A stretch of 64,000 nucleotides of DNA, taken from a virus. The DNA is taken from positions 1-64,000 of IMG/VR virus record IMGVR_UViG_3300020385_000008; one strand, written 5' to 3'. This document shows, piece after piece, positions 1-64,000 of the stretch (the stretch's first letter is position 1; each line of letters begins with the position of its first letter). Position numbers and translations under genes: made by a program. The notes under the pieces were generated by a model. It worked only from the letters and a program-made list of their open reading frames with translations, was not told where the DNA came from and made no database searches.

Positions 1-87
1 AAAAAAAGAAACCTTTGCTACGACGCGCCAGTCGGCATATTTAATGTGCCACCGACAGGCACAAAGAACTATGAAGTTATGACTTGA
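1..87 (+). CDS. C-terminal end of a plus-strand gene (partial)
   Basis: An open frame enters from the left edge and ends at a TGA at 85-87, giving 28 codons with normal composition (it contains a PVGIFNVPPTG stretch). It would be the 3' end of a gene converging on the minus-strand gene at 69-305, overlapping it by 19 bases. If real, it marks the left border of the long minus-strand block. The fragment is too short to assign a family, and the reading depends on upstream sequence outside the window. Confidence 0.4.
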   Translation, partial: KKRNLCYDAPVGIFNVPPTGTKNYEVMT

Positions 88-305
88 ATTAGTTTAGTAA
101 CATCCATAGAACCAAAGACCAACTCTAAAGCAACTACATCCCATAAGCATAAACCTATAGCAAAGGGAAGAATAAGAGCACCCCCAATAATTTTGATAAT
201 TAATGCAGGTTCTGTACTTCCCCAGAGTAGTGTGAAGTGTCCTATTACCAGTAATGTATTTCCAATGTAGCGTAAAAAAGATGTGGCTTTCATTGTAGAT
301 ACCAT
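69..305 (-). CDS. Small membrane protein, unknown function
   Basis: 78 aa. Two hydrophobic stretches are visible, around residues 15-30 (NTLLVIGHFTLLWG) and 37-65 (IIKIIGGALILPFAIGLCLW), so this is probably a two-pass inner-membrane protein. A second ATG lies four codons in and is an equally good start. No enzymatic motif is seen. It is the last gene of the minus-strand block and overlaps the plus-strand fragment at the window edge. Confidence 0.6.
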   Translation of the reverse strand: MVSTMKATSFLRYIGNTLLVIGHFTLLWGSTEPALIIKIIGGALILPFAIGLCLWDVVALELVFGSMDVTKLIQVITS

Positions 306-336
306 AAAGGGATTCGGTTAGGTCTCTTTTATAGTC

Positions 337-585
337 TTACCGAGACTCATTATATGGACTAACTACCACATCCCTAACATATGCGGGATCTCCGCATAAC
401 CATTTTGCATACTCTATATCTTCCATCGCAATACCACACTGCATTTGGTTGTCAAAGAGATACTGATCATTCCAACGCTTCGTATAAAAATCTTGTTTTT
501 GAAGACGGTAGTCTGGCATACCGTTTAGTTCGATAATACCAGCTTCAACAAACCTGTAACCTTCACGTACTAGTAATGTTTTCAT
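337..585 (-). CDS. Hypothetical protein, 82 aa
   Basis: Not recognised. The start is the ATG at 583-585 (MKTLLVREG), which overlaps the TAA stop of the upstream gene by one base (TAATG), a typical translationally coupled junction in this genome. An in-frame start further upstream would overlap the neighbour by 37 bases and is less likely. The protein is soluble, rich in Tyr and Asp, with no membrane segment. Confidence 0.6.
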   Translation of the reverse strand: MKTLLVREGYRFVEAGIIELNGMPDYRLQKQDFYTKRWNDQYLFDNQMQCGIAMEDIEYAKWLCGDPAYVRDVVVSPYNESR

Positions 586-800
586 TAGATAGCACCTGCG
601 GTTAAATCTTCTTGAATGCATTCTAAAATAATTTGATAGTCTTCAACGGAGTCACCTGTAAAGCGAACTCCTTCATCTTCATAAAAGCGTTTTACTTTCT
701 TATATAGCTTTGGTTGAGAGTAGTCTAACTCAATGGTTCGACTAACAGCGTCTTGGAAAATTCCGATGGACTTACGGAATTTTGATCTGAGTTGGCTCAT
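585..800 (-). CDS. Hypothetical protein, 71 aa
   Basis: Not recognised. A short, highly charged protein, Lys/Arg-rich at the N-terminus and acidic at the C-terminus. It is the first gene of a two-gene unit with the 82-aa gene at 337-585. An extended -10 box (TGCTATAAT) lies about 23 bases upstream of its ATG. Confidence 0.6.
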   Translation of the reverse strand: MSQLRSKFRKSIGIFQDAVSRTIELDYSQPKLYKKVKRFYEDEGVRFTGDSVEDYQIILECIQEDLTAGAI

Positions 801-822
801 ATCCTTGGTTGATTACCTAATT

Positions 823-831
823 ATTATAGCA
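823..831 (-). promoter_or_regulatory. Extended -10 promoter (TGCTATAAT)
   Basis: Reads TGCTATAAT on the minus strand just upstream of the gene at 585-800. No -35 hexamer is visible at the usual distance; the TGn extension fits a -35-independent promoter. The same word recurs before many early or middle genes in this window. Confidence 0.6.
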
Positions 832-876
832 GGTTGATGGGGATTTGTGAAGGGGGTGTGCCAGTTTATGATGTGA

Positions 877-1317
877 CTATAAACCAATTCCCTCAAATAA
901 TTCTGTATTACCTTCATTCATTTCGGTAGGATTTCTTAGCACACATTGAACACTCCAATAGCCATCATATACAAGGGGGAAGTATACAAACTTTTCAGTC
1001 CATAGCCTGAAAGCTACACCATTATATGGATACTCCTCAGTTATATTCTTTAAACTAACAAACTCTTCAAGGAACTTAAATGTATTAATAATACGTTTAC
1101 GGGAGTCATAAACATTAGACCCCTTAGTTTCTTCTATTGTTATTTCCCTTGTTTCATCTTTAAAACTATTTTTAAGTACAACCTCCCACATATAAGTCTG
1201 TTTTCCCCATTTTGATTCAAGACATTCCATTGGGACACTACAATATACTACATCATCCCAAGTATCTCCATTAGATTCAAACTGAGATTCAATAAACTGT
1301 TTCCAGGTATTAGACAT
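877..1317 (-). CDS. Hypothetical protein, 146 aa
   Basis: Not recognised. Soluble, Trp/Tyr-rich (for example TWKQF, YMWEVVL, GYWSVQC), without a signal peptide or membrane helix. It is preceded by a CTATAAT box near 1335 and by the terminator at 1352-1381, so it looks like a single-gene transcription unit. Confidence 0.6.
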   Translation of the reverse strand: MSNTWKQFIESQFESNGDTWDDVVYCSVPMECLESKWGKQTYMWEVVLKNSFKDETREITIEETKGSNVYDSRKRIINTFKFLEEFVSLKNITEEYPYNGVAFRLWTEKFVYFPLVYDGYWSVQCVLRNPTEMNEGNTELFEGIGL

Positions 1318-1351
1318 TGTGAAGTGTTAACTATACTATTATAGTATACAA

Positions 1352-1381
1352 TAAAAAACCACCCCTCTCATGGAGTGGTGG
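1352..1381 (-). terminator. Rho-independent terminator
   Basis: On the minus strand a CCACC/GGTGG stem with a 13-base loop is followed by a run of six T. It lies after the zinc-ribbon gene at 1432-1755 and directly before the promoter of the 146-aa gene. Confidence 0.75.
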
Positions 1382-1431
1382 ACAGTTTATGAAGCGATTA
1401 CAGTGAGCTAATCGCTTCACATAATTAAGAC

Positions 1432-1755
1432 TTAATTAAGCGGGTCATCAAAGTGTGGGTCTTCACCATACTCTTCTTTGAAACGTGCTCTCTGGTCTTC
1501 CATACGGTCGCGCTTCGCATCAAAACCAACTTTAAGGTCTCCCTCACGGACTGCCCAAGTATCACCACTCTCATCTCCACGTAGTGGGTTGATACACTGG
1601 GAGTCACCTAGTTTATTACAGACAAGACCGGCAAGGTCTGCTTCACTTCCTTTGTTGCCAGTATGCCAAATATGCTGACCGTTGATCCAGGTAGCACCGC
1701 ATTTGCCGCACTCCTTACGTTCCATCTTCAGGTCGCTAAATTCACGTTCTTCCAT
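1432..1755 (-). CDS. Zinc-ribbon-like protein, 107 aa
   Basis: Contains CGKCGATW at residues 16-23 and a second pair of cysteines (VCNKLGDSQC, about residues 45-54), the spacing of a small zinc-binding ribbon. The C-terminal half is charged (RDRMEDQRARFKEEYGED). Proteins of this sort are common in T4-like cyanophages, but I know no assigned function. It ends in front of a clear terminator. Confidence 0.65.
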   Translation of the reverse strand: MEEREFSDLKMERKECGKCGATWINGQHIWHTGNKGSEADLAGLVCNKLGDSQCINPLRGDESGDTWAVREGDLKVGFDAKRDRMEDQRARFKEEYGEDPHFDDPLN

Positions 1756-1817
1756 TTAATTAGTAATAATTGTGTAGGTAGTATATAGTCTACCATAAAA
1801 AATGTATGTATCTATTC

Positions 1818-1955
1818 TTACTCTTTATATCTTAACTCAACACGATATGATTTCTCAAGGTGTTGAATTCTGCCACGAAGTGTAATAGTTTCAGCTCCAT
1901 CATAATTATCTGGGATAGTCTCCCACTCTTCAGTTTCTAATTCCCAATAACTCAT
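1818..1955 (-). CDS. Small hypothetical protein, 45 aa
   Basis: Starts at ATG 1953-1955, overlapping the TGA stop of the deformylase gene (ATGA junction), and ends at TAA 1818-1820. It is acidic, with an N-terminal SYWELETEEWET stretch. The tight coupling to def suggests it is translated; the function is unknown. Confidence 0.55.
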   Translation of the reverse strand: MSYWELETEEWETIPDNYDGAETITLRGRIQHLEKSYRVELRYKE

Positions 1956-2389
1956 AATCTTTCAGTCATTAAAATACCATCAAGATGATCATACTCATGA
2001 AGTAAAACACGCGCATCCATTTTGTTGAGACACCAATATTTAAATTTACCATCACTTGTTTGAAATTTCACTCGCACTTGTTCAGGTCTATTGATCCTCA
2101 TAATTTTTTTAGGAATACTTAAACATCCCTCATCACTCCACTTTCTTTCATCAGAAGTCCAGCTAATTCTAGGATTTATCATCTCTTGAATTTTACCAGT
2201 ACTTAAGCGGACTATGATAAGACGGATGTTGTGACCTACTTGTGGTGCTGCTAATCCAATACCACCCCACTCAACCATCTTCACTTTCATTCTTTCAGAA
2301 AGGTCAATGATGTCTTTGGTTATATCTTTAATTGGGATTGATTGTTCAGTAAGGCAAGATTCACCTACAATTTTAAGATCCAAACCCAT
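1952..2389 (-). CDS. def: Peptide deformylase
   Basis: 145 aa, slightly shorter than bacterial deformylases (about 165-190 aa), as usual for phage versions. All three family motifs are present: GIGLAAPQ (motif 1), EGCLS (motif 2, metal-ligand Cys) and HEYDHLDG (motif 3, HExxH metal site). It removes the formyl group from nascent proteins in the cytoplasm. Cyanophage deformylases are known to act well on D1 N-terminal peptides, which fits the psbA gene in the same window. It overlaps the 53-aa gene upstream and the 45-aa gene downstream. Confidence 0.95.
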   Translation of the reverse strand: MGLDLKIVGESCLTEQSIPIKDITKDIIDLSERMKVKMVEWGGIGLAAPQVGHNIRLIIVRLSTGKIQEMINPRISWTSDERKWSDEGCLSIPKKIMRINRPEQVRVKFQTSDGKFKYWCLNKMDARVLLHEYDHLDGILMTERL

Positions 2390-2534
2390 TCCTTTCTTCT
2401 CGTAAAAATTCTTGTTTTGATTCTGTTAGTGAGCGAAGTTGTGTTTTCATAAAACGAATCTCTTCCTCACTATAAAGCTGTGGCTTAGAGATTGCTTCTT
2501 TAAGATTTCTTAAGATTTGATCGTAACGTGACAT
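2373..2534 (-). CDS. Small hypothetical protein, 53 aa
   Basis: Starts at ATG 2532-2534 and ends at TAA 2373-2375, overlapping the start of def by 17 bases. Strongly charged and probably all helical (EEEIRFMKTQLRSLTESKQE). The tight packing between two genes supports it; no family recognised. Confidence 0.5.
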   Translation of the reverse strand: MSRYDQILRNLKEAISKPQLYSEEEIRFMKTQLRSLTESKQEFLREERNGFGS

Positions 2535-2546
2535 AATAATTAATCG

Positions 2547-2924
2547 CTATTTTTTATTCCAGGGTGATCTTAGTCTCATTTCTCCACCCAAAGGAGTTTT
2601 TCCTTCAGGTGTTTCTGTGAATACTGGAGGTTGAGGCTCATCTAATTCTACCATACTATTGTATTCATCAATAGCCTTATCAATCTCCCTGTTAATTCTT
2701 CCTGACAAAAGTTCTGGAACAGACAGGATTAAAGTATTGATAAGTTTAATTTTATACTTCTTTCCTATCTCATCAATAATAGCCCAGAGATTTTTCTTAT
2801 CAGCTTTAGTGTAATGAGACAATAAATTAACTGCCAGACTCAAAAAGATGGCAGTTACGTATAGATTAAATGTTTTTACTGGACGGACGCCAAAGTAAAA
2901 TTCAACCGCATACTCAGTTTTCAT
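2547..2924 (-). CDS. Hypothetical protein with a hydrophobic segment, 125 aa
   Basis: Not recognised. Residues 20-37 (NLYVTAIFLSLAVNLLSH) could be one membrane helix; the remainder is charged and ends in a Pro-rich tail. It lies directly downstream of the secreted lysozyme-like gene, so a lysis accessory role (holin or spanin-like) is possible but not shown. Confidence 0.55.
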   Translation of the reverse strand: MKTEYAVEFYFGVRPVKTFNLYVTAIFLSLAVNLLSHYTKADKKNLWAIIDEIGKKYKIKLINTLILSVPELLSGRINREIDKAIDEYNSMVELDEPQPPVFTETPEGKTPLGGEMRLRSPWNKK

Positions 2925-2947
2925 AAAAAAATATAATTTTTTATTAT

Positions 2948-3562
2948 TTATGAGATCGGCACCTCAATGCTAGTAAGTCTAGCAGCATATTGTAGAGCGT
3001 AATTAGTACGATTACCATGTATACCCCAGCCAAGCCAGTAATATGCCTTTCCCATATAGAAGCCAATGCTTTGACCCCCGGTTTTAAAGGAGGGCTCGAC
3101 CCCTCTCCACTGTCTTTCAGTAAAGAGGAATGAAACTTGAGCTTCAGTTGTTGATGGGTCAAGCCCAATTCGGGCGGCGTGTCTTCCAAGACCATGGTAT
3201 CTATCTGAACTTGTCCATTGAATGAGCCCATAGCCACCACTGCGGCAGCCGTGATAAGACACCCTAGCACCCCCTTCGCAAATGTTCGCATTAAATTTCG
3301 ACTCTTGTTTAATGTTACCCATAACTGTAGCTATGGCATTTCGATCTTCAATTCCACGTTCTTGTAATGCGGTAAGAACTTTTTTTTCTGTGAAAGAAGC
3401 TGTGGGTAATGCCCACTGTGTTTCCATCTTAACGACAGGTTTTTCTGGAACAGATGGCTTTTCTTGATCAATTTTTACAGTAGTATCAATTGGTATTGCT
3501 TGAGACAATTGAGAAGTTAACAAAGTCATTGCTGTTACAGCAAAAGATGTAATAAGTTTCAA
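2948..3562 (-). CDS. Secreted lysozyme-like muramidase
   Basis: 204 aa. A signal peptide is clear: Lys-3, a hydrophobic core (TSFAVTAMTLLTS) and an AxA-like cleavage region near residue 22 (SQA). After a Pro-rich linker comes a domain typical of the phage tail lysozyme family (Phage_lysozyme2): GNIKQES with the likely catalytic Glu, then SGGYGLIQWTSSDR. It probably cleaves peptidoglycan glycan strands from the periplasm. It is separate from the larger two-domain endolysin at 4184-5401, so this phage has at least two muralytic genes in one lysis region. Confidence 0.8.
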   Translation of the reverse strand: MKLITSFAVTAMTLLTSQLSQAIPIDTTVKIDQEKPSVPEKPVVKMETQWALPTASFTEKKVLTALQERGIEDRNAIATVMGNIKQESKFNANICEGGARVSYHGCRSGGYGLIQWTSSDRYHGLGRHAARIGLDPSTTEAQVSFLFTERQWRGVEPSFKTGGQSIGFYMGKAYYWLGWGIHGNRTNYALQYAARLTSIEVPIS

Positions 3563-3590
3563 ATTAGTTAATAGAATTCAACATAGGTTT

Positions 3591-3606
3591 GAGGCGATAT
3601 CGCCTC
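3591..3606. repeat. 16-bp perfect palindrome
   Basis: GAGGCGATATCGCCTC is a perfect inverted repeat between the secreted lysozyme gene and the small open frame upstream of it. No T-tract follows on the minus strand, so it is not an ordinary terminator; an mRNA hairpin or a protein-binding site is possible. Confidence 0.6.
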
Positions 3607-3610
3607 TACC

Positions 3611-3700
3611 TCACACATACTCAAAAATTAAGAGCACATAAATAGTAGCATAGACAAAAACTAAAGTCAATACTGTACCACTCACATAAGTGTCTACTAT
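3611..3700 (-). CDS. Possible 29-aa membrane peptide with an ATA start
   Basis: An open frame of 29 codons with one long hydrophobic run (TVLTLVFVYATIYVLLIF) ends at TGA 3611-3613. There is no ATG. An AGGAAA ribosome-binding site sits 6 bases before an ATA codon at 3698-3700; a GTG at 3680-3682 is an alternative start without a good site. A late box lies 47 bases upstream, so the leader looks built to express something. A lysis-related peptide is a guess from context. Confidence 0.3.
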   Translation of the reverse strand: MVDTYVSGTVLTLVFVYATIYVLLIFEYV

Positions 3701-3746
3701 GTTAGTTTCCTATAAAGATATAAAAAACTTAGACGATTGTATAAGG

Positions 3747-3753
3747 TATTTAG
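3747..3753 (-). promoter_or_regulatory. Late promoter box (CTAAATA)
   Basis: CTAAATA on the minus strand, upstream of the small membrane open frame and the secreted lysozyme gene. It matches the late-box variant seen before gp3 and gp20 in this window. Confidence 0.5.
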
Positions 3754-3762
3754 AAAACAAAA

Positions 3763-4182
3763 TTAAGTCCTATCAAACTCATAAAAGTTGTCCCCTTCAA
3801 GACCCCAAATTTGTTTCCCAGATTTTAAATCAAAGCCCTGATCTTTGACGTGGTAATAGTTTTCACCTAGATAAGCTTCGTTGATATAGCGCATACCACG
3901 GTGAATAAAATTAGATTTAGTCACAAAACACCCATTTTGGACAAAGAATTCAATGTCATGAATAGGATTTTTTAGTACTACACGACCATCGTTATCGTGA
4001 ATAGTTGCTTCAAAATATCTGTATGGATTTCGTTGTCTCCTATACCTGTAAGAACAGAGATATCTATCAACATCAAATTCATGAATAACATGAACATATG
4101 CCTGCCCTTGTGGATTGCTGTAAGCTTGGCGTTCGTTGTTCCAGAAGCCCTGGAACCTTTCCATAAAATAAGGTAATAACAT
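3763..4182 (-). CDS. Hypothetical protein, 139 aa
   Basis: I choose the ATG at 4180-4182, which follows the endolysin TAG by one base (TAGTATG). A longer reading from a TTG at 4212 would overlap the endolysin by 29 bases. The protein begins with a short hydrophobic stretch (LLPYFM) and is otherwise aromatic and basic (SYRYRRQRNPYRYF). No family recognised; its position right after the endolysin hints at a lysis or virion role. Confidence 0.5.
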   Translation of the reverse strand: MLLPYFMERFQGFWNNERQAYSNPQGQAYVHVIHEFDVDRYLCSYRYRRQRNPYRYFEATIHDNDGRVVLKNPIHDIEFFVQNGCFVTKSNFIHRGMRYINEAYLGENYYHVKDQGFDLKSGKQIWGLEGDNFYEFDRT

Positions 4183-4183
4183 A

Positions 4184-5401
4184 CTAAGAATTCCAAAGAT
4201 CACCTTCAGCAATGCGTCGGCGGGATAGTCCTGCCTCTACGCTAGTGCCTGGGTTACGGTATAAGTATAGCGCATCGGGGACTTTATTCCACTCTTTCTC
4301 CCTTAAAACACGAGAGATTGTGCTGAAATCGGGACTTCCATAGAAGCTTGCCCCCAGATTGTATGCGAAACTAAGCAGGGCACCGTGCTGATTGTCGTTC
4401 ATCTCATCCCAGAATGGGATTGTTTTTTCTAATGTCGCAAGATAATTGTACTTTAGTTGTTGATTCAATAATATCTCTGCCTTCTCGCGAGTGATCTTAT
4501 CACCCAACTCAAAAGGAGACCCATCAATATCCTTGGTAGATCCATAACCTATGGTGTATGGTAGACCACCTGATAGAGGATCTGGGTAGGCGTGGATCAT
4601 TCCATCCCCAGCTAGTTGATGTAATCCCTCAAACTCTTTAATAAGCTCCACGCCAGCCTGTGGGAGCTTACCTAGCCCACTCTGTTTCTTCTCTACAGAA
4701 GCATAAAAGATACGACCCCAACCAGTGCGAGGACCATCAACAGTCCACCTAGCCTCTAGTACGTGCCTCTCATAGATAGCAGAGCGTCCGTTGTATACAG
4801 AACTAGTGTAGCCATCGTAAAGGTCTCCATAGGGGTCGTGAACGATATACTGACCCTTTGCGTTCTTTCCTATGAGAACGATCATATGACCGCCTGTGGG
4901 TGCTGATAGGGTGCCTCTATGAAGAATGCCTAGCACAACAGGTCTTTTTTCTTCTAACTCCTTATCTAGATCATCAAAGGATAGATTATATTTGAATTCA
5001 GAATCAACCCCATAGTCTTTTAATACTTTGGTTTGTACTGAGTGATCTGTTGTATCTCCAACAGCAAATACCTTACGGATATAATCATCATCACCTTTAG
5101 GACCCAGTAGAGTACCTGGGCGAAAATACTCCAGAGTCATAGCACAGCAAGATGAGTTACACGTTCTATCTGGTTCAGTGTAGTTATCTGTCTGTGGATA
5201 ATAAGGAACAGGTAGAAGTAAGTCAGCAGGCTCTGGTTTTGGCTCTGGCTTATTGCGATATGTTTCTACCCATTCAGCATAATCTTCAAGTAGTTCTGGT
5301 GCTACCTTTTCCAAAGCAGCTTCCAGTTCAGTAACAGCTTCTCTATGGTGAGAAAGCTTATCGTCATAATACTTAAAGAAATTTGCTAGTTCTATTTTCA
5401 T
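4184..5401 (-). CDS. Two-domain endolysin: C39-like peptidase plus GH24 lysozyme
   Basis: 405 aa. Residues about 65-240 resemble the C39-like cysteine peptidase fold: Cys-rich CNSSCCAMTLEYF near the start, a GGHMIVLIG His block and HDPYGD Asp block. Residues about 248-405 are a T4-type GH24 lysozyme with Glu in IKEFEGL, then PDPLSG and YTIGYG, matching the E-D-T catalytic pattern. So one protein could cut both the peptides and the glycan of the wall. No signal peptide is seen, so it would need a holin, which I did not identify. A TATAAATA late box lies about 20 bases upstream. Confidence 0.85.
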   Translation of the reverse strand: MKIELANFFKYYDDKLSHHREAVTELEAALEKVAPELLEDYAEWVETYRNKPEPKPEPADLLLPVPYYPQTDNYTEPDRTCNSSCCAMTLEYFRPGTLLGPKGDDDYIRKVFAVGDTTDHSVQTKVLKDYGVDSEFKYNLSFDDLDKELEEKRPVVLGILHRGTLSAPTGGHMIVLIGKNAKGQYIVHDPYGDLYDGYTSSVYNGRSAIYERHVLEARWTVDGPRTGWGRIFYASVEKKQSGLGKLPQAGVELIKEFEGLHQLAGDGMIHAYPDPLSGGLPYTIGYGSTKDIDGSPFELGDKITREKAEILLNQQLKYNYLATLEKTIPFWDEMNDNQHGALLSFAYNLGASFYGSPDFSTISRVLREKEWNKVPDALYLYRNPGTSVEAGLSRRRIAEGDLWNS

Positions 5402-5419
5402 AATATATCCGAGACGGTT

Positions 5420-5427
5420 TATTTATA
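5420..5427 (-). promoter_or_regulatory. Late promoter (TATAAATA)
   Basis: Exact TATAAATA on the minus strand, 19 bases before the endolysin ATG. It overlaps the last codons of the upstream oxygenase gene. Confidence 0.75.
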
Positions 5428-6490
5428 CTGCCCACGTGACGATAGCATATCTAATACCACTTGTTATCTCCTCAATTTTATGAGGGAACATATAATTAGC
5501 TGGAAATATACAAATATCACCAACATTCAAATTAGTAATGTACTTATCATAACAGTGACGCAAGGCTCCACCTTCATAGTCTTCATTCAATTGAATGATA
5601 AGAGTAATTTCTCTATTATACTCTGAGTACTGATCGGTATGGTAGTCATATTTTCCTCCAGGAGTATACCTTAGACAATTATATCCTGCATCCATAGAGA
5701 CCTTAAAATCATTAAACTCTCTACAAAAATCACGCAGCGCTTTACTAACATACATATTGATTGTCGAGTCAATAGAATCATCGGGAGTTAAATGTAAATC
5801 ATCACATAATCTACCTATATCTGTACAAGTTTTACCAGAAGAAACTTCAGCCCTTTTCCATCTGCTTGAGTATTCATCACTAGTTATAACATCCACAATT
5901 TCTCCACAAACTTTACGTGGAACCATACTCCTATAAACTTTAATATAGTCACTCAAATTACCAGTTTTGTTTTGAAATTGACTTTCACATTCTCCACCTA
6001 GGAAAACATAATGGTGAAATGTTTGAATATACTCCTCCCCACAGTACTCCTCTCTCCAATGAACGGCATTGGGTCCGTCATATATAACTGCGTCACCTGG
6101 CTCTAGATCAATTGATACCTCTTTCCCATCTTTATTTTCGATATAAAATTTAGATTCAGCATCTCCATCTAGGTGGATGCTTACAGATACTTCACACGCA
6201 TCTTTATCAGTATGTTTCTCTAAATTAGATTTATTTTTATAAATTCTACTATAAGTATATGTTGGTAATAATTTTGGACCACCAATACAATCATTTAAGA
6301 ACGCAACTTTTTCGGAAGCAATGGCAGAAATTTCAGTAAAATTATAGTATCCACGTCTATTAGGTTGAGCTTCATCAACCCCCTCCTTACTATTCCTCAT
6401 AGAATTAGCTAGCTGAAGTGCTGTTTCACGTGACAAGTATCCTCTAACAACTTTATAAGTGTCACCGATAACTTCTTGTAATTTTGACAT
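5423..6490 (-). CDS. Tandem 2OG-Fe(II) oxygenase, two domains in one chain
   Basis: 355 aa, about twice the length of a single prolyl-4-hydroxylase-like domain. The first half has an HTDKD iron motif (His and Asp) and a later His in NAVHWREE. The second half (about residues 180-355) has YHTDQYSEYN, an EDYEGG strand and FPHKIEEITSGIRYA with the distal His and the Arg that binds 2-oxoglutarate. Each half therefore looks capable of catalysis, and the arrangement suggests internal duplication. The substrate is unknown. The downstream end abuts the endolysin; the start overlaps the stop of the GIY-YIG gene by one base. Confidence 0.85.
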   Translation of the reverse strand: MSKLQEVIGDTYKVVRGYLSRETALQLANSMRNSKEGVDEAQPNRRGYYNFTEISAIASEKVAFLNDCIGGPKLLPTYTYSRIYKNKSNLEKHTDKDACEVSVSIHLDGDAESKFYIENKDGKEVSIDLEPGDAVIYDGPNAVHWREEYCGEEYIQTFHHYVFLGGECESQFQNKTGNLSDYIKVYRSMVPRKVCGEIVDVITSDEYSSRWKRAEVSSGKTCTDIGRLCDDLHLTPDDSIDSTINMYVSKALRDFCREFNDFKVSMDAGYNCLRYTPGGKYDYHTDQYSEYNREITLIIQLNEDYEGGALRHCYDKYITNLNVGDICIFPANYMFPHKIEEITSGIRYAIVTWAV

Positions 6491-6918
6491 TAATCTTCCC
6501 AGTAGTGCTTTTTAAAATAGCGTCCAAGTATATTATCATTATAGTACATTGGGCTTCCATTGTCCATCTTTTCTCGTAAGACATTGTACTTGAAGAGTGC
6601 TTCTGTCTCCGCATAGTTTGTCTTACCAACGGTCTTATGTAAAGACAATATTTTTCTGTTGAAGTTCTCTTTACCAAACTCCTTCGCATCAGCTTTTAAC
6701 TGGTCGTTAGAACCATAATATTTCTTCCAATCACTTTCAGAAGTTACTCTACGCTTACCACCTTTAGGCTTTCGCTTCTGAACAAAATACTTTCTACCCA
6801 CATACTTTCTACCAGTGAGCTTATTCTCAATAAGGTATAAGAACCCATAATAATCTTTTATCTTTTTAGAAGTAAAAGGTTTCCCTCTATACATCCAGGG
6901 GTTCTCGTAATCTACCAT
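6490..6918 (-). CDS. GIY-YIG type endonuclease (SegE-like)
   Basis: 142 aa. FLYLIENKLTGRKYVGRKYF near residues 26-45 matches the GIY-YIG core (xYxI then YVG) with the conserved following Arg; an Asn-containing motif occurs near the C-terminus (YYNDN). This resembles the Seg family of T4-like phages, DNA endonucleases often mobile between phages, but no DNA-binding domain is apparent, so it could also be a domesticated nuclease. It is coupled to the oxygenase gene downstream (TAATG). Confidence 0.75.
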   Translation of the reverse strand: MVDYENPWMYRGKPFTSKKIKDYYGFLYLIENKLTGRKYVGRKYFVQKRKPKGGKRRVTSESDWKKYYGSNDQLKADAKEFGKENFNRKILSLHKTVGKTNYAETEALFKYNVLREKMDNGSPMYYNDNILGRYFKKHYWED

Positions 6919-6945
6919 TAAAGATGTTTATTGCTACTTTATATA

Positions 6946-7083
6946 TTACCCTTCCGAAACCTCTTCCCAATGATTCGGTTGATGACCACAGGCAGCCAAT
7001 TGCACCTGGTAATATACCTTTACTTCTTCCCAAGTATTAAGAACAATACTCTTCAATGGAGAATGCCATACTTTATAAGCCAT
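6946..7083 (-). CDS. Small hypothetical protein, 45 aa
   Basis: Starts at ATG 7081-7083 and ends at TAA 6946-6948. Trp/His-rich (HSPLKS, HQPNHWEE). A CTAAATA late box lies 23 bases upstream, which supports a real, late-expressed gene. Function unknown. Confidence 0.55.
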   Translation of the reverse strand: MAYKVWHSPLKSIVLNTWEEVKVYYQVQLAACGHQPNHWEEVSEG

Positions 7084-7105
7084 ATTATTGAGAGCAATTA
7101 TCAAT

Positions 7106-7112
7106 TATTTAG
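7106..7112 (-). promoter_or_regulatory. Late promoter box (CTAAATA)
   Basis: CTAAATA on the minus strand, 23 bases before the ATG of the 45-aa gene. Confidence 0.5.
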
Positions 7113-7124
7113 TACTTAGAGTGT

Positions 7125-7454
7125 CTATGAGAGATCAGATATAGCAAATCCTACCTGAGTTGTAAACGTATCACCCAAATCGTTTACAGCTTCATATTGA
7201 TAGTTAAAAATACTGTCTAATTTTTGTACTGCTAGACTGAGAAGACCTGCAGAAGTGAATCCCGTAGGTGCTGTACTGGGAGTTACAGAAACTGATGTCT
7301 CTACTATTGATGTAAAAGCAGCACTAGATGTGGTGTATCCAGCAGCAGGGAAAACATATTCTACTTCAAGATCCCATTGGACTGTAAAACCTGTGGTGTT
7401 AGATGTTGTTGGAGTTATACTCAATAAAGTCTTATCGCTATTATTAGCGTACAT
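7125..7454 (-). CDS. Hypothetical Thr/Ser-rich protein, 109 aa
   Basis: Composition is rich in Thr, Ser, Val and Ala with few Lys or Arg, like a beta-strand virion or fibre-type domain (SVSVTPSTAPTGFTSAG). No family recognised. It follows the sigma70-like promoter and conserved leader at 7483-7547, so it may be expressed early despite its structural look. Confidence 0.55.
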   Translation of the reverse strand: MYANNSDKTLLSITPTTSNTTGFTVQWDLEVEYVFPAAGYTTSSAAFTSIVETSVSVTPSTAPTGFTSAGLLSLAVQKLDSIFNYQYEAVNDLGDTFTTQVGFAISDLS

Positions 7455-7482
7455 TTCTATATTTCTTAGGTACTTTATATAG

Positions 7483-7547
7483 GTACTTAAAGTAACTTAT
7501 CACCCTTGACAAGGCTGATTCTACACAAAAAAAGACCCCCTGTCAAG
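7483..7547 (-). promoter_or_regulatory. Sigma70-like promoter with conserved leader, copy 1
   Basis: -35 TTGACA (7541-7546), 17-bp spacer, -10 TAGAAT (7518-7523), then a leader containing ATCAGCCTTGTC and GGGTGATAAGT and ending in CTTTAAGTAC. A very similar 65-base element lies on the opposite strand at 53375-53439. The -35 sits in the loop of the terminator hairpin at 7532-7558. It would drive the 109-aa gene at 7125-7454. Confidence 0.75.
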
Positions 7548-7558
7548 TAGGAGGTCTT
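7532..7558 (-). terminator. Rho-independent terminator with an embedded -35 box
   Basis: AAGACC/GGTCTT stem followed on the minus strand by a run of seven T. It ends the unit containing the genes at 7562-8136. The loop contains the TTGACA of the next promoter. Confidence 0.7.
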
Positions 7559-7561
7559 AAT

Positions 7562-7696
7562 TCACTTATTCAATCTGTTCCACTCAGCTTCTGTTTTACA
7601 GTAGCCAGAGTGCTGTATCGTATGTAATGTTTGGATAAGAGTGATGGGGAGTATAAGGACTCCAACCATTATCCAAAGTTCAAAGGGAAGTTTCAT
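7562..7696 (-). CDS. Small membrane protein, 44 aa
   Basis: Starts at ATG 7694-7696 (ATGA overlap with the upstream stop) and ends at TGA 7562-7564. Residues 4-24 form one hydrophobic helix (FELWIMVGVLILPITLIQ), followed by a charged tail with one Cys. Function unknown. Confidence 0.6.
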   Translation of the reverse strand: MKLPFELWIMVGVLILPITLIQTLHTIQHSGYCKTEAEWNRLNK

Positions 7697-8136
7697 TCAG
7701 TAGCTTCGGTGTCAGATAGTAAGTAGTCAGCAATAGTATCCAAGTCAGCTGCCGCAATAGACATCTTGGCTTGAACCCATGCTGGTAACTGTAGCATCTT
7801 GTCGCCACCAATGTAAGTTTTTATGCGCAAACAAGCATTCTCTGCGGTGGCTATCTGGCGCAGTACCATATATCCTTCTGGATCAGCCTCTAATCCCTGT
7901 GCGATGGCTTTAGCTGCCTCTGAGAGGGGCTGAGTGCCCTCTAAGGCATCTAGAATACCAGAGGCGGACTCTACTGTCATTCCTCTGAGGATTAGGTCAA
8001 TCTCACCGATTGTAGATGCGTGACCTGAACCAAGTAAGTGCTCTGCGATGTCAACATAAATGTCCGCAGATTCGTCATTTTGTTCAGCAATAACTGAACC
8101 TTGTAGTGCCAATTCAATAAGTTCTTCCCTAGACAT
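7693..8136 (-). CDS. Hypothetical protein, 147 aa
   Basis: The start is the ATG at 8134-8136 (MSREELIEL), 26 bases after a CTAAATA late box and past the terminator; longer in-frame readings run back into the terminator. The protein is acidic, Ala/Leu-rich and probably all helical. No family recognised. It is followed by a 44-aa membrane protein with a 4-base overlap. Confidence 0.65.
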   Translation of the reverse strand: MSREELIELALQGSVIAEQNDESADIYVDIAEHLLGSGHASTIGEIDLILRGMTVESASGILDALEGTQPLSEAAKAIAQGLEADPEGYMVLRQIATAENACLRIKTYIGGDKMLQLPAWVQAKMSIAAADLDTIADYLLSDTEATE

Positions 8137-8161
8137 TATTTTAAGTAATACTTCATAAAAG

Positions 8162-8168
8162 TATTTAG
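8162..8168 (-). promoter_or_regulatory. Late promoter box (CTAAATA)
   Basis: CTAAATA on the minus strand immediately after the terminator T-tract and 26 bases before the ATG of the 147-aa gene. Confidence 0.55.
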
Positions 8169-8172
8169 ACAA

Positions 8173-8200
8173 TAAAAAAGCTCCCCTATTAAGGGAGCTC
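8173..8200 (-). terminator. Rho-independent terminator overlapping a coding end
   Basis: AGCTCCC/GGGAGCT stem and a T-tract on the minus strand. The TAA stop of the oxygenase gene (8189-8191) lies in the hairpin loop, so the last sense codons form one arm of the stem. Confidence 0.8.
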
Positions 8201-8770
8201 GTACATAGTGAACGCAATAGTCTTTCTATACGCTTTAGCTAAAGAATTTGGGGCTGACCCTCGATGGTCTCTATGTGCTGCGCATAAACACCCACAGTTA
8301 GGTATAAATGGAACATAGTAATATTCACCTTCTGTGGTATATACAAATTCCCCTCCCCATAGTGAATCCCAGTTGGTATTAAGAAAAATGACAAACGTCC
8401 AACACCCCTCAATTCCATCTTGATGAAAGGTATTTTCCATACCAGGATATTGTATATTTGTATTGATACGAACTAGAGATAATTTTCTTTTTAATATTTT
8501 TTCTGACATTAATTTTATATTACTGCCAACACGAATAAATGCTAGGTTATCTCCTAGCAAATCATCTTTATATGTAATATTAATATTTTTATAGTGATAT
8601 GGTTTTGATATCGCTAGTCTTGGTAATATATCAGATGAATCAATTGAATTATTTTTAACAAATAAATTATTGTAGCTGAAATTAAATTCATCATTTATAA
8701 GAGTAAAATCAGATATTGATAGCACATCCTCAATTTTATATAAGGACGTGCTTATTTCTTTACACTTCAT
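8189..8770 (-). CDS. 2OG-Fe(II) oxygenase
   Basis: 193 aa. FHQDG supplies the His-x-Asp iron ligands, LWGGEF is the usual GGxL/F strand, and AAHRDHRG supplies the distal His with a nearby Arg. The N-terminal 100 residues are diverged and Asn/Ile-rich. The substrate is unknown. It lies directly downstream of nrdB with a 4-base overlap, so it is probably co-expressed with ribonucleotide reductase. Confidence 0.8.
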   Translation of the reverse strand: MKCKEISTSLYKIEDVLSISDFTLINDEFNFSYNNLFVKNNSIDSSDILPRLAISKPYHYKNINITYKDDLLGDNLAFIRVGSNIKLMSEKILKRKLSLVRINTNIQYPGMENTFHQDGIEGCWTFVIFLNTNWDSLWGGEFVYTTEGEYYYVPFIPNCGCLCAAHRDHRGSAPNSLAKAYRKTIAFTMYELP

Positions 8771-9921
8771 AAACTAAATCCAGAGAACTGATCTTCTTTC
8801 ATATCCTGCTTTAATCCCCCAACAATATAGGAGGTAATTTCTGTTTCTTGGGGAGCAACCTGGACACTCTTGGAGTTTAGCCAGTGCTCCGTCCAAGGTA
8901 GTGGGTTGTTTTTGGCTGGGATGTCGTAGATGGGTTCTAACCCAATAGCCTTCATACGACGGTTAGCTACCCACTCAACATAGTTAGACAGTAACTTTTC
9001 GTTAAGACCAATCATAGATCCATCTTTGAATAGATACTCTGCCCATTCTTTTTCTTGCTGAACAGCAGCACGGAATGTGTTGATGACCCACTCCTTTTCT
9101 TCTTTAGCAATCTCCACCATCTCGGGATCATCACCTCTATCCCAATTTTTTAGGATATTCTGGGTGATTACTAGATGTTGTGACTCATCACGTGCAATTA
9201 AACTGATGATTTTAGCAGATCCTTCCATCTGCTTTAGCTCACCGAAGGCAAAACTACAAGCAAATGATACATAGAAACGAATACCTTCTAGGATATTAAC
9301 ATTTGCTACAGCACGGTAGAGCTTACGCTTAAGCTCACGGCGTTCTTCCTGGGCACTACCAACTTCCTCGTGTGCCTGCTCATAGACCTTACGGCTGTCG
9401 TAGTCGTGAGCAGCATTGATAAAATCATTATATGCAGCAGTAACGGCAGTAGCACGTTCTAGGATACGATCATCCTTAAGGATGGTATCAAATACTTCAG
9501 AAGGATCTGAATAGATGTTCTTAATAATATATGTGTAGGAACGTGAATGGATCATCTCCATAAACTCCCACGCTTTCATACAACCTTCTAGTTCAGGTAG
9601 GGAGCAGTATGGTGCAAAAGCCATACTGGGACCACGCCCTTGTACTGAGTCTAAGAGGATTTGATATTTTAGATTACTAGTAAATATATGCTTCTGTTCT
9701 GGGCGCAACTTATGATAATCGGAACGATCTTTCTGAAGAGAAACCTCTTCTGGCTTCCAAAAGAATCCTAACTGCTGTTGAGTTAGCTTTTCAAAAATTG
9801 GATACTTATATGAGTCATACCTCTGAACTCCTAATGGTTGTCCAAAGAACATTGGCTGTTTTTTAGTATCAACTTCGTTAGAATTAAAAACAGTCATTCC
9901 TTCGATACTTTGCGTGGTCAT
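8767..9921 (-). CDS. nrdB: Ribonucleotide reductase class I, small subunit
   Basis: 384 aa, the usual size. The ferritin-like metal ligands are visible: Glu and His in EFMEMIHSRSYTYI and Glu/His in ARDESQHLVI. The protein houses the diiron-tyrosyl radical cofactor that starts reduction of ribonucleotides by NrdA, feeding dNTPs to phage replication. It has its own extended -10 box, separated from nrdA by a long stem-loop. Confidence 0.95.
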   Translation of the reverse strand: MTTQSIEGMTVFNSNEVDTKKQPMFFGQPLGVQRYDSYKYPIFEKLTQQQLGFFWKPEEVSLQKDRSDYHKLRPEQKHIFTSNLKYQILLDSVQGRGPSMAFAPYCSLPELEGCMKAWEFMEMIHSRSYTYIIKNIYSDPSEVFDTILKDDRILERATAVTAAYNDFINAAHDYDSRKVYEQAHEEVGSAQEERRELKRKLYRAVANVNILEGIRFYVSFACSFAFGELKQMEGSAKIISLIARDESQHLVITQNILKNWDRGDDPEMVEIAKEEKEWVINTFRAAVQQEKEWAEYLFKDGSMIGLNEKLLSNYVEWVANRRMKAIGLEPIYDIPAKNNPLPWTEHWLNSKSVQVAPQETEITSYIVGGLKQDMKEDQFSGFSL

Positions 9922-9941
9922 ACGTTCCTACGAGATTTTTT

Positions 9942-9950
9942 ATTATAGCA
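9942..9950 (-). promoter_or_regulatory. Extended -10 promoter (TGCTATAAT) of nrdB
   Basis: TGCTATAAT on the minus strand 20 bases before the nrdB start codon, directly after the stem-loop at 9954-9985. No -35 visible. Confidence 0.65.
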
Positions 9951-9953
9951 GAA

Positions 9954-9985
9954 ATGGGGAGCAGTGTCTATGACACTCTCCCCAT
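9954..9985 (-). other. Long stem-loop between nrdA and nrdB
   Basis: ATGGGGAG/CTCCCCAT plus AGTGTC/GACACT with one bulged base gives about 14 bp of stem and a 3-base loop. It is followed by TTTC rather than a full T-tract, so it may be a weak terminator or an mRNA-processing or stabilising element between the two subunits. Confidence 0.7.
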
Positions 9986-9999
9986 AATTATATATCTTT

Positions 10000-12303
10000 T
10001 TAGATTGCGCAGCTGTCGCAGGTGTCTTCGTCAGCATTATCTAAAGTAGCCAGGATATCATCCATAGTTTCTTCCTTGAATTCTTCCTTTTCACCATCAC
10101 TTGAAGTATCATATGTGTTCTGATAGTAGCTAGTCTTCCACCCCATTTTGTATGTGGTAAGCCAGTCTTTGATCAAAACAGATACTGGGACTTCTCCATC
10201 TGAATAGTTCTCTGGGTTGTATGACCAGTTGCCAGAAATAGCTTGGTCAAAGAACTTCTGCATGATAGCTACGATGTTAATGTAACCTTCATTGCTCTTC
10301 ATATCCCACAATAAAGTGTAATGTTGCTTAAGAGTTTGGAAGGAAGGAACAATCTGCTTGAGAGGTCCTTTCTTACTTCTCTTAATGGAGATGTATCCAC
10401 GGGGTGGTTCTATACCATTAGTTGCGTTACAGACCACCGAGGAGCTTTCAGAAGGCATCTGTGCGCTCAATGTGGAGTTGCGTACCCCATACTTGATACA
10501 GTCGGCTCGTAGAGCTTCCCAGTCTAGTGAGAGATTGTTGGGAATTATATCATCAACATCAGTCTTGTATGTGTCAATAGGAAGAATACCGTGATGATAC
10601 TTGGTGCGATGAGACCAACCACAAGCTCCCTTTTCTTTGGCAAGATTAGTTGTAGCTTTGATGAGATAATACTGAAAGTGCTCTGTTAGATCGTGGACTA
10701 GCTGTAGTGCCTCTGTATCGGCGTAGTTGACGTGATGCTTGGCTAGGTAGTGTGCTAGTCCAATGTAACCAATACCGAGGCTACGGCGGTTCTTGGTGGC
10801 AATCTCTGCTGCTTTGATTGGGTACCCCTGGAAATCAATGAGTTCATCAAGTCCACGGACTGCTAGGTCACATAACTCTTCCATCTCTTCCAAGTTACGT
10901 AGCTTACCTACGTTGACTGCTGAAAGAATACAGAGAGCAATCTCACCTTCAGTATCATCAATATGGGTAAGGGGTTTAGTTGGAAGTGTAATCTCTTGGC
11001 AGAGGTTAGACATTTCAACCTTGTCTATGAAAGAACTATGACTATTACAGTGGTCAAGGTTCATAATGTAGATACGACCAGTCTCCGCACGTTCCTTAAG
11101 GATGTCTAGGATAAGTTCCTGTGCCTTTACTGTGGTTTTTGGGGTCATATCATTGAGCTCATACATCCTGTATAGAGTATCAAAGTCTTCTGTACCAAAA
11201 GCTTCATACAAACCAGGAACATCATGAGGGGAGAATAGTGTGATGTCTCCATTCTGAATAAACCTTTCATAGAAGATTTTACTCATTTGAATTGAGTAAT
11301 CAAGCTTGCGCACTCGGTTATCTTCTGTTCCTTTGTTGTTCTTAAGGACCAAAATGTCTTTAATTTCTTGGTGCCAGATGGGAAAGTGAACAGTAGCAGA
11401 ACCTCCACGAATACCATTTTGAGTACAGCAGCGGACAGTAGATTCAAACTTTTTAAGGAATGGAATCAGCCCGGTATGGCTGACCTCGCCACCACGGATT
11501 CTACTGTTGAGACCACGGATTCGCCCAGCGTTGATCCCGATGCCAGCTCTTTGCGCAACGTATCTGCCAATAGCCATATCAGAGCTAAAGATAGAATCGA
11601 GACTGTCGTCGGAATCAATAAGAACGCAGCTAGCGTACTGCCTAAGGGGCGTTCTAACACCTGCCATAATAGGCGTTGGAATATTGATACGGTGCTTTGA
11701 TGTTGCGTCATAATAACGTTTTACGAAGGACATGCGGGTTGCTTTAGGATAGCGCGAAAACATAGTCGCGGCAACCAAAAGGTACATAAATTGGGGAGTC
11801 TCATACATAGTATCCGAACTTCTGTCCTGTACTAGGTACTTGTCAATTACTTGACGGAGACCTGCGAATGTAAAGATATAGTCACGGTCATGATCAATGA
11901 TGCGATCAAACTCAGCAAACTCTTCATCTGAATATAGGGAAAGGATTTCCTCATCATACACACCAAACTCAACACAGCGCTCTACCTGCTCCCTCACTGA
12001 GATTAGTTCATGGAGCTTACCATAAACCTGCTTACGTAGAGCAAACAGCATTAGACGGGCAGCTACGAACTGATAGTTGGGATGATCCAAGTCAATTAAA
12101 TTGGAAGCAGAACTAACAAGAATACGTTGGATCTGATCAGTAGTAATACCATCAAAGAACTGAATCTCTGAAGTCATTTCAACTTGAGATACCGATACAC
12201 CAGCCAATCCTTCACAGGCAGCTTCTACCATTACATGTAGTTTATTGATATCAAGAGGCTCACTAGCACCAGATCTTTTAATTACCTTGATGTCGCTGTT
12301 CAT
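10000..12303 (-). CDS. nrdA: Ribonucleotide reductase class I, large subunit
   Basis: 767 aa from the ATG at 12301-12303, which overlaps the primase stop (ATGA). An ATP-cone-like region is at the N-terminus (DIKVIKRSGASEPLD). Active-site features are present: the ASC cysteine, MSNLCQEI with the Asn-Cys-Glu triad, a second cysteine in LCILSAVN, PSESSS, and the C-terminal redox pair CDSC three residues from the end. It reduces NDPs to dNDPs in the cytoplasm with NrdB, supplying nucleotides from host breakdown and photosynthesis. Confidence 0.97.
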   Translation of the reverse strand: MNSDIKVIKRSGASEPLDINKLHVMVEAACEGLAGVSVSQVEMTSEIQFFDGITTDQIQRILVSSASNLIDLDHPNYQFVAARLMLFALRKQVYGKLHELISVREQVERCVEFGVYDEEILSLYSDEEFAEFDRIIDHDRDYIFTFAGLRQVIDKYLVQDRSSDTMYETPQFMYLLVAATMFSRYPKATRMSFVKRYYDATSKHRINIPTPIMAGVRTPLRQYASCVLIDSDDSLDSIFSSDMAIGRYVAQRAGIGINAGRIRGLNSRIRGGEVSHTGLIPFLKKFESTVRCCTQNGIRGGSATVHFPIWHQEIKDILVLKNNKGTEDNRVRKLDYSIQMSKIFYERFIQNGDITLFSPHDVPGLYEAFGTEDFDTLYRMYELNDMTPKTTVKAQELILDILKERAETGRIYIMNLDHCNSHSSFIDKVEMSNLCQEITLPTKPLTHIDDTEGEIALCILSAVNVGKLRNLEEMEELCDLAVRGLDELIDFQGYPIKAAEIATKNRRSLGIGYIGLAHYLAKHHVNYADTEALQLVHDLTEHFQYYLIKATTNLAKEKGACGWSHRTKYHHGILPIDTYKTDVDDIIPNNLSLDWEALRADCIKYGVRNSTLSAQMPSESSSVVCNATNGIEPPRGYISIKRSKKGPLKQIVPSFQTLKQHYTLLWDMKSNEGYINIVAIMQKFFDQAISGNWSYNPENYSDGEVPVSVLIKDWLTTYKMGWKTSYYQNTYDTSSDGEKEEFKEETMDDILATLDNADEDTCDSCAI

Positions 12304-13277
12304 AGTCGTTTCCATTCGTTATACTTAATTGTTGCTGTGAGTGATTGGTATGTGTTTGATTCTAACACAGAGTTGACATCTATGCCTTGTAGAACCATAT
12401 CATTTAAGTCTTTCTCTATAATACGTGATGGGAAAATAACAACCTTTTTACCTTGTTTAATTGCCTTCTCAATACGGGCACAGATTTCTTTGTTTCTTGG
12501 TTCGTTATCGTAAACGTATACTAGATCATTTAAATGTAGAGTATCTAGGTCAACATCAGCACCACACATTGCGATACCGTTATTGATAAATGTAGAGTCG
12601 AATGGTCCCTCTACCACGTAGACCGTCTTGTTTGTGTCTACTGTGTCCATCCCATATACTTTTGGGTGCTCATCGTTGAGCATAATAGTAATATATTTAA
12701 CCTTACTAGGTCTAAGTGCTCTCCCCTGAAAGCCAAATAGATCTCCATCTGCTGTATAAAGGGGGATTATAATACGTGCGTCATCATATTTCGTGCTATC
12801 GAATGCCTTAGTAAGTGTGTTTGCCCACTTCTTAAATGTTGGAGTGTAGTAAAACTTTTCTGGGTCTAACTTACGTTTCTCTAAGTATTCTTTTGCAGCT
12901 ATATTCTCTGATGCTTTCGGTAATCTAATCTTAAGCTTTCTAGTAAATACTGGCTTTGTAAATTTTAATTTAGGTGAAGGAGTTGAGAAGTTCTTTCCTG
13001 AGTGACCTTCCTTAAACTTCTCCATAACATATTGTTTATGGAGAGTAGTATCCATATGTTTAATGAAGTTGTTTAGTGACATACTAGCGCCACAGTTATG
13101 GCACTTAAAGTTTGTGTTGTTCTTTACAGTGTAAAGGTATCCTCTAGTCTTGGTCTTATTCTTAGATGAGTCTCCACAGATGGGACAGCGAAAATTAAAA
13201 AGATCCGCCTTTACTCTTTTGAATTTCTCAAGACGAGAGGATACTAGATTCACATATTTAGAGTCAACAAAATCCAT
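12300..13277 (-). CDS. 61: DNA primase (T4 gp61-like)
   Basis: 325 aa. The N-terminal zinc ribbon is CPICGDSS (about residues 31-38) with CHNCGA about 20 residues later. The middle and C-terminal part is TOPRIM-like, with VVEGPFDSTF (Glu) and a DLVYVYDNEPRN Asp block. It makes RNA primers for lagging-strand synthesis and works with the gp41 helicase. It is followed by nrdA with a 4-base overlap and preceded by a TGCTATAAT promoter. Confidence 0.92.
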   Translation of the reverse strand: MDFVDSKYVNLVSSRLEKFKRVKADLFNFRCPICGDSSKNKTKTRGYLYTVKNNTNFKCHNCGASMSLNNFIKHMDTTLHKQYVMEKFKEGHSGKNFSTPSPKLKFTKPVFTRKLKIRLPKASENIAAKEYLEKRKLDPEKFYYTPTFKKWANTLTKAFDSTKYDDARIIIPLYTADGDLFGFQGRALRPSKVKYITIMLNDEHPKVYGMDTVDTNKTVYVVEGPFDSTFINNGIAMCGADVDLDTLHLNDLVYVYDNEPRNKEICARIEKAIKQGKKVVIFPSRIIEKDLNDMVLQGIDVNSVLESNTYQSLTATIKYNEWKRL

Positions 13278-13290
13278 TGAAATACTAGTC

Positions 13291-13683
13291 TTAGTTCCTT
13301 GGAACTATTATAGCAGGTCTTTCTTCAACGAATACAAGTTCTGTGACAATAGGGGAAATAATCATAAGTGTCACAAAGAAAAGACTAATACCACCCATTC
13401 CCATCCAAACTTTACGTTCGATGGTATTGATTCTAGTAATAGCATCTTCTACTCTGTTCTCAAGTTTGTCCCCAAGATCCTCAATATCTTTAGCATTTTC
13501 AGCCAAAGACTCTCTGGTAAAGTCTAGCTTCTCTTCATGAACTGCCAACATTCTGCTGACACTTACACTTAGATCGCTTAACTTTTCTATAGTTGCGTCT
13601 AACCTGGATAGAACTTCTACCATGTTACCCAACTTCTCTTCAAGGACTGCTAACTTAATGTTATCGGGGTCCTTTTCTGGCAT
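13291..13683 (-). CDS. Coiled-coil protein with C-terminal membrane helix, 130 aa
   Basis: Residues 10-90 have heptad-like Leu/Val spacing (LEEKLGNMVEVLSRLDATI and following), then a hydrophobic helix at about 94-117 (MGMGGISLFFVTLMIIS). This layout resembles XhlA-type holin-associated proteins, but sequence identity cannot be judged here. It overlaps the 92-aa gene upstream by 23 bases, and the primase promoter lies inside its last codons. Confidence 0.65.
   Translation of the reverse strand: MPEKDPDNIKLAVLEEKLGNMVEVLSRLDATIEKLSDLSVSVSRMLAVHEEKLDFTRESLAENAKDIEDLGDKLENRVEDAITRINTIERKVWMGMGGISLFFVTLMIISPIVTELVFVEERPAIIVPRN
13307..13315 (-). promoter_or_regulatory. Extended -10 promoter (TGCTATAAT) of the primase gene
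   Basis: TGCTATAAT on the minus strand, 29 bases before the primase ATG and within the 3' end of the coiled-coil gene. Confidence 0.6.
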
Positions 13684-13939
13684 TTTTTACTCCTTTGCTT
13701 GGTTTTACTGCTTGTCTGTAAAACATATTAAGCTTCTTATACTTGCGTTTGCGAAAGTCTATTACTGGATCATACCCCGCAACTGGACCTTTGGCGTCAG
13801 CAGCACTAGAAAAACCAGGCTTCCCAGGAGAAGATTGCGTAGTCATACCACCACCGGTAGCAGCACCTGCAGCAGCTCCACCCATCTCTTCCTTAAGACG
13901 CCTATAGCATTCTAGTATTTTGTCTACCTTATTCACCAT
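13661..13939 (-). CDS. Probable virion-associated protein, 92 aa
   Basis: A Gly/Ala-rich middle (GGAAAGAATGGGM) links a helical N-terminus to a very basic C-terminus (FRKRKYKKLN, KNARKGPR). This kind of basic low-complexity protein is common near structural genes of T4-like cyanophages. It overlaps both neighbours (11 and 23 bases). Function not established. Confidence 0.55.
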   Translation of the reverse strand: MVNKVDKILECYRRLKEEMGGAAAGAATGGGMTTQSSPGKPGFSSAADAKGPVAGYDPVIDFRKRKYKKLNMFYRQAVKPSKGVKNARKGPR

Positions 13940-14309
13940 CGATATTCTCCAGTTGGTCCAAACAGTATTGATCTAACACTATATCATCAATTACACTTCT
14001 AGGAAACTCTGGGAGTTTATGTAAGAAGACGAGAAAGCTTTTAATGGAGGACCATAAGTCTTTCTCTAGATTGAAAAATAATAGTGGGACTGCCGCATCT
14101 CCAAATACATTGAATAGCACTGTCAGATGATTAAGAATTAAATGTGTCTTCAGAGTATTATTGTTAATATAACGTCTCAAAAGACGTTTCACATACTTAA
14201 TCTTTTTCAAGTCTTCTTCAAAGTCCTCGCGAGTTACCGCATGAGGATTCTCATAATACTTGATAGCAAATAGGAGATAATTATCTTCATTTAGTTCTTT
14301 GAATTGCAT
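13929..14309 (-). CDS. Hypothetical helical protein, 126 aa
   Basis: Not recognised. Leu/Asn/Asp-rich, apparently all helical, with hydrophobic stretches such as NHLTVLFNVFGDAAVPLLFF but no clear membrane segment. Well-packed position between a virion protein gene and the 92-aa gene. A conserved cyanophage protein by its look, function unknown. Confidence 0.6.
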   Translation of the reverse strand: MQFKELNEDNYLLFAIKYYENPHAVTREDFEEDLKKIKYVKRLLRRYINNNTLKTHLILNHLTVLFNVFGDAAVPLLFFNLEKDLWSSIKSFLVFLHKLPEFPRSVIDDIVLDQYCLDQLENIDGE

Positions 14310-14340
14310 AATCCCCTACGCATATGCCACATAACTATTA

Positions 14341-14868
14341 CTAGGTAGTTGGGTATGGACGGTTACCTGTTGCGATTCCAGATTGAGCTACAAAAGTTTC
14401 GGTCTTATTACGAAGATTCCCATGCATATCAATGTAAGTCATAATACCAACCCAACCAGCGTGGAATCCACCAGTAGTTGTTGTTAGTCCAGCGGCAGCA
14501 ACACCAGCAGTAGATACACCAGCTAGAACTTGTGTGCGAATTGTAGAGATACCAGTTGTGGTATTTGCAGCACTTGGAGCATATCCGGGATCATTTTTCA
14601 AATAGATAGGCTGTGTTGCATATGTAGCAGGATACGTTCCAGCTGCTACAGCAGACATCTTGCCTACACGATAAAGATCAGTAGATATTTCAGCTTCCAA
14701 AGTTACGAAACCTGATTCGCCATCATCTAAGAGAGCAGAAGTTCCTGTTGCAATACCGCTAGCACTTAAACCAGCTGCAGATGCGGTCCAAAAATTAGAG
14801 CTAGCCGTACCGACAACGGTTACTGGGCTAGGACCGGTAATATTATCGCGAGTTCCCCAGAGTGACAT
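14341..14868 (-). CDS. Virion structural protein, 175 aa
   Basis: The start is the ATG at 14866-14868 (MSLWGTRDN), 36 bases after an exact late promoter; longer frames run through the terminator. The sequence is Thr/Ala/Gly-rich, with many small residues (TASAAGLSASGIATGTSALL), low charge and no Cys, typical of a phage structural beta-rich protein. I infer a virion role from composition and late promoter; no homologue is named. Confidence 0.65.
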   Translation of the reverse strand: MSLWGTRDNITGPSPVTVVGTASSNFWTASAAGLSASGIATGTSALLDDGESGFVTLEAEISTDLYRVGKMSAVAAGTYPATYATQPIYLKNDPGYAPSAANTTTGISTIRTQVLAGVSTAGVAAAGLTTTTGGFHAGWVGIMTYIDMHGNLRNKTETFVAQSGIATGNRPYPTT

Positions 14869-14903
14869 TTTGTGTTCCTTTTGTAATTTAATTACTGTAG
14901 CTT

Positions 14904-14911
14904 TATTTATA
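14904..14911 (-). promoter_or_regulatory. Late promoter (TATAAATA)
   Basis: Exact TATAAATA on the minus strand, immediately after the terminator T-tract and 36 bases before the ATG of the 175-aa structural gene. Confidence 0.8.
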
Positions 14912-14913
14912 AT

Positions 14914-14941
14914 AAAAAAAAGACCCAGTTTTTGGGTCTTT
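14914..14941 (-). terminator. Rho-independent terminator
   Basis: AAAGACCCA/TGGGTCTTT stem with a short loop and a long T-tract on the minus strand. It ends the unit of two small genes at 14945-15291. Confidence 0.85.
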
Positions 14942-14944
14942 AAA

Positions 14945-15118
14945 TTACTTAAGAAATATCCTTCGCATAGCGCGGAGAATATATTCAAGTATATCCAATA
15001 ACAATGATAGTACTCCATTTGCCTTCACAAGTTTTGTTTTACCTAGAGCTTCAGATAGAATCAGAAGTCCTGTAATAATCCAAAATGTAGCATGTGATAA
15101 GGCAAAGCACTCAATCAC
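14945..15118 (-). CDS. Small membrane protein, 57 aa, GTG start
   Basis: Starts at GTG 15116-15118 overlapping the upstream TGA (GTGA) and ends at TAA 14945-14947. One hydrophobic helix (ATFWIITGLLILSEAL) is followed by an amphipathic basic C-terminus (YILRAMRRIFLK). A small pore-forming or holin-like protein is conceivable, but nothing proves it. Confidence 0.55.
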   Translation of the reverse strand: MIECFALSHATFWIITGLLILSEALGKTKLVKANGVLSLLLDILEYILRAMRRIFLK

Positions 15119-15291
15119 TGAACTTCGCTAGGAAGTAGTGCTTTACGGACGGTAGCGACAACTAGGTCATCGATATCGTTGTCGGTGGAGGCAGCATAAC
15201 GCTCAAGTAGCTCAACTACTAGACGCTTTACTTCAGCAGACTCACGGAGCCACATTAGGATGGGCTTGAAAAGTTCTACTAGTTTAGACAT
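15115..15291 (-). CDS. Small helical protein, 58 aa
   Basis: Starts at ATG 15289-15291, ends at TGA 15115-15117. Amphipathic helices (LVELFKPILMWLRESAE) with a charged C-terminus. An exact TATAAATA late box lies 26 bases upstream. The next gene begins with a 4-base GTGA overlap. Function unknown. Confidence 0.65.
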   Translation of the reverse strand: MSKLVELFKPILMWLRESAEVKRLVVELLERYAASTDNDIDDLVVATVRKALLPSEVQ

Positions 15292-15316
15292 AGGGGTTAC
15301 CTATAAACTGCTCTTT

Positions 15317-15324
15317 TATTTATA
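15317..15324 (-). promoter_or_regulatory. Late promoter (TATAAATA)
   Basis: Exact TATAAATA on the minus strand at the very end of the 652-aa gene, 26 bases before the next ATG. Confidence 0.7.
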
Positions 15325-17278
15325 CACCCGCGCCGTTAGGAACGGTTCCATCATCGAAAGGCAACTCAGGACCACCGGGAGCATTAGGTCTACGGTCTCC
15401 AGGTGCTTCTCCACCATTCTTATAACGCTTAGGCTTACCCTTTGGATTCATTACTCCTGGCTTGCCTTCAGGATCTTTCGGGGGATCAATCATTTCCTTA
15501 CTAGGACCCGCTGAGTCATTACGACTATACTCAAGAATGGGCATACCAGCTTCATCAAGCTTGGCTTTTTTCTTCCTAGGCTTCTCCTCTTTCTTGCCCT
15601 CACAGACACATTCGGGAGTTCCACACTTAGGGCAGCACTCTTCAGCAACTAGATTCTTAATCTGATCGCGCAACCCCTCACTAACAGGTTGTTGACGTAG
15701 GCGACTCTGCGCACGACTTTCTTGACTGTCAGTTACAACAGCCTCTCCCATAGTGGGCATTATCTTGATGAATTGCTTATTGTCCACACCCTTACCAGTC
15801 AACTTTTTTCTCTCACGCTCACCTTGGTTCTCACTACCCGCGTTTATCAAGTCACCTTCAAGAACGACGTCCTCACCAATGGAAGACTTCTTCTTCTTAA
15901 AGTCAACAGCCATACGACGCTTGTAGAGATCTTTGACCTTATCAGGATCGCGGTCACGTGAACGCTTACCGTCTTCTAGCTTTTCGTCTCTATAGAGCTT
16001 AGCGGATTTTCTCTCACGCTTTTCCTTGGGGTCAGGCTTCCACTCTTCATCTACTTTTTTTTTAGCCTTGTCCATAGAAGCGCTTTGCTTCATAATATCT
16101 TTGATAGAACCAGAGATACCAGTGAAGCCGTCCTTGGAAGGATCAGTTTGCTTCTTTGAGTCATCCTTATAGCCACCAGCAGCGCGTGCCGCACGGCGAT
16201 TCTCGCGGAGTGCTAGGTAAGATTCCCAAGCAGACTCCTTCTTTACGATCTTACAAGATTCGTCATCCATCTCCTTATCACCAGCATACTTATTTTTGCC
16301 GTCCTTCTTTTCCATTCCTTCAGATTCATCGCGACGATCTTTCATGGATTGACTTTTTTTACCATTCTTAGATCCTAAAGCATCATCTAAACGATCATTA
16401 TAACCTTGATCATATCCTTCTTTCTTTACACCAGGATCTTTGGCTGGGCGGTCCTTCATACTATGTGTAAAACTGGATCTGTGGTCTTCTGGGGGATGAG
16501 TACCATCCTTACCAGTTCTCTTACCACCGTAAGTATCGCGACGGGGGTCTTCACCACGCTCAATAGAGGATCGGATACCGTCCATCTTAAAGGACTTATT
16601 CTTGCTGTCGCTGTCGCTCTTGGTGCGCTTACCAACAGCATCTTTCATATGCTTGTTTGACTGACGCTTCATCTTGTCTAGGTCAGCTTCCTTTTTACCT
16701 TCATCTAACCCAAACTCTTCGCGGCGAGTGTCCTGTCCATCAGGGCGACCACCCATCTTGCGTTGAATGGCGTTGTGGACTACACCAGCGTGCTCTTTAG
16801 AACCAGACTCAACCGTACCATCTCCATCACGGTCACCACGCTTGGCGGCTGCTGTTCGCTCACCCCTATCATCTTCGCCAGTATCACCGTGATCGGTCAA
16901 TTCAACAGAAGCAATATTTGGATTAGCGCGTAGCTCGGCAATTTTTTGACGAGTAGCGTAGCGAGTATAGCTAGAATTAGAACTACGATCCTTCACACGA
17001 ACCTTATACTTTGTTCCTTCACCAGTCTCTTTAGTATCAACTTCATGAATATCTTCTATACCAGTTACGAATACCGCCTTAAATGCGTTCGACAATGTGT
17101 CTTCAGCCATTTCTTTCAAGGTATAGTCCTCAAAGAACGCAGCCTTTAGAGCAGCAGCATCTTCAATGCTCATATCAGCTTCATAAAAGAAGGCAGTCAA
17201 TGCTTCGGTATGAGTTAGATTTTCAGTCTCGGCAAGAGTCTTTACTAACTCAATTGCCTCAGTGATTTGGAATTCCAT
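15320..17278 (-). CDS. Large, highly charged low-complexity protein (probable internal or virion protein)
   Basis: 652 aa. After a helical N-terminal region (about 1-110) nearly the whole chain is made of Lys, Arg, Asp, Glu, Gly and Ser, with many KKKS, RDRD and KDGK type runs, predicting disorder. A short Cys-rich knuckle (ECCPKCGTPECVC) lies near residue 560, and the C-terminus is Pro/Gly-rich. An exact late promoter precedes it. Composition and late timing suggest a DNA-binding or packaged internal protein; I cannot name a family. Confidence 0.6.
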   Translation of the reverse strand: MEFQITEAIELVKTLAETENLTHTEALTAFFYEADMSIEDAAALKAAFFEDYTLKEMAEDTLSNAFKAVFVTGIEDIHEVDTKETGEGTKYKVRVKDRSSNSSYTRYATRQKIAELRANPNIASVELTDHGDTGEDDRGERTAAAKRGDRDGDGTVESGSKEHAGVVHNAIQRKMGGRPDGQDTRREEFGLDEGKKEADLDKMKRQSNKHMKDAVGKRTKSDSDSKNKSFKMDGIRSSIERGEDPRRDTYGGKRTGKDGTHPPEDHRSSFTHSMKDRPAKDPGVKKEGYDQGYNDRLDDALGSKNGKKSQSMKDRRDESEGMEKKDGKNKYAGDKEMDDESCKIVKKESAWESYLALRENRRAARAAGGYKDDSKKQTDPSKDGFTGISGSIKDIMKQSASMDKAKKKVDEEWKPDPKEKRERKSAKLYRDEKLEDGKRSRDRDPDKVKDLYKRRMAVDFKKKKSSIGEDVVLEGDLINAGSENQGERERKKLTGKGVDNKQFIKIMPTMGEAVVTDSQESRAQSRLRQQPVSEGLRDQIKNLVAEECCPKCGTPECVCEGKKEEKPRKKKAKLDEAGMPILEYSRNDSAGPSKEMIDPPKDPEGKPGVMNPKGKPKRYKNGGEAPGDRRPNAPGGPELPFDDGTVPNGAGV

Positions 17279-17318
17279 TTATCTAAAATAAGCAGGGCGT
17301 GGGGTTTCTTCGTAGTTT

Positions 17319-17326
17319 TATTTATA
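17319..17326 (-). promoter_or_regulatory. Late promoter (TATAAATA)
   Basis: Exact TATAAATA on the minus strand, 40 bases before the ATG of the 652-aa gene. Confidence 0.75.
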
Positions 17327-17338
17327 TAAGTTCTTAAT

Positions 17339-18604
17339 CTATGAAAACTTAGATAAAAATTGTATAAAGCTATTAGCTTTAGATTGGAGTCTAGTATTTG
17401 GATTGTTATAACTAACATCCTGCGTCCAGGTCTTAAACATCTTATTATCCTCTGTAACACAGATTAGATAGTTAGCTCCTGTCCTGACAATCTCAGCATA
17501 CATTCCAGTGTGATCGTGAGTTACCATATCGCCGATATTAAATATACTGCCATTGACATACTCTTCTCTCAATTCTAGTAAGTGTAATTTAGGAGCTATT
17601 TCCCAGTTTTCGCAAACAATTTTTTCTTTTGGAGTAATTCCCATAGCATCTTGGAGCTCTGTAAATATTCCAAGTAGAACTTTATTGTCCATAGATTTGG
17701 GCATACCTTTCTTAAAGGAAACAAAGTCATTATCTTTGGCTGCCTTACGCATCTTAGAAGCAGACATTCCATCAGTATCATCTGAATCGGGATCACGATC
17801 ACCAGCATTTACAACTTCAATATTATCAAATTGATAAGTAGATCCATTATACTTATTGGCTAGCTTCTCAAACTGAGCAACTCGATCTCCACCTCCAACA
17901 ATGCGCACATTAGCATAGCCATCGTTGTGTGCCTTACGCATAACATCAAAAATGGTACGGTTTGCCGCATCATTTACAATTTTTTCTGCGTGGTCTGGGT
18001 ATAGCTGACGCATTATGGAAGCTTTACGATCAACTCCTAATGGATTTTTCTTTTTGTCCTCAGAACGAGAAGGGATAATCATATAGTCATTATCATCGGA
18101 GCTAGAAGCCACCTTATCCATAAGTTTCTGGTGTCCCACGGTAGGTGGGTTGAAGCGTCCAAAGGCAAGAGTGAGTGTGCCTTTCGTTTTGGGTACATCA
18201 GCAGGTGTCTGTTGCTCTGTGGGAGCAGCAGCGGCAGCTGCTTGCTGAGCTTGCGCTGGGGCAGCGGCAGCATCCTGTGCGGTTACTTCTGGTGCTACTG
18301 CTCCCTTATTAGCTTGGGCTTGTGTAGCACCTTCTGTGTCCTTTACACGGGTCCCTAGGGCAGCACCACCAGCAGCTTCTTCGCCAGAAGTAGCTTTATC
18401 AGCTGCACTTTGGTTTGGGTCTCTCTCACCGTCAGCTTGATTGGAGTTAAAGAACTCCAAACTATCACCTTTGGTCTTGGCAACAAACTCACCGCGCTCA
18501 TCATACCAGCCACCGTGACCGTCACTACGCAAACCCATCTTAGTGGCTTGCTGAACGGCTTTGGATTGCTTGGCTTCAAATAGAAAACTTAGGAATGATT
18601 TCAT
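17339..18604 (-). CDS. Nucleotidyltransferase-domain protein with a capsid-targeting-like leader
   Basis: 421 aa. Residues 1-11 (MKSFLSFLFEA) match the T4 internal-protein targeting peptide pattern (MKTYQEFIAE then A), including a LxE site that the gp21 protease could cut. An Ala/Gln-rich linker (about 60-135) leads to a cytidylyltransferase-like Rossmann domain (about 140-300): TLAFGRFNPPTVGHQKLM with the xxGH motif, IVGGGDRV, and SASKMRK as the ISTTxxR-like motif. A C-terminal domain (about 340-421) follows. It may transfer nucleotides to a small phosphate-containing substrate; substrate unknown. Confidence 0.75.
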   Translation of the reverse strand: MKSFLSFLFEAKQSKAVQQATKMGLRSDGHGGWYDERGEFVAKTKGDSLEFFNSNQADGERDPNQSAADKATSGEEAAGGAALGTRVKDTEGATQAQANKGAVAPEVTAQDAAAAPAQAQQAAAAAAPTEQQTPADVPKTKGTLTLAFGRFNPPTVGHQKLMDKVASSSDDNDYMIIPSRSEDKKKNPLGVDRKASIMRQLYPDHAEKIVNDAANRTIFDVMRKAHNDGYANVRIVGGGDRVAQFEKLANKYNGSTYQFDNIEVVNAGDRDPDSDDTDGMSASKMRKAAKDNDFVSFKKGMPKSMDNKVLLGIFTELQDAMGITPKEKIVCENWEIAPKLHLLELREEYVNGSIFNIGDMVTHDHTGMYAEIVRTGANYLICVTEDNKMFKTWTQDVSYNNPNTRLQSKANSFIQFLSKFS

Positions 18605-18605
18605 C

Positions 18606-19073
18606 TCAATTAGATTTTAATTTATCCAGTTCGCCCTGTGCTAATCGAATGCTTAGGAATGCTATCACAAATGCATCGATATAATCAGAGTTGTCGAAAA
18701 TCACTGTAGTAATAATCTTTATATATTTATCACTACTAATTCCATAATAATTTGACTTCGCATTTTCCTTAAAATTAGTTTCTACAAATTCAATATATTC
18801 CTTTGCGGTTGACTTTGGGACTGCTAAGAAAGTTCCTTTATCAACCTTCTTCCCAAAATAAGATGCAAAGCTTGAGCCAATGTCGATACTGAAGAGATTA
18901 TCTTCCCTGGTAATAATGTCTCTGAATTTTTTACACCTATTAACAGCAGCACTAGCTCTGCGAATATGTGGAGCAATCTTAAATTTCCTATGAATTGGAA
19001 GTTTAGATGATGCATCTTTCAATAATTTAATTGGATCCTCTTTGGTGAAGAGGGCATACTCAAAGTCTAGCAT
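18606..19073 (-). CDS. Hypothetical protein, 155 aa
   Basis: The start is the ATG at 19071-19073 (MLDFEYALF); a longer frame would overlap the oxygenase gene. Basic (FKIAPHIRRASAAVNRCKKF), with a hydrophobic patch near the end (DAFVIAFLSIRLA). It directly precedes the capsid-targeted nucleotidyltransferase gene with a one-base gap, so it is probably co-expressed with it late. No family recognised. Confidence 0.55.
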   Translation of the reverse strand: MLDFEYALFTKEDPIKLLKDASSKLPIHRKFKIAPHIRRASAAVNRCKKFRDIITREDNLFSIDIGSSFASYFGKKVDKGTFLAVPKSTAKEYIEFVETNFKENAKSNYYGISSDKYIKIITTVIFDNSDYIDAFVIAFLSIRLAQGELDKLKSN

Positions 19074-19080
19074 AATGAAT

Positions 19081-19614
19081 TTAACGTAATTGTGGTCCGT
19101 GTGCCCAGGCAACTATAGCATATCTCTCACCTTCTGTCACTGGTTCAACCTTATGGGCGACACGAGAATCAAAAACCAATACACTACCGACTTCTTTAGA
19201 CATAGTTGACTGTAGATTCTGCCAATCAAGAATGTGTAATTCACCACCATTGTAATCCCAAGCATCACTAAGTTGTATGGACATACTCAACTTCCTATCA
19301 CCTTCTGGATTAGCAGATAAACCATAATCACAGTGCCATTTATATTGACCACCTGGGGTATATCTCAATAATTGAATTTCAAAAGTACCATATAAATCAT
19401 AGTTATAATACTTTTTATTAATAGTAACCATTGATCGTACAATATGACGTTCAATTGGATGAGCATGTGGTATTGGATGTACATCAACAGAATGATACTG
19501 ATGACCCATATACTCTTGACTAACTGGTACGTAATTATCAGCTTGATTTGCGTATGATTGAAGTTCCCCCACAATTTCAGAATTTAAAAGACTCTCGTAA
19601 AATGCTTCAGCCAT
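19081..19614 (-). CDS. 2OG-Fe(II) oxygenase (prolyl-4-hydroxylase-like)
   Basis: 177 aa from the ATG at 19612-19614; the longer TTG-started reading would overlap its neighbour. KWHCDYG gives the His-x-Asp iron pair, NGGELHI is the typical strand, and RVAHKVEPVTEGERYA gives the distal His and the 2OG-binding Arg. C-terminal AIVAWAHG matches phage members of the family. Substrate unknown; fifth oxygenase gene in this window counting the tandem one. Confidence 0.88.
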   Translation of the reverse strand: MAEAFYESLLNSEIVGELQSYANQADNYVPVSQEYMGHQYHSVDVHPIPHAHPIERHIVRSMVTINKKYYNYDLYGTFEIQLLRYTPGGQYKWHCDYGLSANPEGDRKLSMSIQLSDAWDYNGGELHILDWQNLQSTMSKEVGSVLVFDSRVAHKVEPVTEGERYAIVAWAHGPQLR

Positions 19615-19640
19615 GGTAATAAAAATAGTAGTTGGTGGTA

Positions 19641-19958
19641 TTAATCTCTCTGTCTCCAATCATCGGAGTCGTCTCTACTGAACCACTCAACGATTTCTTC
19701 AGGTGTATCAAAGCCGCTTCTGTGATTGCTTGGATCGGGATCACCCAGGTCCATCCGATTTAAAAAATCATCTAACCCACCATCTGGTGTCTCACCAGTT
19801 AATGCCTTTCTTCTAGCCCTTCTCAAGATCTCACCAGCTGATCTATTGGCTTTGGCTAGCTTATCTGCCCAAATCATTTCGGTTAATTCAACAGGCTCAC
19901 CTTTTTCAATGCGAGCTGCTACAAATTCTAATCGTAATCTCAACTTGGTTGATAACAT
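19641..19958 (-). CDS. Hypothetical protein, 105 aa
   Basis: Basic helical N-terminal half (STKLRLRLEFVAARIEKG, KANRSAGEILRRARRKAL) and acidic C-terminal half (GDPDPSNH, RDDSDDW). No family recognised, though the arrangement looks like a conserved cyanophage protein. A CTAAATA box precedes it, and the tRNA cluster begins 40 bases upstream of its start. Confidence 0.6.
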   Translation of the reverse strand: MLSTKLRLRLEFVAARIEKGEPVELTEMIWADKLAKANRSAGEILRRARRKALTGETPDGGLDDFLNRMDLGDPDPSNHRSGFDTPEEIVEWFSRDDSDDWRQRD

Positions 19959-19977
19959 AATATTTTTTCATACACCA

Positions 19978-19984
19978 TATTTAG
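19978..19984 (-). promoter_or_regulatory. Late promoter box (CTAAATA)
   Basis: CTAAATA on the minus strand between the tRNA cluster and the 105-aa gene, 19 bases before its ATG. Confidence 0.5.
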
Positions 19985-19998
19985 TGGTGGACTTGAAA

Positions 19999-20071
19999 CT
20001 GGCGCGGTAGGACTCGAACCTACGACCACAGAGTTAACAGCTCCGCGCTCTACCAACTGAGCTACGCGCCA
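19999..20071 (-). tRNA. tRNA-Asn(GUU)
   Basis: 73 nt. The acceptor TGGCGCG pairs with CGCGCCA, D-stem GCTC/GAGC, anticodon loop CTGTTAA with GTT, T-arm TTCGAGT. Discriminator G fits tRNA-Asn. CCA is not encoded. Confidence 0.95.
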
Positions 20072-20072
20072 A

Positions 20073-20147
20073 TGGTGGAGAATAACGGAATCGAACCGAT
20101 GACATCCAGTACCGGAAACTGGCGTTCTGCCCCTGAACTAATTCCCC
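20073..20147 (-). tRNA. tRNA-Arg(CCG), CCA encoded
   Basis: 72 nt plus an encoded CCA (20073-20075). Acceptor GGGGAAT/ATTCTCC has one G-U pair; D-stem GTTC/GAAC; anticodon stem CCAGT/ACTGG with loop TTCCGGT gives CCG, reading CGG codons. The T-stem has one mismatch. CCG is an unusual choice for an AT-rich phage, so check the anticodon by folding. Confidence 0.8.
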
Positions 20148-20172
20148 ATTCAAAACTATGTATGTACATAGA

Positions 20173-20244
20173 AGCCTTCGACAAGATTTGAACTTGCGAC
20201 ATCGGCTTTACAAAAGCCGCGCTCTACCACTGAGCTACAAAGGC
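20173..20244 (-). tRNA. tRNA-Thr(UGU)
   Basis: 72 nt. Acceptor GCCTTTG/CGAAGGC (one G-U), anticodon stem CGGCT/AGCCG with loop TTTGTAA, anticodon TGT, T-loop TTCAAAT. Discriminator T. Confidence 0.92.
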
Positions 20245-20359
20245 ATAAAGGAAGCTGTGCTTCAGCGCTACCAACTTCCCGACGTATTATGGAGCTATAA
20301 TACAATTACAAACGCAATTCGAGGTATAATGAGCCTCGTTCCACTTGATAAGGGTGGAA
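20245..20359 (-). other. Structured spacer inside the tRNA cluster
   Basis: 115 nt between tRNA-Thr and tRNA-Met with no open frame but three consecutive stem-loops: TTCCAC/GTGGAA (20339-20359), CGAGG/CCTCG (20320-20338) and GGAAG/CTTCC (20250-20279). The first abuts the 3' end of tRNA-Met. It could be processing signals, a decayed tRNA or a small structured RNA. Confidence 0.5.
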
Positions 20360-20432
20360 TGCTTCCTGTGGGGATCGAACCCACCTCAGCCGATTTATGA
20401 GATCGGTGCATTCACCAGATTGCTAAGGAAAC
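20360..20432 (-). tRNA. tRNA with CAU anticodon (Met elongator or Ile2)
   Basis: 73 nt. Acceptor GTTTCCT/AGGAAGC, anticodon stem CCGAT/ATCGG with loop CTCATAA, T-stem GTGGG/CCCAC. The G1:C72 pair argues against initiator tRNA. CAU may be elongator Met, or Ile if C34 is converted to lysidine by the host. Confidence 0.9.
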
Positions 20433-20461
20433 TGGTCGGTTGACCGTATTATATCACAAGA

Positions 20462-20653
20462 TCAGAACTTATTCAAGTTGTCTTGGATGAAGCGTGTGTT
20501 GATTGCGATGCGCTCTTCTTCTGAAAAATTTACCCACAACTCGCTGATTTTTGCGTAGTTGTCTCTAAAATCTTTGGTGTGACGACACAGTGTCCGTGAT
20601 CTGTAAAGATCGTAGTACTCATCAATAAGATCCATACGTAGTTGCTTAGCCAT
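20462..20653 (-). CDS. Small hypothetical protein, 63 aa
   Basis: Charged helical protein (MDLIDEYYDLYRSRTLCRH) with no recognised family. It sits between tRNA genes in the same direction and is probably transcribed with them. Confidence 0.55.
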   Translation of the reverse strand: MAKQLRMDLIDEYYDLYRSRTLCRHTKDFRDNYAKISELWVNFSEEERIAINTRFIQDNLNKF

Positions 20654-20709
20654 CTTAGTCGCGCTGTATGGAGTTATTATAACCTATGTATAGGCTATTG
20701 TCTGTGGGA

Positions 20710-20865
20710 TTAGCTACCAAGTTTTGATTTGCAGATCTTAATCCAACAGAGAAGGGCTTGCTTTTCCATTTCTTCTTGGTCAGTCATCATACCTTGCTTG
20801 TTTTCTAGGTAGAATTCAAGTGCCTGAATGGTATGAGTATAATCGTTTTCTGATAGTAAAGCCAT
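20710..20865 (-). CDS. Small hypothetical protein, 51 aa
   Basis: Starts at ATG 20863-20865, ends at TAA 20710-20712. Acidic, probably helical (LSENDYTHTIQALEFYLEN), with two Cys near the C-terminus (CWIKIC). Lies just downstream of tRNA-Arg(UCU). Function unknown. Confidence 0.55.
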   Translation of the reverse strand: MALLSENDYTHTIQALEFYLENKQGMMTDQEEMEKQALLCWIKICKSKLGS

Positions 20866-20886
20866 AATGTAGGAGTAATGGACAAC

Positions 20887-20959
20887 GCCTCAGGCTGGAC
20901 TCGAACCAGCGCCCAACGCATTAGAAGTGCGTGGCTCTATTCCACTGAGCTACTGAGGC
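20887..20959 (-). tRNA. tRNA-Arg(UCU)
   Basis: 73 nt. Acceptor GCCTCAG/CTGAGGC, anticodon loop CTTCTAA with TCT, T-arm GGTTCGAGTCC. It reads AGA/AGG, codons common in AT-rich phage genes but rarer in GC-richer hosts. Confidence 0.95.
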
Positions 20960-20998
20960 TTGGTGACCTGTTTAGTATAACAGGTCTTGGTAATTGGG

Positions 20999-21172
20999 TC
21001 AAGCCTCTTCGGCAGCCCTTTCTTTTTTGAGGAGTGCAAAGTACTCTTTGTAGTACTTCTTCTTCATAGCCTCAACATAATCTAGTTCCTCGGGGGTTCC
21101 TAGCTGCTTTAGTTTAGCATAGACACCCTCCATCTCACCTAGGAGGAGAGCATAATCAACGGCAACAATCAT
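20999..21172 (-). CDS. Small helical protein, 57 aa
   Basis: Starts at ATG 21170-21172, overlapping the stop of the fucosyltransferase-like gene (ATGA). Helical and charged (EAMKKKYYKEYFALLKKERAA). Co-expressed with the glycosyltransferase operon by position; function unknown. Confidence 0.55.
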   Translation of the reverse strand: MIVAVDYALLLGEMEGVYAKLKQLGTPEELDYVEAMKKKYYKEYFALLKKERAAEEA

Positions 21173-21957
21173 ACTATAACCCATCCATCACAATAAATGT
21201 CCTTTGTATTATGGTTTAGCCCAGGACCAAACCATCTCTTAGGGCTGATTACTTTTTTGCTATTAGACAACCAGGCACCCCACCAGCTGTAACTACTATT
21301 AGCGACAATATGATAATCACATAAAGTCATTAGGCACATATCGGTGTAGGGGCAATTAGTTTCTGATACAAAGAACCTATCATCTGGGAATAGTTCCTGT
21401 GCCTTTGCCCACTCTGGATCGTCAGTGAAGATGATTACTTTACATTCTTCTGGGACAAGCTTCAATGCTTCTTCATAGTAATCCAAACCAACACAATCAT
21501 GGTTTGGATTACTAATGTAGTCTGTCCTTCTTACGTGAAGTGATACTATATCACCACTCAAATGCTTACGCATCTCCTCGGCAATCTCTCTATATTGTTG
21601 TTTAAACGTAAACTCCTTACGAATAAAAGATGATGCGTGAGCAAACCACTTCTCACTCTGATAAAAACCTAACAGATTTATATTTTGTGGTGGTGGATTC
21701 TCAAAGAAAGCCTGACTAAACTCAAAGCTTGGTTCATTTACTGTTGGATAAGAACTAATACCCTTGATTGGATTGATCTCAAAAGCATCGTAGATATTAC
21801 TACGGAGCTCTTGGTAATAGTGCTTCCCAAATACACCTTCGTGTGGAATACAAAAAGGTCTATTGTGCTTAATAGATAGACCCACTAGGGCAGCATATTG
21901 AAACATCTGGTTTCCCAAATGCCCGTAGTTTCCTAGATGGTTGAATGAAAAAGACAT
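21169..21957 (-). CDS. Glycosyltransferase family 11 (alpha-1,2-fucosyltransferase-like)
   Basis: 262 aa from the ATG at 21955-21957. LGNQMFQYA near the N-terminus and HVRRTDY in the middle are the two GT11 signatures (the latter binds GDP-fucose in the family), and SSYSWWGAW is the third. It would add fucose or a related sugar to a glycan. It is the last of three consecutive glycosyltransferase genes, which together may modify host lipopolysaccharide or a virion glycan. Confidence 0.88.
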   Translation of the reverse strand: MSFSFNHLGNYGHLGNQMFQYAALVGLSIKHNRPFCIPHEGVFGKHYYQELRSNIYDAFEINPIKGISSYPTVNEPSFEFSQAFFENPPPQNINLLGFYQSEKWFAHASSFIRKEFTFKQQYREIAEEMRKHLSGDIVSLHVRRTDYISNPNHDCVGLDYYEEALKLVPEECKVIIFTDDPEWAKAQELFPDDRFFVSETNCPYTDMCLMTLCDYHIVANSSYSWWGAWLSNSKKVISPKRWFGPGLNHNTKDIYCDGWVIV

Positions 21958-21958
21958 A

Positions 21959-22876
21959 TCAAAGTTGGTTATCAAGTTTAGTTAAAACAACGATCCATCT
22001 ACCAATAACGGCAGACCAATCATAATAATGACGTGCGAAGTCTTGGGCTTCTACACATAATGAGCGGAACCTCTTGGGGGAGGCAACCAGTTCATTGATT
22101 TGGAATACAGCTTGCTCTACAAAAGACTCTTCATCCATTCGTAGAACTAGACCAGCAGGCTTACCTAGATGGTCAATGATTCCAACAGAACTGCTGATAG
22201 GGAGCCTACCTGCCGCTGCGGCTTCCATATAAGGCAGCCCACAGGCTTCAGGGGAGCTGGAAGGCATAATCAGACTATCTATACTCTCGTATAGTGTGGG
22301 CATACACAGGTTCACTAGCTTGCTCCCTGTGCCTATTAGAGGTAGTCCTGTAATGGTTGAGATTGACTCTGCTAGATGCTTCCTCTTACAGTCTCCTGTT
22401 CCAGCAAGAACATCTGGGGCAAAGTCTGAACCAAAGTATCCAAGCCTGGTTAGTTCAGTTGCTGGCTCTCTATGGAATAGCTCAAAGTCTATACCATTTT
22501 GGACCAACTCAACATTCACATCAACCCCAAGAATCTTATGGGTCTTCACTAGGTCTGGGGAGATTGCTACAACATTACGTAGGGATGCCCAAGGAATATT
22601 TGAGTCTACACCATGCTTCACATCAAAGCGACTATGAGCCACACAGATGATCTTATTAGCAGGAATACCCTTACTAATCAATAGGTTTACGCAAGGACCT
22701 GGGAGAGTTACAAATACATCATATATCTTATTGAGATAATCAAACTCTCTAACAGAATAATCAAAATCCCAGTTAAGCATATTGGAGTATATACCCCTCT
22801 TACAGAACTCCTTTACCAAGTTATTGTGGATATTACCAAGGGACCAGGTAACATCTGTATAGAATAAAACTTTCAT
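21959..22876 (-). CDS. Glycosyltransferase, GT-B fold (GT4-like)
   Basis: 305 aa from the ATG at 22874-22876 (MKVLFYTD). The C-terminal domain has PSSSPEACGLPYMEAAAAG, the nucleotide-sugar binding E-x7-E-like block of GT4 enzymes; ELVQNGIDFELFH is the usual inter-domain motif. Retaining glycosyl transfer to an unknown acceptor. It follows the GT25-like gene by 4 bases and precedes the GT11 gene by one base. Confidence 0.82.
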   Translation of the reverse strand: MKVLFYTDVTWSLGNIHNNLVKEFCKRGIYSNMLNWDFDYSVREFDYLNKIYDVFVTLPGPCVNLLISKGIPANKIICVAHSRFDVKHGVDSNIPWASLRNVVAISPDLVKTHKILGVDVNVELVQNGIDFELFHREPATELTRLGYFGSDFAPDVLAGTGDCKRKHLAESISTITGLPLIGTGSKLVNLCMPTLYESIDSLIMPSSSPEACGLPYMEAAAAGRLPISSSVGIIDHLGKPAGLVLRMDEESFVEQAVFQINELVASPKRFRSLCVEAQDFARHYYDWSAVIGRWIVVLTKLDNQL

Positions 22877-22880
22877 AATA

Positions 22881-23594
22881 TTAAAACCAATGTTTGGGAT
22901 CGTAGTTGCTATCCCAACCAGAGATAGTTTTGAGACCAGACAATTGTAGATTCCACTTTTTGGACTCAAAGAACCTCTTGGATTCTTCTGGGTCCATACC
23001 CATTTCAGTTATGGGTGTTGATGTAGAAGCTTCCTGGTGTGTGTTTTGGGTGAATACTGGTCTATTCACAGAGTATACATTATAGTATTTTTGAGTCTCT
23101 GCGTAGCCAACATCCATATGGTCTTGTATCTCGTAGGCACTATGATAAGCAATTCTACTAAGATGCTCCTTATACCCGTTGTTTAGATGTAGTATAGCAT
23201 GAGCTGATAGCATATTGTATACTCTCACAATATCTTCATTTACTTTTCTATACTGAACAAACTGACCATTAAAGTTTAATAATCTACCCCATATAGAAGT
23301 CCCCAAAAATAGCGCATCGGCATCTTCGGGGACTTCGTAAATTAGTTTTTCGTTTCCAACGTATTGGATATCATCCTCAACTAAAAGGAATGGAGATTGT
23401 ATTGATGTATTCCCCATAACCTTTAAGTGGGATAGAGCACATCCTACCGCTGGCTTTTGATGTTGGATACCAGAGACTCTATGAATCCTACTAAAACCAA
23501 GACCCTTTAATGTATTTTCCGTAGACTCTCTACGGTCTGGTTGTGAATCTAGGTTTATGTAATAGACGGGAAAGTCTCTAATGTCAATAATCAT
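22881..23594 (-). CDS. Glycosyltransferase family 25-like
   Basis: 237 aa. The N-terminus YYINLDSQPDRRESTE, then VGCALSHLKV and LLVEDD, is the GT25 (LPS galactosyltransferase / collagen galactosyltransferase) pattern, with the acidic LVEDD as metal/nucleotide-sugar site. First gene of the glycosyltransferase operon; its start overlaps the 68-aa gene stop by 4 bases. Confidence 0.85.
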   Translation of the reverse strand: MIIDIRDFPVYYINLDSQPDRRESTENTLKGLGFSRIHRVSGIQHQKPAVGCALSHLKVMGNTSIQSPFLLVEDDIQYVGNEKLIYEVPEDADALFLGTSIWGRLLNFNGQFVQYRKVNEDIVRVYNMLSAHAILHLNNGYKEHLSRIAYHSAYEIQDHMDVGYAETQKYYNVYSVNRPVFTQNTHQEASTSTPITEMGMDPEESKRFFESKKWNLQLSGLKTISGWDSNYDPKHWF

Positions 23595-23797
23595 TCTGTG
23601 CTTTCAGATTCGGGTTCTACTAATGCCGCTTCCTCATCTAGCTTAATATCAACTAAACCAAATGCTTCAATGGCACCTTCTACACGCAACAGGAGTTCTG
23701 AACTTTGCTGTAATTTGGTACGCAATTCATCAATACTACGTCCTAGTTCTACACGTCTATTGACTAGCTGCTGCAATAATACTTTTTCTTTACTCAT
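23591..23797 (-). CDS. Small coiled-coil protein, 68 aa
   Basis: Heptad-like spacing in the first 45 residues (QQLVNRRVELGRSIDELRTK) predicts a coiled coil; the tail is acidic (EPESESTE). It overlaps both neighbours by 4 bases. Function unknown. Confidence 0.6.
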   Translation of the reverse strand: MSKEKVLLQQLVNRRVELGRSIDELRTKLQQSSELLLRVEGAIEAFGLVDIKLDEEAALVEPESESTE

Positions 23798-24003
23798 TTG
23801 TTAAATCCTATAGATGGTTTGTCGTCTTCTTCGTCCTCATCTCGCTTAATCATTACAAGACCAGCAAGAGTTTCCATAATAGTAAGGACTTCTTCAACGT
23901 CTGACTCAGAAGGTAGTTGTGTCTTTACATAGTTGAACTTAGCAAAGAACTCGGGTCCTACTTCTGCATATTCTTCAAGTGTAACTGGCTTTGGGTTACT
24001 CAT
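23794..24003 (-). CDS. Small acidic protein, 69 aa
   Basis: Acidic, helical, with a KRDEDEEDDKPS tail. Coupled by ATGA overlaps to genes on both sides. No recognised family. Confidence 0.6.
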   Translation of the reverse strand: MSNPKPVTLEEYAEVGPEFFAKFNYVKTQLPSESDVEEVLTIMETLAGLVMIKRDEDEEDDKPSIGFNK

Positions 24004-24158
24004 TCATTCTCCATTAGTTGTTGTGATAATTTATCCCTGAGAGCTTCACATCTAGGGATGTCGTACTGCTTAAAGTTGCCTCGCTTTTCTACGTGCTTGT
24101 AGTAGTGGATGGCGTTTTGGATGATAGTGAAGTCTTCCAGGTCTAGGTTAAAGTTCAT
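24000..24158 (-). CDS. Small hypothetical protein, 52 aa
   Basis: Starts at ATG 24156-24158, ends at TGA 24000-24002 with a 4-base overlap to the next gene. Helical (DFTIIQNAIHYYKHVEKRG). Tight coupling supports translation; function unknown. Confidence 0.6.
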   Translation of the reverse strand: MNFNLDLEDFTIIQNAIHYYKHVEKRGNFKQYDIPRCEALRDKLSQQLMENE

Positions 24159-24166
24159 AACGGAAG

Positions 24167-24376
24167 TCATTCAGTATCAAGTTGTTGGACTAAGTTCAAA
24201 AGGTCATCAATCTCACTTGGTAATCCACCAGTTGGGATATACATCTTAGCATACAATGCTACTCCAAATTTATCCTTAACAATGTTCTCTTTCATTTTAA
24301 GTTTCATCTTACGGACAGCATCAATAATTTCGCTATTAAGATACAGTTGTGCTAGTTTGGGTTGTTCTAAGCTCAT
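24167..24376 (-). CDS. Small hypothetical protein, 69 aa
   Basis: The start is the ATG at 24374-24376, overlapping the upstream TGA (ATGA), rather than a TTG nine bases earlier. Lys-rich middle (VRKMKLKMKENIVKD). No recognised family. Confidence 0.55.
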   Translation of the reverse strand: MSLEQPKLAQLYLNSEIIDAVRKMKLKMKENIVKDKFGVALYAKMYIPTGGLPSEIDDLLNLVQQLDTE

Positions 24377-24648
24377 AGGAGACAATTAGCTAGAAAGTTC
24401 TCTGCTACTTGAGTTCCTTCAAGAATTTCTGTTGGCAACAAAGAATCTCCTGCATAAAACTGCCAGTATGTAACTGTAGTACCATCTGGTTTAGTTGGTG
24501 AGTCAGCTTGGCAAATCTTAGTGATTCCAGTGGCTTCATTAAGACGTTGCTGAACTTCAGTAGGCAATAATGTCAAATTTAAACTAGTGAGCTCATAAAT
24601 TACTGGTTGAAAAATTGTATGGACCACCTGATTCGTTGCTTTAAGCAT
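24373..24648 (-). CDS. Hypothetical protein, 91 aa
   Basis: Not recognised. Thr/Leu-rich and soluble, with two Cys (KICQAD and the C-terminal NCLL). It is the first of a chain of small overlapping genes running into the glycosyltransferases. Confidence 0.55.
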   Translation of the reverse strand: MLKATNQVVHTIFQPVIYELTSLNLTLLPTEVQQRLNEATGITKICQADSPTKPDGTTVTYWQFYAGDSLLPTEILEGTQVAENFLANCLL

Positions 24649-24687
24649 AATAATAAAAAGGTTTCAATAATATATGTAGTGAGGTAA

Positions 24688-25095
24688 TCAGATGTCTCCC
24701 TCCACACGGACTTCACTGCTATGAACATTGAAGCTTCCACCAGGATAGCGTGCTTCTAGCTTTGCTACGTTCATTTCGACCAGTTCCTCGAATGTCACAT
24801 TAAGAGCGATACAGGCTTGAGCCATGTACCACATAATATCACCAAGCTCACGCTTCATATGGTAGATATTATCTTCATTATATGGCTTACCTTGGAACAA
24901 AATCTTCTTTACAACTTCCATAAACTCACCACCCTCAGCACAGACACCAACAGCAGCAGTAAGAAGGCGTTGAGTATCACACTCTTCTCCCTCTAACTCT
25001 TGAATACGATATACAAAAGCTTCATGGTCCTTCGATGGCTCACTGGTAACTCCATCTACGAATTCTAGATAGCGGTTGAAATCAACTTGACTCAT
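24688..25095 (-). CDS. mazG: MazG-like nucleotide pyrophosphohydrolase
   Basis: 135 aa. AEGGEFMEVVKK and ELGDIMWYMAQ are the two acidic helices of the all-alpha NTP pyrophosphatase fold that bind Mg. Cyanophage MazG enzymes hydrolyse dNTPs (notably dGTP and dCTP), helping to remove or recycle nucleotides; regulation of ppGpp was proposed earlier. It has its own TGCTATAAT promoter. Confidence 0.92.
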   Translation of the reverse strand: MSQVDFNRYLEFVDGVTSEPSKDHEAFVYRIQELEGEECDTQRLLTAAVGVCAEGGEFMEVVKKILFQGKPYNEDNIYHMKRELGDIMWYMAQACIALNVTFEELVEMNVAKLEARYPGGSFNVHSSEVRVEGDI

Positions 25096-25120
25096 AATTT
25101 TTTTATCGTGCTACTGATCT

Positions 25121-25129
25121 ATTATAGCA
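25121..25129 (-). promoter_or_regulatory. Extended -10 promoter (TGCTATAAT) of mazG
   Basis: TGCTATAAT on the minus strand, 25 bases before the mazG ATG. No -35 seen. Confidence 0.6.
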
Positions 25130-25133
25130 TAGT

Positions 25134-26333
25134 TTAAGTCTGAACACCCATCCTATCAGATTTTCTAGTATATCCATTTTTAGTCCTTAAGAAAATTTTA
25201 TTAGACTTAAAGTCATCCGCCACCAAGGAAGAAAATTTTGGTGTTTGACCGTTGATATCAAACTTCACATAGATTATTTTATTTTCGATAGCATCCTGGA
25301 ATATTTTATTATATGAAGTATTATTTTTGGAATCGGCAGAAACCATCTTCTCGGATTCATACATAATTTCATTCAATGTGACTTGCTCACCCTTACCACT
25401 TAAGTAAGAATTACTCTCTAAAAATGGGAGCATAGCATTATAGTCAAACGCATCATCCTTATATCCAGTCCTTAGCCTATTGGCAACATCTTGAGCGGCT
25501 GCTAATGGAGGACCCCCTGGTAAATTGGCAGCAGCAAGTATAGGACCACTAACAACAGTACCCTCATTTAGTTGTCTCAGTACTGCATATTGTGGTGTGT
25601 TTTGCCATTTAGCTAACTTCTGTGGGTCTTTACTCAACAAATCAATAATATCACCAGGCTTAACTACGTTAGTAGTTGTAGTTGTACCAGATTTTGCTGA
25701 TATCGAATATGCTTTAGTCGGAGTCTTAATTATATAATCCAAGAGAGGTTCGTTTGGTCTACTTGGGAAAAATATTTTAGATGATGCAGATATAGTAATC
25801 TGTTTTGATTGTAAAAGCTTATCCTTAATAATAGCAATTGGACCGAGAATCTCACCGAAGTCCTTTTTAATATCATTTATTGGTAGATTTGGACTATACA
25901 CACTATTAACATATGATAATGACTTCTTCTTCATATAATAAAGAACAAGTGCCTCTAGATATGTTTTGATAAAAGGTGCCAAATTACCATCAGAAATACT
26001 ATTCAGCAGAACTTTTACATAATTATCTAACGTATAATCTTTATCAACTACACCAAATGCCTGTGGGTTTAAATTAACTCTTGTCTGAGATCCAGGTTTT
26101 TGTAAATTATTGAAAGTTACTAGGTACTGCTTGTTATCTTTTACTCGTAGTATTGGGTATTTAGTATTATAGTCCGAAGACATAGCAATAACTTCTTCCC
26201 CAGCCCCAATCTTTTGTGTCAAAATTCTGGATGGATTGCTTGGATCATAGCCAATAGAGTCCTTTTTCATATTTGTAGGAACATTTTGACCCCTAAAATA
26301 TTTTGACCACGCTTGGTTACCAGTAGATGCCAT
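25134..26333 (-). CDS. Hypothetical protein, 399 aa
   Basis: Not recognised. It begins with ASTGNQAWSKYFRGQ and ends in a basic tail (RTKNGYTRKSDRM). The central strand-helix pattern around PLLDYIIKTPTKAYSISAKSG, an Asp followed by a Ser-x-Lys on the next strand, loosely resembles a PD-(D/E)xK nuclease core, but the Glu is missing, so this is only a suggestion. It lies between mazG and the Mom-like gene and could belong to a DNA-modification or host-takeover module. Confidence 0.55.
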   Translation of the reverse strand: MASTGNQAWSKYFRGQNVPTNMKKDSIGYDPSNPSRILTQKIGAGEEVIAMSSDYNTKYPILRVKDNKQYLVTFNNLQKPGSQTRVNLNPQAFGVVDKDYTLDNYVKVLLNSISDGNLAPFIKTYLEALVLYYMKKKSLSYVNSVYSPNLPINDIKKDFGEILGPIAIIKDKLLQSKQITISASSKIFFPSRPNEPLLDYIIKTPTKAYSISAKSGTTTTTNVVKPGDIIDLLSKDPQKLAKWQNTPQYAVLRQLNEGTVVSGPILAAANLPGGPPLAAAQDVANRLRTGYKDDAFDYNAMLPFLESNSYLSGKGEQVTLNEIMYESEKMVSADSKNNTSYNKIFQDAIENKIIYVKFDINGQTPKFSSLVADDFKSNKIFLRTKNGYTRKSDRMGVQT

Positions 26334-26347
26334 TACATAATACCTTC

Positions 26348-26962
26348 CTATTGGTATTTAGTTTCTTTCCACTTAATGCTCTTCTTAAGATTCTTATCAT
26401 AGATTAGTAAAAATCTATGCTTTCTACTTCTAGGTCTCCACTCACCTTCAATACCTTTAACAGATCCCCTTGAGTGCTTAATATATGTTCCATCTGACTG
26501 CTTTATCCAAAAGTCTTTCTTAGCATCAGATAACCCATAGTACTTAAAGTTAGTTGCTTTGTATATAGTGCCCTCATGATGAGCACTATCAGCATAACTT
26601 AGTATTGCTTTTACATTAACATCCTTCCTAAAAATTTTAATACATCTAGCAACAAACCAAGATGTAATATTATATTCAGCTCTCTGAGTTTCTGGATGAA
26701 TACACAAACGCGAAAGTTCCCAGAGACCATCTTGCTGATCTCTGGGTAAACCAAACGCACCTACAGCAATCTCAGGAACAGGTATCTTTGTGAAGATACA
26801 AGCCCCTAGACAACCACTAACATGAAGAACTTCATTTTTATATAGACCATAGTTATAGCCACTTTTAAAGTCTTTAGACTCATCTTTTAAATAATGATGA
26901 GTATATAGTAGATCCTTTATTTGTGATTTAGTACTTCTCTCAATAATGTACTCGCTTTTCAT
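26348..26962 (-). CDS. Mom-like acyltransferase-fold DNA modification protein
   Basis: 204 aa. ELSRLCIHPETQRAEYNIT, then SWFVARCIKIF and SYADSAHHEGTIYKATNF, match the Mom family, whose phage Mu member modifies adenines in DNA to resist restriction. The family has a GNAT-like fold; in Mu, Mom installs a methylcarbamoyl group on adenine. Here it starts on the stop base of the gp41 helicase gene and is probably expressed with the replication genes, so new DNA could be modified as it is made. A plain GNAT acetyltransferase is the alternative. Confidence 0.72.
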   Translation of the reverse strand: MKSEYIIERSTKSQIKDLLYTHHYLKDESKDFKSGYNYGLYKNEVLHVSGCLGACIFTKIPVPEIAVGAFGLPRDQQDGLWELSRLCIHPETQRAEYNITSWFVARCIKIFRKDVNVKAILSYADSAHHEGTIYKATNFKYYGLSDAKKDFWIKQSDGTYIKHSRGSVKGIEGEWRPRSRKHRFLLIYDKNLKKSIKWKETKYQ

Positions 26963-28344
26963 TAGAAATTTAGTTTAGCGAACTTTTCTTTAAATGGTTT
27001 GGTGGTTCCGTCAGAGTGCTCATACTCTTCTTCACCTCCTCCCATAATATCATCTTGAGCTGATTGCTCGCAGTCATAAAGGCGCATCTTGGCGCGGTCA
27101 ATACCGACAACAAAACGCTTGTGGATGGTGGGATCATTGTATCTGTTCTTAAGTTGTTTTACCATAATTTGACCAAGACCTTCTAGCTCCTCTGTTGAGA
27201 TTAGTGCCACCATAAGGTCAGCAGTGGCTGGAAGCCCGAAAGACTCGGAAGTATCTGTGATATCCACATCACTGTTTCCATAGCCACTACGGGTCGTCTG
27301 GGTGGCGCTAACGATGGGTAGGTTGAACTCTACCGCTAGACCACGCAACTCCTCTGCAATGCTCTTGACGAGGGTGTAGGAGTTAGCATTAGCTCCTGCC
27401 TTGATACGGCTGGAAGCACAGATGTTTAGGTAGTCAATGAAGATAATCTCAGGGCGGAAGTTCTTCTTGAGTTGTAGCTCATTTAGAAGTGCCTTGAAGT
27501 GACCAGAGTGTGCCTGTGCTGTGGGGTATTCCTTGATAATAAGGGAACCTTGAACCTTTTTGGCTACCTTGGTCACCTTATCCTCAAACATTTTCTTGGA
27601 TAGGCTTGAAATATCTTGGATATTTACATTGAGTAGGTTGGCGTCAATACGTTCCGCAATCTTCTCCTCAGCCATCTCGGCAGTAATGTATAGAACATTC
27701 TTGCCCTGCATTAGAGAAGCAGCAGCCACGTGACACATAAACAGCGACTTACCAACACCAGTACCAGCCAGAGCAATGTTGAGTGACTTGTTAGTTAGAC
27801 CACCCTTGGTGATCTTATTAAGTAGCTCAATATCAAATGGGATCTTGTCTTCCTTACGAGTGTAGAAGTCAAAACGCTCAGAGGCATCTTCGATGTAGTC
27901 GTGACCAACATTACTATCAAAGGAGACCGCCAGAGCGCTTGAGAGGATGCCTGGGATAGCGTCTTCTGTCTTCTGCTTACTATCACCATTAGCAATGCCT
28001 ACAGACTCCATAAGGGCGTTGTAGATGGCTTGCTTCTTACACCACTTCTCCGTAGTATCTTGCATCCACTCATCAGTACCTGTTACATCATCAAAGGATG
28101 TGAGGATGGTACGAATGTTTTGAACTTCAGTTTCAGCTAGATTATTACGTGCCTCTACCTCGATTCCAAGTGCTTCTTTAGATGGGCGAGTGTTGTACTT
28201 GACCATGTATTGGGCAATCTCCTCAAAGAGGACTCGCTCTGATGAATCGTGGAAATAGTCAGGTTCAATAAATGGAATGACTTTGCGTGAGTAGCTTTCA
28301 TTGTATACTAGTGATCGTAAAATAAGGTTTTCAATTCTTTCCAT
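26962..28344 (-). CDS. 41: Replicative DNA helicase (T4 gp41, DnaB-like)
   Basis: 460 aa. The RecA-like motor has Walker A AGTGVGKS (residues 193-200) and a Walker B in EIIFIDYLN; SATQTTRSGYGNSDVDITD is the DnaB-type H3/H4 region. The N-terminal 160 residues are the helical primase-contact domain. It unwinds DNA 5' to 3' at the fork with gp61. It precedes the Mom-like gene with a one-base overlap. Confidence 0.96.
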   Translation of the reverse strand: MERIENLILRSLVYNESYSRKVIPFIEPDYFHDSSERVLFEEIAQYMVKYNTRPSKEALGIEVEARNNLAETEVQNIRTILTSFDDVTGTDEWMQDTTEKWCKKQAIYNALMESVGIANGDSKQKTEDAIPGILSSALAVSFDSNVGHDYIEDASERFDFYTRKEDKIPFDIELLNKITKGGLTNKSLNIALAGTGVGKSLFMCHVAAASLMQGKNVLYITAEMAEEKIAERIDANLLNVNIQDISSLSKKMFEDKVTKVAKKVQGSLIIKEYPTAQAHSGHFKALLNELQLKKNFRPEIIFIDYLNICASSRIKAGANANSYTLVKSIAEELRGLAVEFNLPIVSATQTTRSGYGNSDVDITDTSESFGLPATADLMVALISTEELEGLGQIMVKQLKNRYNDPTIHKRFVVGIDRAKMRLYDCEQSAQDDIMGGGEEEYEHSDGTTKPFKEKFAKLNF

Positions 28345-28356
28345 TAAATGTCCTAA

Positions 28357-29364
28357 TTAGTTTCCGTATGAGAATGTTCCTTTAGCAATTACTTCTAGCT
28401 TTTCCATAACTTCTGGTGTGAAGTATTGCTCTGGATCTTTGAGAATGGTTTTAGCATAGGTCTTTTTGCCATCACCCATATCATAACGTCCTGCGACGTT
28501 TTTCCACATACCACCCTTTTCACCTAGCTCTAGAAGACCAAAGTACTTATCAAGTCCTCGCTCATCATAATACAAACGGACGCCTACGTCCATATTCTCT
28601 TTACTTAAACGCGACTTAGCAGTCTTTGCCTTGATAATGTTTCCAACAATCTCTGTTCCATCCTTCTCTTTCTTCTTTGAGAGATGAATGATAGTAGAAG
28701 CGGCATACTTAAGACCAGAGCCACCACCCATTTCCTTTGTAGGAACATAAGCACCGATAACGTCATATGTGTGGTTTGTTACTAGCATTGGAATCTTAGC
28801 CTGTCCTAGCTTCAAAGTCAACATACGGAATGCTCCTTTGATTAGCTGGGATTTAGTCATATCGCGGACTTGCTTATCGTCTAGCGCATCGTTGATCTCC
28901 TTATTAGTGGAGAGCATACCAAGGGAGTCTAGCACAAACATACAAGGCTTACGGTCTGCCTCAGGTGTCTTTAGATACATATCAACAATCTTAAGTGCCT
29001 TTGTGCGGAACTCTTCAATTGTTACGACATTGACAACAGCCAAACGGTTGAGGTCGATACCACGTGATGATAGAAGTGACTTATTGACTGCTGCTTCAGT
29101 ATCAAAATAAATGCAAGATGCATCGGGACTAGAATCCAAGAAGTTCTTGACCACGGCGAGTGAGAAAAAAGTCTTACCAGTAGAGCTTTCCCCAGCAATA
29201 GCAGTAATTTTGTCGCCAGAAACACCACCGTACAAAGACCCAGATACAAGAGCATTAAAGATGAATGAACCAGTGTCCACAAATGTCTCGGTTTCGTCAA
29301 TGTCTGACGCAATCTTAGAGTAGTCGCCACCAATCTCATTTACAATATCCTTTAGAAAATCCAT
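28357..29364 (-). CDS. uvsX: RecA-like recombinase UvsX
   Basis: 335 aa. Walker A GESSTGKT at residues 58-65; Walker B in CMFVLDSLGML; MLVTNHTYDVIG resembles the L2 region. It forms filaments on single-stranded DNA and drives strand exchange in recombination-dependent replication, loaded by UvsY (55870-56304 here). It is slightly shorter than T4 UvsX (390 aa), as in other cyanophages. Confidence 0.96.
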   Translation of the reverse strand: MDFLKDIVNEIGGDYSKIASDIDETETFVDTGSFIFNALVSGSLYGGVSGDKITAIAGESSTGKTFFSLAVVKNFLDSSPDASCIYFDTEAAVNKSLLSSRGIDLNRLAVVNVVTIEEFRTKALKIVDMYLKTPEADRKPCMFVLDSLGMLSTNKEINDALDDKQVRDMTKSQLIKGAFRMLTLKLGQAKIPMLVTNHTYDVIGAYVPTKEMGGGSGLKYAASTIIHLSKKKEKDGTEIVGNIIKAKTAKSRLSKENMDVGVRLYYDERGLDKYFGLLELGEKGGMWKNVAGRYDMGDGKKTYAKTILKDPEQYFTPEVMEKLEVIAKGTFSYGN

Positions 29365-29373
29365 AGTTGTTAA

Positions 29374-29604
29374 TTAAAAATCAAATTTGCCGAAGGGGTT
29401 TTCACCATCTCCGTTTTTACTTTTTAAGTTGTCTAGTGTATCCATAATACATTCACTAGACTCAATGCTCTCAACAGTAAAGAGAATCTTCGCAATGCTC
29501 TCGCAAACCATAGGGCGCTCATTTCTAGCAGCATATGCTAATGCGTTCCTTAATGCGGCTTTAGCGTCATCAAGGGAGTCAATTACTGTCTTAGACAGTG
29601 CCAT
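29374..29604 (-). CDS. Small hypothetical protein, 76 aa
   Basis: Helical, acidic, with a C-terminal DGENPFGKFDF tail that could be a protein-docking peptide. Lies between gp43 and uvsX. No recognised family. Confidence 0.6.
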   Translation of the reverse strand: MALSKTVIDSLDDAKAALRNALAYAARNERPMVCESIAKILFTVESIESSECIMDTLDNLKSKNGDGENPFGKFDF

Positions 29605-29767
29605 TGGATTTCCTCCTTATTTCGTATAGGTATTCTAGCACATCAACACGAATATTGATCAATTCGTCTAGACATTTCTGATCCCTAGCTTGAGACCTCA
29701 GATCCTCATCAATCTTAATGACTGATTCAATAAAAAGGTCCAATGCTAGTAATTCTGTATCATTCAT
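29591..29767 (-). CDS. Small hypothetical protein, 58 aa
   Basis: The start is the ATG at 29765-29767, just after the polymerase stop; an earlier TTG would overlap gp43. Acidic and helical (LLALDLFIESVIKIDEDLRS). Overlaps the 76-aa gene by 14 bases. Function unknown. Confidence 0.6.
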   Translation of the reverse strand: MNDTELLALDLFIESVIKIDEDLRSQARDQKCLDELINIRVDVLEYLYEIRRKSNGTV

Positions 29768-29771
29768 ATTA

Positions 29772-32372
29772 TTATCCAAAAAACGATTCTAGTGTAACTG
29801 TTTTCTCGGAATGCCAACCAATAGAATCAAGAATGATTTTTAGTGGCTCCAAGAAACTTTTGTTGAACTGTAAGTCATAATCAATGTACCGCTCTAGATT
29901 TAGCTCCTTAGGGAAGTCTGAAATGAATGAAATAACATTCTCTCCAATCTTATTAGGAACCTTTAAGTAGCAGAACTTGATCTTCTCCCCATTATTAATC
30001 AATGAGTACTTCTTATCTAGCCCATTCTTTTTTATGTAGTGATTGAATAGAAGTGCTCCGCGACAATGGATGGGAGTTCCCTTAGCATAAATGCTGACTG
30101 GGGACTTATATTTAACAACATCACTAACAGATCTAGGGAATGAAATCTGTTCTGGTGGAAGCATCTTAAACTGAAGTCTACAACTATCAATGTAGTCAAT
30201 AACTTCGTCCTCAGTGCCCACCATAACAAGCTTGAGTGCCTCTTTAATCATTGACCTACACGGAGCAGGGGTGGATGATTTGACTGCCTCAATGCCCATC
30301 ATTTTGAGCTTAGGTTGAGCATAACGCACACCCTCACTATCCCATACATTCAGAATGTAACGCTTCTTAGCGGTCCAAATACCACGGTCTGCGATATTCT
30401 CCCTCTTCATCTGCATCTTCTGGTCATACGCATTCACATAATGAGCAAGCTCTTGATATGAATTATCAATAAAGGGCTCAATCTTAGCTTGACAGAAGCC
30501 ATCTAGTGCGTTAACAATCTTCTCTTTAGATACATCCTTATCACCAAACACCTTATCAACAACAGGTCCCATATGTAAGTAGATTGAATCAGTGTCTGAC
30601 GCAATAACATAGTCAACCTTGTCTGTACCTAGTGTCTTATTCATATACCCATTGAGCTTATTCTCAATCCAGCGAATAGAAGTCTGACCAGATAAGGTGA
30701 TAGCCTCAGCATTTGCTAGTTTGAAATACCTGAAGTATTGATTACCAATAGCACCATAAGCACTGTTAAGAGAAATCTTCTTCGCCATTTGAATGTTGTT
30801 ACAGCGGGAGATCTCCTTTTCAAGTGCTTTAGAAGGCTTCGTCTCATTGAGCTGCTTGGCTGCGAGCATTCTCTTCTTAAAGATAACTCGTTCTGCATAC
30901 ATCTTCTCCATTAGTTCGGGCAACATTCCCTTAACACGACGGTAGATAGCGCCGTTAGCAGTCATAGTCCAGTCAAGAACCTTCAATGGAGATAAGTCTA
31001 GCTCCATATCCAAGACCTTATAGACATTAATCTTGCCCGATAGCTGCCTGATTTCAATCATAGCTTCTAGCTTCTCTTGATCATATGACGGGTCATTCTG
31101 TGCATTATGAATCATAATGTTTAGATCATCCATAGTAATAAGCGTCTCTGGGGAGATTGCATACTGCATAATCAAGTGAGGATATAGTGAGTTAAGGTCA
31201 AAGCTCACAACGTAATCATACTTACCTGGCTTAGGTTCCTTAACATATGCTCCAGCATACTTTGAGTCCTTATCAACTTTTACTTTTGGTGGGATGACGA
31301 CCTTCTTATCACGAAGATAATTGTAGATAATAGTATCCCACATACGCACTTGATAAAATACGTCACGGAAGTTTACCTTAGCGTCAAAAGCCATAGTAAG
31401 AGCAAGGTCAATAAGTTTCATCTTATCTTCCAAGCGGTCAACTAATTCCACGTCAATGATGTTGTATTCAACAAACTTCTGCCAACCTTGGCGATAGAAA
31501 TCTTTGAAGGTTTCAAACTCACTGTGATCTAACTTCTTCTGCCCAAGCTCTACATCAGCAATATGATCTAGACGATAGCTTTCCTGATTAGAATATGTGA
31601 ACTTTTTATATAGATTGAGATAGTCAAGTTGAGTAACGCCAGCAATATCAAAGTAGATTTTCTCCTGACCTTTGATAAAGTGCTTCTCTTCGGATACTAG
31701 CTTCCACGGTGACAACGTTTTCATTGTCTTGGAACCTAACAGACGCTCAATGCGGTTACAGAGATATGGAATATCATAATATTCCAAGTTCCATCCAGTA
31801 ACAACGTCTGGGGTATCCTTTGTCCACCAAGCTAGGAATGAATTGAGTAGATGATGCTCATCATAGCAGGGGCGAAAGTCAACATTCTCCTGCTTATTGG
31901 TGAAGTCGCCGTGCTTAGTTTGACCCCAAGTAATAATCTTCTTGGTATTATAGTCCTGAACTGTGATTAACAGTACTTCCTCGGCAGCATTCTCTGGGTC
32001 TGGGAAACCCATTTCAGTCTCAACCTCAATATCAACAGTGACCATCTTCATCAATGATGTATCAAATTTGATATCACCAGGATAGTTTTCAGCTAAAAAT
32101 TGAAAGATGAAGCGCTCATTCCCATAGACATTGAAGTTTTCAACTTCATCATACCTCTTGATAAACTCACGACACTCCTTAATTGTTCCAGGTTTTATTG
32201 GCTCTACATTCTCACCATCAAGTGTCTTCCAGTCACTATCTTTCTTGGAAGACACAAACAATGTAGGTGAAAAGTTTTTCCTTACATTAAAACGCTCACC
32301 ATTCTCATATCCCCTGAAGAGGATAGAGTTTCCATACATCTGGACGTTTGTGTAGAACTTATTCTTAGACAT
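29772..32372 (-). CDS. 43: DNA polymerase, family B (T4 gp43)
   Basis: 866 aa, near T4 size (898). Exonuclease motifs: VTVDIEVE (Exo I), TGWNLEYYDIPY (Exo II), YNIIDVELVD (Exo III). Polymerase motifs: DLNSLYP (A), KKISLNSAYGAIGN (B), SDTDSIY (C). The C-terminal TLESFFG is a sliding-clamp binding peptide for gp45. It is the phage replicase with proofreading. It begins on the stop codon of the Sm-like gene 32372-32659. Confidence 0.98.
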   Translation of the reverse strand: MSKNKFYTNVQMYGNSILFRGYENGERFNVRKNFSPTLFVSSKKDSDWKTLDGENVEPIKPGTIKECREFIKRYDEVENFNVYGNERFIFQFLAENYPGDIKFDTSLMKMVTVDIEVETEMGFPDPENAAEEVLLITVQDYNTKKIITWGQTKHGDFTNKQENVDFRPCYDEHHLLNSFLAWWTKDTPDVVTGWNLEYYDIPYLCNRIERLLGSKTMKTLSPWKLVSEEKHFIKGQEKIYFDIAGVTQLDYLNLYKKFTYSNQESYRLDHIADVELGQKKLDHSEFETFKDFYRQGWQKFVEYNIIDVELVDRLEDKMKLIDLALTMAFDAKVNFRDVFYQVRMWDTIIYNYLRDKKVVIPPKVKVDKDSKYAGAYVKEPKPGKYDYVVSFDLNSLYPHLIMQYAISPETLITMDDLNIMIHNAQNDPSYDQEKLEAMIEIRQLSGKINVYKVLDMELDLSPLKVLDWTMTANGAIYRRVKGMLPELMEKMYAERVIFKKRMLAAKQLNETKPSKALEKEISRCNNIQMAKKISLNSAYGAIGNQYFRYFKLANAEAITLSGQTSIRWIENKLNGYMNKTLGTDKVDYVIASDTDSIYLHMGPVVDKVFGDKDVSKEKIVNALDGFCQAKIEPFIDNSYQELAHYVNAYDQKMQMKRENIADRGIWTAKKRYILNVWDSEGVRYAQPKLKMMGIEAVKSSTPAPCRSMIKEALKLVMVGTEDEVIDYIDSCRLQFKMLPPEQISFPRSVSDVVKYKSPVSIYAKGTPIHCRGALLFNHYIKKNGLDKKYSLINNGEKIKFCYLKVPNKIGENVISFISDFPKELNLERYIDYDLQFNKSFLEPLKIILDSIGWHSEKTVTLESFFG

Positions 32373-32659
32373 TAATCACCAATAGTAACGAGGTATTCTG
32401 CGAGTAGTTTATTATCTGGAGTTGCTACGAAAAAAACATCATCTGATCGGATGAAAAACTTAGTCTCGGAAGTCAACCTCCTTGATGGATATCTTACCAT
32501 ACATTTGTCTAGATCAGCATTCTCATCATAGGAAACTGGGTCAATCAGGTAATGGTCTGGATCTCCCAGAATTACATTTTCGGGAGGAATTTCTATAAGC
32601 TTACCAACTAAAACTCTATTGTTTTTTAGTATTAATACTTTTACTGTGGTTTCATCCAT
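32372..32659 (-). CDS. Sm-like small protein, 95 aa (Sm-like copy C)
   Basis: The start is the ATG at 32657-32659 with an AGGAAA site upstream; the longer reading lacks a good site. The pattern (VLILKNNRVLVGKLIEI, a GDPDHYLIDPVSY block, then FFIRSDDVFFVATPDNKLLAEY) follows the same order as the other three Sm-like candidates in this window: short first strand pair, a conserved Pro, a late hydrophobic strand, Pro, and a terminal Tyr. Probably a small beta-barrel binding RNA or protein. It is coupled upstream to the 135-aa copy and downstream to gp43. Confidence 0.6.
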   Translation of the reverse strand: MDETTVKVLILKNNRVLVGKLIEIPPENVILGDPDHYLIDPVSYDENADLDKCMVRYPSRRLTSETKFFIRSDDVFFVATPDNKLLAEYLVTIGD

Positions 32660-33059
32660 TTTTATTTCCTTTATAAGATTCAACTAATGTATCCAGTGGT
32701 TTTGAAACAACAACAACAACGGATTTTAGGATGGTGAATTTTCTCTCCTTGGACAATGGCATCCAAACATCATATGCAATAGAACTAGTAAACACACCAT
32801 CAGTCATAGATGAAGATTGAATACTCGCTAATAGTGGCTGCTCAAGTATGTAAGAATCATTACCAATATTTTCTGTATATTGACTAACAATAGTTGTTCC
32901 ATCCATTAACAGAAATAGTCCAATCGGTTTCTCTACAGGAGAATGAAAATCATAAGTTTCTTCTGTAACTAATGATTTTTTATCTTTATTAAAAGAAGTC
33001 ATAGTATATCTTGGCGTACTTTCATCATCTGGGGTGGCTCTGTCATAATCGTTATTCAT
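32652..33059 (-). CDS. Sm-like protein, 135 aa (Sm-like copy D)
   Basis: Residues about 45-130 (IGLFLLMDGTTIVSQYTENI, a QPLLASI block, DVWMPLSK, then VVVVVSKPLDTLVESY) share the pattern of the other Sm-like candidates. The N-terminal 40 residues are polar and acidic. It overlaps the next Sm-like gene by 8 bases and has a TGCTATAAT promoter. Function unknown; an Hfq-like RNA-binding role is an inference from fold pattern only. Confidence 0.55.
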   Translation of the reverse strand: MNNDYDRATPDDESTPRYTMTSFNKDKKSLVTEETYDFHSPVEKPIGLFLLMDGTTIVSQYTENIGNDSYILEQPLLASIQSSSMTDGVFTSSIAYDVWMPLSKERKFTILKSVVVVVSKPLDTLVESYKGNKNG

Positions 33060-33079
33060 AAAATTCTGTGGCTCATAGC

Positions 33080-33088
33080 ATTATAGCA
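33080..33088 (-). promoter_or_regulatory. Extended -10 promoter (TGCTATAAT)
   Basis: TGCTATAAT on the minus strand directly after the terminator T-tract at 33091-33131 and 20 bases before the Sm-like/gp43 unit. Confidence 0.65.
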
Positions 33089-33090
33089 CA

Positions 33091-33131
33091 TAAAAAAGGG
33101 GGCTGCCCTGCTTTTTGACAGGACCCCCCAG
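33091..33131 (-). terminator. Rho-independent terminator
   Basis: A GGGGG/CCCCC stem with inner CCTGTC/GACAGG-like pairing and a T-tract on the minus strand. It follows the 58-aa gene at 33154-33330. Confidence 0.75.
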
Positions 33132-33153
33132 TTGTGGCGACGATATACTTTAT

Positions 33154-33330
33154 TTAGCCTTCTCTACCACCATCACTTGAGCTATAAGCACAAACTTTTT
33201 TATTTGGTGCCATCTTATAGTCAACAGTCTTGCCGAAGCAATGAACTTTAGGCTTATATGCCTTTCCAGGTGGAGTTAACTTCCTATTAACTTTAGAAGC
33301 TTCTTCTAGAAATTGACTAAATGTTTTCAT
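33154..33330 (-). CDS. Putative capsid-targeted small protein, 58 aa
   Basis: Starts at ATG 33328-33330, ends at TAA 33154-33156. The first eleven residues, MKTFSQFLEEA, closely follow the T4 internal-protein targeting peptide (MKTYQEFIAE then A), with a LEE site for the gp21 protease. The mature part would be about 48 residues, basic and Cys-containing (CFGKTVDYKMAPNKKVC). I infer a packaged internal protein; the function after delivery is unknown. A CTAAATA late box precedes it. Confidence 0.6.
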   Translation of the reverse strand: MKTFSQFLEEASKVNRKLTPPGKAYKPKVHCFGKTVDYKMAPNKKVCAYSSSDGGREG

Positions 33331-33351
33331 GTCATTAGCTGCCTATGAATA

Positions 33352-33358
33352 TATTTAG
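33352..33358 (-). promoter_or_regulatory. Late promoter box (CTAAATA)
   Basis: CTAAATA on the minus strand, 22 bases before the ATG of the 58-aa gene and overlapping the end of the Hsp20 gene region. Confidence 0.5.
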
Positions 33359-33359
33359 C

Positions 33360-33785
33360 TCATAGCCAGTCTTTACGCTTTTGATGTTCTGGGATTACTC
33401 TTTGTAACTCAATACTCAATACACCATCAGAATAATCTACATCTTCAATAACAACATCATCAGAAATAGTCCATACTCTAGTGAAGTCCCTTGCTGCTAC
33501 TCCTTTATGGATAAACTCAATGGCTTCATCATCACGGGTACTATGACCCTCAACAAATAGTTTGTTGTTTTCACTGTAAACTTTTACTTCGTCTTTTTTG
33601 AAACCAGCCAGAGCAACCTCCAACTTGAATCTCACATTACTCATCTTAATTAAATTGTAAGGTGGATAGTTTTCCTTACTTTCGTGAACGGCACCCATTC
33701 GGTGAAACCATTCATCCATTCCAATAGAATGTCTTTCAATATCCTTGACGAACTTATCTAAGTCGCCAGCTCCGTACATCTTCAT
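33360..33785 (-). CDS. hsp20: Small heat-shock protein (Hsp20 family)
   Basis: 141 aa from the ATG at 33783-33785, behind a GAGGAG site. The alpha-crystallin domain spans about residues 45-135: VRFKLEVALAGFKKDEVKVY, then LFVEGHS, and DGVLSIELQR with the IxV/L-like end. An ATP-independent chaperone, common in T4-like cyanophages and thought to protect structural proteins or thylakoid components. A late TATAAATA box lies 54 bases upstream. Confidence 0.9.
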   Translation of the reverse strand: MKMYGAGDLDKFVKDIERHSIGMDEWFHRMGAVHESKENYPPYNLIKMSNVRFKLEVALAGFKKDEVKVYSENNKLFVEGHSTRDDEAIEFIHKGVAARDFTRVWTISDDVVIEDVDYSDGVLSIELQRVIPEHQKRKDWL

Positions 33786-33838
33786 TTGTTCTCCTCGTAA
33801 GCGAGATGTTGTGTGTGGACCCCGAAGGCATCCACCAC

Positions 33839-33846
33839 TATTTATA
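33839..33846 (-). promoter_or_regulatory. Late promoter (TATAAATA) of hsp20
   Basis: Exact TATAAATA on the minus strand, between the terminator at 33857-33889 and the hsp20 start codon. Confidence 0.75.
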
Positions 33847-33856
33847 ATCCAAGGCA

Positions 33857-33889
33857 TCAAAAAGGGGGAACGGAAAACCGACCCCCTTA
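33857..33889 (-). terminator. Strong rho-independent terminator
   Basis: AAGGGGGTCGG with CCGttCCCCCTT pairing, a TTTT loop and a T-tract on the minus strand. It closes the transcript coming from regA or from the late box at 33964-33971. Confidence 0.85.
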
Positions 33890-33960
33890 CAAATACTATA
33901 GCTAATAATATATAATGTAGTTATTACACTCTTACACTTAACACTTGAGCCTTGACTCCA
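33857..33960 (-). ncRNA. Candidate small RNA between a late promoter and a terminator
   Basis: An exact TATAAATA at 33964-33971 points into about 100 bases with no ATG-started frame and ending at a strong terminator (33857-33889). This is the layout of a short late non-coding transcript. The region may instead be only the regA 3' untranslated region. Confidence 0.4.
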
Positions 33961-33963
33961 AAC

Positions 33964-33971
33964 TATTTATA
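33964..33971 (-). promoter_or_regulatory. Late promoter (TATAAATA) with no gene behind it
   Basis: Exact TATAAATA on the minus strand in the regA-hsp20 interval. The next thing downstream is a terminator, not a gene. Confidence 0.6.
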
Positions 33972-34018
33972 AGGGTAATATAAAATTTGTTACATTGCTA
34001 CACTTAATAATCTTGAAA

Positions 34019-34396
34019 TCAAGATTTTCTGCCGCCAATATTATACTTGGGTTCCAACACCCATTCACCCTTCTCCTTATATGAAAGAACCTTAATTTGG
34101 TTCAAAGGAGCAATATCAATAATTTGATCCTCATTAGCAATGGTAACAAGATTCCAATCAACTAGAAGCTTAGTAATACGATTTCGACGCTGAAGGTCAT
34201 TGAGTGTGATATTGGTATGCTTACCGTCAAGAGCAAAAAGCTCCTTAAAGTGAACAATAAAATACCTTCCCTGCTTGTGGAGGATATGACAAGACTGGTA
34301 GATTTTTTTCTCTCTACGAGAAGCTACACCAATACGAGTAAGTGTCTCTCTCACTTTCAAAAAATCATCGGGCTCGGATAGAAAAATTTCTACCAT
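34019..34396 (-). CDS. regA: Translational repressor RegA
   Basis: 125 aa from the ATG at 34394-34396 (MVEIFLSEPDDFLKV), aligning with T4 RegA (122 aa, MIEITLKKPEDFLKV). YQSCHILHKQGRYFIVHFKE is the highly conserved core. RegA binds AU-rich initiation sites of early mRNAs, including clamp-loader genes and its own, and blocks ribosome binding. An upstream in-frame start at 34441 would overlap gp62 by 25 bases and is unlikely. A perfect hairpin sits immediately before the chosen ATG. Confidence 0.95.
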   Translation of the reverse strand: MVEIFLSEPDDFLKVRETLTRIGVASRREKKIYQSCHILHKQGRYFIVHFKELFALDGKHTNITLNDLQRRNRITKLLVDWNLVTIANEDQIIDIAPLNQIKVLSYKEKGEWVLEPKYNIGGRKS

Positions 34397-34412
34397 CTGG
34401 GAAGGCTCCCAG
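34397..34412 (-). promoter_or_regulatory. Hairpin sequestering the regA ribosome-binding site
   Basis: CTGGGAGCCTTCCCAG on the minus strand forms a 6-bp stem with a 4-base loop and ends on the base before the regA ATG. The GGGAG Shine-Dalgarno is inside the 5' arm, so the hairpin would hide it. Confidence 0.65.
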
Positions 34413-34416
34413 TAAA

Positions 34417-34827
34417 CTAAGCCCCTCTCGTCTGCTTGCATGGATTTAATCCCCCTGTGTTAAGTTTTCGATAGATGTAATCAAGTTGCTCATTAGATAA
34501 AATATTCAAAGCTTGTTCTGCCTTTTCGGAGGAGAATCCGTAGTACTGACGTACCGCTTCAATGTTCTTTATACTATCTTTCCTCAACCAGGGAGAGAAT
34601 CTTTTCCTCTTCCTCAAACTATTTATAAGAAAATCATATTGAAGGCGCTTATCTAAGTTAGGAAACTTATTCATCTCATTAGATTGCATGAGAGAATCCA
34701 TTTGACCAGACAGGCATTTGTTAATAATAAAGGGGGGATACTCTTTCTCAACACCAGGATCTTCATCCATAAGATTCTCCTTGGAGATGTTAATACTGTT
34801 CAGCCAATCTTTAAGGTCGATAGTCAT
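34417..34827 (-). CDS. 62: Clamp loader small subunit (T4 gp62)
   Basis: 136 aa, smaller than T4 gp62 (187 aa) but in the expected place between gp44 and regA. DLKDWLNSINISKENLM at the N-terminus and DYIYRKLNTGG near the C-terminus resemble cyanophage gp62. With four gp44 subunits it loads the gp45 ring onto primer ends. Confidence 0.85.
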   Translation of the reverse strand: MTIDLKDWLNSINISKENLMDEDPGVEKEYPPFIINKCLSGQMDSLMQSNEMNKFPNLDKRLQYDFLINSLRKRKRFSPWLRKDSIKNIEAVRQYYGFSSEKAEQALNILSNEQLDYIYRKLNTGGLNPCKQTRGA

Positions 34828-34829
34828 AA

Positions 34830-35279
34830 TTAGTGTCCTCCATATTTAAGATCCCTTTCAGTGGGAAACCCAGCAAATTTAATCTTGTACTCATTAGTTT
34901 CAGAAATAATCGAAACATCGTACAAGAATAGTTTTTCATACTTTTCTCTATAACGAGGTATCCCCTCTATCAATTCCTCAAAGTTTTTATATATCGTGGA
35001 TCTTGATACAATTGGATACTTTTCTTGTCTTTTCTCACAGAAATACAAATTGTTAGGAGAGCACATAAATTTATCAAATAATGATCCTATTTGAATTAAT
35101 CTATCTTTAGAAGTTTCCTTTTCAACTTGAACAACATCCCCATTTTTTATGGGCTGTCGATTCCAATCTTCATCAATATACCCACAGGTGTATCGATCAT
35201 ACCACAGTTCAAATGACCACAAATTCTTACCATCATTATTAGGTGGACCATAAAGATGTTGTTGAGTTGAATTGGTCAT
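34830..35279 (-). CDS. Hypothetical protein, 149 aa
   Basis: Not recognised. Polar, Tyr/Asn-rich, with three Cys (YTCGYIDED, MCSPNNLYFCEK) and no membrane helix. It sits inside the clamp-loader operon between an Sm-like gene (3 bases) and gp62 (2 bases), so it is likely expressed with the replication proteins. Function unknown. Confidence 0.65.
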   Translation of the reverse strand: MTNSTQQHLYGPPNNDGKNLWSFELWYDRYTCGYIDEDWNRQPIKNGDVVQVEKETSKDRLIQIGSLFDKFMCSPNNLYFCEKRQEKYPIVSRSTIYKNFEELIEGIPRYREKYEKLFLYDVSIISETNEYKIKFAGFPTERDLKYGGH

Positions 35280-35282
35280 GTA

Positions 35283-35576
35283 TCACTTGATAATTTTACC
35301 TGCGTTTGATGGTTTGATAATGGGAGAGAAGATGTCATTATAGTTACGAACTACATCTTCATTGGGGTCTGTAACATATACAACGTAGTTGGCTCTAATG
35401 CGGAGCTCTTTTACATCGGGGGAGATTACTGGGGACCAAGGTGCGAAACCAACAGTACCATCTCGTCCTGGGACTAACACAATGGGATTGTTTATGATCA
35501 ATTCTTCAGCCTGCTCTTTGATTAGATCAGCAATAACATCCTCACCAGAATGCATACGGATAAGTTTTACGTTCAT
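35283..35576 (-). CDS. Sm-like small protein, 97 aa (Sm-like copy B)
   Basis: NVKLIRMHSGEDVIADLIKE at the N-terminus is like the first two strands of an Sm fold (conserved Gly and acidic residue), followed by NNPIVLV, FAPWSPV and VVYVTDPNEDVVRNYNDIF. The same order of blocks occurs in the gene at 53450-53863 (SGEE, DPVRVVL, EPWL, DVDILNDYSTFF). Probably a small RNA-binding barrel; cyanophage Sm-like proteins are annotated in this location but uncharacterised as far as I know. Confidence 0.7.
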   Translation of the reverse strand: MNVKLIRMHSGEDVIADLIKEQAEELIINNPIVLVPGRDGTVGFAPWSPVISPDVKELRIRANYVVYVTDPNEDVVRNYNDIFSPIIKPSNAGKIIK

Positions 35577-35578
35577 AA

Positions 35579-35827
35579 TTAAATAAGTCCTTTTTCTTTT
35601 AGATAGTGTAATGTTTCTTTTAGTCCGCCAATGTGCTGGTAGCCAACGGCAACCTGGGGGAACTCGGCAGTATCACCAAACTCGGATCGGAATTGACGCT
35701 CATTGAAATCTTCGTCTAGTTGATATTCTAGGAACTCACCATTAAGGCTGATGAGTAGATCACGGCAACGGTCGGATTCTTGTCCGCCGTTGGTATATAA
35801 AACAATTGTATTACTTGGAAAATTCAT
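35579..35827 (-). CDS. Glutaredoxin-like protein lacking the CxxC motif
   Basis: 82 aa. The fold pattern is clear: TIVLYTNGG first strand, EFPQVAVGYQHIGG (the cis-Pro TVPQ-type block and the glutathione-site GG), and a final helix. The active-site CPxC is replaced by GQES, with a lone Cys at residue 21. It may have lost redox activity and act as a binding subunit. It overlaps gp44 upstream by 4 bases. Confidence 0.75.
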   Translation of the reverse strand: MNFPSNTIVLYTNGGQESDRCRDLLISLNGEFLEYQLDEDFNERQFRSEFGDTAEFPQVAVGYQHIGGLKETLHYLKEKGLI

Positions 35828-36774
35828 TGGAAGTCACATTCAATCATAATTTCAGTTAGGGCAGCTAGGAGGTTAATCTCCTGGTCAGCAACAAAGCTAC
35901 TTTGATATTGATATTTCGCAATAATAAGAACAGCAGCAGCTATAGATGGTCCTTGAAGGTGGGAATACAAAGCATCATATACTTTACGGAGAATGGCATT
36001 TGTATCGTTGTCTAGGTTAGAAACAACCCACTTACGGACTTCAGTAAAGTTACTTGACTTTAGGTCACGCATAAGATCCTCAACCTTGATCTCGGAGAAT
36101 GAAGCGAGAATACCAGAGTCAATCTTACCGCCAGAAGAATAACGCTGAACCTCATTGAGGACACGACGGAAGTCTGGGAAGTGCTTTTGGACTAGCTCGG
36201 CTAGAACTTTAGGCTCTGCTTCAATACGTTCCTGCTCTAAGATGCCTGTAAGGCGCTTGAAGAAGGATGCTGCTACCTGCTGCTTGTCTTTACCCTTGAG
36301 GCTAAACTCAACGACAGCACAGCGGCTGTGGAGGGGCTCAATGATCTTGTTCTTGTAGTTACAAGTAAAGATGAAACGGCAGTTCTTATAGAACGCTTCC
36401 ATATTTGCTCGGAGAAGAAGCTGAACATCGTTGCCAGTATTGTCTGCCTCATCGATGATGATGACCTTATGCTTGGCTTCACTAGTCAAAGACATAGTAG
36501 AAGCAAAGTTCTTTGCCTGATTACGGACAGTATCAAGGAAACGACCTTCATCAGATCCATTGATCACATAATAGTCAGCACCAATCTCATTGCATAGAGC
36601 TTTTGCAATAGTAGTCTTACCCACACCAGGAGGACCTGCGAGTAGTAGGTTAGGGATTTCACCCTTCTCCACAAACTCTTTAAAGGTTGCCTTGATGTGA
36701 TCGGGTAAGATACAGTCGTCAATTTTCTGTGGGCGATATTTTTCTGTGAATAGAAAGTCGGTGCGCTCACTCAT
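35824..36774 (-). CDS. 44: Clamp loader ATPase (T4 gp44)
   Basis: 316 aa, same as T4 (319). AAA+ features: Walker A GPPGVGKTT, Walker B VIIIDEADN, sensor 1 FIFTCNYKNKI, and HSRCAVVEF, the SRC arginine-finger block. Four copies plus gp62 open the gp45 clamp using ATP. It heads the unit that continues into the glutaredoxin-like and Sm-like genes. Confidence 0.97.
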   Translation of the reverse strand: MSERTDFLFTEKYRPQKIDDCILPDHIKATFKEFVEKGEIPNLLLAGPPGVGKTTIAKALCNEIGADYYVINGSDEGRFLDTVRNQAKNFASTMSLTSEAKHKVIIIDEADNTGNDVQLLLRANMEAFYKNCRFIFTCNYKNKIIEPLHSRCAVVEFSLKGKDKQQVAASFFKRLTGILEQERIEAEPKVLAELVQKHFPDFRRVLNEVQRYSSGGKIDSGILASFSEIKVEDLMRDLKSSNFTEVRKWVVSNLDNDTNAILRKVYDALYSHLQGPSIAAAVLIIAKYQYQSSFVADQEINLLAALTEIMIECDFQ

Positions 36775-36795
36775 AATAAAAAGATAATAAAGTAA

Positions 36796-37320
36796 TCAAA
36801 CCCAGGAGGGCTTGCGTTCAGGTTTGCGGAGATAGTTAGCTGAGACCCAGGGCTTTGAGGAGATATACATCTTGTATGCCTCAAAGGTAGAGATTGATTG
36901 GTCTAGCTTGAACTCATCAGGCATAGCACGGGCAAACCCGTGTGCTCCAGTATAGCACGAAATTGGCTTTCCTGTAGTCCTTACAAAAACTTCTTCTGCG
37001 CCAAGCAGGGACTGCTCACAAGCGTGATGCTTACCGTAGCGGTGGGTATACTCGGCACACAAGGCGTGACCGTGTGCGATGAGCCACGCTAGGTTCTCGT
37101 CACATAAAGAAGCCCATACAGTACAGGGGTGGTTACGAAAACCTCCCGTTGTCTTGTATGGGGTTCCATCAGCCTTGAAGACTTGACCACAGTCACGGTA
37201 CCAATGTGAGTAAATCACGGATACCATTTGGCAGCATTCAAGCGGCATTTTTACAACGTGCTTATCTGGGAGTACCAGTGCGCTGCCTGCGGGGTCTTGT
37301 TCGGTGCAGAAGATGTTCAT
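36796..37320 (-). CDS. Conserved phage protein with DKHVVKM motif, 174 aa
   Basis: LPDKHVVKMPLECCQM and GFRNHPCTVWASLC, then YTHRYGKHHACE, are strongly conserved-looking blocks with several His, Cys and Asp that could form an active site. Members of this family in phages are sometimes labelled pyrimidine-dimer glycosylase, but the sequence does not look like T4 endonuclease V, so I leave the function open. It has its own TGCTATTAT promoter. Confidence 0.65.
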   Translation of the reverse strand: MNIFCTEQDPAGSALVLPDKHVVKMPLECCQMVSVIYSHWYRDCGQVFKADGTPYKTTGGFRNHPCTVWASLCDENLAWLIAHGHALCAEYTHRYGKHHACEQSLLGAEEVFVRTTGKPISCYTGAHGFARAMPDEFKLDQSISTFEAYKMYISSKPWVSANYLRKPERKPSWV

Positions 37321-37342
37321 ATAGGTTGCTTTCGCTTCCCAT

Positions 37343-37351
37343 ATAATAGCA
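37343..37351 (-). promoter_or_regulatory. Extended -10 promoter variant (TGCTATTAT)
   Basis: TGCTATTAT on the minus strand, 22 bases before the ATG of the DKHVVKM-family gene. Confidence 0.45.
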
Positions 37352-37356
37352 CATCA

Positions 37357-37818
37357 TCAAACCAATGGCAGAGTATACACTGATGATAGTCCACTATTAT
37401 CCATCAAATTATCCAAATATACTTGATCTTCTGAATCGGGCGGAACTAATTCTAATAATTCATTAAAGGCTGCTTGGATGAGAGGCTGAATCCGAAGTCC
37501 ATTTTTAGCATCCCCAATCAACGCAATAAACTCAGTGGCAACTACATTTACTGGAAGGCTATTAGAAGCACTAGCCCTAACCTTCATATAATATGGAGAG
37601 CTTATAAGACCCACCCAAAAACTAACATAATCTACAGGAATTACATCATCTTCTGGTACATACTCTGCTGCCGTTTCCGTTCCTATCGCAACAAATGCTT
37701 TGTATTCTTTATTATCCTCATCAACTGGGATAATATATTTTGCATCAACACCTTCAATAAAACCAATAACTATAGTTTTTTCAAGGTCTCCCCACCGATA
37801 TGAAGTTATGGAAGTCAT
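37357..37818 (-). CDS. Hypothetical protein, 153 aa
   Basis: Not recognised. Acidic, with few Lys/Arg and no Cys; alternating hydrophobic residues suggest beta strands (TIVIGFIEGVDAKYIIPV). It follows a late box by 20 bases, and the tail-fibre-like gene lies upstream, so a virion or fibre-assembly role is plausible. Confidence 0.55.
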   Translation of the reverse strand: MTSITSYRWGDLEKTIVIGFIEGVDAKYIIPVDEDNKEYKAFVAIGTETAAEYVPEDDVIPVDYVSFWVGLISSPYYMKVRASASNSLPVNVVATEFIALIGDAKNGLRIQPLIQAAFNELLELVPPDSEDQVYLDNLMDNSGLSSVYTLPLV

Positions 37819-37838
37819 AATATATTAGATATACAATT

Positions 37839-37846
37839 TATTTATT
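37839..37846 (-). promoter_or_regulatory. Late promoter (AATAAATA)
   Basis: AATAAATA on the minus strand matches the NATAAATA late consensus, 20 bases before the 153-aa gene. Confidence 0.6.
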
Positions 37847-37943
37847 ACATAAAATAATCACCAAAAATTGACAATATAGTAATGTAGATTAGTAATATCA
37901 TAAAAAAACCAAAGATGATAAAGAAAGATAATTCTGGACCCAT
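37845..37943 (-). CDS. Small membrane peptide, 32 aa
   Basis: Starts at ATG 37941-37943, ends at TAA 37845-37847. Nearly entirely hydrophobic (FFIIFGFFMILLIYITIL) with few charges, so one membrane helix. It resembles in size the small photosystem or cytochrome subunits, but I do not recognise it as any of them. Confidence 0.5.
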   Translation of the reverse strand: MGPELSFFIIFGFFMILLIYITILSIFGDYFM

Positions 37944-37975
37944 AATTTAGTTGATAGTTTTATTATATAGCATAA

Positions 37976-38003
37976 AAAAGCTAGGAGGTTAGTCCTAGCT
38001 TCA
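37976..38003 (-). terminator. Rho-independent terminator
   Basis: AAGCTAGGA/TCCTAGCTT perfect 9-bp stem and a T-tract on the minus strand, after the tail-fibre-like gene. Confidence 0.88.
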
Positions 38004-38022
38004 GTTAATCATAGTCAATTGA

Positions 38023-39453
38023 CTATCTTGATTTGTACTCGTCCAAAAGAACGGATAGTTCATTGACTGCTTGAACCAATAAACCAACTAGACCATTGTA
38101 GTTAACGGTCATCCTGTTTTCGGTATCAGCTACGAGCTGCGGATAAACATACTGTACTTCTTGAGCAATAACGCCCACAGAAGAGCCAGAACCATTTACC
38201 CAATCATATTCAACACCACGAAGCTGTTCTAATTTATATAGAGCAGATGTAATGCCTGTGATATTAGTCTTAAGACGTTGATCGGATAGAGCATTAAACT
38301 CTTTTGACTCTAGAGTTCCAGTAGATGGATTATAAGTCAACTCCTCATTAGCAGTGCTATCAGTATAGATAGTAGCACCAACGCCAACGTCACTTAAGAA
38401 TGGCACTGGATAGGCAACATTATCTTGGTTGTCGAAGCTGGTTACAGAGGTAGCAGCGCCAGCCTGAAGACCGGTTAGGTTAGAACCATCACCGTAGTAT
38501 GATCCAGCGGTGATAGAACCACCAATAGAAACATCATTGGTTACTGTTAAAGCAATACCAGGACCAGTAAGCTCTAGGCTAGCAAATGCCTGTGAACTAC
38601 CACTACCAACAACATACTCAGCAATGGTTTTAGCACCAGCTGCTGATACCAAATCAATATTATTTACATTTGCTGGATTATCACTGTCGAAGAAGACTCC
38701 GAGGAATAAATTACCAGCAAAACCAAAAGCAGGGGTGATTAGTGAACCAGCAGCTTCAATTGAACCACCAGCATACATGTTATTGGTTACTGTTAAACCA
38801 ATACCAGCTCCAGTAGCCTCAAGTGAGGTTGTAGCTGTAATAATACCAGCCTGGATATTTCCAGTAGTGATGATATCTGAGTTTGGTCCTATAGTAGCAC
38901 TAACATTAGTTAGTTTAGAACCATCACCTTCAAAGAAGGCGGCGGTCATGGTACTGGCGATACTAACATCGGCAGGTAAACCGATGGTTACAGTATCTGT
39001 TAGGGTGTTTATCCCTACAGTTACTTCATCAGTAGTGCCTTCAAATATTAACTTTTCAGTTGAAAGGTCAATAAGTGCTGTATCAACACCAACATTAACG
39101 CTTAATATAGAAGCGGAAGCTGCTGGGTTTGAATCAACCCAAATTGGACTGCCATCATTATCGTATCTTGTGAATTGCCTTAATACACTAGAGTCATAAT
39201 AAATGTCCCCTTCTTCTAAAGGAGATCCATTTTCTCTAGTTGTAGGAGCTTCTGTTGAAATAAAAGAAGCTGGGGGCAAATCGGTTAAACTCGCCCCGCT
39301 TCCTACAAATTCTGTTGCTGTGATTACGCCTGACTGGGCGTCTAATTGTATAGTTTCACCAACATAGAGGGCGGTGGTAATACCTGCGGTATTTACACCA
39401 ATTAACTCTCTAGTATCGTTAATAATGACCAAATCTTGTAGTAGAAAAGCCAT
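38023..39453 (-). CDS. Tail fibre-like protein with S74 chaperone domain
   Basis: 476 aa. The long middle is Gly/Ser/Thr-rich with repeating blocks (for example TGPGIALTVTNDVSIGG and a near-copy GAGIGLTVTNNMYAGG), typical of trimeric beta-helix fibres. The C-terminal 90 residues (SDQRLKTNITGITSALYKL, GVIAQEVQYVYPQLV, NYNGLVGLLVQAVNEL) are the S74 intramolecular chaperone domain, which folds the trimer and is usually self-cleaved with Ser-Asp at the junction. Likely host recognition. Late box 31 bases upstream. Confidence 0.85.
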   Translation of the reverse strand: MAFLLQDLVIINDTRELIGVNTAGITTALYVGETIQLDAQSGVITATEFVGSGASLTDLPPASFISTEAPTTRENGSPLEEGDIYYDSSVLRQFTRYDNDGSPIWVDSNPAASASILSVNVGVDTALIDLSTEKLIFEGTTDEVTVGINTLTDTVTIGLPADVSIASTMTAAFFEGDGSKLTNVSATIGPNSDIITTGNIQAGIITATTSLEATGAGIGLTVTNNMYAGGSIEAAGSLITPAFGFAGNLFLGVFFDSDNPANVNNIDLVSAAGAKTIAEYVVGSGSSQAFASLELTGPGIALTVTNDVSIGGSITAGSYYGDGSNLTGLQAGAATSVTSFDNQDNVAYPVPFLSDVGVGATIYTDSTANEELTYNPSTGTLESKEFNALSDQRLKTNITGITSALYKLEQLRGVEYDWVNGSGSSVGVIAQEVQYVYPQLVADTENRMTVNYNGLVGLLVQAVNELSVLLDEYKSR

Positions 39454-39483
39454 TAAGGGATATTAAGTTTGTGTATACAGTAA

Positions 39484-39491
39484 TATTTATA
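39484..39491 (-). promoter_or_regulatory. Late promoter (TATAAATA)
   Basis: Exact TATAAATA on the minus strand between the psbA terminator and the fibre gene, 31 bases before its ATG. Confidence 0.75.
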
Positions 39492-39504
39492 TTTTTTTAT
39501 AGGT

Positions 39505-39532
39505 CATAAAAAAGCCCCCCTTGCGGGAGGCT
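39505..39532 (-). terminator. psbA terminator (repeat copy 1)
   Basis: AGCCTCCCGCAAGGGGGGCT hairpin with a T-tract on the minus strand. The same hairpin is found at 41868-41896. Confidence 0.9.
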
Positions 39533-39550
39533 GTTGAAGTTGATTCAATA

Positions 39551-40627
39551 TCAACCGATGGAAGGAGCAACTAGAGCTACAGGAGTAGACTCAGTAGATG
39601 CTAAATCAAGTGGGAAGTTGTGAGCGTTGCGCTCATGCATGACTTCCATACCAAGACCAGCGCGGTTTAGAACGTCTGCCCAGGTGTTGACTACCTTACC
39701 TTGTGACTCAACGATTGACTGATTGAAGTTAAAGCCGTTGAGGTTGAATGCCATTGTGGATACACCAAGAGCGGTGAACCAGATGCCTACAACCGGCCAT
39801 GCGGCAAGGAAGAAGTGAAGTGAACGTGAGTTGTTGAATGAAGCATATTGGAAGATCAAGCGACCAAAGTAGCCATGAGCAGCCACGATGTTATAGGTCT
39901 CTTCCTCTTGTCCAAACTTGTAACCGTAGTTCTGTGATTCGGTTTCAGTTGTCTCTCTTACAAGTGAAGATGTAACAAGTGAACCGTGCATTGCGCTGAA
40001 CAATGAACCACCAAAGACACCAGCTACTCCAAGCATATGGAAGGGGTGCATCAAGATGTTATGTTCTGCCTGGAAGACTAACATATAGTTGAATGTTCCA
40101 GAGATTCCAAGAGGCATCGCATCAGAGAAAGAACCTTGTCCAAAAGGATAGACTAGGAAGACAGCAGATGCGGCTGCTACTGGTGCGCTGTATGCGACCA
40201 TAATCCAGGGGCGCATACCTAAACGATAGGATAGTTCCCATTCGCGTCCCATATAGGCGTAGATTCCAATAAGGAAGTGGAATACCACTAGTTGGAAAGG
40301 ACCGCCATTGTAAAGCCACTCATCTAGTGAGGCAGCTTCCCAGATGGGATAGAAGTGTAGACCAATTGCATTTGATGACGGGACAACAGCACCAGAGATG
40401 ATGTTGTTACCGTACATTAGAGAACCAGCTACTGGCTCACGGATGCCGTCAATGTCTACGGGGGGCGCTGCGATGAACGCAACGATGAAACAGGTTGTTG
40501 CGGCGAGTAAACATGGAACCATCAACACACCAAACCAGCCCACATAGAGGCGGTTATTGGTGGATGTGACCCACTCACAGAAGGATTCCCAAGGGGAAGA
40601 CTCGCGCATTGCGATTGAAGCTGTCAT
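39551..40627 (-). CDS. psbA: Photosystem II D1 protein
   Basis: 358 aa, full-length and uninterrupted. The start at 40625-40627 ([10 protein letters not shown]) aligns with host D1; upstream in-frame codons run through the promoter. Key residues are present (host numbering in brackets): the redox Tyr in FLVYPFG (Y161), His in [12 protein letters not shown] (H190, H198), and Glu at the position equal to 130 (MGREWELS), the high-light form. The C-terminal extension after NFPLDLA would be removed by host CtpA. It replaces damaged host D1 during infection and maintains energy supply. It has its own sigma70-like promoter and terminator. Confidence 0.99.
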
Positions 40628-40697
40628 ATTATATTCTCGTAGTAAGTAAAGATGTACAAAGAAACGTAAAGTTTTGTTTCGCTTCCCTGACTTATAT

Positions 40698-40726
40698 AGT
40701 ATAACAGAATGTTTGTGTGTCGTCAA
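40698..40726 (-). promoter_or_regulatory. Sigma70-like promoter of psbA
   Basis: TTGACG (40721-40726), 17-bp spacer, TATACT (40698-40703) on the minus strand, giving a leader of roughly 60 bases. It allows psbA expression by host RNA polymerase without phage factors. Confidence 0.85.
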
Positions 40727-40746
40727 GCACACAAAGGGGAGTATTT

Positions 40747-41838
40747 TTACTCAATAATTTGATACGCACTATTATTGAACCAACTATACCCATATCTACG
40801 TTCCCGCTTAACCTCTTCAATGCTATAAACAATATCATATTCCCTGTTGGCAAAAATAGGTTTTAGACTATCCAACTCATAGAAACGTGCCCACTGACCA
40901 TCTCCATCAGGATCACCCTGACCCTCAGGCAATTTTAAACTATAAATGAATTCAATAGCAGATAACCAGGACTCGCGAACTTCTTTATCTTCTGGATAAT
41001 AATCTAAATGATTTTTAAGTAAATTTATTACTTTCACACTCTCAGAAGTAGCATAAGAAGGCATTTCATAACTACGAGCCCAGGTTGGTTCAAGTGTATC
41101 GTGGTCATGTTGCTGACCCCAAATAGCTTTTTTTCCTTCGTGCTTAATCTGAGTAGATAATATACAATCAATACCTTTCCTATAAACTGTTTCCAAATCC
41201 AATTCTTCTGAGATGTCTTCTAGATAAGTATATCTCCCATATTTATTTTTTTGAATTGAAAGGAGTAGATTGAGAACACCAGGAATTACATTATCATTAT
41301 AAGTAATATGTCTATGATTTTTATTTTCCCAAGAGCCATTTGGATGCTGGGACTTAACAATAAAACGCAGAGCTTTTTTTATAGCATCAAGTATTACTTC
41401 ATCTGCGGTTAGATCATATACACGAGACAGATATTCAATATGTCCCCAGGTGCAGCCATTATCAAAATCACTTCCATCCCTTTCATAGTCTGAGTTGGAT
41501 GGTTGCTCATATATTTTCTGTAGTTGGCTTTTGCTATATTTATTTCTATAGTTGCCCTTTTTACTCCAACCACCATCTGGATTTTGAAAATGTAGTATGT
41601 TTTCTGCTATTTTAACAACTTCATTTTCAGAAAAAATAGCTGGTTTTGATCTATAAATAGTACTTCGTATTCCAGTTTTGGGAAAATCAGCCTTAAGGTC
41701 AATATAATTATCTTCTAAGTATTGTCGTCTTTTGTTATAGGAGTCGTAATCAAAATTTTTACTGAGAGGATCATCTTGTAGAACATCATCCCTCACAATA
41801 CCAAGTAATTTTAGTATAAGTTGAATAAAGGCTTGCAT
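40747..41838 (-). CDS. Pectate lyase family 10-like protein (alpha/alpha toroid)
   Basis: 363 aa from the ATG at 41836-41838, the first start after the upstream terminator. Blocks in PL10 order: [67 protein letters not shown] and [10 protein letters not shown]10 enzymes cleave polygalacturonate by beta-elimination with an Arg base and Ca via acidic residues; TWAR fits that Arg. Its role here could be capsule or exopolysaccharide degradation, or an unknown substrate. No signal peptide is seen. It lies directly upstream of psbA in a shared terminator-bounded cassette and has a GATAAATA late box. Confidence 0.78.
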
Positions 41839-41860
41839 TTTTTTTCTATGAATATAAAAA

Positions 41861-41868
41861 TATTTATC
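41861..41868 (-). promoter_or_regulatory. Late promoter (GATAAATA)
   Basis: GATAAATA on the minus strand fits NATAAATA, 22 bases before the PL10-like gene and directly after the terminator. Confidence 0.6.
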
Positions 41869-41896
41869 ATAAAAAAAGCCCCCCTTGCGGGAGGCT
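41868..41896 (-). terminator. gp45 terminator (repeat copy 2)
   Basis: Same 20-base hairpin core as at 39505-39532, followed by a T-tract on the minus strand; begins 7 bases after the gp45 stop codon. Confidence 0.9.
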
Positions 41897-41903
41897 CTCT
41901 GCA

Positions 41904-42572
41904 TCAACCAAAGCTGGAATCTGGTTCAAGGGCAATAAAGTATTCCACATTATTTTTCTGTCCAGTGAACTGGGCTAGAAGTTTCTGGGAGATCACAACA
42001 TCATAGTTGCCTGCGAGAATCTTGTTTGTGTTTTCCACCTTGAAATTAAAGCAGAAATCATCAGAGGTCTCGCCAACATCAACAGAAAAGATATTAGAGG
42101 AATCATTCTTCTTATCGCGTACAACCAAGCTAATGGTTCCTTCTTCACCAACAACAGAAAGGTCAGGGAGCTTATAGACGCTGGCTGCCTTAACAAGCTG
42201 TAGAAGCTGTGAATGGTCTAGCTGGAAGCAAACATCCTGTGAAGGTAGTACAAGTTGCTTTTCTGGGGGTGCTACGATGACTTCTGGGTCGGCGAAGTGG
42301 TAGTTTACACGACGGCGACCTTCACGGATAACAACATAGGTGTCGTTGGAGAAATCAAGAGTATAGTCATCGTGGAGTGATAGACCGTTTAGGAACTCAT
42401 TGAGATCATAGATCGCAAAGGTACGAGGGAAGGTCTCCTCAACAGTTGCTTCGGCAAGGATGTTCTTCATAACCGAAATAGTTCTCAAGGTGTTGCCTTC
42501 ACCAACAATGATGCTCTGGTTGATGGAACTGAAGTTCTTAAGAACTGAAATAGTTGAGTCAGATAGTTTCAT
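41904..42572 (-). CDS. 45: Sliding clamp (T4 gp45)
   Basis: 222 aa, as in T4 (228). MKLSDSTISVLKNFSSINQS at the N-terminus and NYDVVISQKLLAQF near the end are typical gp45 strands. It forms a trimeric ring that tethers gp43 to DNA and, in T4, activates late transcription with gp55. An extended -10 box lies about 40 bases upstream. Confidence 0.95.
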   Translation of the reverse strand: MKLSDSTISVLKNFSSINQSIIVGEGNTLRTISVMKNILAEATVEETFPRTFAIYDLNEFLNGLSLHDDYTLDFSNDTYVVIREGRRRVNYHFADPEVIVAPPEKQLVLPSQDVCFQLDHSQLLQLVKAASVYKLPDLSVVGEEGTISLVVRDKKNDSSNIFSVDVGETSDDFCFNFKVENTNKILAGNYDVVISQKLLAQFTGQKNNVEYFIALEPDSSFG

Positions 42573-42613
42573 AACAAATAGATATTTTTGAAGATTATTG
42601 ATGGAGTATAATG

Positions 42614-42622
42614 ATTATAGCA
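42614..42622 (-). promoter_or_regulatory. Extended -10 promoter (TGCTATAAT) of gp45
   Basis: TGCTATAAT on the minus strand, 41 bases before the gp45 ATG. No -35 seen. Confidence 0.6.
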
Positions 42623-42624
42623 CA

Positions 42625-43086
42625 CTATCGCCCAGTTGGGCTAAATGTTTCTACAGCATCTTCAGTAAATGGAAGATCTGAGAAGTGATATAGAAGGAAA
42701 GCATAGTGAATAACCTTAAGGAGATCCTTTGGATTCTTACCATCCTTCTTACCAAAACGAGAAAGATACTTAATAGCATTGGATCGGCAGAATGCTTCAG
42801 CATCACCAATAGAGTCAATAAGGTCAAGAGTCTGTACTTTAGACTCCTCACCTACATAATGACCATTATAAGTGCTGGATAGATAAGCTTCCACCTCACG
42901 AAGGATTTTGCCTTCATCATACTTCCAGAAAGTAATATCCTTTGCGGTGTCTGTTACAACAACTTCACCTAGCTCTTCACTAGTGAAATGCTCTCTACCC
43001 GCCCAGAATCCGTCAGCGGTCATTTCATAACCACGGTTGCGCATCTCTTCCATCTCTTCGTGTAGCATAGCCCAGGAGTTAGTCAT
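42625..43086 (-). CDS. DUF3310-like protein, 153 aa
   Basis: The C-terminal half (DSIGDAEAFCRSNAIKYLSRF then GKKDGKNPKDLLKVIHYAF) fits DUF3310, a small helical domain common in phages next to nucleotide or replication genes, sometimes called nucleotide-kinase-like without proof. The N-terminal half is polar and unknown. TGCTATAAT promoter just upstream; gp45 follows. Confidence 0.75.
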   Translation of the reverse strand: MTNSWAMLHEEMEEMRNRGYEMTADGFWAGREHFTSEELGEVVVTDTAKDITFWKYDEGKILREVEAYLSSTYNGHYVGEESKVQTLDLIDSIGDAEAFCRSNAIKYLSRFGKKDGKNPKDLLKVIHYAFLLYHFSDLPFTEDAVETFSPTGR

Positions 43087-43100
43087 AAAATTACCTCAAT

Positions 43101-43109
43101 ATTATAGCA
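43101..43109 (-). promoter_or_regulatory. Extended -10 promoter (TGCTATAAT)
   Basis: TGCTATAAT on the minus strand, 14 bases before the DUF3310-like gene and directly after the CobS gene. Confidence 0.6.
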
Positions 43110-43112
43110 CAA

Positions 43113-44243
43113 TTAAAATTCAGATGGGTCAACTGAGGATGCAGTTACTTCACTGGACTCAAAGTCAACGTCATTATCAACGGCACCGTAAAGGTCCATA
43201 AAGGACTGGCGTGTCTCATCGTCAAAGCGATTGAGGCAGATGTTGATAGCTTTTGCCTTATCACCAAAGATGCTGTAAGCACGGATGATATGGACTAGTC
43301 GGCGAGTGGAGATGATCTCATCAACACCACCATCATAGAAGGTCTTACGGATGATGTCACCCCAGTCAGCAAGACGCTTACAGAAAGTAGCATCGTCAAT
43401 ACCCAATGTCTTGGCGTATCCTTTGAGCATCTTGGTTTCGATTGCTACGGAAGGATATGACTGCTCAAAGGTGATTGGGAAACGCTCAAGGAAGGCTTCA
43501 TTCAGAACGTTGGTGCCGATAAAACGACCGTCATCTGATCCCTTACCCTTTGTATTCGCAGTCGCGATAACATTGAATCCCTCTCTTGGAGTGATGTACT
43601 GTCCAATCTTCTTAAGGAATATCCCTTTACCCTCAAGAATGCTCTGCAAGCATAGGATTTTGTTGGATGCCAGGTCAATCTCGTCAAGCAATAGGATTGC
43701 ACCACGTTGGAGTGCCTCAATAACGGGACCGTTATGCCAAACAGTGGCACCATCAACGAGGCGAAAACCGCCAATAAGGTCGTCTTCATCAGTTTCAATA
43801 GTGATGTTTACACGGATAAGCTCGCGTCCTAGTTGAGCGCAAGCTTGCTCTACACTAAAAGTCTTACCGTTACCGGAGAGACCAGTAATGAATGTTGGGT
43901 AGAACAAACCAGAACTAATAACTTGCTTCACATCAGCAAAGTTGCCGAAAGGAACAAAGGTTGAGTCTTTTTCTGGAACAAGGTTCTGCTCAACCATAGG
44001 AGTAGCTTTTACAGCGGAAGGAGCTTCTACTGTGTGCTCAAGTTCTGCTTTTACTTGGGAGATATTAAGATTCCACTTACCACGACCAGACTTATATTCT
44101 TCTAGGCGGCGGGTTACTGTCTGATAGGTCAGACCCTGAATAGCACAGAATGCACGAACATCGGCAGCAGAAATCTCCTCACTGAAATTAGAGCGTAGGT
44201 TATCCAGCATCTCTTGAGTAGTCATAGCGAGTTGGCGAGGCAT
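43113..44243 (-). CDS. cobS: CobS-like AAA+ (MoxR-type) ATPase
   Basis: 376 aa from the ATG at 44241-44243; longer frames include the upstream repeat and terminator. Walker A in GLSGNGKTF, Walker B in ILLLDEIDL, sensor in NVIATANTKGKG. The N-terminal 100 residues (EEISAADVRAFCAIQGLT) are a small helical domain. The family ATPase partners with a CobT/VWA protein, here at 46622-48790; no CobN is present in this window, so cobalt chelation for B12 cannot be assumed. It may instead remodel a protein target. Confidence 0.88.
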   Translation of the reverse strand: MPRQLAMTTQEMLDNLRSNFSEEISAADVRAFCAIQGLTYQTVTRRLEEYKSGRGKWNLNISQVKAELEHTVEAPSAVKATPMVEQNLVPEKDSTFVPFGNFADVKQVISSGLFYPTFITGLSGNGKTFSVEQACAQLGRELIRVNITIETDEDDLIGGFRLVDGATVWHNGPVIEALQRGAILLLDEIDLASNKILCLQSILEGKGIFLKKIGQYITPREGFNVIATANTKGKGSDDGRFIGTNVLNEAFLERFPITFEQSYPSVAIETKMLKGYAKTLGIDDATFCKRLADWGDIIRKTFYDGGVDEIISTRRLVHIIRAYSIFGDKAKAINICLNRFDDETRQSFMDLYGAVDNDVDFESSEVTASSVDPSEF

Positions 44244-44244
44244 A

Positions 44245-44310
44245 GTGGGCTTGTGTTGTATGTGATTATTATAAAGCATAAAAAAGCCCCATAGTGGGGC
44301 AGTGGTCAGT
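44245..44310 (-). repeat. About 65-bp direct repeat, left copy
   Basis: Promoter-like TATAATAATCACAT, terminator hairpin GCCCCAtagtggGGC and flanks are nearly identical to 44566-44633. A diverged third copy is at 48809-48855. The copies bracket the 85-aa membrane gene. Confidence 0.8.
44281..44301 (-). terminator. Rho-independent terminator
   Basis: GCCCC/GGGGC stem and T-tract on the minus strand after the 85-aa gene. Confidence 0.8.
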
Positions 44311-44563
44311 TTAGGTAGTGCCCAATAATATAGACAGCAAAACTCATAACGATAAGGATAAGGGTAATGACCCACAGTCTTGTTATTTTCTTGTGTTGAG
44401 CTTGTTGGGTATAAGAGAGTCTTTCCGAGAATTCGCGTTTACGATCATGGAACTCTAACGCCTGTTGCCAGAAAAAGTCATTATCGTCAAAGGTTCCATT
44501 CTTCTTCTTCTCATCCCATAGTTCTTGGACTTTCTGTTCTAAATCAGTCTGCTGTGGAAACAT
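44306..44563 (-). CDS. Small C-terminal-anchored membrane protein, 85 aa
   Basis: The start is the ATG at 44561-44563; longer frames run through the repeat. A charged helical N-terminus (KVQELWDEKKKNGTFDDND) and one C-terminal membrane helix (RLWVITLILIVMSFAVYIIG). Flanked by near-identical repeats, so it may be a mobile cassette. Function unknown. Confidence 0.6.
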   Translation of the reverse strand: MFPQQTDLEQKVQELWDEKKKNGTFDDNDFFWQQALEFHDRKREFSERLSYTQQAQHKKITRLWVITLILIVMSFAVYIIGHYLN

Positions 44564-44565
44564 AG

Positions 44566-44633
44566 TTGACTTGTGTTGCATGTGATTATTATAGAGCATA
44601 AAAAAGCCCCTTAGTGGGGCAGTGGACACTTAC
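44566..44633 (-). repeat. About 65-bp direct repeat, right copy
   Basis: Second copy of the promoter-terminator module at 44245-44310, differing at about ten positions. Confidence 0.8.
44601..44621 (-). terminator. Rho-independent terminator
   Basis: GCCCC/GGGGC stem and T-tract on the minus strand after the oxygenase gene at 44630-45298. Confidence 0.8.
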
Positions 44634-45298
44634 CATTCTGTTTCTGTCATTCGATGAAAATTTGTAAGAATTGTTTCAGCCATAAATTCAGGATTTTGTA
44701 TGGCTTCTTCTATTGAGGGTGGTCTTCCAGTTCTCATTAATTGTTTTCTTAAACTATGTAAATGGCTATAAATATCTGTCATATAATCTGGAGGAAATTT
44801 ACTATGGGTCCAGAATACACTAACATCACGCCTACCCCTAGTTACTTCACTTACTTCGTGAATAAATCCAGTATTATATGTAACGGCATAACCAGCATCT
44901 AGTTTATGTTCACTAATTTCATGATCATAAATCCTTAAGTATCCACCATCATATTCATTGGGGTTATTTAAAAACACAGTAGTACTGTAATGACCTACTT
45001 CAGGAGCATCTTGGTGTGGTCTATAGAATCCTCCGACATTAGTTCTAGAATATATGGGCACATTTGTAGATTTAGCTGCGACTTTTCCCAAAAAAGGATA
45101 ATCATGGTCTAAAGCTTCAAAAATTATTTTAGATATTTCTACAATATTTTCATTACTACGACAGAACTCTGAATTATTTTTTAATGACAAATCAGTATGA
45201 TCAGTTGAGTTGGTTCCATTTACCCACAAACCACCATCCATCATAGATTGTATCTGTGAAAGTTGTTCTTGATCCAACAATTTTCTAATATAAATCAT
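44630..45298 (-). CDS. 2OG-Fe(II) oxygenase (PKHD-type)
   Basis: 222 aa. RPHQDAP gives the His-x-Asp iron pair, YDGGYLRIYD the GGxL strand, and FIHEVSEVTRGRRDVS the distal His and 2OG-binding Arg. The C-terminal helix (LHSLRKQLMR) resembles PiuC-type enzymes. Last gene of the FkbM-LOG-oxygenase operon (4-base overlap upstream). Substrate unknown; could act on the operon's methylated or glycosylated product. Confidence 0.87.
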   Translation of the reverse strand: MIYIRKLLDQEQLSQIQSMMDGGLWVNGTNSTDHTDLSLKNNSEFCRSNENIVEISKIIFEALDHDYPFLGKVAAKSTNVPIYSRTNVGGFYRPHQDAPEVGHYSTTVFLNNPNEYDGGYLRIYDHEISEHKLDAGYAVTYNTGFIHEVSEVTRGRRDVSVFWTHSKFPPDYMTDIYSHLHSLRKQLMRTGRPPSIEEAIQNPEFMAETILTNFHRMTETEW

Positions 45299-45834
45299 TT
45301 GTTTAAATGCTCCAATAGTGCTGTGGCTTCACCAAAACGGTCAACATAGTGAACATAATCCATCTCTTTATTAGATAGAAAACCATTCTCAACCATCTCT
45401 TCTTCTAACCAATCTTTGAGAGTTCTCCACATTCTACCAACACAAATTATTGGCTTCTGTTCAATATGGTTTACTTGGATTAGTTGATAGATCATAGCCA
45501 TTTCTAGGAGAGTACCAATTCCACCAGGGGTAACAATAAAGGCATCACAATTTGAGAAAGTATCCAGTCTAGTGAAGAAATCATCGTGTTTTGTAAAGTC
45601 ATAAACATACTGGTTGACTGCCTCTTCAAATGGTAAATAGATTGCTTCTGCTTCTGACCTAGTAAGGTCAACAGACGCTGCACCCTTGTTTGCTGCTTCC
45701 ATAGTACCTGGTCCACCACCCGTGACTACAATCCAACCAGTTTGAGCACAGCGCTTTCCTAGACGCTCTACAGCATCATAGAGCTTGCTGTCTGGATCAG
45801 TTCTAGATGAACCAAAAATTGCTACTTTTTTCAT
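45295..45834 (-). CDS. LOG family phosphoribohydrolase (TIGR00730-like)
   Basis: 179 aa. GGGPGTMEAANKGA at residues 39-52 and PGGIGTLLE at 103-111 are the two signatures of the LOG / lysine-decarboxylase-like family; characterised members remove ribose 5-phosphate from nucleotide monophosphates, freeing the base. Named lysine decarboxylase in older annotations, which is misleading. In a phage it could act in nucleotide salvage or on a modified nucleotide. Overlaps FkbM upstream and the oxygenase downstream by 4 bases each. Confidence 0.85.
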   Translation of the reverse strand: MKKVAIFGSSRTDPDSKLYDAVERLGKRCAQTGWIVVTGGGPGTMEAANKGAASVDLTRSEAEAIYLPFEEAVNQYVYDFTKHDDFFTRLDTFSNCDAFIVTPGGIGTLLEMAMIYQLIQVNHIEQKPIICVGRMWRTLKDWLEEEMVENGFLSNKEMDYVHYVDRFGEATALLEHLNK

Positions 45835-46589
45835 TGTTCGTTTATTGCGATAAAGTTTGTTGTCATGTAATGCTCATCATACTCAGTATATCTATCTAAC
45901 TTAAATGGACCAAATGGTGTAATTCGGTACATAGAGAAACCTAGTTCTTTAAAGTAGTACCAGAAATCACGATAATGAGTCTTAGTATCAATGTTACAAC
46001 CACCGAATTCAAACTGAATAATTTTTGTTTTAGATAGGAGAGCACCAAAACCATCCAAAACATCTAACTCATGACCCTCCACATCAATTTTAACATAATC
46101 AATATGCCTATCATCCCAATAATTATCAAACCTAATGACTTCCACAGTTTCTTCTAGGTTCATTTTTATATTGACATGATCAATATTTCTTTTGGTGAGA
46201 GAAGCTAGTCCAGAACCAGGTTCGTTTGAGTAAAGTGTAAGTGTATCTTCTTTATTAGATAATGCTTTTCCATTTACAATGACATTAGAAAGTGAATCAA
46301 ATTTAGCTTTTAGTATTTGTACGTTAGAAGAAGATGGCTCAAATATGTGACACTCTGTTTCAGGAAATCTTCTAAGAACTTCTTCGGTATAAAGACCTTT
46401 ATTTCCCCCAATATCAACAAATACATTTGGTATACTTTCTGCTAGAGATACACAAGAATCCACTTCAGCAAAGATAGTTGCTGTTCCCCATCCCTTTCCT
46501 TGCATACTAGCTGCATATGTTTCCAACTCAAAAAAATCTTTTTGATTGATACAGAAACTATGAATAGCGTTACGTAATTCTTGATTCAT
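45831..46589 (-). CDS. FkbM-like SAM-dependent methyltransferase
   Basis: 252 aa. FVDIGGNKGLYTEEVLRRF is the SAM-binding glycine loop; IDYVKIDVEGHELDVLDGF is the FkbM IDVEG block. Family members methylate hydroxyls of sugars or small molecules. First gene of a three-gene overlapping operon with LOG and 2OG-Fe(II) oxygenase, between CobT-like and CobS genes. Acceptor unknown. Confidence 0.88.
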   Translation of the reverse strand: MNQELRNAIHSFCINQKDFFELETYAASMQGKGWGTATIFAEVDSCVSLAESIPNVFVDIGGNKGLYTEEVLRRFPETECHIFEPSSSNVQILKAKFDSLSNVIVNGKALSNKEDTLTLYSNEPGSGLASLTKRNIDHVNIKMNLEETVEVIRFDNYWDDRHIDYVKIDVEGHELDVLDGFGALLSKTKIIQFEFGGCNIDTKTHYRDFWYYFKELGFSMYRITPFGPFKLDRYTEYDEHYMTTNFIAINEQ

Positions 46590-46621
46590 ATCTTTAATAT
46601 GGGTATTCTAATTATAACACA

Positions 46622-48790
46622 TTATGCAATGAGTGAGATGAAATCACTCAACACCTTCTTGTTATTCTTCTTGCTTTTTAGTGACTTACTAAACGCTGAT
46701 TTAATTTTAGCTTTAGTGGCTCCTTCATCCACATCAAATTCAGCAGACTCTTGGACTGTATCAGAATCCACGATGTAGTACTTGTTATATCCAGCATTAG
46801 TTAGAGCAATTGTTTTTTCTTTCTTCCACTTCGCAATTTGTGCATCATCATATCCAACTGCTTGGCGAACGAACCATCCACCACGTTTTTCTAGGATACG
46901 GAATCCAGTGAAGGTAGTTTGGGGGAACTCAAAACGTAAGTCCTCCAGAATTGTTGAGGTGACACCACACAACTTCTCCTTATCAATTTTACGAACAGTC
47001 CCTGTGACTCGGTTGCGAAGGTATCCATTTTGGTGACCCAATCGCCCTACACTTATTTTAGTTTGACCATCATATGACTCGATTTCAGTGGTATACCTAG
47101 TCCAACTAGCTTCACCATCAGTGAGAACCATTACGTGTGCCTTCTCAACATTATTACGTTGCTGGAAATCTGGAAGAATCTTACGTAAAGTGATTAGTGC
47201 TTCATTTAGAGGAGTACCAGAAAGACCCACTCTACTAGGAACAATATTTCCACCCCTAGTCGTATAAGAAGATGCGATCATAAAAATAGTTTCCATTTGG
47301 CGCAGCAACTCCTTACGGTTGACTGTACTAGTAAGAATATTCATCATACTAAACTCATCACCAACAACTAACTCATTAGGAATATCACTGTTCGTATAAT
47401 AGTTTGCATTATCGCGATTCCACTCGTTAGTAAATGCATAGACTTCAAATGGAATATTTACTTTATCGCAGAACATAACGATAGAGAGTAGTTGCTTGAT
47501 AGTATCTTCCAAGATATGACACATAGAACCAGACCAATCTAGAACAAATACCAGACCGTGGTTCTTACCTTCAGGTAGAGTTGTGACCTTCTTAAAGATA
47601 TCTTCGTTGTACTTATATGTGTGAAGTTTAGTGCAATCTAATACACCAGTCCTAGATGTTGAAGAGCGAGAGTAAGCAGAGGCTGACTTCCTACATTCAA
47701 ACTCCTTAACCATATAGTTGACTTCACTTTGGATGTTGCGCTTAAATTCATTGAAATTCTTATCATATCCACCAAATAATGTCTTAATAAAGTAATCAGC
47801 ATTTTCAGGATTCGTATTATAAAAAAATTCACGCTGCCTCTCAAATGAAGAGTTAATATATTCGTGTATTTCTTTGTTAGAAGCAATATACTTAGCTGCA
47901 GAGAATGATGGATAAGTTAGATATAGGGGCTGATTATACGTATTAGTTGTAGCCATATCTTCAAGGTTCTCATTGAAGTTCTCCATTGTACTTACATTAT
48001 CAGTAAGATTACCTGCGGTATCTCCACCACCAATTTCATCGTCACGTGACTCCATACTTTCACCCTGCTCATCACTCTCACCATCCTCCTCCTGGGGGGA
48101 ACCACCCTCACTTGATTCACCTTCACTATCGGATGGTCCCTCTTCTGGCTCTTCACCCTCACCACCATCCTTCCCCTGTGGCTCTTCAGTGCCTTCAGGA
48201 GAAGAACTAGCATCTTCATCACCAGTTTGCTTCTGCTCCTCTTTCTGCTGCTCGTGGAGGGCATAGAGGGCTTCTGCTGCTGCAAGAGCATCATCAAAGG
48301 TGACTGCTGCAGCACATTGGTCCACAACAACCATTTCAGAAGATGTGAAAGGAACTTTAATGAAGTTGCCGATCTTAAAGTGTAGGTTTACGCGGTCAGC
48401 AATGTTCATAGCTGCTACATCTTCATCAGCAATACCAAAGAAGTCTTGGTCATGGAGTTCGTGGTATCCACGGAAGAATGTCTTGGGTAGACCCACATAC
48501 TTCTTCTTCATCAATACTTCAATGCGCACATCTTCCGTGACGTTGACGAAGCCCTGTGGAACTTTAGTCTTCTTTCTCCAATCCTCATTGGGTGTAAAGA
48601 GAGCGTGAGCCACTTCGTGTGCAATAAGGAGGTTGAATACATTATTAGATGCTTTCTCCCATCGTGGGAGAGTGAGTACACGACTCTGGACGTTGAAGCT
48701 AGCTGTGCTTACATTCTTGTGCTCAACCAAGAGGTCTTCTGTTGCGAGCAGACGGGCAAGAGTGCCTTTGACTTCTAGGTTGACTGACAT
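46622..48790 (-). CDS. cobT: CobT-like protein: HEVAH metallopeptidase motif plus VWA domain
   Basis: 722 aa. N-terminal HEVAHALF (about residues 58-65) is a zinc-peptidase-like HExxH helix followed by EDVRIE. Residues about 175-260 are a Glu/Ser/Gly-rich acidic linker. The C-terminal 300 residues are a von Willebrand A domain with a MIDAS motif (LDWSGSM) and VLTDGEASW. This is the CobT architecture that pairs with a MoxR-like ATPase such as CobS at 43113-44243. The HExxH suggests a possible ATP-controlled protease. Known in cyanophages, function unproven. Confidence 0.85.
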   Translation of the reverse strand: MSVNLEVKGTLARLLATEDLLVEHKNVSTASFNVQSRVLTLPRWEKASNNVFNLLIAHEVAHALFTPNEDWRKKTKVPQGFVNVTEDVRIEVLMKKKYVGLPKTFFRGYHELHDQDFFGIADEDVAAMNIADRVNLHFKIGNFIKVPFTSSEMVVVDQCAAAVTFDDALAAAEALYALHEQQKEEQKQTGDEDASSSPEGTEEPQGKDGGEGEEPEEGPSDSEGESSEGGSPQEEDGESDEQGESMESRDDEIGGGDTAGNLTDNVSTMENFNENLEDMATTNTYNQPLYLTYPSFSAAKYIASNKEIHEYINSSFERQREFFYNTNPENADYFIKTLFGGYDKNFNEFKRNIQSEVNYMVKEFECRKSASAYSRSSTSRTGVLDCTKLHTYKYNEDIFKKVTTLPEGKNHGLVFVLDWSGSMCHILEDTIKQLLSIVMFCDKVNIPFEVYAFTNEWNRDNANYYTNSDIPNELVVGDEFSMMNILTSTVNRKELLRQMETIFMIASSYTTRGGNIVPSRVGLSGTPLNEALITLRKILPDFQQRNNVEKAHVMVLTDGEASWTRYTTEIESYDGQTKISVGRLGHQNGYLRNRVTGTVRKIDKEKLCGVTSTILEDLRFEFPQTTFTGFRILEKRGGWFVRQAVGYDDAQIAKWKKEKTIALTNAGYNKYYIVDSDTVQESAEFDVDEGATKAKIKSAFSKSLKSKKNNKKVLSDFISLIA

Positions 48791-48824
48791 AGCGTATCCG
48801 TTTCAATGAAATTATTATAGGGCA

Positions 48825-48846
48825 TTAAAAAGCCCCTTGGTGGGGC
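48825..48846 (-). terminator. Rho-independent terminator (diverged repeat copy)
   Basis: GCCCCttggtGGGGC stem and T-tract on the minus strand after the 236-aa oxygenase gene; its flanks resemble the 44.3/44.6 kb repeats. Confidence 0.8.
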
Positions 48847-48858
48847 AGTAGACAGTTA

Positions 48859-49569
48859 CTAAATTGTCTTTTCCATCATAGAAATATGTTCAGCAATTTC
48901 TGTAAAATCATTACCTCCAGCATTACATACCCTATAAGTGCCATATCGACAGCACCAACCAGTGAGTAAGTACTTAACACCACTAGTCAATTCTTCACCT
49001 CTATGTGTCCAAAATTGACTGGAAGGAAATAATAGTAACTTACCAGGTTCAGAAATAATATTTTTACTTACTCCACAATTATAAAATTGAGTTTTTCCAT
49101 TATCCAATTGATCTGACCTATCATTTAGATATAAAATATAAGTGAATATTCTGTTATTGACAAATGCCACTTCATAATCAGTTTCTTTGTGGATGAAACT
49201 GCGTAGAGGAACAACTTCACTAGACGCATCATCATGCCAGTGGTAGTGTCCACCAGGAGTAGTTCTTTGAATCTGATACCCACGATCATGAAACATCATA
49301 GGTTCAGAATAATGAGCATCTTTAATAAGTAAATCCATATAGTTCGTAAAATATGGATTAAATGCTTTGTATAATACATCATCAATGTCATCCCATTTTG
49401 GATCACCAGTGATAAGTAAATCATCGGAAATTTTTGAATTTGTTAAACCAGCACCACTCTTTCCAGGTTTAACTTTTTCATCAGCTTCAAACCTATCAAT
49501 TATCTCATCGCATAACTCCTTACTAACAACATTTGGGTATTCGATAATGTAATCTTCAAATGATCTCAT
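48859..49569 (-). CDS. 2OG-Fe(II) oxygenase
   Basis: 236 aa. YHWHDDASS has the His-x-Asp ligands, and SQFWTHRGEELTSGVKYLL the distal His and nearby basic residue. FTYILYLNDRSDQLDNGKTQF is the typical strand between them. Prolyl-4-hydroxylase-like; substrate unknown. It is preceded by a tiny secreted-looking gene and gp46. Confidence 0.85.
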   Translation of the reverse strand: MRSFEDYIIEYPNVVSKELCDEIIDRFEADEKVKPGKSGAGLTNSKISDDLLITGDPKWDDIDDVLYKAFNPYFTNYMDLLIKDAHYSEPMMFHDRGYQIQRTTPGGHYHWHDDASSEVVPLRSFIHKETDYEVAFVNNRIFTYILYLNDRSDQLDNGKTQFYNCGVSKNIISEPGKLLLFPSSQFWTHRGEELTSGVKYLLTGWCCRYGTYRVCNAGGNDFTEIAEHISMMEKTI

Positions 49570-49583
49570 AACAATTTAATATT

Positions 49584-49718
49584 TTAATGTAAGTGAACAA
49601 CACCATTTCCATGAACGTGAGGAACAGAACCATCATATAGGTGTGGCTGTCCGTGGTCAAATCCCCCAGTAGCTAAAGAAAGGATACCAGCAAAGATTGC
49701 AATTTTAATATACTTCAT
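49584..49718 (-). CDS. Tiny His-rich protein with signal-like N-terminus, 44 aa
   Basis: Starts at ATG 49716-49718, ends at TAA 49584-49586. Residues 3-19 are hydrophobic (YIKIAIFAGILSLATGG) like a signal peptide or membrane anchor; the rest has six His in 25 residues (DHGQPHLYDG, VPHVHGNGVVHLH). Metal binding in the periplasm is a guess. It fills the space between gp46 and the oxygenase gene. Confidence 0.55.
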   Translation of the reverse strand: MKYIKIAIFAGILSLATGGFDHGQPHLYDGSVPHVHGNGVVHLH

Positions 49719-49733
49719 AAGGGAATAGTCAAT

Positions 49734-51449
49734 CTATTTTTTATTTAGTTTTGAAAATCCCCTCTCTTTTTCAAACTTAAGAACAGAATCAAAGCGTTCG
49801 TATAGCTCTGTCTTATGGCTGATGATAAAAATATTAGCATCTTTAACAACGTAACGGATGATCTTAAGGAACTCTTCTGTACCAAATCCATCAAGTGAGC
49901 TGTCGAATACCTCATCCATAATAAGGAGATTTGTATTAATGGAATTGCGGACTCTAGCAACTTCTCTCCAAGTGAATAGAAGTGAAAGGTCAATACGCAT
50001 TTTCTCACCCTCGGAAAATGAAGCGTATGAGAAACGTTCGTGGATAGGTGATACAACAGTTTCGTTGAACTCCTCATCTAGATTGAAGTTAATGTAGAAC
50101 TCCATCATCTGAAGGTACTTATTGACGTGCTTGTTAATAAGTGGGATATACTTCTTAATGATACTGGTCTTAACTCCACCATCCTTAAGTAGCTCATTCA
50201 CAAACTGATGCTTCTCCATCTCAACTTTCAAATTAGATATCTCATCAACGCTACTCTTCAGATTTTTAATAATGGAGTTTAAGTTCTCTTTAGATTCAGC
50301 TTGATTATCAATAGACTCCCTAATTGTTGATATTTCAGAATGTAAGTTAGTAATAGTCTTATTGATATTAGAAATATCAGAATTACTTGAAGCCAATTTT
50401 TTGTTAAGCTCCAAAACTTCAGCAGATATATCATTAAAATTAGACTCTCTATTTTCTTCTTTTTCAATAGCAGCTTCTAATTCTTGATATCCACCTTTTA
50501 ATTTTTTAGCATCTACACCAAGCTCAGTTAGTTTAGTTTGGCGTAGATTCTCATCAATATCCTGGGTACAAGTGGGGCAAGTTTTATTATCATTAAAGAA
50601 CTTATGGTTTTTGGACAGGGTGGTAATCTTTTGCTGAATTTTACCTTTAAGCCCACCAAGCTCACGAAGCTTATCTCCAGCTCCCTTTAGCTCTTCTAAC
50701 TCGGCATTAAGATGATCAATCTTACCTAGAACATCAATATTAGCTTCCTGTAGTTGTTGCTGATCAAGTAAATGCCGCTTAACAGACTCATTCTTTTTAT
50801 TGATATTTGCCTCACCACTTTTTGTGATATCATCAATGAACTTGGCTTGCATTTGACCTTTCTCTTTAAGAGAAGACTTCTTCAACTCAAGAATCTTTAA
50901 TTGATCGCGGACAGTACGAACACGGTCCTTGACAATAGATGACATTGAGCTAAAGACACGGATGTCTAGAAGATCTTCAATAACCTCACGACGGTGAGCA
51001 GCAGATAGCTGCATAAAAGGAACAAAAGTAGAACTACCAAGGATAACAATTTGGGTAAAGGACTTATAATTAACTTTAAGAATGTTCTCTTCTAGTGTGA
51101 CTTGATTATCTCGGTCATCACCCCTTTTTTCAAGAAGCTTTCCATCAACTTCAATATCAAATACGTTGGGCTTAATACCACGTCTAACTAAATACTGGCG
51201 GTTGTTGTTATTAAACTCAATCTCTACAAGACAATTTTTTTCAGTTACACTATTTACCAACTGGGGTTTGTTAATCTTACGAAATGGCTTGTTAAACAAT
51301 ACAAAAGTCAAAGCATCCAGGATGGTTGACTTACCAGAGCCATTGCTACCGATAATTAGATTTGTATTATTTGCTAGAAAATCAATCTCAGTGAATGAAT
51401 CCCCAGAGGAGAGAAAGTTCTTATAGCGAAGCTTTTGGAAAACTAACAC
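49734..51449 (-). CDS. 46: Recombination endonuclease subunit gp46 (Rad50-like)
   Basis: 571 aa. Walker A GSNGSGKST (residues 34-42), a long coiled coil with the zinc-hook CPTC in the middle, then the ABC signature ASFSEGEKMRIDL and Walker B LLIMDEVFD. Partner of gp47; together they resect DNA ends for recombination-dependent replication and degrade host DNA. It begins 24 bases after a TGCTATAAT box. Confidence 0.96.
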   Translation of the reverse strand: MLVFQKLRYKNFLSSGDSFTEIDFLANNTNLIIGSNGSGKSTILDALTFVLFNKPFRKINKPQLVNSVTEKNCLVEIEFNNNNRQYLVRRGIKPNVFDIEVDGKLLEKRGDDRDNQVTLEENILKVNYKSFTQIVILGSSTFVPFMQLSAAHRREVIEDLLDIRVFSSMSSIVKDRVRTVRDQLKILELKKSSLKEKGQMQAKFIDDITKSGEANINKKNESVKRHLLDQQQLQEANIDVLGKIDHLNAELEELKGAGDKLRELGGLKGKIQQKITTLSKNHKFFNDNKTCPTCTQDIDENLRQTKLTELGVDAKKLKGGYQELEAAIEKEENRESNFNDISAEVLELNKKLASSNSDISNINKTITNLHSEISTIRESIDNQAESKENLNSIIKNLKSSVDEISNLKVEMEKHQFVNELLKDGGVKTSIIKKYIPLINKHVNKYLQMMEFYINFNLDEEFNETVVSPIHERFSYASFSEGEKMRIDLSLLFTWREVARVRNSINTNLLIMDEVFDSSLDGFGTEEFLKIIRYVVKDANIFIISHKTELYERFDSVLKFEKERGFSKLNKK

Positions 51450-51472
51450 AGGATACTAACATTATTAGCTCC

Positions 51473-51481
51473 ATTATAGCA
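51473..51481 (-). promoter_or_regulatory. Extended -10 promoter (TGCTATAAT) of gp46
   Basis: TGCTATAAT on the minus strand, 23 bases before the gp46 start. Confidence 0.6.
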
Positions 51482-51486
51482 CAGAT

Positions 51487-51792
51487 TTATTGATCTGTTG
51501 GAGGAGGAATAAAAAGTTCGTCTATCTTTACCAATATGTACCTACGATCTTTAACTTTTAATATTTCAAGAACATTGTTAAAGTTGACTTCAGAAACAAC
51601 CATCTTCAGCGTATCTCCTACTAGATACTCTTCATCCCGCTCCAACATTTGGACATATCTTTCAGCATCATCCTCATTCTCAAATATTAAAATTTCTGGT
51701 TCTACACCTTCATCCCTTAAAGAATAAATGTGAGTCTCTCCTTCAGAGTTTTTTATTGTTAGTAAGTAACATTGCTGATCGTCTGGTTTCAT
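51487..51792 (-). CDS. DUF3110-like protein, 101 aa
   Basis: IYSLRDEGVEPEILIFENEDDAERYVQML fits the DUF3110 pattern known from cyanobacteria and their phages; the following DEEYLVGDTLKMVV completes the strands. Function unknown. It sits between gp47 (4-base overlap) and gp46, so it is likely made with the recombination nuclease. Confidence 0.65.
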   Translation of the reverse strand: MKPDDQQCYLLTIKNSEGETHIYSLRDEGVEPEILIFENEDDAERYVQMLERDEEYLVGDTLKMVVSEVNFNNVLEILKVKDRRYILVKIDELFIPPPTDQ

Positions 51793-52844
51793 ACTTCACA
51801 GGCTTCCATATAAATTTCAGATAATAGTGATTTAATAGAATTCTTATCCAGTGAGCTCTCATCAAAGTCAGCTTCATCAACATAACGGTTTAAGATTGAT
51901 AAGGTATTCTCTTCAGCATCACTAGCATCAAAGTCCTCTGTTTCTTGTACGTTGAAGTTCTCAACGACCTTCATATCAATCAGACCAACGTTGAATAGCT
52001 TGTCTAGGAACTTATCAAAGTCTTTCTGTTTGGTCTTCTTACGAACAACAACCTTAACAATCTTACCCCGGTATGCGGTAGCATTGAATAATTGATGCTT
52101 TGTATCTTCATAATATACGATTGAGAATAGTGTGTTTGGATTGTTTACATACTCAATCTCACCTGTCTCGGTATCAAATAGAACAAAACCACGAGTATCA
52201 TTAACATCATTCCAATACATCTCATAGGGATTACCCATATAAAAGATCTTACCGTCATCAGAACGTGTATGGAAGTGACCTGATAAAACTTTTTCAAACT
52301 TACTAAACTCAGAAGGCTTTACTAGCCCCTTATCATCCTCAAACTTATGACCGCGATATGCCTCAAAACCACCGAGTTCTAGATGACCCATAGCATACTT
52401 TGCTTCACTATTGGTAATCATTTCCTTGGTTCTAGTAAGATTCTCGTCACATATCCAAGGCAACATTAGAATCTTTTCGCCATCTACTGTAATTTCAGTG
52501 GGATCTGAGTAGGTTTTTACATTCCCATAATCTTGTAGAAGAAGATCAGGGGAGTTGGTCCTATTCGTTGACTTGAAATAACAGTCGTGGTTTCCTACAA
52601 CCATATGAACGTCAAAGTCTTTCATTGGATCAAAGACTACACGCTTGGTCCACTGTAAGGAATTGTATTCAATAGATTTTCTACTATCAAAAGCATCACC
52701 CAAGTGAAGGATAGTCTTTACACCACGAGCTTTTAGTGTAGGGAAGAATACTTCTGAGTAGAACTTCTCAAAATGGGCGTGTAGATAGTCAGCACCTTTA
52801 CGTGCCCCAAAATGTGTATCCGTAATAATAGCAACTAAACTCAT
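51789..52844 (-). CDS. 47: Recombination endonuclease subunit gp47 (Mre11-like)
   Basis: 351 aa. Metallophosphoesterase motifs in order: ITDTHFGARK (DxH), LHLGDAFDS (GD), VVGNHDCY (GNHD), GHLELGGFEA and SGHFHTR (GHxH). Forms the gp46/47 exonuclease used in replication restart and host DNA breakdown. Its start overlaps the gp55 stop by 4 bases. Confidence 0.96.
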   Translation of the reverse strand: MSLVAIITDTHFGARKGADYLHAHFEKFYSEVFFPTLKARGVKTILHLGDAFDSRKSIEYNSLQWTKRVVFDPMKDFDVHMVVGNHDCYFKSTNRTNSPDLLLQDYGNVKTYSDPTEITVDGEKILMLPWICDENLTRTKEMITNSEAKYAMGHLELGGFEAYRGHKFEDDKGLVKPSEFSKFEKVLSGHFHTRSDDGKIFYMGNPYEMYWNDVNDTRGFVLFDTETGEIEYVNNPNTLFSIVYYEDTKHQLFNATAYRGKIVKVVVRKKTKQKDFDKFLDKLFNVGLIDMKVVENFNVQETEDFDASDAEENTLSILNRYVDEADFDESSLDKNSIKSLLSEIYMEACEV

Positions 52845-53317
52845 GAGTTAAGCTTGGTAATGATGTTTTCTTTGATTGCGTTGTAATCGTTACGATATTC
52901 GTTGGTTAGATTAGCATCAGAAGTCATTAGGGCTTCAAATCCACTCTTCTCTACAATCTTAGTTTTAATATCAAGCTGTCTCTTCTCTCTCTGAATACGG
53001 CGTAGGAATGCAAAGTAACTAATTTGAGTGAAGTATGCGAATGGGTTCTTTGACTTAGCTGGGTCAAAGTTATGAATGTACTGTACGCAGTTCTCAATAC
53101 CATCGGAGATCATATCCTCGCGGTACATATAGTTTACGAAGTTGGACTTATAGCTGAGATGGGTAGCAATCTTGAGAAAGCAAGATCCAATGTAATTGGT
53201 AATTCGTGGTTTGGGAAGATCTTTAGCAGCAGCTTCAGCTACGCTCTCTCGGTACTCAATGAGAGCATCAAGAAAGTCTCTATTATTAACGTAATGTTCT
53301 GTTTTCGCTTTAGGCAT
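52841..53317 (-). CDS. 55: Late sigma factor gp55
   Basis: 158 aa, T4 gp55 is 185. YMYREDMISDGIENCVQYI and the ENPFAYFTQISYFAFLRRIQREKR-type region (here KNPFAYFTQISYFAFLRRI) form the sigma region 2 helices that melt the TATAAATA box. It binds host RNA polymerase core, and in T4 works with the gp45 clamp and gp33. It explains the late boxes seen throughout this window. Confidence 0.95.
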   Translation of the reverse strand: MPKAKTEHYVNNRDFLDALIEYRESVAEAAAKDLPKPRITNYIGSCFLKIATHLSYKSNFVNYMYREDMISDGIENCVQYIHNFDPAKSKNPFAYFTQISYFAFLRRIQREKRQLDIKTKIVEKSGFEALMTSDANLTNEYRNDYNAIKENIITKLNS

Positions 53318-53340
53318 AGCACTTCTACTGCTTTAGGTAC

Positions 53341-53349
53341 ATTATAGCA
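53341..53349 (-). promoter_or_regulatory. Extended -10 promoter (TGCTATAAT) of gp55
   Basis: TGCTATAAT on the minus strand, 23 bases before the gp55 ATG. Confidence 0.6.
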
Positions 53350-53374
53350 CAGAATACATGTAATTGCTTAAAGA

Positions 53375-53439
53375 CTTGACAAGGGTCTCAAAATGGAGTA
53401 CAATCAGCCTTGTCGGGGGTGATAAGTCACTTTAAGTAC
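53375..53439 (+). promoter_or_regulatory. Sigma70-like promoter with conserved leader, copy 2, on the plus strand
   Basis: TTGACA (53376-53381), 17-bp spacer, TACAAT (53399-53404), then a leader with ATCAGCCTTGTC, GGGTGATAAGT and CTTTAAGTAC matching copy 1 at 7483-7547. It points into the 3' end of the Sm-like gene, so its transcript would be antisense. A weak CTTAAG/CTTTAAG hairpin plus TTTTT follows about 20 bases later. Confidence 0.7.
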
Positions 53440-53449
53440 TTAAGAGTCT

Positions 53450-53863
53450 TTAAGGTTTTTCATATGAATCTATATCTTTATAGAGTTTTTCTAGAGTAGT
53501 CTTAACTTCATTTACATTACCAACGTAACCAATTTTAGAACTAGAGTTACTATATCTTTCTGGTTTAGAATATAATTTAAGTTTTCTTTTAAAGAATGTT
53601 GAATAATCATTTAATATATCAACATCACTAATTTTATATACCGTTAGTATTTTAGTAATATCTATAACGTGTAATGTATCATTTTTAATGCATAACCAAG
53701 GTTCTAATGCATATTTTTTAGGTTTTCTTCTATCCCGTAACACAACTCTTACTGGATCCTTAAAAGAAAGAACAGTGTATCCACTGTCATCTTCTAATTT
53801 TACTAGTGTGCATACAATTTCTTCACCAGATACTAACTTAATAGCTGCTATTTTGTCGCCCAT
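53450..53863 (-). CDS. Sm-like protein, 137 aa (Sm-like copy A)
   Basis: KIAAIKLVSGEEIVCTLVKL at the N-terminus is an Sm1-like strand pair, followed by KDPVRVVL, EPWLCI and DVDILNDYSTFF, the same block order as the 97-aa gene at 35283-35576. The C-terminal 40 residues are basic and extra. Lies between UvsW (5 bases) and gp55; may bind RNA. Function unproven. Confidence 0.68.
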   Translation of the reverse strand: MGDKIAAIKLVSGEEIVCTLVKLEDDSGYTVLSFKDPVRVVLRDRRKPKKYALEPWLCIKNDTLHVIDITKILTVYKISDVDILNDYSTFFKRKLKLYSKPERYSNSSSKIGYVGNVNEVKTTLEKLYKDIDSYEKP

Positions 53864-53868
53864 TGGGT

Positions 53869-55329
53869 TTACCTTAGATTAATGTTTATTATGTCATAAT
53901 TGAATTTTTCTTCATTATATGTCTTAATACGCTCAATCAAATGATTAAGTGTGTAATTTTTATTACTATTTTTCGTTGTATCGTCAGCTATATCATATAG
54001 CATAGCTTTTGATTTGTTAGACCCTTTCCTAAGTACACGACCTATACTTTGTAAATTTCTGATACGTGATTTTGACGGGGAAGCAAATATAACATTATGT
54101 AGATTTTTTATGTTAATTCCAGTACTGAATACACCATAGGAAGCGATAATAATCGCATTATCTTCCCTTTCTGTGATTTCGCGTACTTGTTCTCTTTCTT
54201 CTACATCAACGCCGCCATGTACAAAGAATACGTGGCGCCCCTCTTCCTTCTTACTATTTATAAGATCATTAAGTATTTTTCCGTGATTTTCTACTCTTGT
54301 AAACAAAACCAACGTATTTCCTGTAATGCCCAATGCTAGATTGCTGATAAATTTGTTTCTTTTCTCGTGACTAATGAGATATTGAATCTCATCCTCATAC
54401 TTATTAAACTTTTGCTCATCATGTTTTAATAATAAAACTTTAATATCAAGTTTAGCTACGTGACCAGCTTCCATTAGCTCCTTTGTTCTAATGGTGTTAT
54501 ATGCTGGACCAAATAGTCCTTCCAGTACAAGCTTATTTGTTTGGGTGCCATCAAGAGTACCTGTGAAACCAAAACGATACTTTGCGTCACATAGCTTAGT
54601 CATAATGCTGACTAGACTTTTTGATTTAAAGTTATGTGCTTCATCACCAATAACCACATTAAACTTTTGAAAAAATGGTTTAGGTAATTTGTAGACAGAC
54701 TGCCAAGTAGTAATAGTAACTTGCTTATCACTATGTAACTCCTTACCACCATAAATTTTATGACAGTAAGAACCTACGTCAAATCCATAATCCTCAAAAT
54801 CTTTATACATCTGTTCTACAAGAGATGTAGTAGGGACTACAATAAGAATGTTCTCATTGCGTTGAGCATAGTATGCCACTAGGGCATAGATCATTAGAGA
54901 TTTACCAGACGCAGTTGGAGAAACGATAAGTTTCCTATTTGATTTGAGAGCGGTATAGATCCCGTGGAGCTGATAATCTCTGGGCTTATATGAAGTAATG
55001 GATTTAACCCAATCAGTAACACCCATAGGTGAGATCTCTTCATTTTCTTCATAGGGTAAGCCATAAAACTTATTGTCCCTGAATTCATATGTGTAACCAT
55101 ACTGATCACAAAAAGCAATAACACGATCTAGCAACCCAACATAGATCTGTTTAGTTTGAGGAGAAAATAAATTAATCGTTCCATCCCAATGTCTTTTGCG
55201 GAATGATGGATGAAACTTTGCCCCTGGAACTTCAAATGAGAAAGCGTCACGCAGCTCATATTGAATATGTGGTTCACAATCAATTTGAAGAAACACCTCG
55301 TTCTTCTTGCTGATAATCAAGTCGGTCAT
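53869..55329 (-). CDS. uvsW: DNA/RNA helicase UvsW
   Basis: 486 aa. Superfamily 2 motifs: Walker A SPTASGKS, DEAH box VIGDEAHNF, motif III FGFTGTLDG, and motif VI QSIGRVLRKG. The N-terminal 100 residues form the DNA-binding domain seen in T4 UvsW. It unwinds R-loops and remodels stalled forks, shifting replication to the recombination mode. CTAAATA lies 22 bases upstream. Confidence 0.95.
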   Translation of the reverse strand: MTDLIISKKNEVFLQIDCEPHIQYELRDAFSFEVPGAKFHPSFRKRHWDGTINLFSPQTKQIYVGLLDRVIAFCDQYGYTYEFRDNKFYGLPYEENEEISPMGVTDWVKSITSYKPRDYQLHGIYTALKSNRKLIVSPTASGKSLMIYALVAYYAQRNENILIVVPTTSLVEQMYKDFEDYGFDVGSYCHKIYGGKELHSDKQVTITTWQSVYKLPKPFFQKFNVVIGDEAHNFKSKSLVSIMTKLCDAKYRFGFTGTLDGTQTNKLVLEGLFGPAYNTIRTKELMEAGHVAKLDIKVLLLKHDEQKFNKYEDEIQYLISHEKRNKFISNLALGITGNTLVLFTRVENHGKILNDLINSKKEEGRHVFFVHGGVDVEEREQVREITEREDNAIIIASYGVFSTGINIKNLHNVIFASPSKSRIRNLQSIGRVLRKGSNKSKAMLYDIADDTTKNSNKNYTLNHLIERIKTYNEEKFNYDIININLR

Positions 55330-55350
55330 TAGAAAAACATCAGCTAAACT

Positions 55351-55357
55351 TATTTAG
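55351..55357 (-). promoter_or_regulatory. Late promoter box (CTAAATA) of uvsW
   Basis: CTAAATA on the minus strand, 22 bases before the uvsW ATG. T4 uvsW is also a late gene. Confidence 0.55.
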
Positions 55358-55374
55358 TCGCTGTTCATATAAGG

Positions 55375-55566
55375 TTAAAAATTGTGAAAGGTGTAGTCAA
55401 GCATCATTGCATAGAGAGAATCTCTAACCTTCCATAGCTGCTCTTGCTCCTCTGGGGGTCTTGCTGGGGATCCTTCCCAATACTTAATACGATACTCAAT
55501 GCATTGATGCATGAGCCTAATGTCTTCAATCGTAAGATCTACTGTATAGTCTGGTATATTATCCAT
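55375..55566 (-). CDS. Small hypothetical protein, 63 aa
   Basis: Polar, acidic and Tyr-rich (IRLMHQCIEYRIKYWEGS). Overlaps the membrane protein gene upstream by 8 bases. No recognised family. Confidence 0.6.
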   Translation of the reverse strand: MDNIPDYTVDLTIEDIRLMHQCIEYRIKYWEGSPARPPEEQEQLWKVRDSLYAMMLDYTFHNF

Positions 55567-55870
55567 TATTATAAGATCCTGTTAGATAATCGAATTGAAT
55601 CCACCATTCTCGTTCATATGAGTTGTAATTATCATCCTGCCATTTAGGATCACTTTCGTCTAGATTTTTCTTCCACACTTTCACTGGGTTTTCTGGATCC
55701 GTCGTATCTGTTACCCAGTATCCATTATGAATAAATAAAAATAAATAAAAATAGAAGGTCCAAAAGCCCCCTAAAAACATAAGCCACTTTACAAAAATTT
55801 TATCTATTAGTGTGTAATCTTTTACGTCTTTATGTCTGAAGTCATTTCTGAACTTATTGAAGTAATCCAT
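55559..55870 (-). CDS. Membrane protein, 103 aa
   Basis: One hydrophobic stretch at about residues 30-50 (WLMFLGGFWTFYFYLFLFI) between polar ends rich in Trp and Asp. It starts on the last base of the uvsY stop codon. Function unknown; conserved position next to uvsY suggests a cyanophage core accessory gene. Confidence 0.6.
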   Translation of the reverse strand: MDYFNKFRNDFRHKDVKDYTLIDKIFVKWLMFLGGFWTFYFYLFLFIHNGYWVTDTTDPENPVKVWKKNLDESDPKWQDDNYNSYEREWWIQFDYLTGSYNNG

Positions 55871-56304
55871 TAGAAACCCATCCCTGATTGAAATTTTAGA
55901 AAGTCGATACTATTTTTAACTTGATATCCTCTATTATGAATCATTTTTAGAATATCTTCCAAGAAAGAAATCATCACATCATAGTAATCCATTTTAAGCT
56001 TGATTTTTGCTAGCTTATCATCGGCATTCAAATGCATAGACATTGATTCCTTATCCCTTATTTTGTATGGAAAAGGTTCTTCAACATACACTTCTGCTGG
56101 CGCCTTACCACTGTAGTAGTTGTACCTCTCTAACCTAGTTTTTGCTAGGGTGTCATTACATTTAGTTCTTAATAATTTAATTGTAGTATACAGTGTGTAA
56201 TACTTTTGGTGTAGCTGTGGTATTTTTAGAGATTCGTCATGAAGATTATCTATATCAATCTTAGAATCTGCTTCCCACATTTCTTGGATTTTTTCTAAAT
56301 TCAT
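55870..56304 (-). CDS. uvsY: Recombination mediator UvsY
   Basis: 144 aa, T4 UvsY is 137. LEKIQEMWEADSKIDIDNL at the N-terminus is the typical start, followed by a helical, Lys/Arg-rich body. UvsY loads UvsX onto gp32-coated single-stranded DNA. It begins on the last base of the gp3 stop (TAATG-type coupling). Confidence 0.93.
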   Translation of the reverse strand: MNLEKIQEMWEADSKIDIDNLHDESLKIPQLHQKYYTLYTTIKLLRTKCNDTLAKTRLERYNYYSGKAPAEVYVEEPFPYKIRDKESMSMHLNADDKLAKIKLKMDYYDVMISFLEDILKMIHNRGYQVKNSIDFLKFQSGMGF

Positions 56305-56885
56305 TAAAACCTTGGAGAATCAACATAATCAGGTGACAAAACTTTACCATTTTTGCCTAATATTTGCATATATGTAAATGCAAATGTAGCATTGGCGGTA
56401 AAGTAATTAACATCAGTATCTGTGGCAGTAAAGTCCATAGAAGATAATGAGGTTGGAAATATGTCCCAAAATTTAATTTGGGCAATTACATTGTAATTGC
56501 TATTGAGTATTTGGAGTGATGCATCACTATACTGCAACTCCATATCCCTACCCCCATCTCTACCGGTAGTGATGTCTAAAAACTGCTCACAAGATTCTGG
56601 GAAACCTAAACCAGTAATCCAATTATGTATTAAAGTGTAATTTATCATATCCTCATCAATGAGGAACTGTATAGGTAACTCACCATACTCAACTCTATCT
56701 CCTGGTTGAGCTAATGCCTTTAAGTAATTTGATTGATTCGCAATACCTAAGCTAATTTGAGGCAATGCAGCAGTATTCGCAAAGAAACTTACTTTGGGAA
56801 ACCTAGCAATAGAAAAATCAAATCCAAGAGGACTCATGTAATTTCTATTCTCTAGCTGCTTATAATAAATGTCAGACACAGGCAA
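56304..56885 (-). CDS. 3: Tail completion / sheath stabiliser protein (T4 gp3-like)
   Basis: 193 aa. The place directly after gp23 and before uvsY is where cyanophages carry gp3. The end (IKFWDIFPTSLSSMDFTATD, VNYFTANATFAF) resembles the tail-tube fold of gp19 here (FHDVFPTNISTIEL), consistent with gp3 capping the tube. A CTAAATA late box follows the gp23 terminator. Confidence 0.8.
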   Translation of the reverse strand: MPVSDIYYKQLENRNYMSPLGFDFSIARFPKVSFFANTAALPQISLGIANQSNYLKALAQPGDRVEYGELPIQFLIDEDMINYTLIHNWITGLGFPESCEQFLDITTGRDGGRDMELQYSDASLQILNSNYNVIAQIKFWDIFPTSLSSMDFTATDTDVNYFTANATFAFTYMQILGKNGKVLSPDYVDSPRF

Positions 56886-56906
56886 ATGATATAATAGACC
56901 GTGTAC

Positions 56907-56913
56907 TATTTAG
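56907..56913 (-). promoter_or_regulatory. Late promoter box (CTAAATA) of gp3
   Basis: CTAAATA on the minus strand directly behind the gp23 terminator and 21 bases before the gp3 ATG. Confidence 0.6.
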
Positions 56914-56917
56914 AGGC

Positions 56918-56945
56918 ATAAAAAAGGAGCCCCTTTCGGAGCCCC
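56918..56945 (-). terminator. gp23 terminator with GAAA tetraloop
   Basis: GGGGCTCC-GAAA-GGGGCTCC folds as an 8-bp stem with two G-U pairs, followed by T6 on the minus strand. Confidence 0.85.
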
Positions 56946-56981
56946 CTTATTACTGTGAAGATTAACTCGTCGGAGTTCAAA

Positions 56982-58403
56982 TCACATTAGGTTCTTGACC
57001 TGTACACGGCGGTAGTAGACGTTCGTGTTAACAGCGAGACGACCTAGACCTTGATCAAGTCCTTCTGCGAAGGGGTTAGCGACCATGCCGTAGCGGGTCT
57101 TAAAGCCGATACGAGGCTGGAAGCTGTCCTGACCAACTGCACGAACCATCTGGAGAGGCACGTAAGGGCAGTAGAAGAGTCCTGCGTCATAAGGTGAACT
57201 ACCTTTGTAGCCCATAACGTAGTACTGCTGTGAGGAAACGTTAGCAGCATAAGGATCGATATAGACCTTGTACTTACCTTGTAGAACACCAGCGAATAGG
57301 TTGCCTGTGTCGTCAACGTTAAGGTTGGCGTTAAGAGCAGGGGTGTAATCAAGTACACCAGCCATTGTTAGAGCGGAAGCAACGTCTGCAGAACAGATGA
57401 TGATATTGCCCTTCCCACGACGTGTCTGCTCGGCGATTGCGTTAGCGTCTCTTTCGATTTGGAAGATAAGTCCTTTGAACTTCTCAACAGACCAACGACC
57501 GTTGGAGTCAACGTCAAGGTCAAATACGCCAGCTTGAGCAACGTTAGCTTGAGCACCAGGAACAGCAGTTTTGTATACTGTACGGATGACTTCTCTGTTG
57601 ATTTCAGCCAAGATCTCTGAAGAGAGGATATTAGCTAGTTCAGCTTCAGCATTTAGACCGTGGATAGCCTTAAGGTCTTGTGCTAGCTCCATGCTGTACT
57701 GAGCCTTGAGTGCGCGACTCTTAGCAGTAACAGTTAGCTTCTCGATTGAGAAACCCATTTCGCGGAAAGCAGGACCACCATCGGTTCCAAGTGCTTCAGC
57801 TTCGTTTGTAGCCATGCCCTGACCCACGTTGTAACCGACTTGATCGCCGGGTAGGGGGTTAAGGATTGCTGGGTTAGATCCACTCTGTGAAGTGGTTCCT
57901 AGACCAACAGCAGGACCTTCATCGCCTGCGTTGTACTTACCCTGGAGGTTAGAAGGCTGACCAGAGTAGGCAGAGTTTGCTTCATCGTAGAAGGCTTCAG
58001 GACCAGCTTGACCTTCGTAGCGTGAACGCATTGCGAAGATTAGACCTGTAGGACCGTTCATTGGCTGAACGCCGCAGATGTCATATGCCATTAGGTTAGG
58101 CATTGAACGACGGATTAGGCTGACTAGTACTGGATCGAAACCAGCAACAGCGCCACTAGCGTTTGCGTTACCAGAGAAACCTGCAGTATCTGCACCAGCG
58201 CCAGGAGGCGCGAGTGGGTTATTTGACTGGGTTGTGATTGGATTTTCGGAGAGGAAGCTACGCTCTTCTTGAAGGGCGATTGCTTGGTTCTCTAGGAGTT
58301 GTGCGGTTACTGCACGCTTGTGAGCGTCCTGAATACCTTCTCCGTGCTCTAGAACAGGAGCCCACTTCTCCATGAGCTGTTCTGCGTTAGCATTGTTATA
58401 CAT
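56982..58403 (-). CDS. 23: Major capsid protein (T4 gp23)
   Basis: 473 aa, HK97-fold capsid subunit. RRSMPNLMAYDICGVQPMNG is the highly conserved gp23 block used in phage surveys; LIFAMRSRY follows. The N-terminal region is a propeptide in the family; a LSE site at residues 51-53 (FLSENP) is a possible gp21 cut giving the mature shell protein. It forms the hexamers of the head. Two bases after the scaffold-side spacer the ATG is preceded by a CCAAATA late-like box. Confidence 0.98.
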   Translation of the reverse strand: MYNNANAEQLMEKWAPVLEHGEGIQDAHKRAVTAQLLENQAIALQEERSFLSENPITTQSNNPLAPPGAGADTAGFSGNANASGAVAGFDPVLVSLIRRSMPNLMAYDICGVQPMNGPTGLIFAMRSRYEGQAGPEAFYDEANSAYSGQPSNLQGKYNAGDEGPAVGLGTTSQSGSNPAILNPLPGDQVGYNVGQGMATNEAEALGTDGGPAFREMGFSIEKLTVTAKSRALKAQYSMELAQDLKAIHGLNAEAELANILSSEILAEINREVIRTVYKTAVPGAQANVAQAGVFDLDVDSNGRWSVEKFKGLIFQIERDANAIAEQTRRGKGNIIICSADVASALTMAGVLDYTPALNANLNVDDTGNLFAGVLQGKYKVYIDPYAANVSSQQYYVMGYKGSSPYDAGLFYCPYVPLQMVRAVGQDSFQPRIGFKTRYGMVANPFAEGLDQGLGRLAVNTNVYYRRVQVKNLM

Positions 58404-58459
58404 TAGTTAAAACCTTTATTTGGTAAAGAATTGTTAGTTTGATCTTAATAATTTAAAAA

Positions 58460-59599
58460 TCACTTAGAAAATCTGTCGAGCTGTTCTACTAGTGAAGCCA
58501 TTTGAGCGGATAACTCAGGTGCTGCTTCATAAGTACCAACTGATTCAGTTAGATCCTCGACGCTGTTTCTTGCGGTCACACTAGCAGTGCTCAAAGAGAA
58601 ATAGCTCTCTTTTAGTGACTCTAGTTTTTCGCGATAACCTGTTTCACTATCAAACTCAACGTTCTCAGCCAAAGCTGCGAGCTTATCTTTTTGGGTCTCA
58701 GCGAGACCTTCAGATACATCGGCGAGAATGGTCTCAGAAACAGCACCACTTAGGCGGCTGTTAAGAGCTACATTACGCTCAATCTGCTCATTGAGGTTTG
58801 ATTCCATTTCATCAAGTCTTTCAACCATGGACTCAACAACATCGAAACGCTCTTCAGGTACAGAGACATAATGCTCTGAGAAGAGTGAATGCATTCCCTG
58901 GAGGAAGCTTTCAGTCATTTCGGTGCGTAGACCATGTTCGACGGCAATGGCATTTTCAGCCATCCACTCGTCAGCTACGTACTCTAGGTAAGCGTCTACA
59001 CGCTCACTTAGGCTGGTGCGAATAGTAGCTAGCTCTTCAGTTAGCTTCTCTTCATATGCATCCTGTAGATCTTCTTTGACAATAGCAACCTTGTTACGGA
59101 TGGCAGCTTCAAAGATGACGCGAGCTTTGCTCTGGAACTCTTCAGAGAGTTCTTCGCCACTTAGAAGTGCATTAACGTCTTCTTCAATATCTAGTTCAGC
59201 CATAGCGATATCACTAGAAGTGATTTCTTCTACAACTTCACCTTCAGTCTCGATCTCTTCCTTGCGGGTTTGACCGGGAACTACAGAAGCGGGTACTTTT
59301 TCGGCTTGTGAACCGGCGGGGTGAGCATCAGTAGTACCACCAGAATTGCTTCCGGGAACTACGTCAGCGTCTACCTTTTCCATACCTTGAGCTGGTTTAG
59401 CGCCTTTATTTACCACATCCCTAACTTGCTTAAGGGGTAAAGAGGCATCTCTGAGCTTGGCAGGACCATCTGGCTCATTAGTATAGTTCTCGGGGGTTGG
59501 ACCACCGAGATCTTCGATTGTTTGTCCGGGAACTACGCTGGTCGGAACCTTTTCCATTGGTTCAGCAGCCTTAGCACCTTTCGTTACTACGTTTTCCAT
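58460..59599 (-). CDS. 22: Prohead scaffold protein (T4 gp22-like)
   Basis: 379 aa. Acidic and helical in residues 130-379, as for the scaffold core; the N-terminal 115 residues carry three copies of a motif VVxKGAKxA..MEKV..xVVPGQT (near residues 4-26, 62-82 and 97-110). Scaffold is degraded by gp21 after assembly. A late TATAAATA lies about 60 bases upstream. Confidence 0.88.
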   Translation of the reverse strand: MENVVTKGAKAAEPMEKVPTSVVPGQTIEDLGGPTPENYTNEPDGPAKLRDASLPLKQVRDVVNKGAKPAQGMEKVDADVVPGSNSGGTTDAHPAGSQAEKVPASVVPGQTRKEEIETEGEVVEEITSSDIAMAELDIEEDVNALLSGEELSEEFQSKARVIFEAAIRNKVAIVKEDLQDAYEEKLTEELATIRTSLSERVDAYLEYVADEWMAENAIAVEHGLRTEMTESFLQGMHSLFSEHYVSVPEERFDVVESMVERLDEMESNLNEQIERNVALNSRLSGAVSETILADVSEGLAETQKDKLAALAENVEFDSETGYREKLESLKESYFSLSTASVTARNSVEDLTESVGTYEAAPELSAQMASLVEQLDRFSK

Positions 59600-59659
59600 G
59601 TCTTGTAAAAATTAGTTGCTACCGACGAGTAAATTGATTTAACAGTATAAATCTATAGT

Positions 59660-59667
59660 TATTTATA
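59660..59667 (-). promoter_or_regulatory. Late promoter (TATAAATA) of gp22
   Basis: Exact TATAAATA on the minus strand between gp21 and gp22, 60 bases before the gp22 ATG. Confidence 0.75.
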
Positions 59668-59671
59668 AGAT

Positions 59672-60322
59672 TTATAGACTGAAGAAAAAATCAGTGAAAA
59701 GATTTAATTTCTTTTCCTGTAATTCTCTTGATGTCACTAGTTTATTTATAGTAGACCTAGCGTCCTCTACTTGCTGCTCTTTTAGGATTCCTCCACACAT
59801 AACCCACTCTTTTCCTTCCATAATTCCCTGGACAAAAGCATCAGGGGCACTAGGATCAGCTACAATATCAGCAGCAGTGGAGAGCATAAAGTCTTCTCCA
59901 ACTAACTTGTAACCTTCTTTAGTCTCGGTTAATGAACCAATACCACGAGAAGAAACACCTAAGGTTACACCTTCACCGACCAAGCTTTTGGCAATCTTGC
60001 CCATAGGGGTTTCAAGTAGCTTTGCTTTACCGATAAAGTTATTTCCTTCTTGAGTAAGTGAAATAATTTTATGTGAAACACGGTCTAGGTTTACAGTAGG
60101 TCCGTCAGGATGACCCAGTTCTCCTAGAGCACGACCATTATTTACATACTGTTCGTTATAGCGACCAACTTCACGTGCTAAAGTATCGGTCTTATAGACA
60201 CGACCATTGCGGTTCTTTTGGTTGCCTTGAAGGAAAATACCCTCGATGAACATAGATTTTTTACCGTTAATTTCCTCAACGATAAACTCAACTGAGTTAA
60301 TTTCTTCTGTAATTAGTTTCAT
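59672..60322 (-). CDS. 21: Prohead core protease (T4 gp21)
   Basis: 216 aa, T4 gp21 is 212. Catalytic-looking blocks ELGHPDGPTVNLDRVSH (His) and LGVSSRGIGSL (Ser) match the U9/S77 serine protease family. It cleaves scaffold, capsid and internal proteins after (I/L)xE, which fits the leader peptides at 17339-18604 and 33154-33330. Confidence 0.95.
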   Translation of the reverse strand: MKLITEEINSVEFIVEEINGKKSMFIEGIFLQGNQKNRNGRVYKTDTLAREVGRYNEQYVNNGRALGELGHPDGPTVNLDRVSHKIISLTQEGNNFIGKAKLLETPMGKIAKSLVGEGVTLGVSSRGIGSLTETKEGYKLVGEDFMLSTAADIVADPSAPDAFVQGIMEGKEWVMCGGILKEQQVEDARSTINKLVTSRELQEKKLNLFTDFFFSL

Positions 60323-60364
60323 CTTAGTAGTGCTTTCTCTAGTTATGTGTAATTGCTGACAAGA

Positions 60365-60535
60365 TCAGCCTTGATCTTCACCTCCCTCTTCACCTTGAAA
60401 TAGGTTAGAGGCAGCGACTTGACGGAAATCATCAATTCTTTCACTACTTTTTGCGAAAAGAATATCTTTGATTTCTTGGGTTACTTCAGAAGGCGAAGAG
60501 CCTGATGCAATAGCATCAATAATGTTTGAGGACAT
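60365..60535 (-). CDS. 67: Prohead core protein (T4 gp67-like)
   Basis: 56 aa from the ATG at 60533-60535. NIIDAIASGSSPSEVTQEI and FRQVAASNLFQGEEGGED follow T4 gp67 (IEAIKSND..., IARNFLIEGEEPED), including the acidic tail. A small scaffold-core protein cut by gp21. CTAAATA precedes it by about 25 bases. Confidence 0.8.
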   Translation of the reverse strand: MSSNIIDAIASGSSPSEVTQEIKDILFAKSSERIDDFRQVAASNLFQGEEGGEDQG

Positions 60536-60558
60536 AATAAAAAAAACCAAGTTAAAGT

Positions 60559-60565
60559 TATTTAG
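60559..60565 (-). promoter_or_regulatory. Late promoter box (CTAAATA)
   Basis: CTAAATA on the minus strand between gp20 and gp67, 24 bases before the gp67 ATG. Confidence 0.55.
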
Positions 60566-60570
60566 TAAGA

Positions 60571-62289
60571 TTAAAATTCACCTTCACCTGATTTAGGTTT
60601 TAGAATTACGTTTGGATCTGTAGGTACAATACCAGCGGCACCATCAATTGCAGTTTGATCCATAGTAGCTGCTCCTTCATCAGCCATAGGTTCTCCGCTA
60701 GCAGCAGGTAGTGGCTCACCTGTGATTGGATCTAGAGTTGATGGATCTGGGATAGTACCATCAGCAATCTCTTTTTCAATGAGTTTATCTTGCTCTTGCA
60801 TCTCACCATCAGTCTGGCGAAGAATTTTATTGCGGACAAATTCTTGTGAATAATACTTACCAATATAAGGTTCTGCTTGAGCTAATAGATTTAGACGCTC
60901 TTGGAAGAGTTCTGTTTCTTTTAGTTCAGCAAAGTGATTGTCATATAGGAAATCATACTGAATATTATCCTTGATACCTTCCCAATCATCTGGGGTAATA
61001 ACATTTTTTAGGATAAGTTGAGTTTTTAGTATATCACTGAATAAACCAGCAAAACGCTTGCGAAGGCGAGCAACGAACTTGGAAAATTTTACCTCGTCTC
61101 GTAAAATCTCACTAGAACGTCCCATATTGAAACCTTCATTACCGCCTGGTTGGCGTGAAGCAGGAACTCCAAGAGCTGCGTATAATTTGTTACGGAAATA
61201 CTCTAGGTCAGTGATCTCACCTAGGTTTTGACCCCCAGGTAGAGTTGAAATTTCTGTTCCACGACCACCTTCACGGCGAGGGAGCCAGAAATCTTCCAAC
61301 ATTGACATCACTTTCTTATCATTCTTCATCTCACCAGTCTGTGCGTTATAAGTTAGTTTATTCCTATAACGACTCATTACTTGCTGTAGATATTGTTCTG
61401 CCTTTACTTTCGGCAAGTTACCTACATCAATATAAAAAATACGACGTTCTGGTGCGCGAGATAAACGATAGATTACAATCGCATCCTCAATCATTTTTAG
61501 CTGATTTACTGCTTTAATTGCTTTATGTAACCAAGATAGAACTGTTTGATCATTTCTATTGACCAGACCCGAATTGCAGTAAGCAATAGAATCTTTAGCA
61601 ATTTTTATGGATGAGGTTGAACCACTCCCATAACCTGTTATGGTATTAGCTCCAGGTGTATAAACATAATACTCATCAATATCTTGACTGAAAATATTAT
61701 TACGCCCTAATGGATTTCGACCACCAATATTATTTTTGGTTAGGACTTGGGAAGCCAACTCGTTAGTTGCTGCTTTATCACTAAGTTTGCGAACAAACTT
61801 GATCTTCATAGGATCAACATAACGCAAATCCATAATCCCATCTTGTGGCTTCTCAAAGTCAATAACCTTGAGAAAATGCATTCTCCCATCAATGTACCAA
61901 TTACGAAAAATTTCGTGGGATCGCTTATCAAAGTCCAATAGTTCTTTGATGTACTTAAACTCCTCACGTATAATATTTTTTACTTTATCGCTAGCATTGA
62001 CATTGCTCAATTCAACCTGAACAGGTGATTCATATAGATCACTGACGATTGCTTCATTAACAATGTCTTCAATAGCACTATCCACTTCTGGATATAATGC
62101 CATCTCTCTATAGCGGCGAATTAATTCATATTCTGTCCTATAGACACCCTCAATATCAACATATGATCCCCCAAAACCACCGGAAGCAAAATATTCAACC
62201 CCATCAGAGTTGTTATCTGGAACGGGGCTGATAGATCCAGGACGTTGGACATCAGTATCTTCAATTGAAAAACCAAATAGCTTTCCCAT
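60571..62289 (-). CDS. 20: Portal vertex protein (T4 gp20)
   Basis: 572 aa, T4 gp20 is 524. RREGGRGTEISTLPGGQNLGEITD is the most conserved gp20 region (used for cyanophage PCR typing; shown here in part as RGTEISTLPGGQNLG), and VPASRQPGGNEGFNMGRSSE follows. It forms the 12-mer ring at the head vertex for DNA packaging. Late box and terminator upstream. Confidence 0.97.
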   Translation of the reverse strand: MGKLFGFSIEDTDVQRPGSISPVPDNNSDGVEYFASGGFGGSYVDIEGVYRTEYELIRRYREMALYPEVDSAIEDIVNEAIVSDLYESPVQVELSNVNASDKVKNIIREEFKYIKELLDFDKRSHEIFRNWYIDGRMHFLKVIDFEKPQDGIMDLRYVDPMKIKFVRKLSDKAATNELASQVLTKNNIGGRNPLGRNNIFSQDIDEYYVYTPGANTITGYGSGSTSSIKIAKDSIAYCNSGLVNRNDQTVLSWLHKAIKAVNQLKMIEDAIVIYRLSRAPERRIFYIDVGNLPKVKAEQYLQQVMSRYRNKLTYNAQTGEMKNDKKVMSMLEDFWLPRREGGRGTEISTLPGGQNLGEITDLEYFRNKLYAALGVPASRQPGGNEGFNMGRSSEILRDEVKFSKFVARLRKRFAGLFSDILKTQLILKNVITPDDWEGIKDNIQYDFLYDNHFAELKETELFQERLNLLAQAEPYIGKYYSQEFVRNKILRQTDGEMQEQDKLIEKEIADGTIPDPSTLDPITGEPLPAASGEPMADEGAATMDQTAIDGAAGIVPTDPNVILKPKSGEGEF

Positions 62290-62325
62290 AATAATAAAAA
62301 TTGGGTGTATACCGTCTTACACTTA

Positions 62326-62332
62326 TATTTAG
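62326..62332 (-). promoter_or_regulatory. Late promoter box (CTAAATA) of gp20
   Basis: CTAAATA on the minus strand between the gp19 terminator and gp20, 36 bases before the ATG. Confidence 0.55.
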
Positions 62333-62335
62333 CGC

Positions 62336-62363
62336 ATAAAAAAAGGACCCCTTTCGGGATCCC
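62336..62363 (-). terminator. gp19 terminator with GAAA tetraloop
   Basis: GGATCCC-GAAA-GGGGTCC gives a 7-bp stem with one G-U pair and T7 on the minus strand, the same tetraloop design as the gp23 terminator. Confidence 0.85.
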
Positions 62364-62383
62364 GTTTGATAATTGTGAGTGAA

Positions 62384-62980
62384 TCAGAAGATGTCCTGAC
62401 CACCTGCGTTGGGTCCAATGCCCTTAATGGCTTCCCACCACTGAACTTGCATCTCTACGGTGAACTCTTGAATGGTATCAATAGTATCGTAGTTAAGTTC
62501 GATGGTTGAGATGTTTGTTGGGAACACATCGTGGAAGCGATAGGTGCGTAGAGTAGAACCGTCGCGGTCTAGCTGATAGACATAAGCATCAGATTGATAC
62601 TCTGCGGGATCCTGTGTACCTGTAGCGTCTTCCATGCGATTCATCGTGTTCATCCAGTTCTCCATTGCGGAGCGGATTGCGAAGTCGGTGTCATTTAGGA
62701 CGGTGATTGTCCAGGTGTCGAAGGTTCTGTCGCCAGCAATCTTCAATGTACGACCACGGAAGGGGACATCAATAGGGGTGATGTTTGAAGCGGGAAGTGC
62801 CGCTGCCTTAACTAGGAAGCGTGACTTCTGTAGTGTATCTGTATCGGTAGGTGCCGAGAGTGGGAATTGTAGAACAACTTCAAATAGATTGGGGCGAGCA
62901 CCGCCACCAGTCATTTTTGCTTTAAAGTCGCTGATAGTCCTCAATACTGGGGATTCTACCTGAACTCTTGTACTTGCCAT
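62384..62980 (-). CDS. 19: Tail tube protein (T4 gp19)
   Basis: 198 aa, T4 gp19 is 163. NLFEVVLQFPLSAP near the N-terminus, PFRGRTLKIAGDRTFDTWTI and TYRFHDVFPTNISTIELNYD are typical tube-subunit blocks. It polymerises inside the gp18 sheath. Followed by a strong terminator. Confidence 0.95.
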   Translation of the reverse strand: MASTRVQVESPVLRTISDFKAKMTGGGARPNLFEVVLQFPLSAPTDTDTLQKSRFLVKAAALPASNITPIDVPFRGRTLKIAGDRTFDTWTITVLNDTDFAIRSAMENWMNTMNRMEDATGTQDPAEYQSDAYVYQLDRDGSTLRTYRFHDVFPTNISTIELNYDTIDTIQEFTVEMQVQWWEAIKGIGPNAGGQDIF

Positions 62981-63012
62981 TTGGGATTCTCCTTTTAGTT
63001 AGGTAGTAATAA

Positions 63013-64000
63013 TTAAACAGTGCCAACAATTTCTTCAAAACTAACACCCGTGCGAGTAGCAACGAAGGTTAGACCGATGAAGTTAATTGAACGTGTAGGC
63101 TTGACAAAGATGTCAGCAACAAACTCATTACGATCTACAACCGCAGGAGTGTTGTTTGTTTCATCACAAACCACTAGGAAGTCTGTAATTCCACGCTTCG
63201 ACTTAATATCGCGAAGGAATGGCTCAACCGTATTAACGAAGTTGGTACGTGTGACCTCATCGTTGAATTCAAATAGCTGGTTGTTAGCAGCAGCAGAGAT
63301 AGCATCTTCAATGTAGATGAACAAACGGCGAACGTTGATTCTATCAAATGAGGAGCTATTTGCTAGTCCAGTCTTATCACCGAATAGGGTGATACCACCA
63401 ACATCATTGGAGAAAATTACTGGGTTAATGCGAGCAGAGTATAATCTGTCACGTTGAATTTGGGTTGGGTTGTATGCTAAGCGGGTTCCATTGAGGATAG
63501 CGCCACGAGTTGTACCAGCAGGAGAGAACCAAGGGAACGCAATCTGGTCAGTACGAGCACAGCATCCAGCGATGTCTCCATTAAGAGGAACATAACGGAA
63601 CTTGTCTGCGAAACGATCATACATGTACTTGTATCCAGTGTCGAATACAACGAATGATGATGAAGCAACTGTACTATAGAAACTGATTATATTACTAGTA
63701 ATAATTTCAGAATCAATACTCACTTGAGCTCCAGCGGAGCTATCTGTAATTTGAGAAGAGCGATATGGGCTAATGAAAGCCATTGCATCTTTGCGTTGCT
63801 CGGCGATAGAAACAAGCTTATTTGCTAGTGACTGTGCTTCGGCTTCGCCATATGCGGCTGAACCCATTAGTAGGAAGTCAACATTGGTTTCGTCATTAGA
63901 CTCAAAGTTGTCATATCCTACCGCAATGTCACCAACACTAACTTGTAGTGCTCCAACTTGCTCAATATCAATTCCCCCATCGTAGTTTTTGCCGTTCTCT
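63013..64000 (-). CDS. 18: Tail sheath protein (T4 gp18), 5' end outside the window
   Basis: At least 328 aa are present; the frame is open to the right edge (ENGKNYDGGIDIEQVGALQV) so the start lies beyond 64000. The C-terminal domain is clear: RLYSARINPVIFSNDVGGI, LFGDKTGL, INVRRLFIYIEDAI and a C-terminal FVATRTGVSFEEIVGTV. It forms the contractile sheath. It is followed by gp19. Confidence 0.96.
   Translation of the reverse strand, partial: ENGKNYDGGIDIEQVGALQVSVGDIAVGYDNFESNDETNVDFLLMGSAAYGEAEAQSLANKLVSIAEQRKDAMAFISPYRSSQITDSSAGAQVSIDSEIITSNIISFYSTVASSSFVVFDTGYKYMYDRFADKFRYVPLNGDIAGCCARTDQIAFPWFSPAGTTRGAILNGTRLAYNPTQIQRDRLYSARINPVIFSNDVGGITLFGDKTGLANSSSFDRINVRRLFIYIEDAISAAANNQLFEFNDEVTRTNFVNTVEPFLRDIKSKRGITDFLVVCDETNNTPAVVDRNEFVADIFVKPTRSINFIGLTFVATRTGVSFEEIVGTV

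Follow-up and report, generated by a model that had tools for sequence, protein, structure and literature searches.

A predicted promoter family with a conserved start box at fixed sites in the genomes of T4-like marine cyanophages

The window, the whole stretch of 64,000 nucleotides analysed here, belongs to a viral record of 97,656 bases whose nearest named relative is the Synechococcus phage S-CAM7 (Mazuvirus, Kyanoviridae). The record has homologues of NrdA, NrdB, a GIY-YIG protein, gp47, gp55, UvsW and UvsY. A sequence-only reading had described a 65-nt element present twice in opposite orientation, and re-reading confirmed both copies, copy 1 on the minus strand (7547-7483) and copy 2 on the plus strand (53375-53439). 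Each consists of CTTGACA, 17 bp, TAGAAT (copy 1) or TACAAT (copy 2) and a leader through CTTTAAGTAC. Copy 1 lies downstream of the gene for the ribonucleotide reductase beta subunit NrdB (8767-9921, minus strand; annotated in the S-CAM7 orthologue) and overlaps a 10-bp intrinsic terminator on its own strand. Directly downstream of it are a 109-aa open reading frame without a family match (7125-7454, minus strand) and, further on, the gene for a GIY-YIG protein resembling Syn9 gp202 (6490-6918, minus strand; phrog_447); the nrdB and GIY-YIG genes served as markers of this site.

Copy 2 occupies the gap between the gene for the late sigma factor gp55 (52841-53317, minus strand; phrog_234, 3.3e-67), which is transcribed away from it, and the T4-GC_139 gene (53450-53863, minus strand), into whose 3' end it reads antisense. 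It is antisense to all neighbouring genes, including that for the UvsW helicase (53869-55329, minus strand; phrog_16, 5.4e-125). The T4-GC_139 product carries the label 'methylamine utilization', which is misleading because the family is Sm-like: PF16243 was found in 47 of 51 homologues, with the window's own protein below the curated cut-off, and there is a profile match to PDB 3by7 (2.5e-9). This Sm-like family is conserved beside gp55. The gene opposite copy 2 is a member of it, but a literature search gave no link between the family and an antisense promoter.

In copy 1, the -35 box TTGACA is at 7541-7546, the -10 box TAGAAT at 7518-7523 and the start box with leader, CAGCCTTGTCAAGGGTGATAAGTTACTTTAAGTAC, at 7483-7517, with a predicted +1 near 7510-7511 (all minus strand). 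The corresponding features of copy 2 are TTGACA at 53376-53381, TACAAT at 53399-53404 and CAGCCTTGTCGGGGGTGATAAGTCACTTTAAGTAC at 53405-53439, with a predicted +1 near 53411-53412 (all plus strand). Leaders were located both by sequence and by a position-weight scan. The copies are identical at 50 of 65 positions, agreeing at 11 of 12 bases in the hexamers and at 32 of the 35 leader positions after the -10 box; the 17-bp spacers are dissimilar beyond their first few bases. A fuzzy search allowing up to 10 mismatches found no third copy in the window, and neither did the position-weight scan in the 97,656-base record (0 matches in shuffled sequence). The record holds three TTGACA-17-TAnAAT promoters, two of them copies 1 and 2. 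S-CAM7 keeps both copies at corresponding places and has extra ones at 209585 (+) and 64120 (-), the element making up four of its six TTGACA-17-TAnAAT promoters. In the window, the -35 region and the start box contain the two arms of an inverted repeat (TTGACAAGG / CCTTGTCAA), which relatives do not keep.

We assigned both copies to the sigma70/SigA type (TTGACA, 16-18 bp, TAnnnT), with 11 of 12 consensus bases and a 17-bp spacer each. None of the T4 promoter classes fits. T4 early promoters have a -35 box GTTTAC and an A-rich stretch at -40 to -44 (PMC1524935); they resemble the element as strong promoters of a T4-like phage for the host primary sigma factor, whereas the element differs in its TTGACA, its lack of an A-rich stretch and the conserved box that spans its start. 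A T4 middle promoter is excluded by the lack, in either spacer, of a TGCTTtA box 11-13 bases before TataAT, and a T4-like late promoter (TATAAATA) by the -10 boxes TAGAAT and TACAAT. According to reviews, cyanomyoviruses have host sigma70-like early promoters and are without alt, mod, motA and asiA, and the timing of their early, middle and late genes is unsettled. The host primary sigma factor would recognise the two copies as strong promoters of T4-like marine cyanophages, probably early in infection.

The sequence-only reading had proposed an alignment of the element across cyanophages. When run, it showed that the element recurs at fixed sites, with a conserved start box and a spacer that is not conserved. 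A first degenerate IMG/VR scan and related scans yielded, with a position-weight model, at least 95 distinct elements; a second degenerate scan, in which the bases after GGGTT were left free, yielded at least 113. Almost all family copies have near-perfect hexamers 17 bp apart; note that the scan patterns imposed the hexamers and, in the first scan only, TGATAAG. Positions left unspecified were partly conserved too: in the first scan these were C.TTGT..GG.T, in the second those after GGGTT (where S-A follows). In dozens of relatives the spacer approaches randomness, its information being low apart from a few A-rich positions and, among antisense copies, those adjoining the -35 box, whereas the start box is constant, including positions outside the search patterns. 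It extends from about -6 to +12 (about 18-22 bp) and reads CAGCCTTGTCRRGGGTGATAAGT in the window and AACNCTGTNNGGGTTSA in many relatives. No start box without a promoter was found in the genomes tested. By these sequence criteria, both copies belong to a promoter family that extends across the Kyanoviridae and combines TTGACA-N17-TAnAAT with the conserved start box. Genomes carry 1-4 copies, too few for the element to serve these phages as their general early promoter.

The second pattern gave only three matches in 84,980 bacterial and archaeal species genomes, one on a cyanophage-like contig in a Lewinella bin and two on Synechococcus contigs. On QCSL01000004.1 (Synechococcus AG-670-B23; 3020-3063, plus strand), promoter and start box adjoin a tyrosine integrase gene and a tRNA-Ser. 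A divergent promoter there (TTGTCA-17-TATAAT) uses a common -35 and would drive a 113-aa protein with ~30% identity to part of the cyanophage gp61 primase; the locus is possibly a phage satellite using the phage promoter. On CAMBZX010000050.1 (Synechococcus MAG, host bin; 3408-3451, plus strand), the element lies near a resolvase-like gene. Blast matches to Cutibacterium phages and to the T3/T7 replication origin were short (E 0.01-2), each confined to one family of near-identical phages, and were taken as chance. One group of pattern matches (..TATAATATACCTATATTAAATGATAAGGAG) is a different promoter family, its conserved leader resembling a ribosome-binding site, and was left out.

Copies of the family sit at fixed sites, here called A to D. 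Site A, that of copy 2, is occupied in 11 of 12 cyanophage genomes (MITS9220M01, P-TIM68, ACG-2014b, Syn19, S-PM2, S-H35, S-BM1, P-SSM2, Syn9, S-CAM7 and the window's record), always antisense and in the gap between gp55 and T4-GC_139; most of the panel was chosen because it matched the element, S-PM2 and P-TIM40 being included by name. The exception, P-TIM40, has a short gp55/T4-GC_139 gap. P-TIM40 (KP211958) does have a diverged start box (AGCTTGT..) after each of two consensus promoters, at 20283 (+) and 101138 (-); these are perhaps that phage's version of the element. Site B is a cluster of small genes before gp91/gp92 (Syn9, S-H35, Syn19, ACG-2014b and S-BM1). Site C, that of copy 1, has NrdB or TalC on one side and the gp201/gp202 genes on the other (window, S-CAM7, S-H35 and metagenomic loci). 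Site D precedes glutaredoxin in S-CAM7 and is followed ~40 nt further on by a strong terminator, so that the RNA would be ~75 nt long.

Metagenomic site A elements numbered at least 49 plus at least 87 distinct cases (at least 136), all antisense, though many loci are related and relatedness inflates the counts. Among the matches listed, 132 of 134 scorable loci have a divergent -10 box on the gp55 strand (TGnTAnnnT or TAnnnT). In 83 loci this box lies 16-18 bp from TTGTCA, which is the same -35 box read in reverse with a one-base offset; some other loci have a separate TTGACA for the gp55 promoter within the antisense spacer. The shared -35 geometry accounts for the invariant base after TTGACA in the antisense group, a position that is free to vary at other sites. 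In the window, the divergent promoter has the extended -10 TGCTATAAT (53341-53349, minus strand), and its -10 (53346-53341) is 29-30 bp from the copy-2 -35, as in the window's own clade. At this distance the two promoters are adjacent and have no common -35, yet the polymerase footprints should still overlap. Antisense transcription has precedent in a cyanomyovirus, the CfrI RNA of S-PM2 lying opposite psbA and a homing endonuclease gene (PMC2984593); that predicted for the element opposes the Sm-like gene and uvsW instead.

At site C, promoter and terminator are nested. The hairpin AAGACCTCCT-ACTTGAC-AGGGGGTCTT followed by TTTTTGTG (7532-7558, minus strand) has 10 pairs, five of them GC, and a loop of 7 (-14.2 kcal/mol, z -2.8), and its GC-rich stem and following T-run classify it as an intrinsic terminator. 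Its loop holds most of the -35 box of copy 1, and its T-run lies in the spacer. We scanned for TTGACA-N7-T7-NTG-TAnAAT without a stem condition and obtained 79 distinct cases with enough flank, many with a gp201-like gene ~50 bases downstream. In 68 of these 79 promoters with a T-run spacer, TTGACA was enclosed by a stem of 6 bp or more with 3 GC, compared with a mean of 28 and a maximum of 36 when left arms were swapped between loci (50 trials). The stems comprise 61 different sequences; terminator stems thus vary between lineages yet remain paired. Many site C relatives keep the nested terminator-promoter and have lost the start box, indicating that box and promoter can separate. A literature search on overlapping terminator-promoters returned nothing matching, which is weak evidence. 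The nested arrangement is compact and strongly supported by comparison across relatives.

Start boxes match within genomes. Their similarity was 0.784 within and 0.597 between genomes (permutation p 0.0005), whereas spacer similarity was 0.459 and 0.456, respectively. In S-PM2, for instance, both copies (near 162737, plus strand, and 84474, minus strand) carry GGGTTCATGAGA. Matching of boxes but not of spacers favours a common trans-acting reader over recombination.

The promoter anatomy, the fixed genomic sites and this within-genome matching underlie the reading that we consider probable, a family of host-sigma promoters whose start box is read by one phage factor, with mutual exclusion of antisense and gp55 transcription at site A and terminate-and-restart at site C. 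Host RNA polymerase would fire these promoters early, and one phage factor would read all copies of a genome, switching them together; such a reader may be a protein that binds the duplex DNA or one that binds the 5' end of the RNA. At site A, copy 2 would direct antisense RNA at the Sm-like gene and uvsW, and its activity would keep polymerase off the divergent gp55 promoter or vice versa; this would set the timing of gp55 and of the genes upstream of gp55. Copy 1 would end the nrd transcript and start a new one at the same bases, as suggested by the -35 box in the terminator loop and the T-run that forms the spacer. A bolder version, which we put forward tentatively, is a small regulon of 1-4 early promoters with a lineage-specific start box and a single phage reader. 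Its nearly universal antisense promoter would be interlocked with the gp55 promoter, so that the polymerase's choice at a single -35 box yields either late sigma factor mRNA or antisense RNA to the Sm-like protein and UvsW. This would make an early-to-late switch, perhaps with the Sm-like protein as the reader.

The sequence-only reading, which mentioned neither the antisense orientation of copy 2 nor the terminator overlapping copy 1, had taken the conserved leader for a functional 5' RNA. The part of this claim that holds is selection downstream of the -10 box beyond what a promoter needs, as seen in the fixed box, the near-random spacer and the within-genome match. A structured RNA was not borne out. 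The conserved block begins upstream of the predicted +1, and 19 clade leaders gave a consensus energy of only -0.01 kcal/mol for a common fold. Individual leaders of the S-CAM7 clade fold differently, the window's leaders fold no better than shuffles, and an Rfam search of the window returned only tRNAs above the gathering threshold. With a box that begins before the predicted start and no conserved fold, a DNA operator or initial-transcription signal would explain the data as well as a 5' RNA and is as likely. That the transcript rather than the duplex is read, the leader serving as a 5' tag or small RNA that a protein binds or that pairs with another RNA, is possible but rather doubtful. Conservation to about +35 in the S-CAM7/window clade, the ~75-nt RNA expected at site D and the Sm-like gene opposite copy 2 speak for it; besides the early beginning of the block and the missing fold, it has against it that conservation ends near +12 to +17 outside the clade. 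In phage HK022, the same put leader directly follows more than one early promoter per genome and forms conserved hairpins. The leaders of the element likewise follow more than one promoter of a genome directly, but have no conserved hairpin.

A similarly doubtful alternative is that these are plain strong early promoters whose start box only tunes escape of host RNA polymerase, with no dedicated factor. The discriminator and the first transcribed bases do influence promoter escape, and the box was found only with consensus promoters. However, box variants that are shared within a genome and specific to a lineage, beside drifting spacers, are hard to explain by polymerase preference, since related hosts have much the same polymerase.

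A T4-type origin of replication at site A, primed by a transcript from its promoter that forms an R-loop near uvsW, appears improbable. The position beside uvsW is near-universal, the T4 UvsW homologue unwinds R-loops, and in 8 of 10 genomes the minimum of cumulative GC skew falls no further away than 13% of genome length (these genomes are syntenic, so the distances are not independent); the local skew change at the element is unremarkable, however, and copies elsewhere stand in other contexts. Least likely are recent duplications or a mobile repeat homogenised by recombination: copies are dispersed in both orientations with 90-97% leader identity within S-CAM7, but conversion would have carried along the spacers, whose similarity is no higher within a genome than between genomes; different genera use the same sites, and no repeat ends were seen.

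The near-universal antisense promoter beside gp55 suggests an unrecognised control point of infection, in phages that are among the most abundant in the sea. Co-varying start-box promoters and the antisense/gp55 interlock make this control point defined and testable. A novel regulatory element, that of Doron et al. 2016, reportedly controls early genes in Syn9 and is conserved among T4-like cyanophages. Our element may overlap with it in part. Like the early element of Syn9 and P-TIM40, ours is conserved in T4-like cyanophages and would act in early transcription of cyanomyoviruses; Syn9 has only two copies of our element (near 52741, plus strand, and 123733, minus strand), one of them antisense.

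Other conserved promoter-leader combinations were seen. Another phage group has a conserved leader, TATAAT-ATACCTATATTAAATGATAAGGAG, immediately before start codons. A second recurring promoter type, TGCTATAAT followed by AGGTAANCAA, is present 1-4 times per genome, with sites in Syn9 (18628, 130405, 162082 and 165814), S-CAM7 (160132) and the window (851, minus strand).
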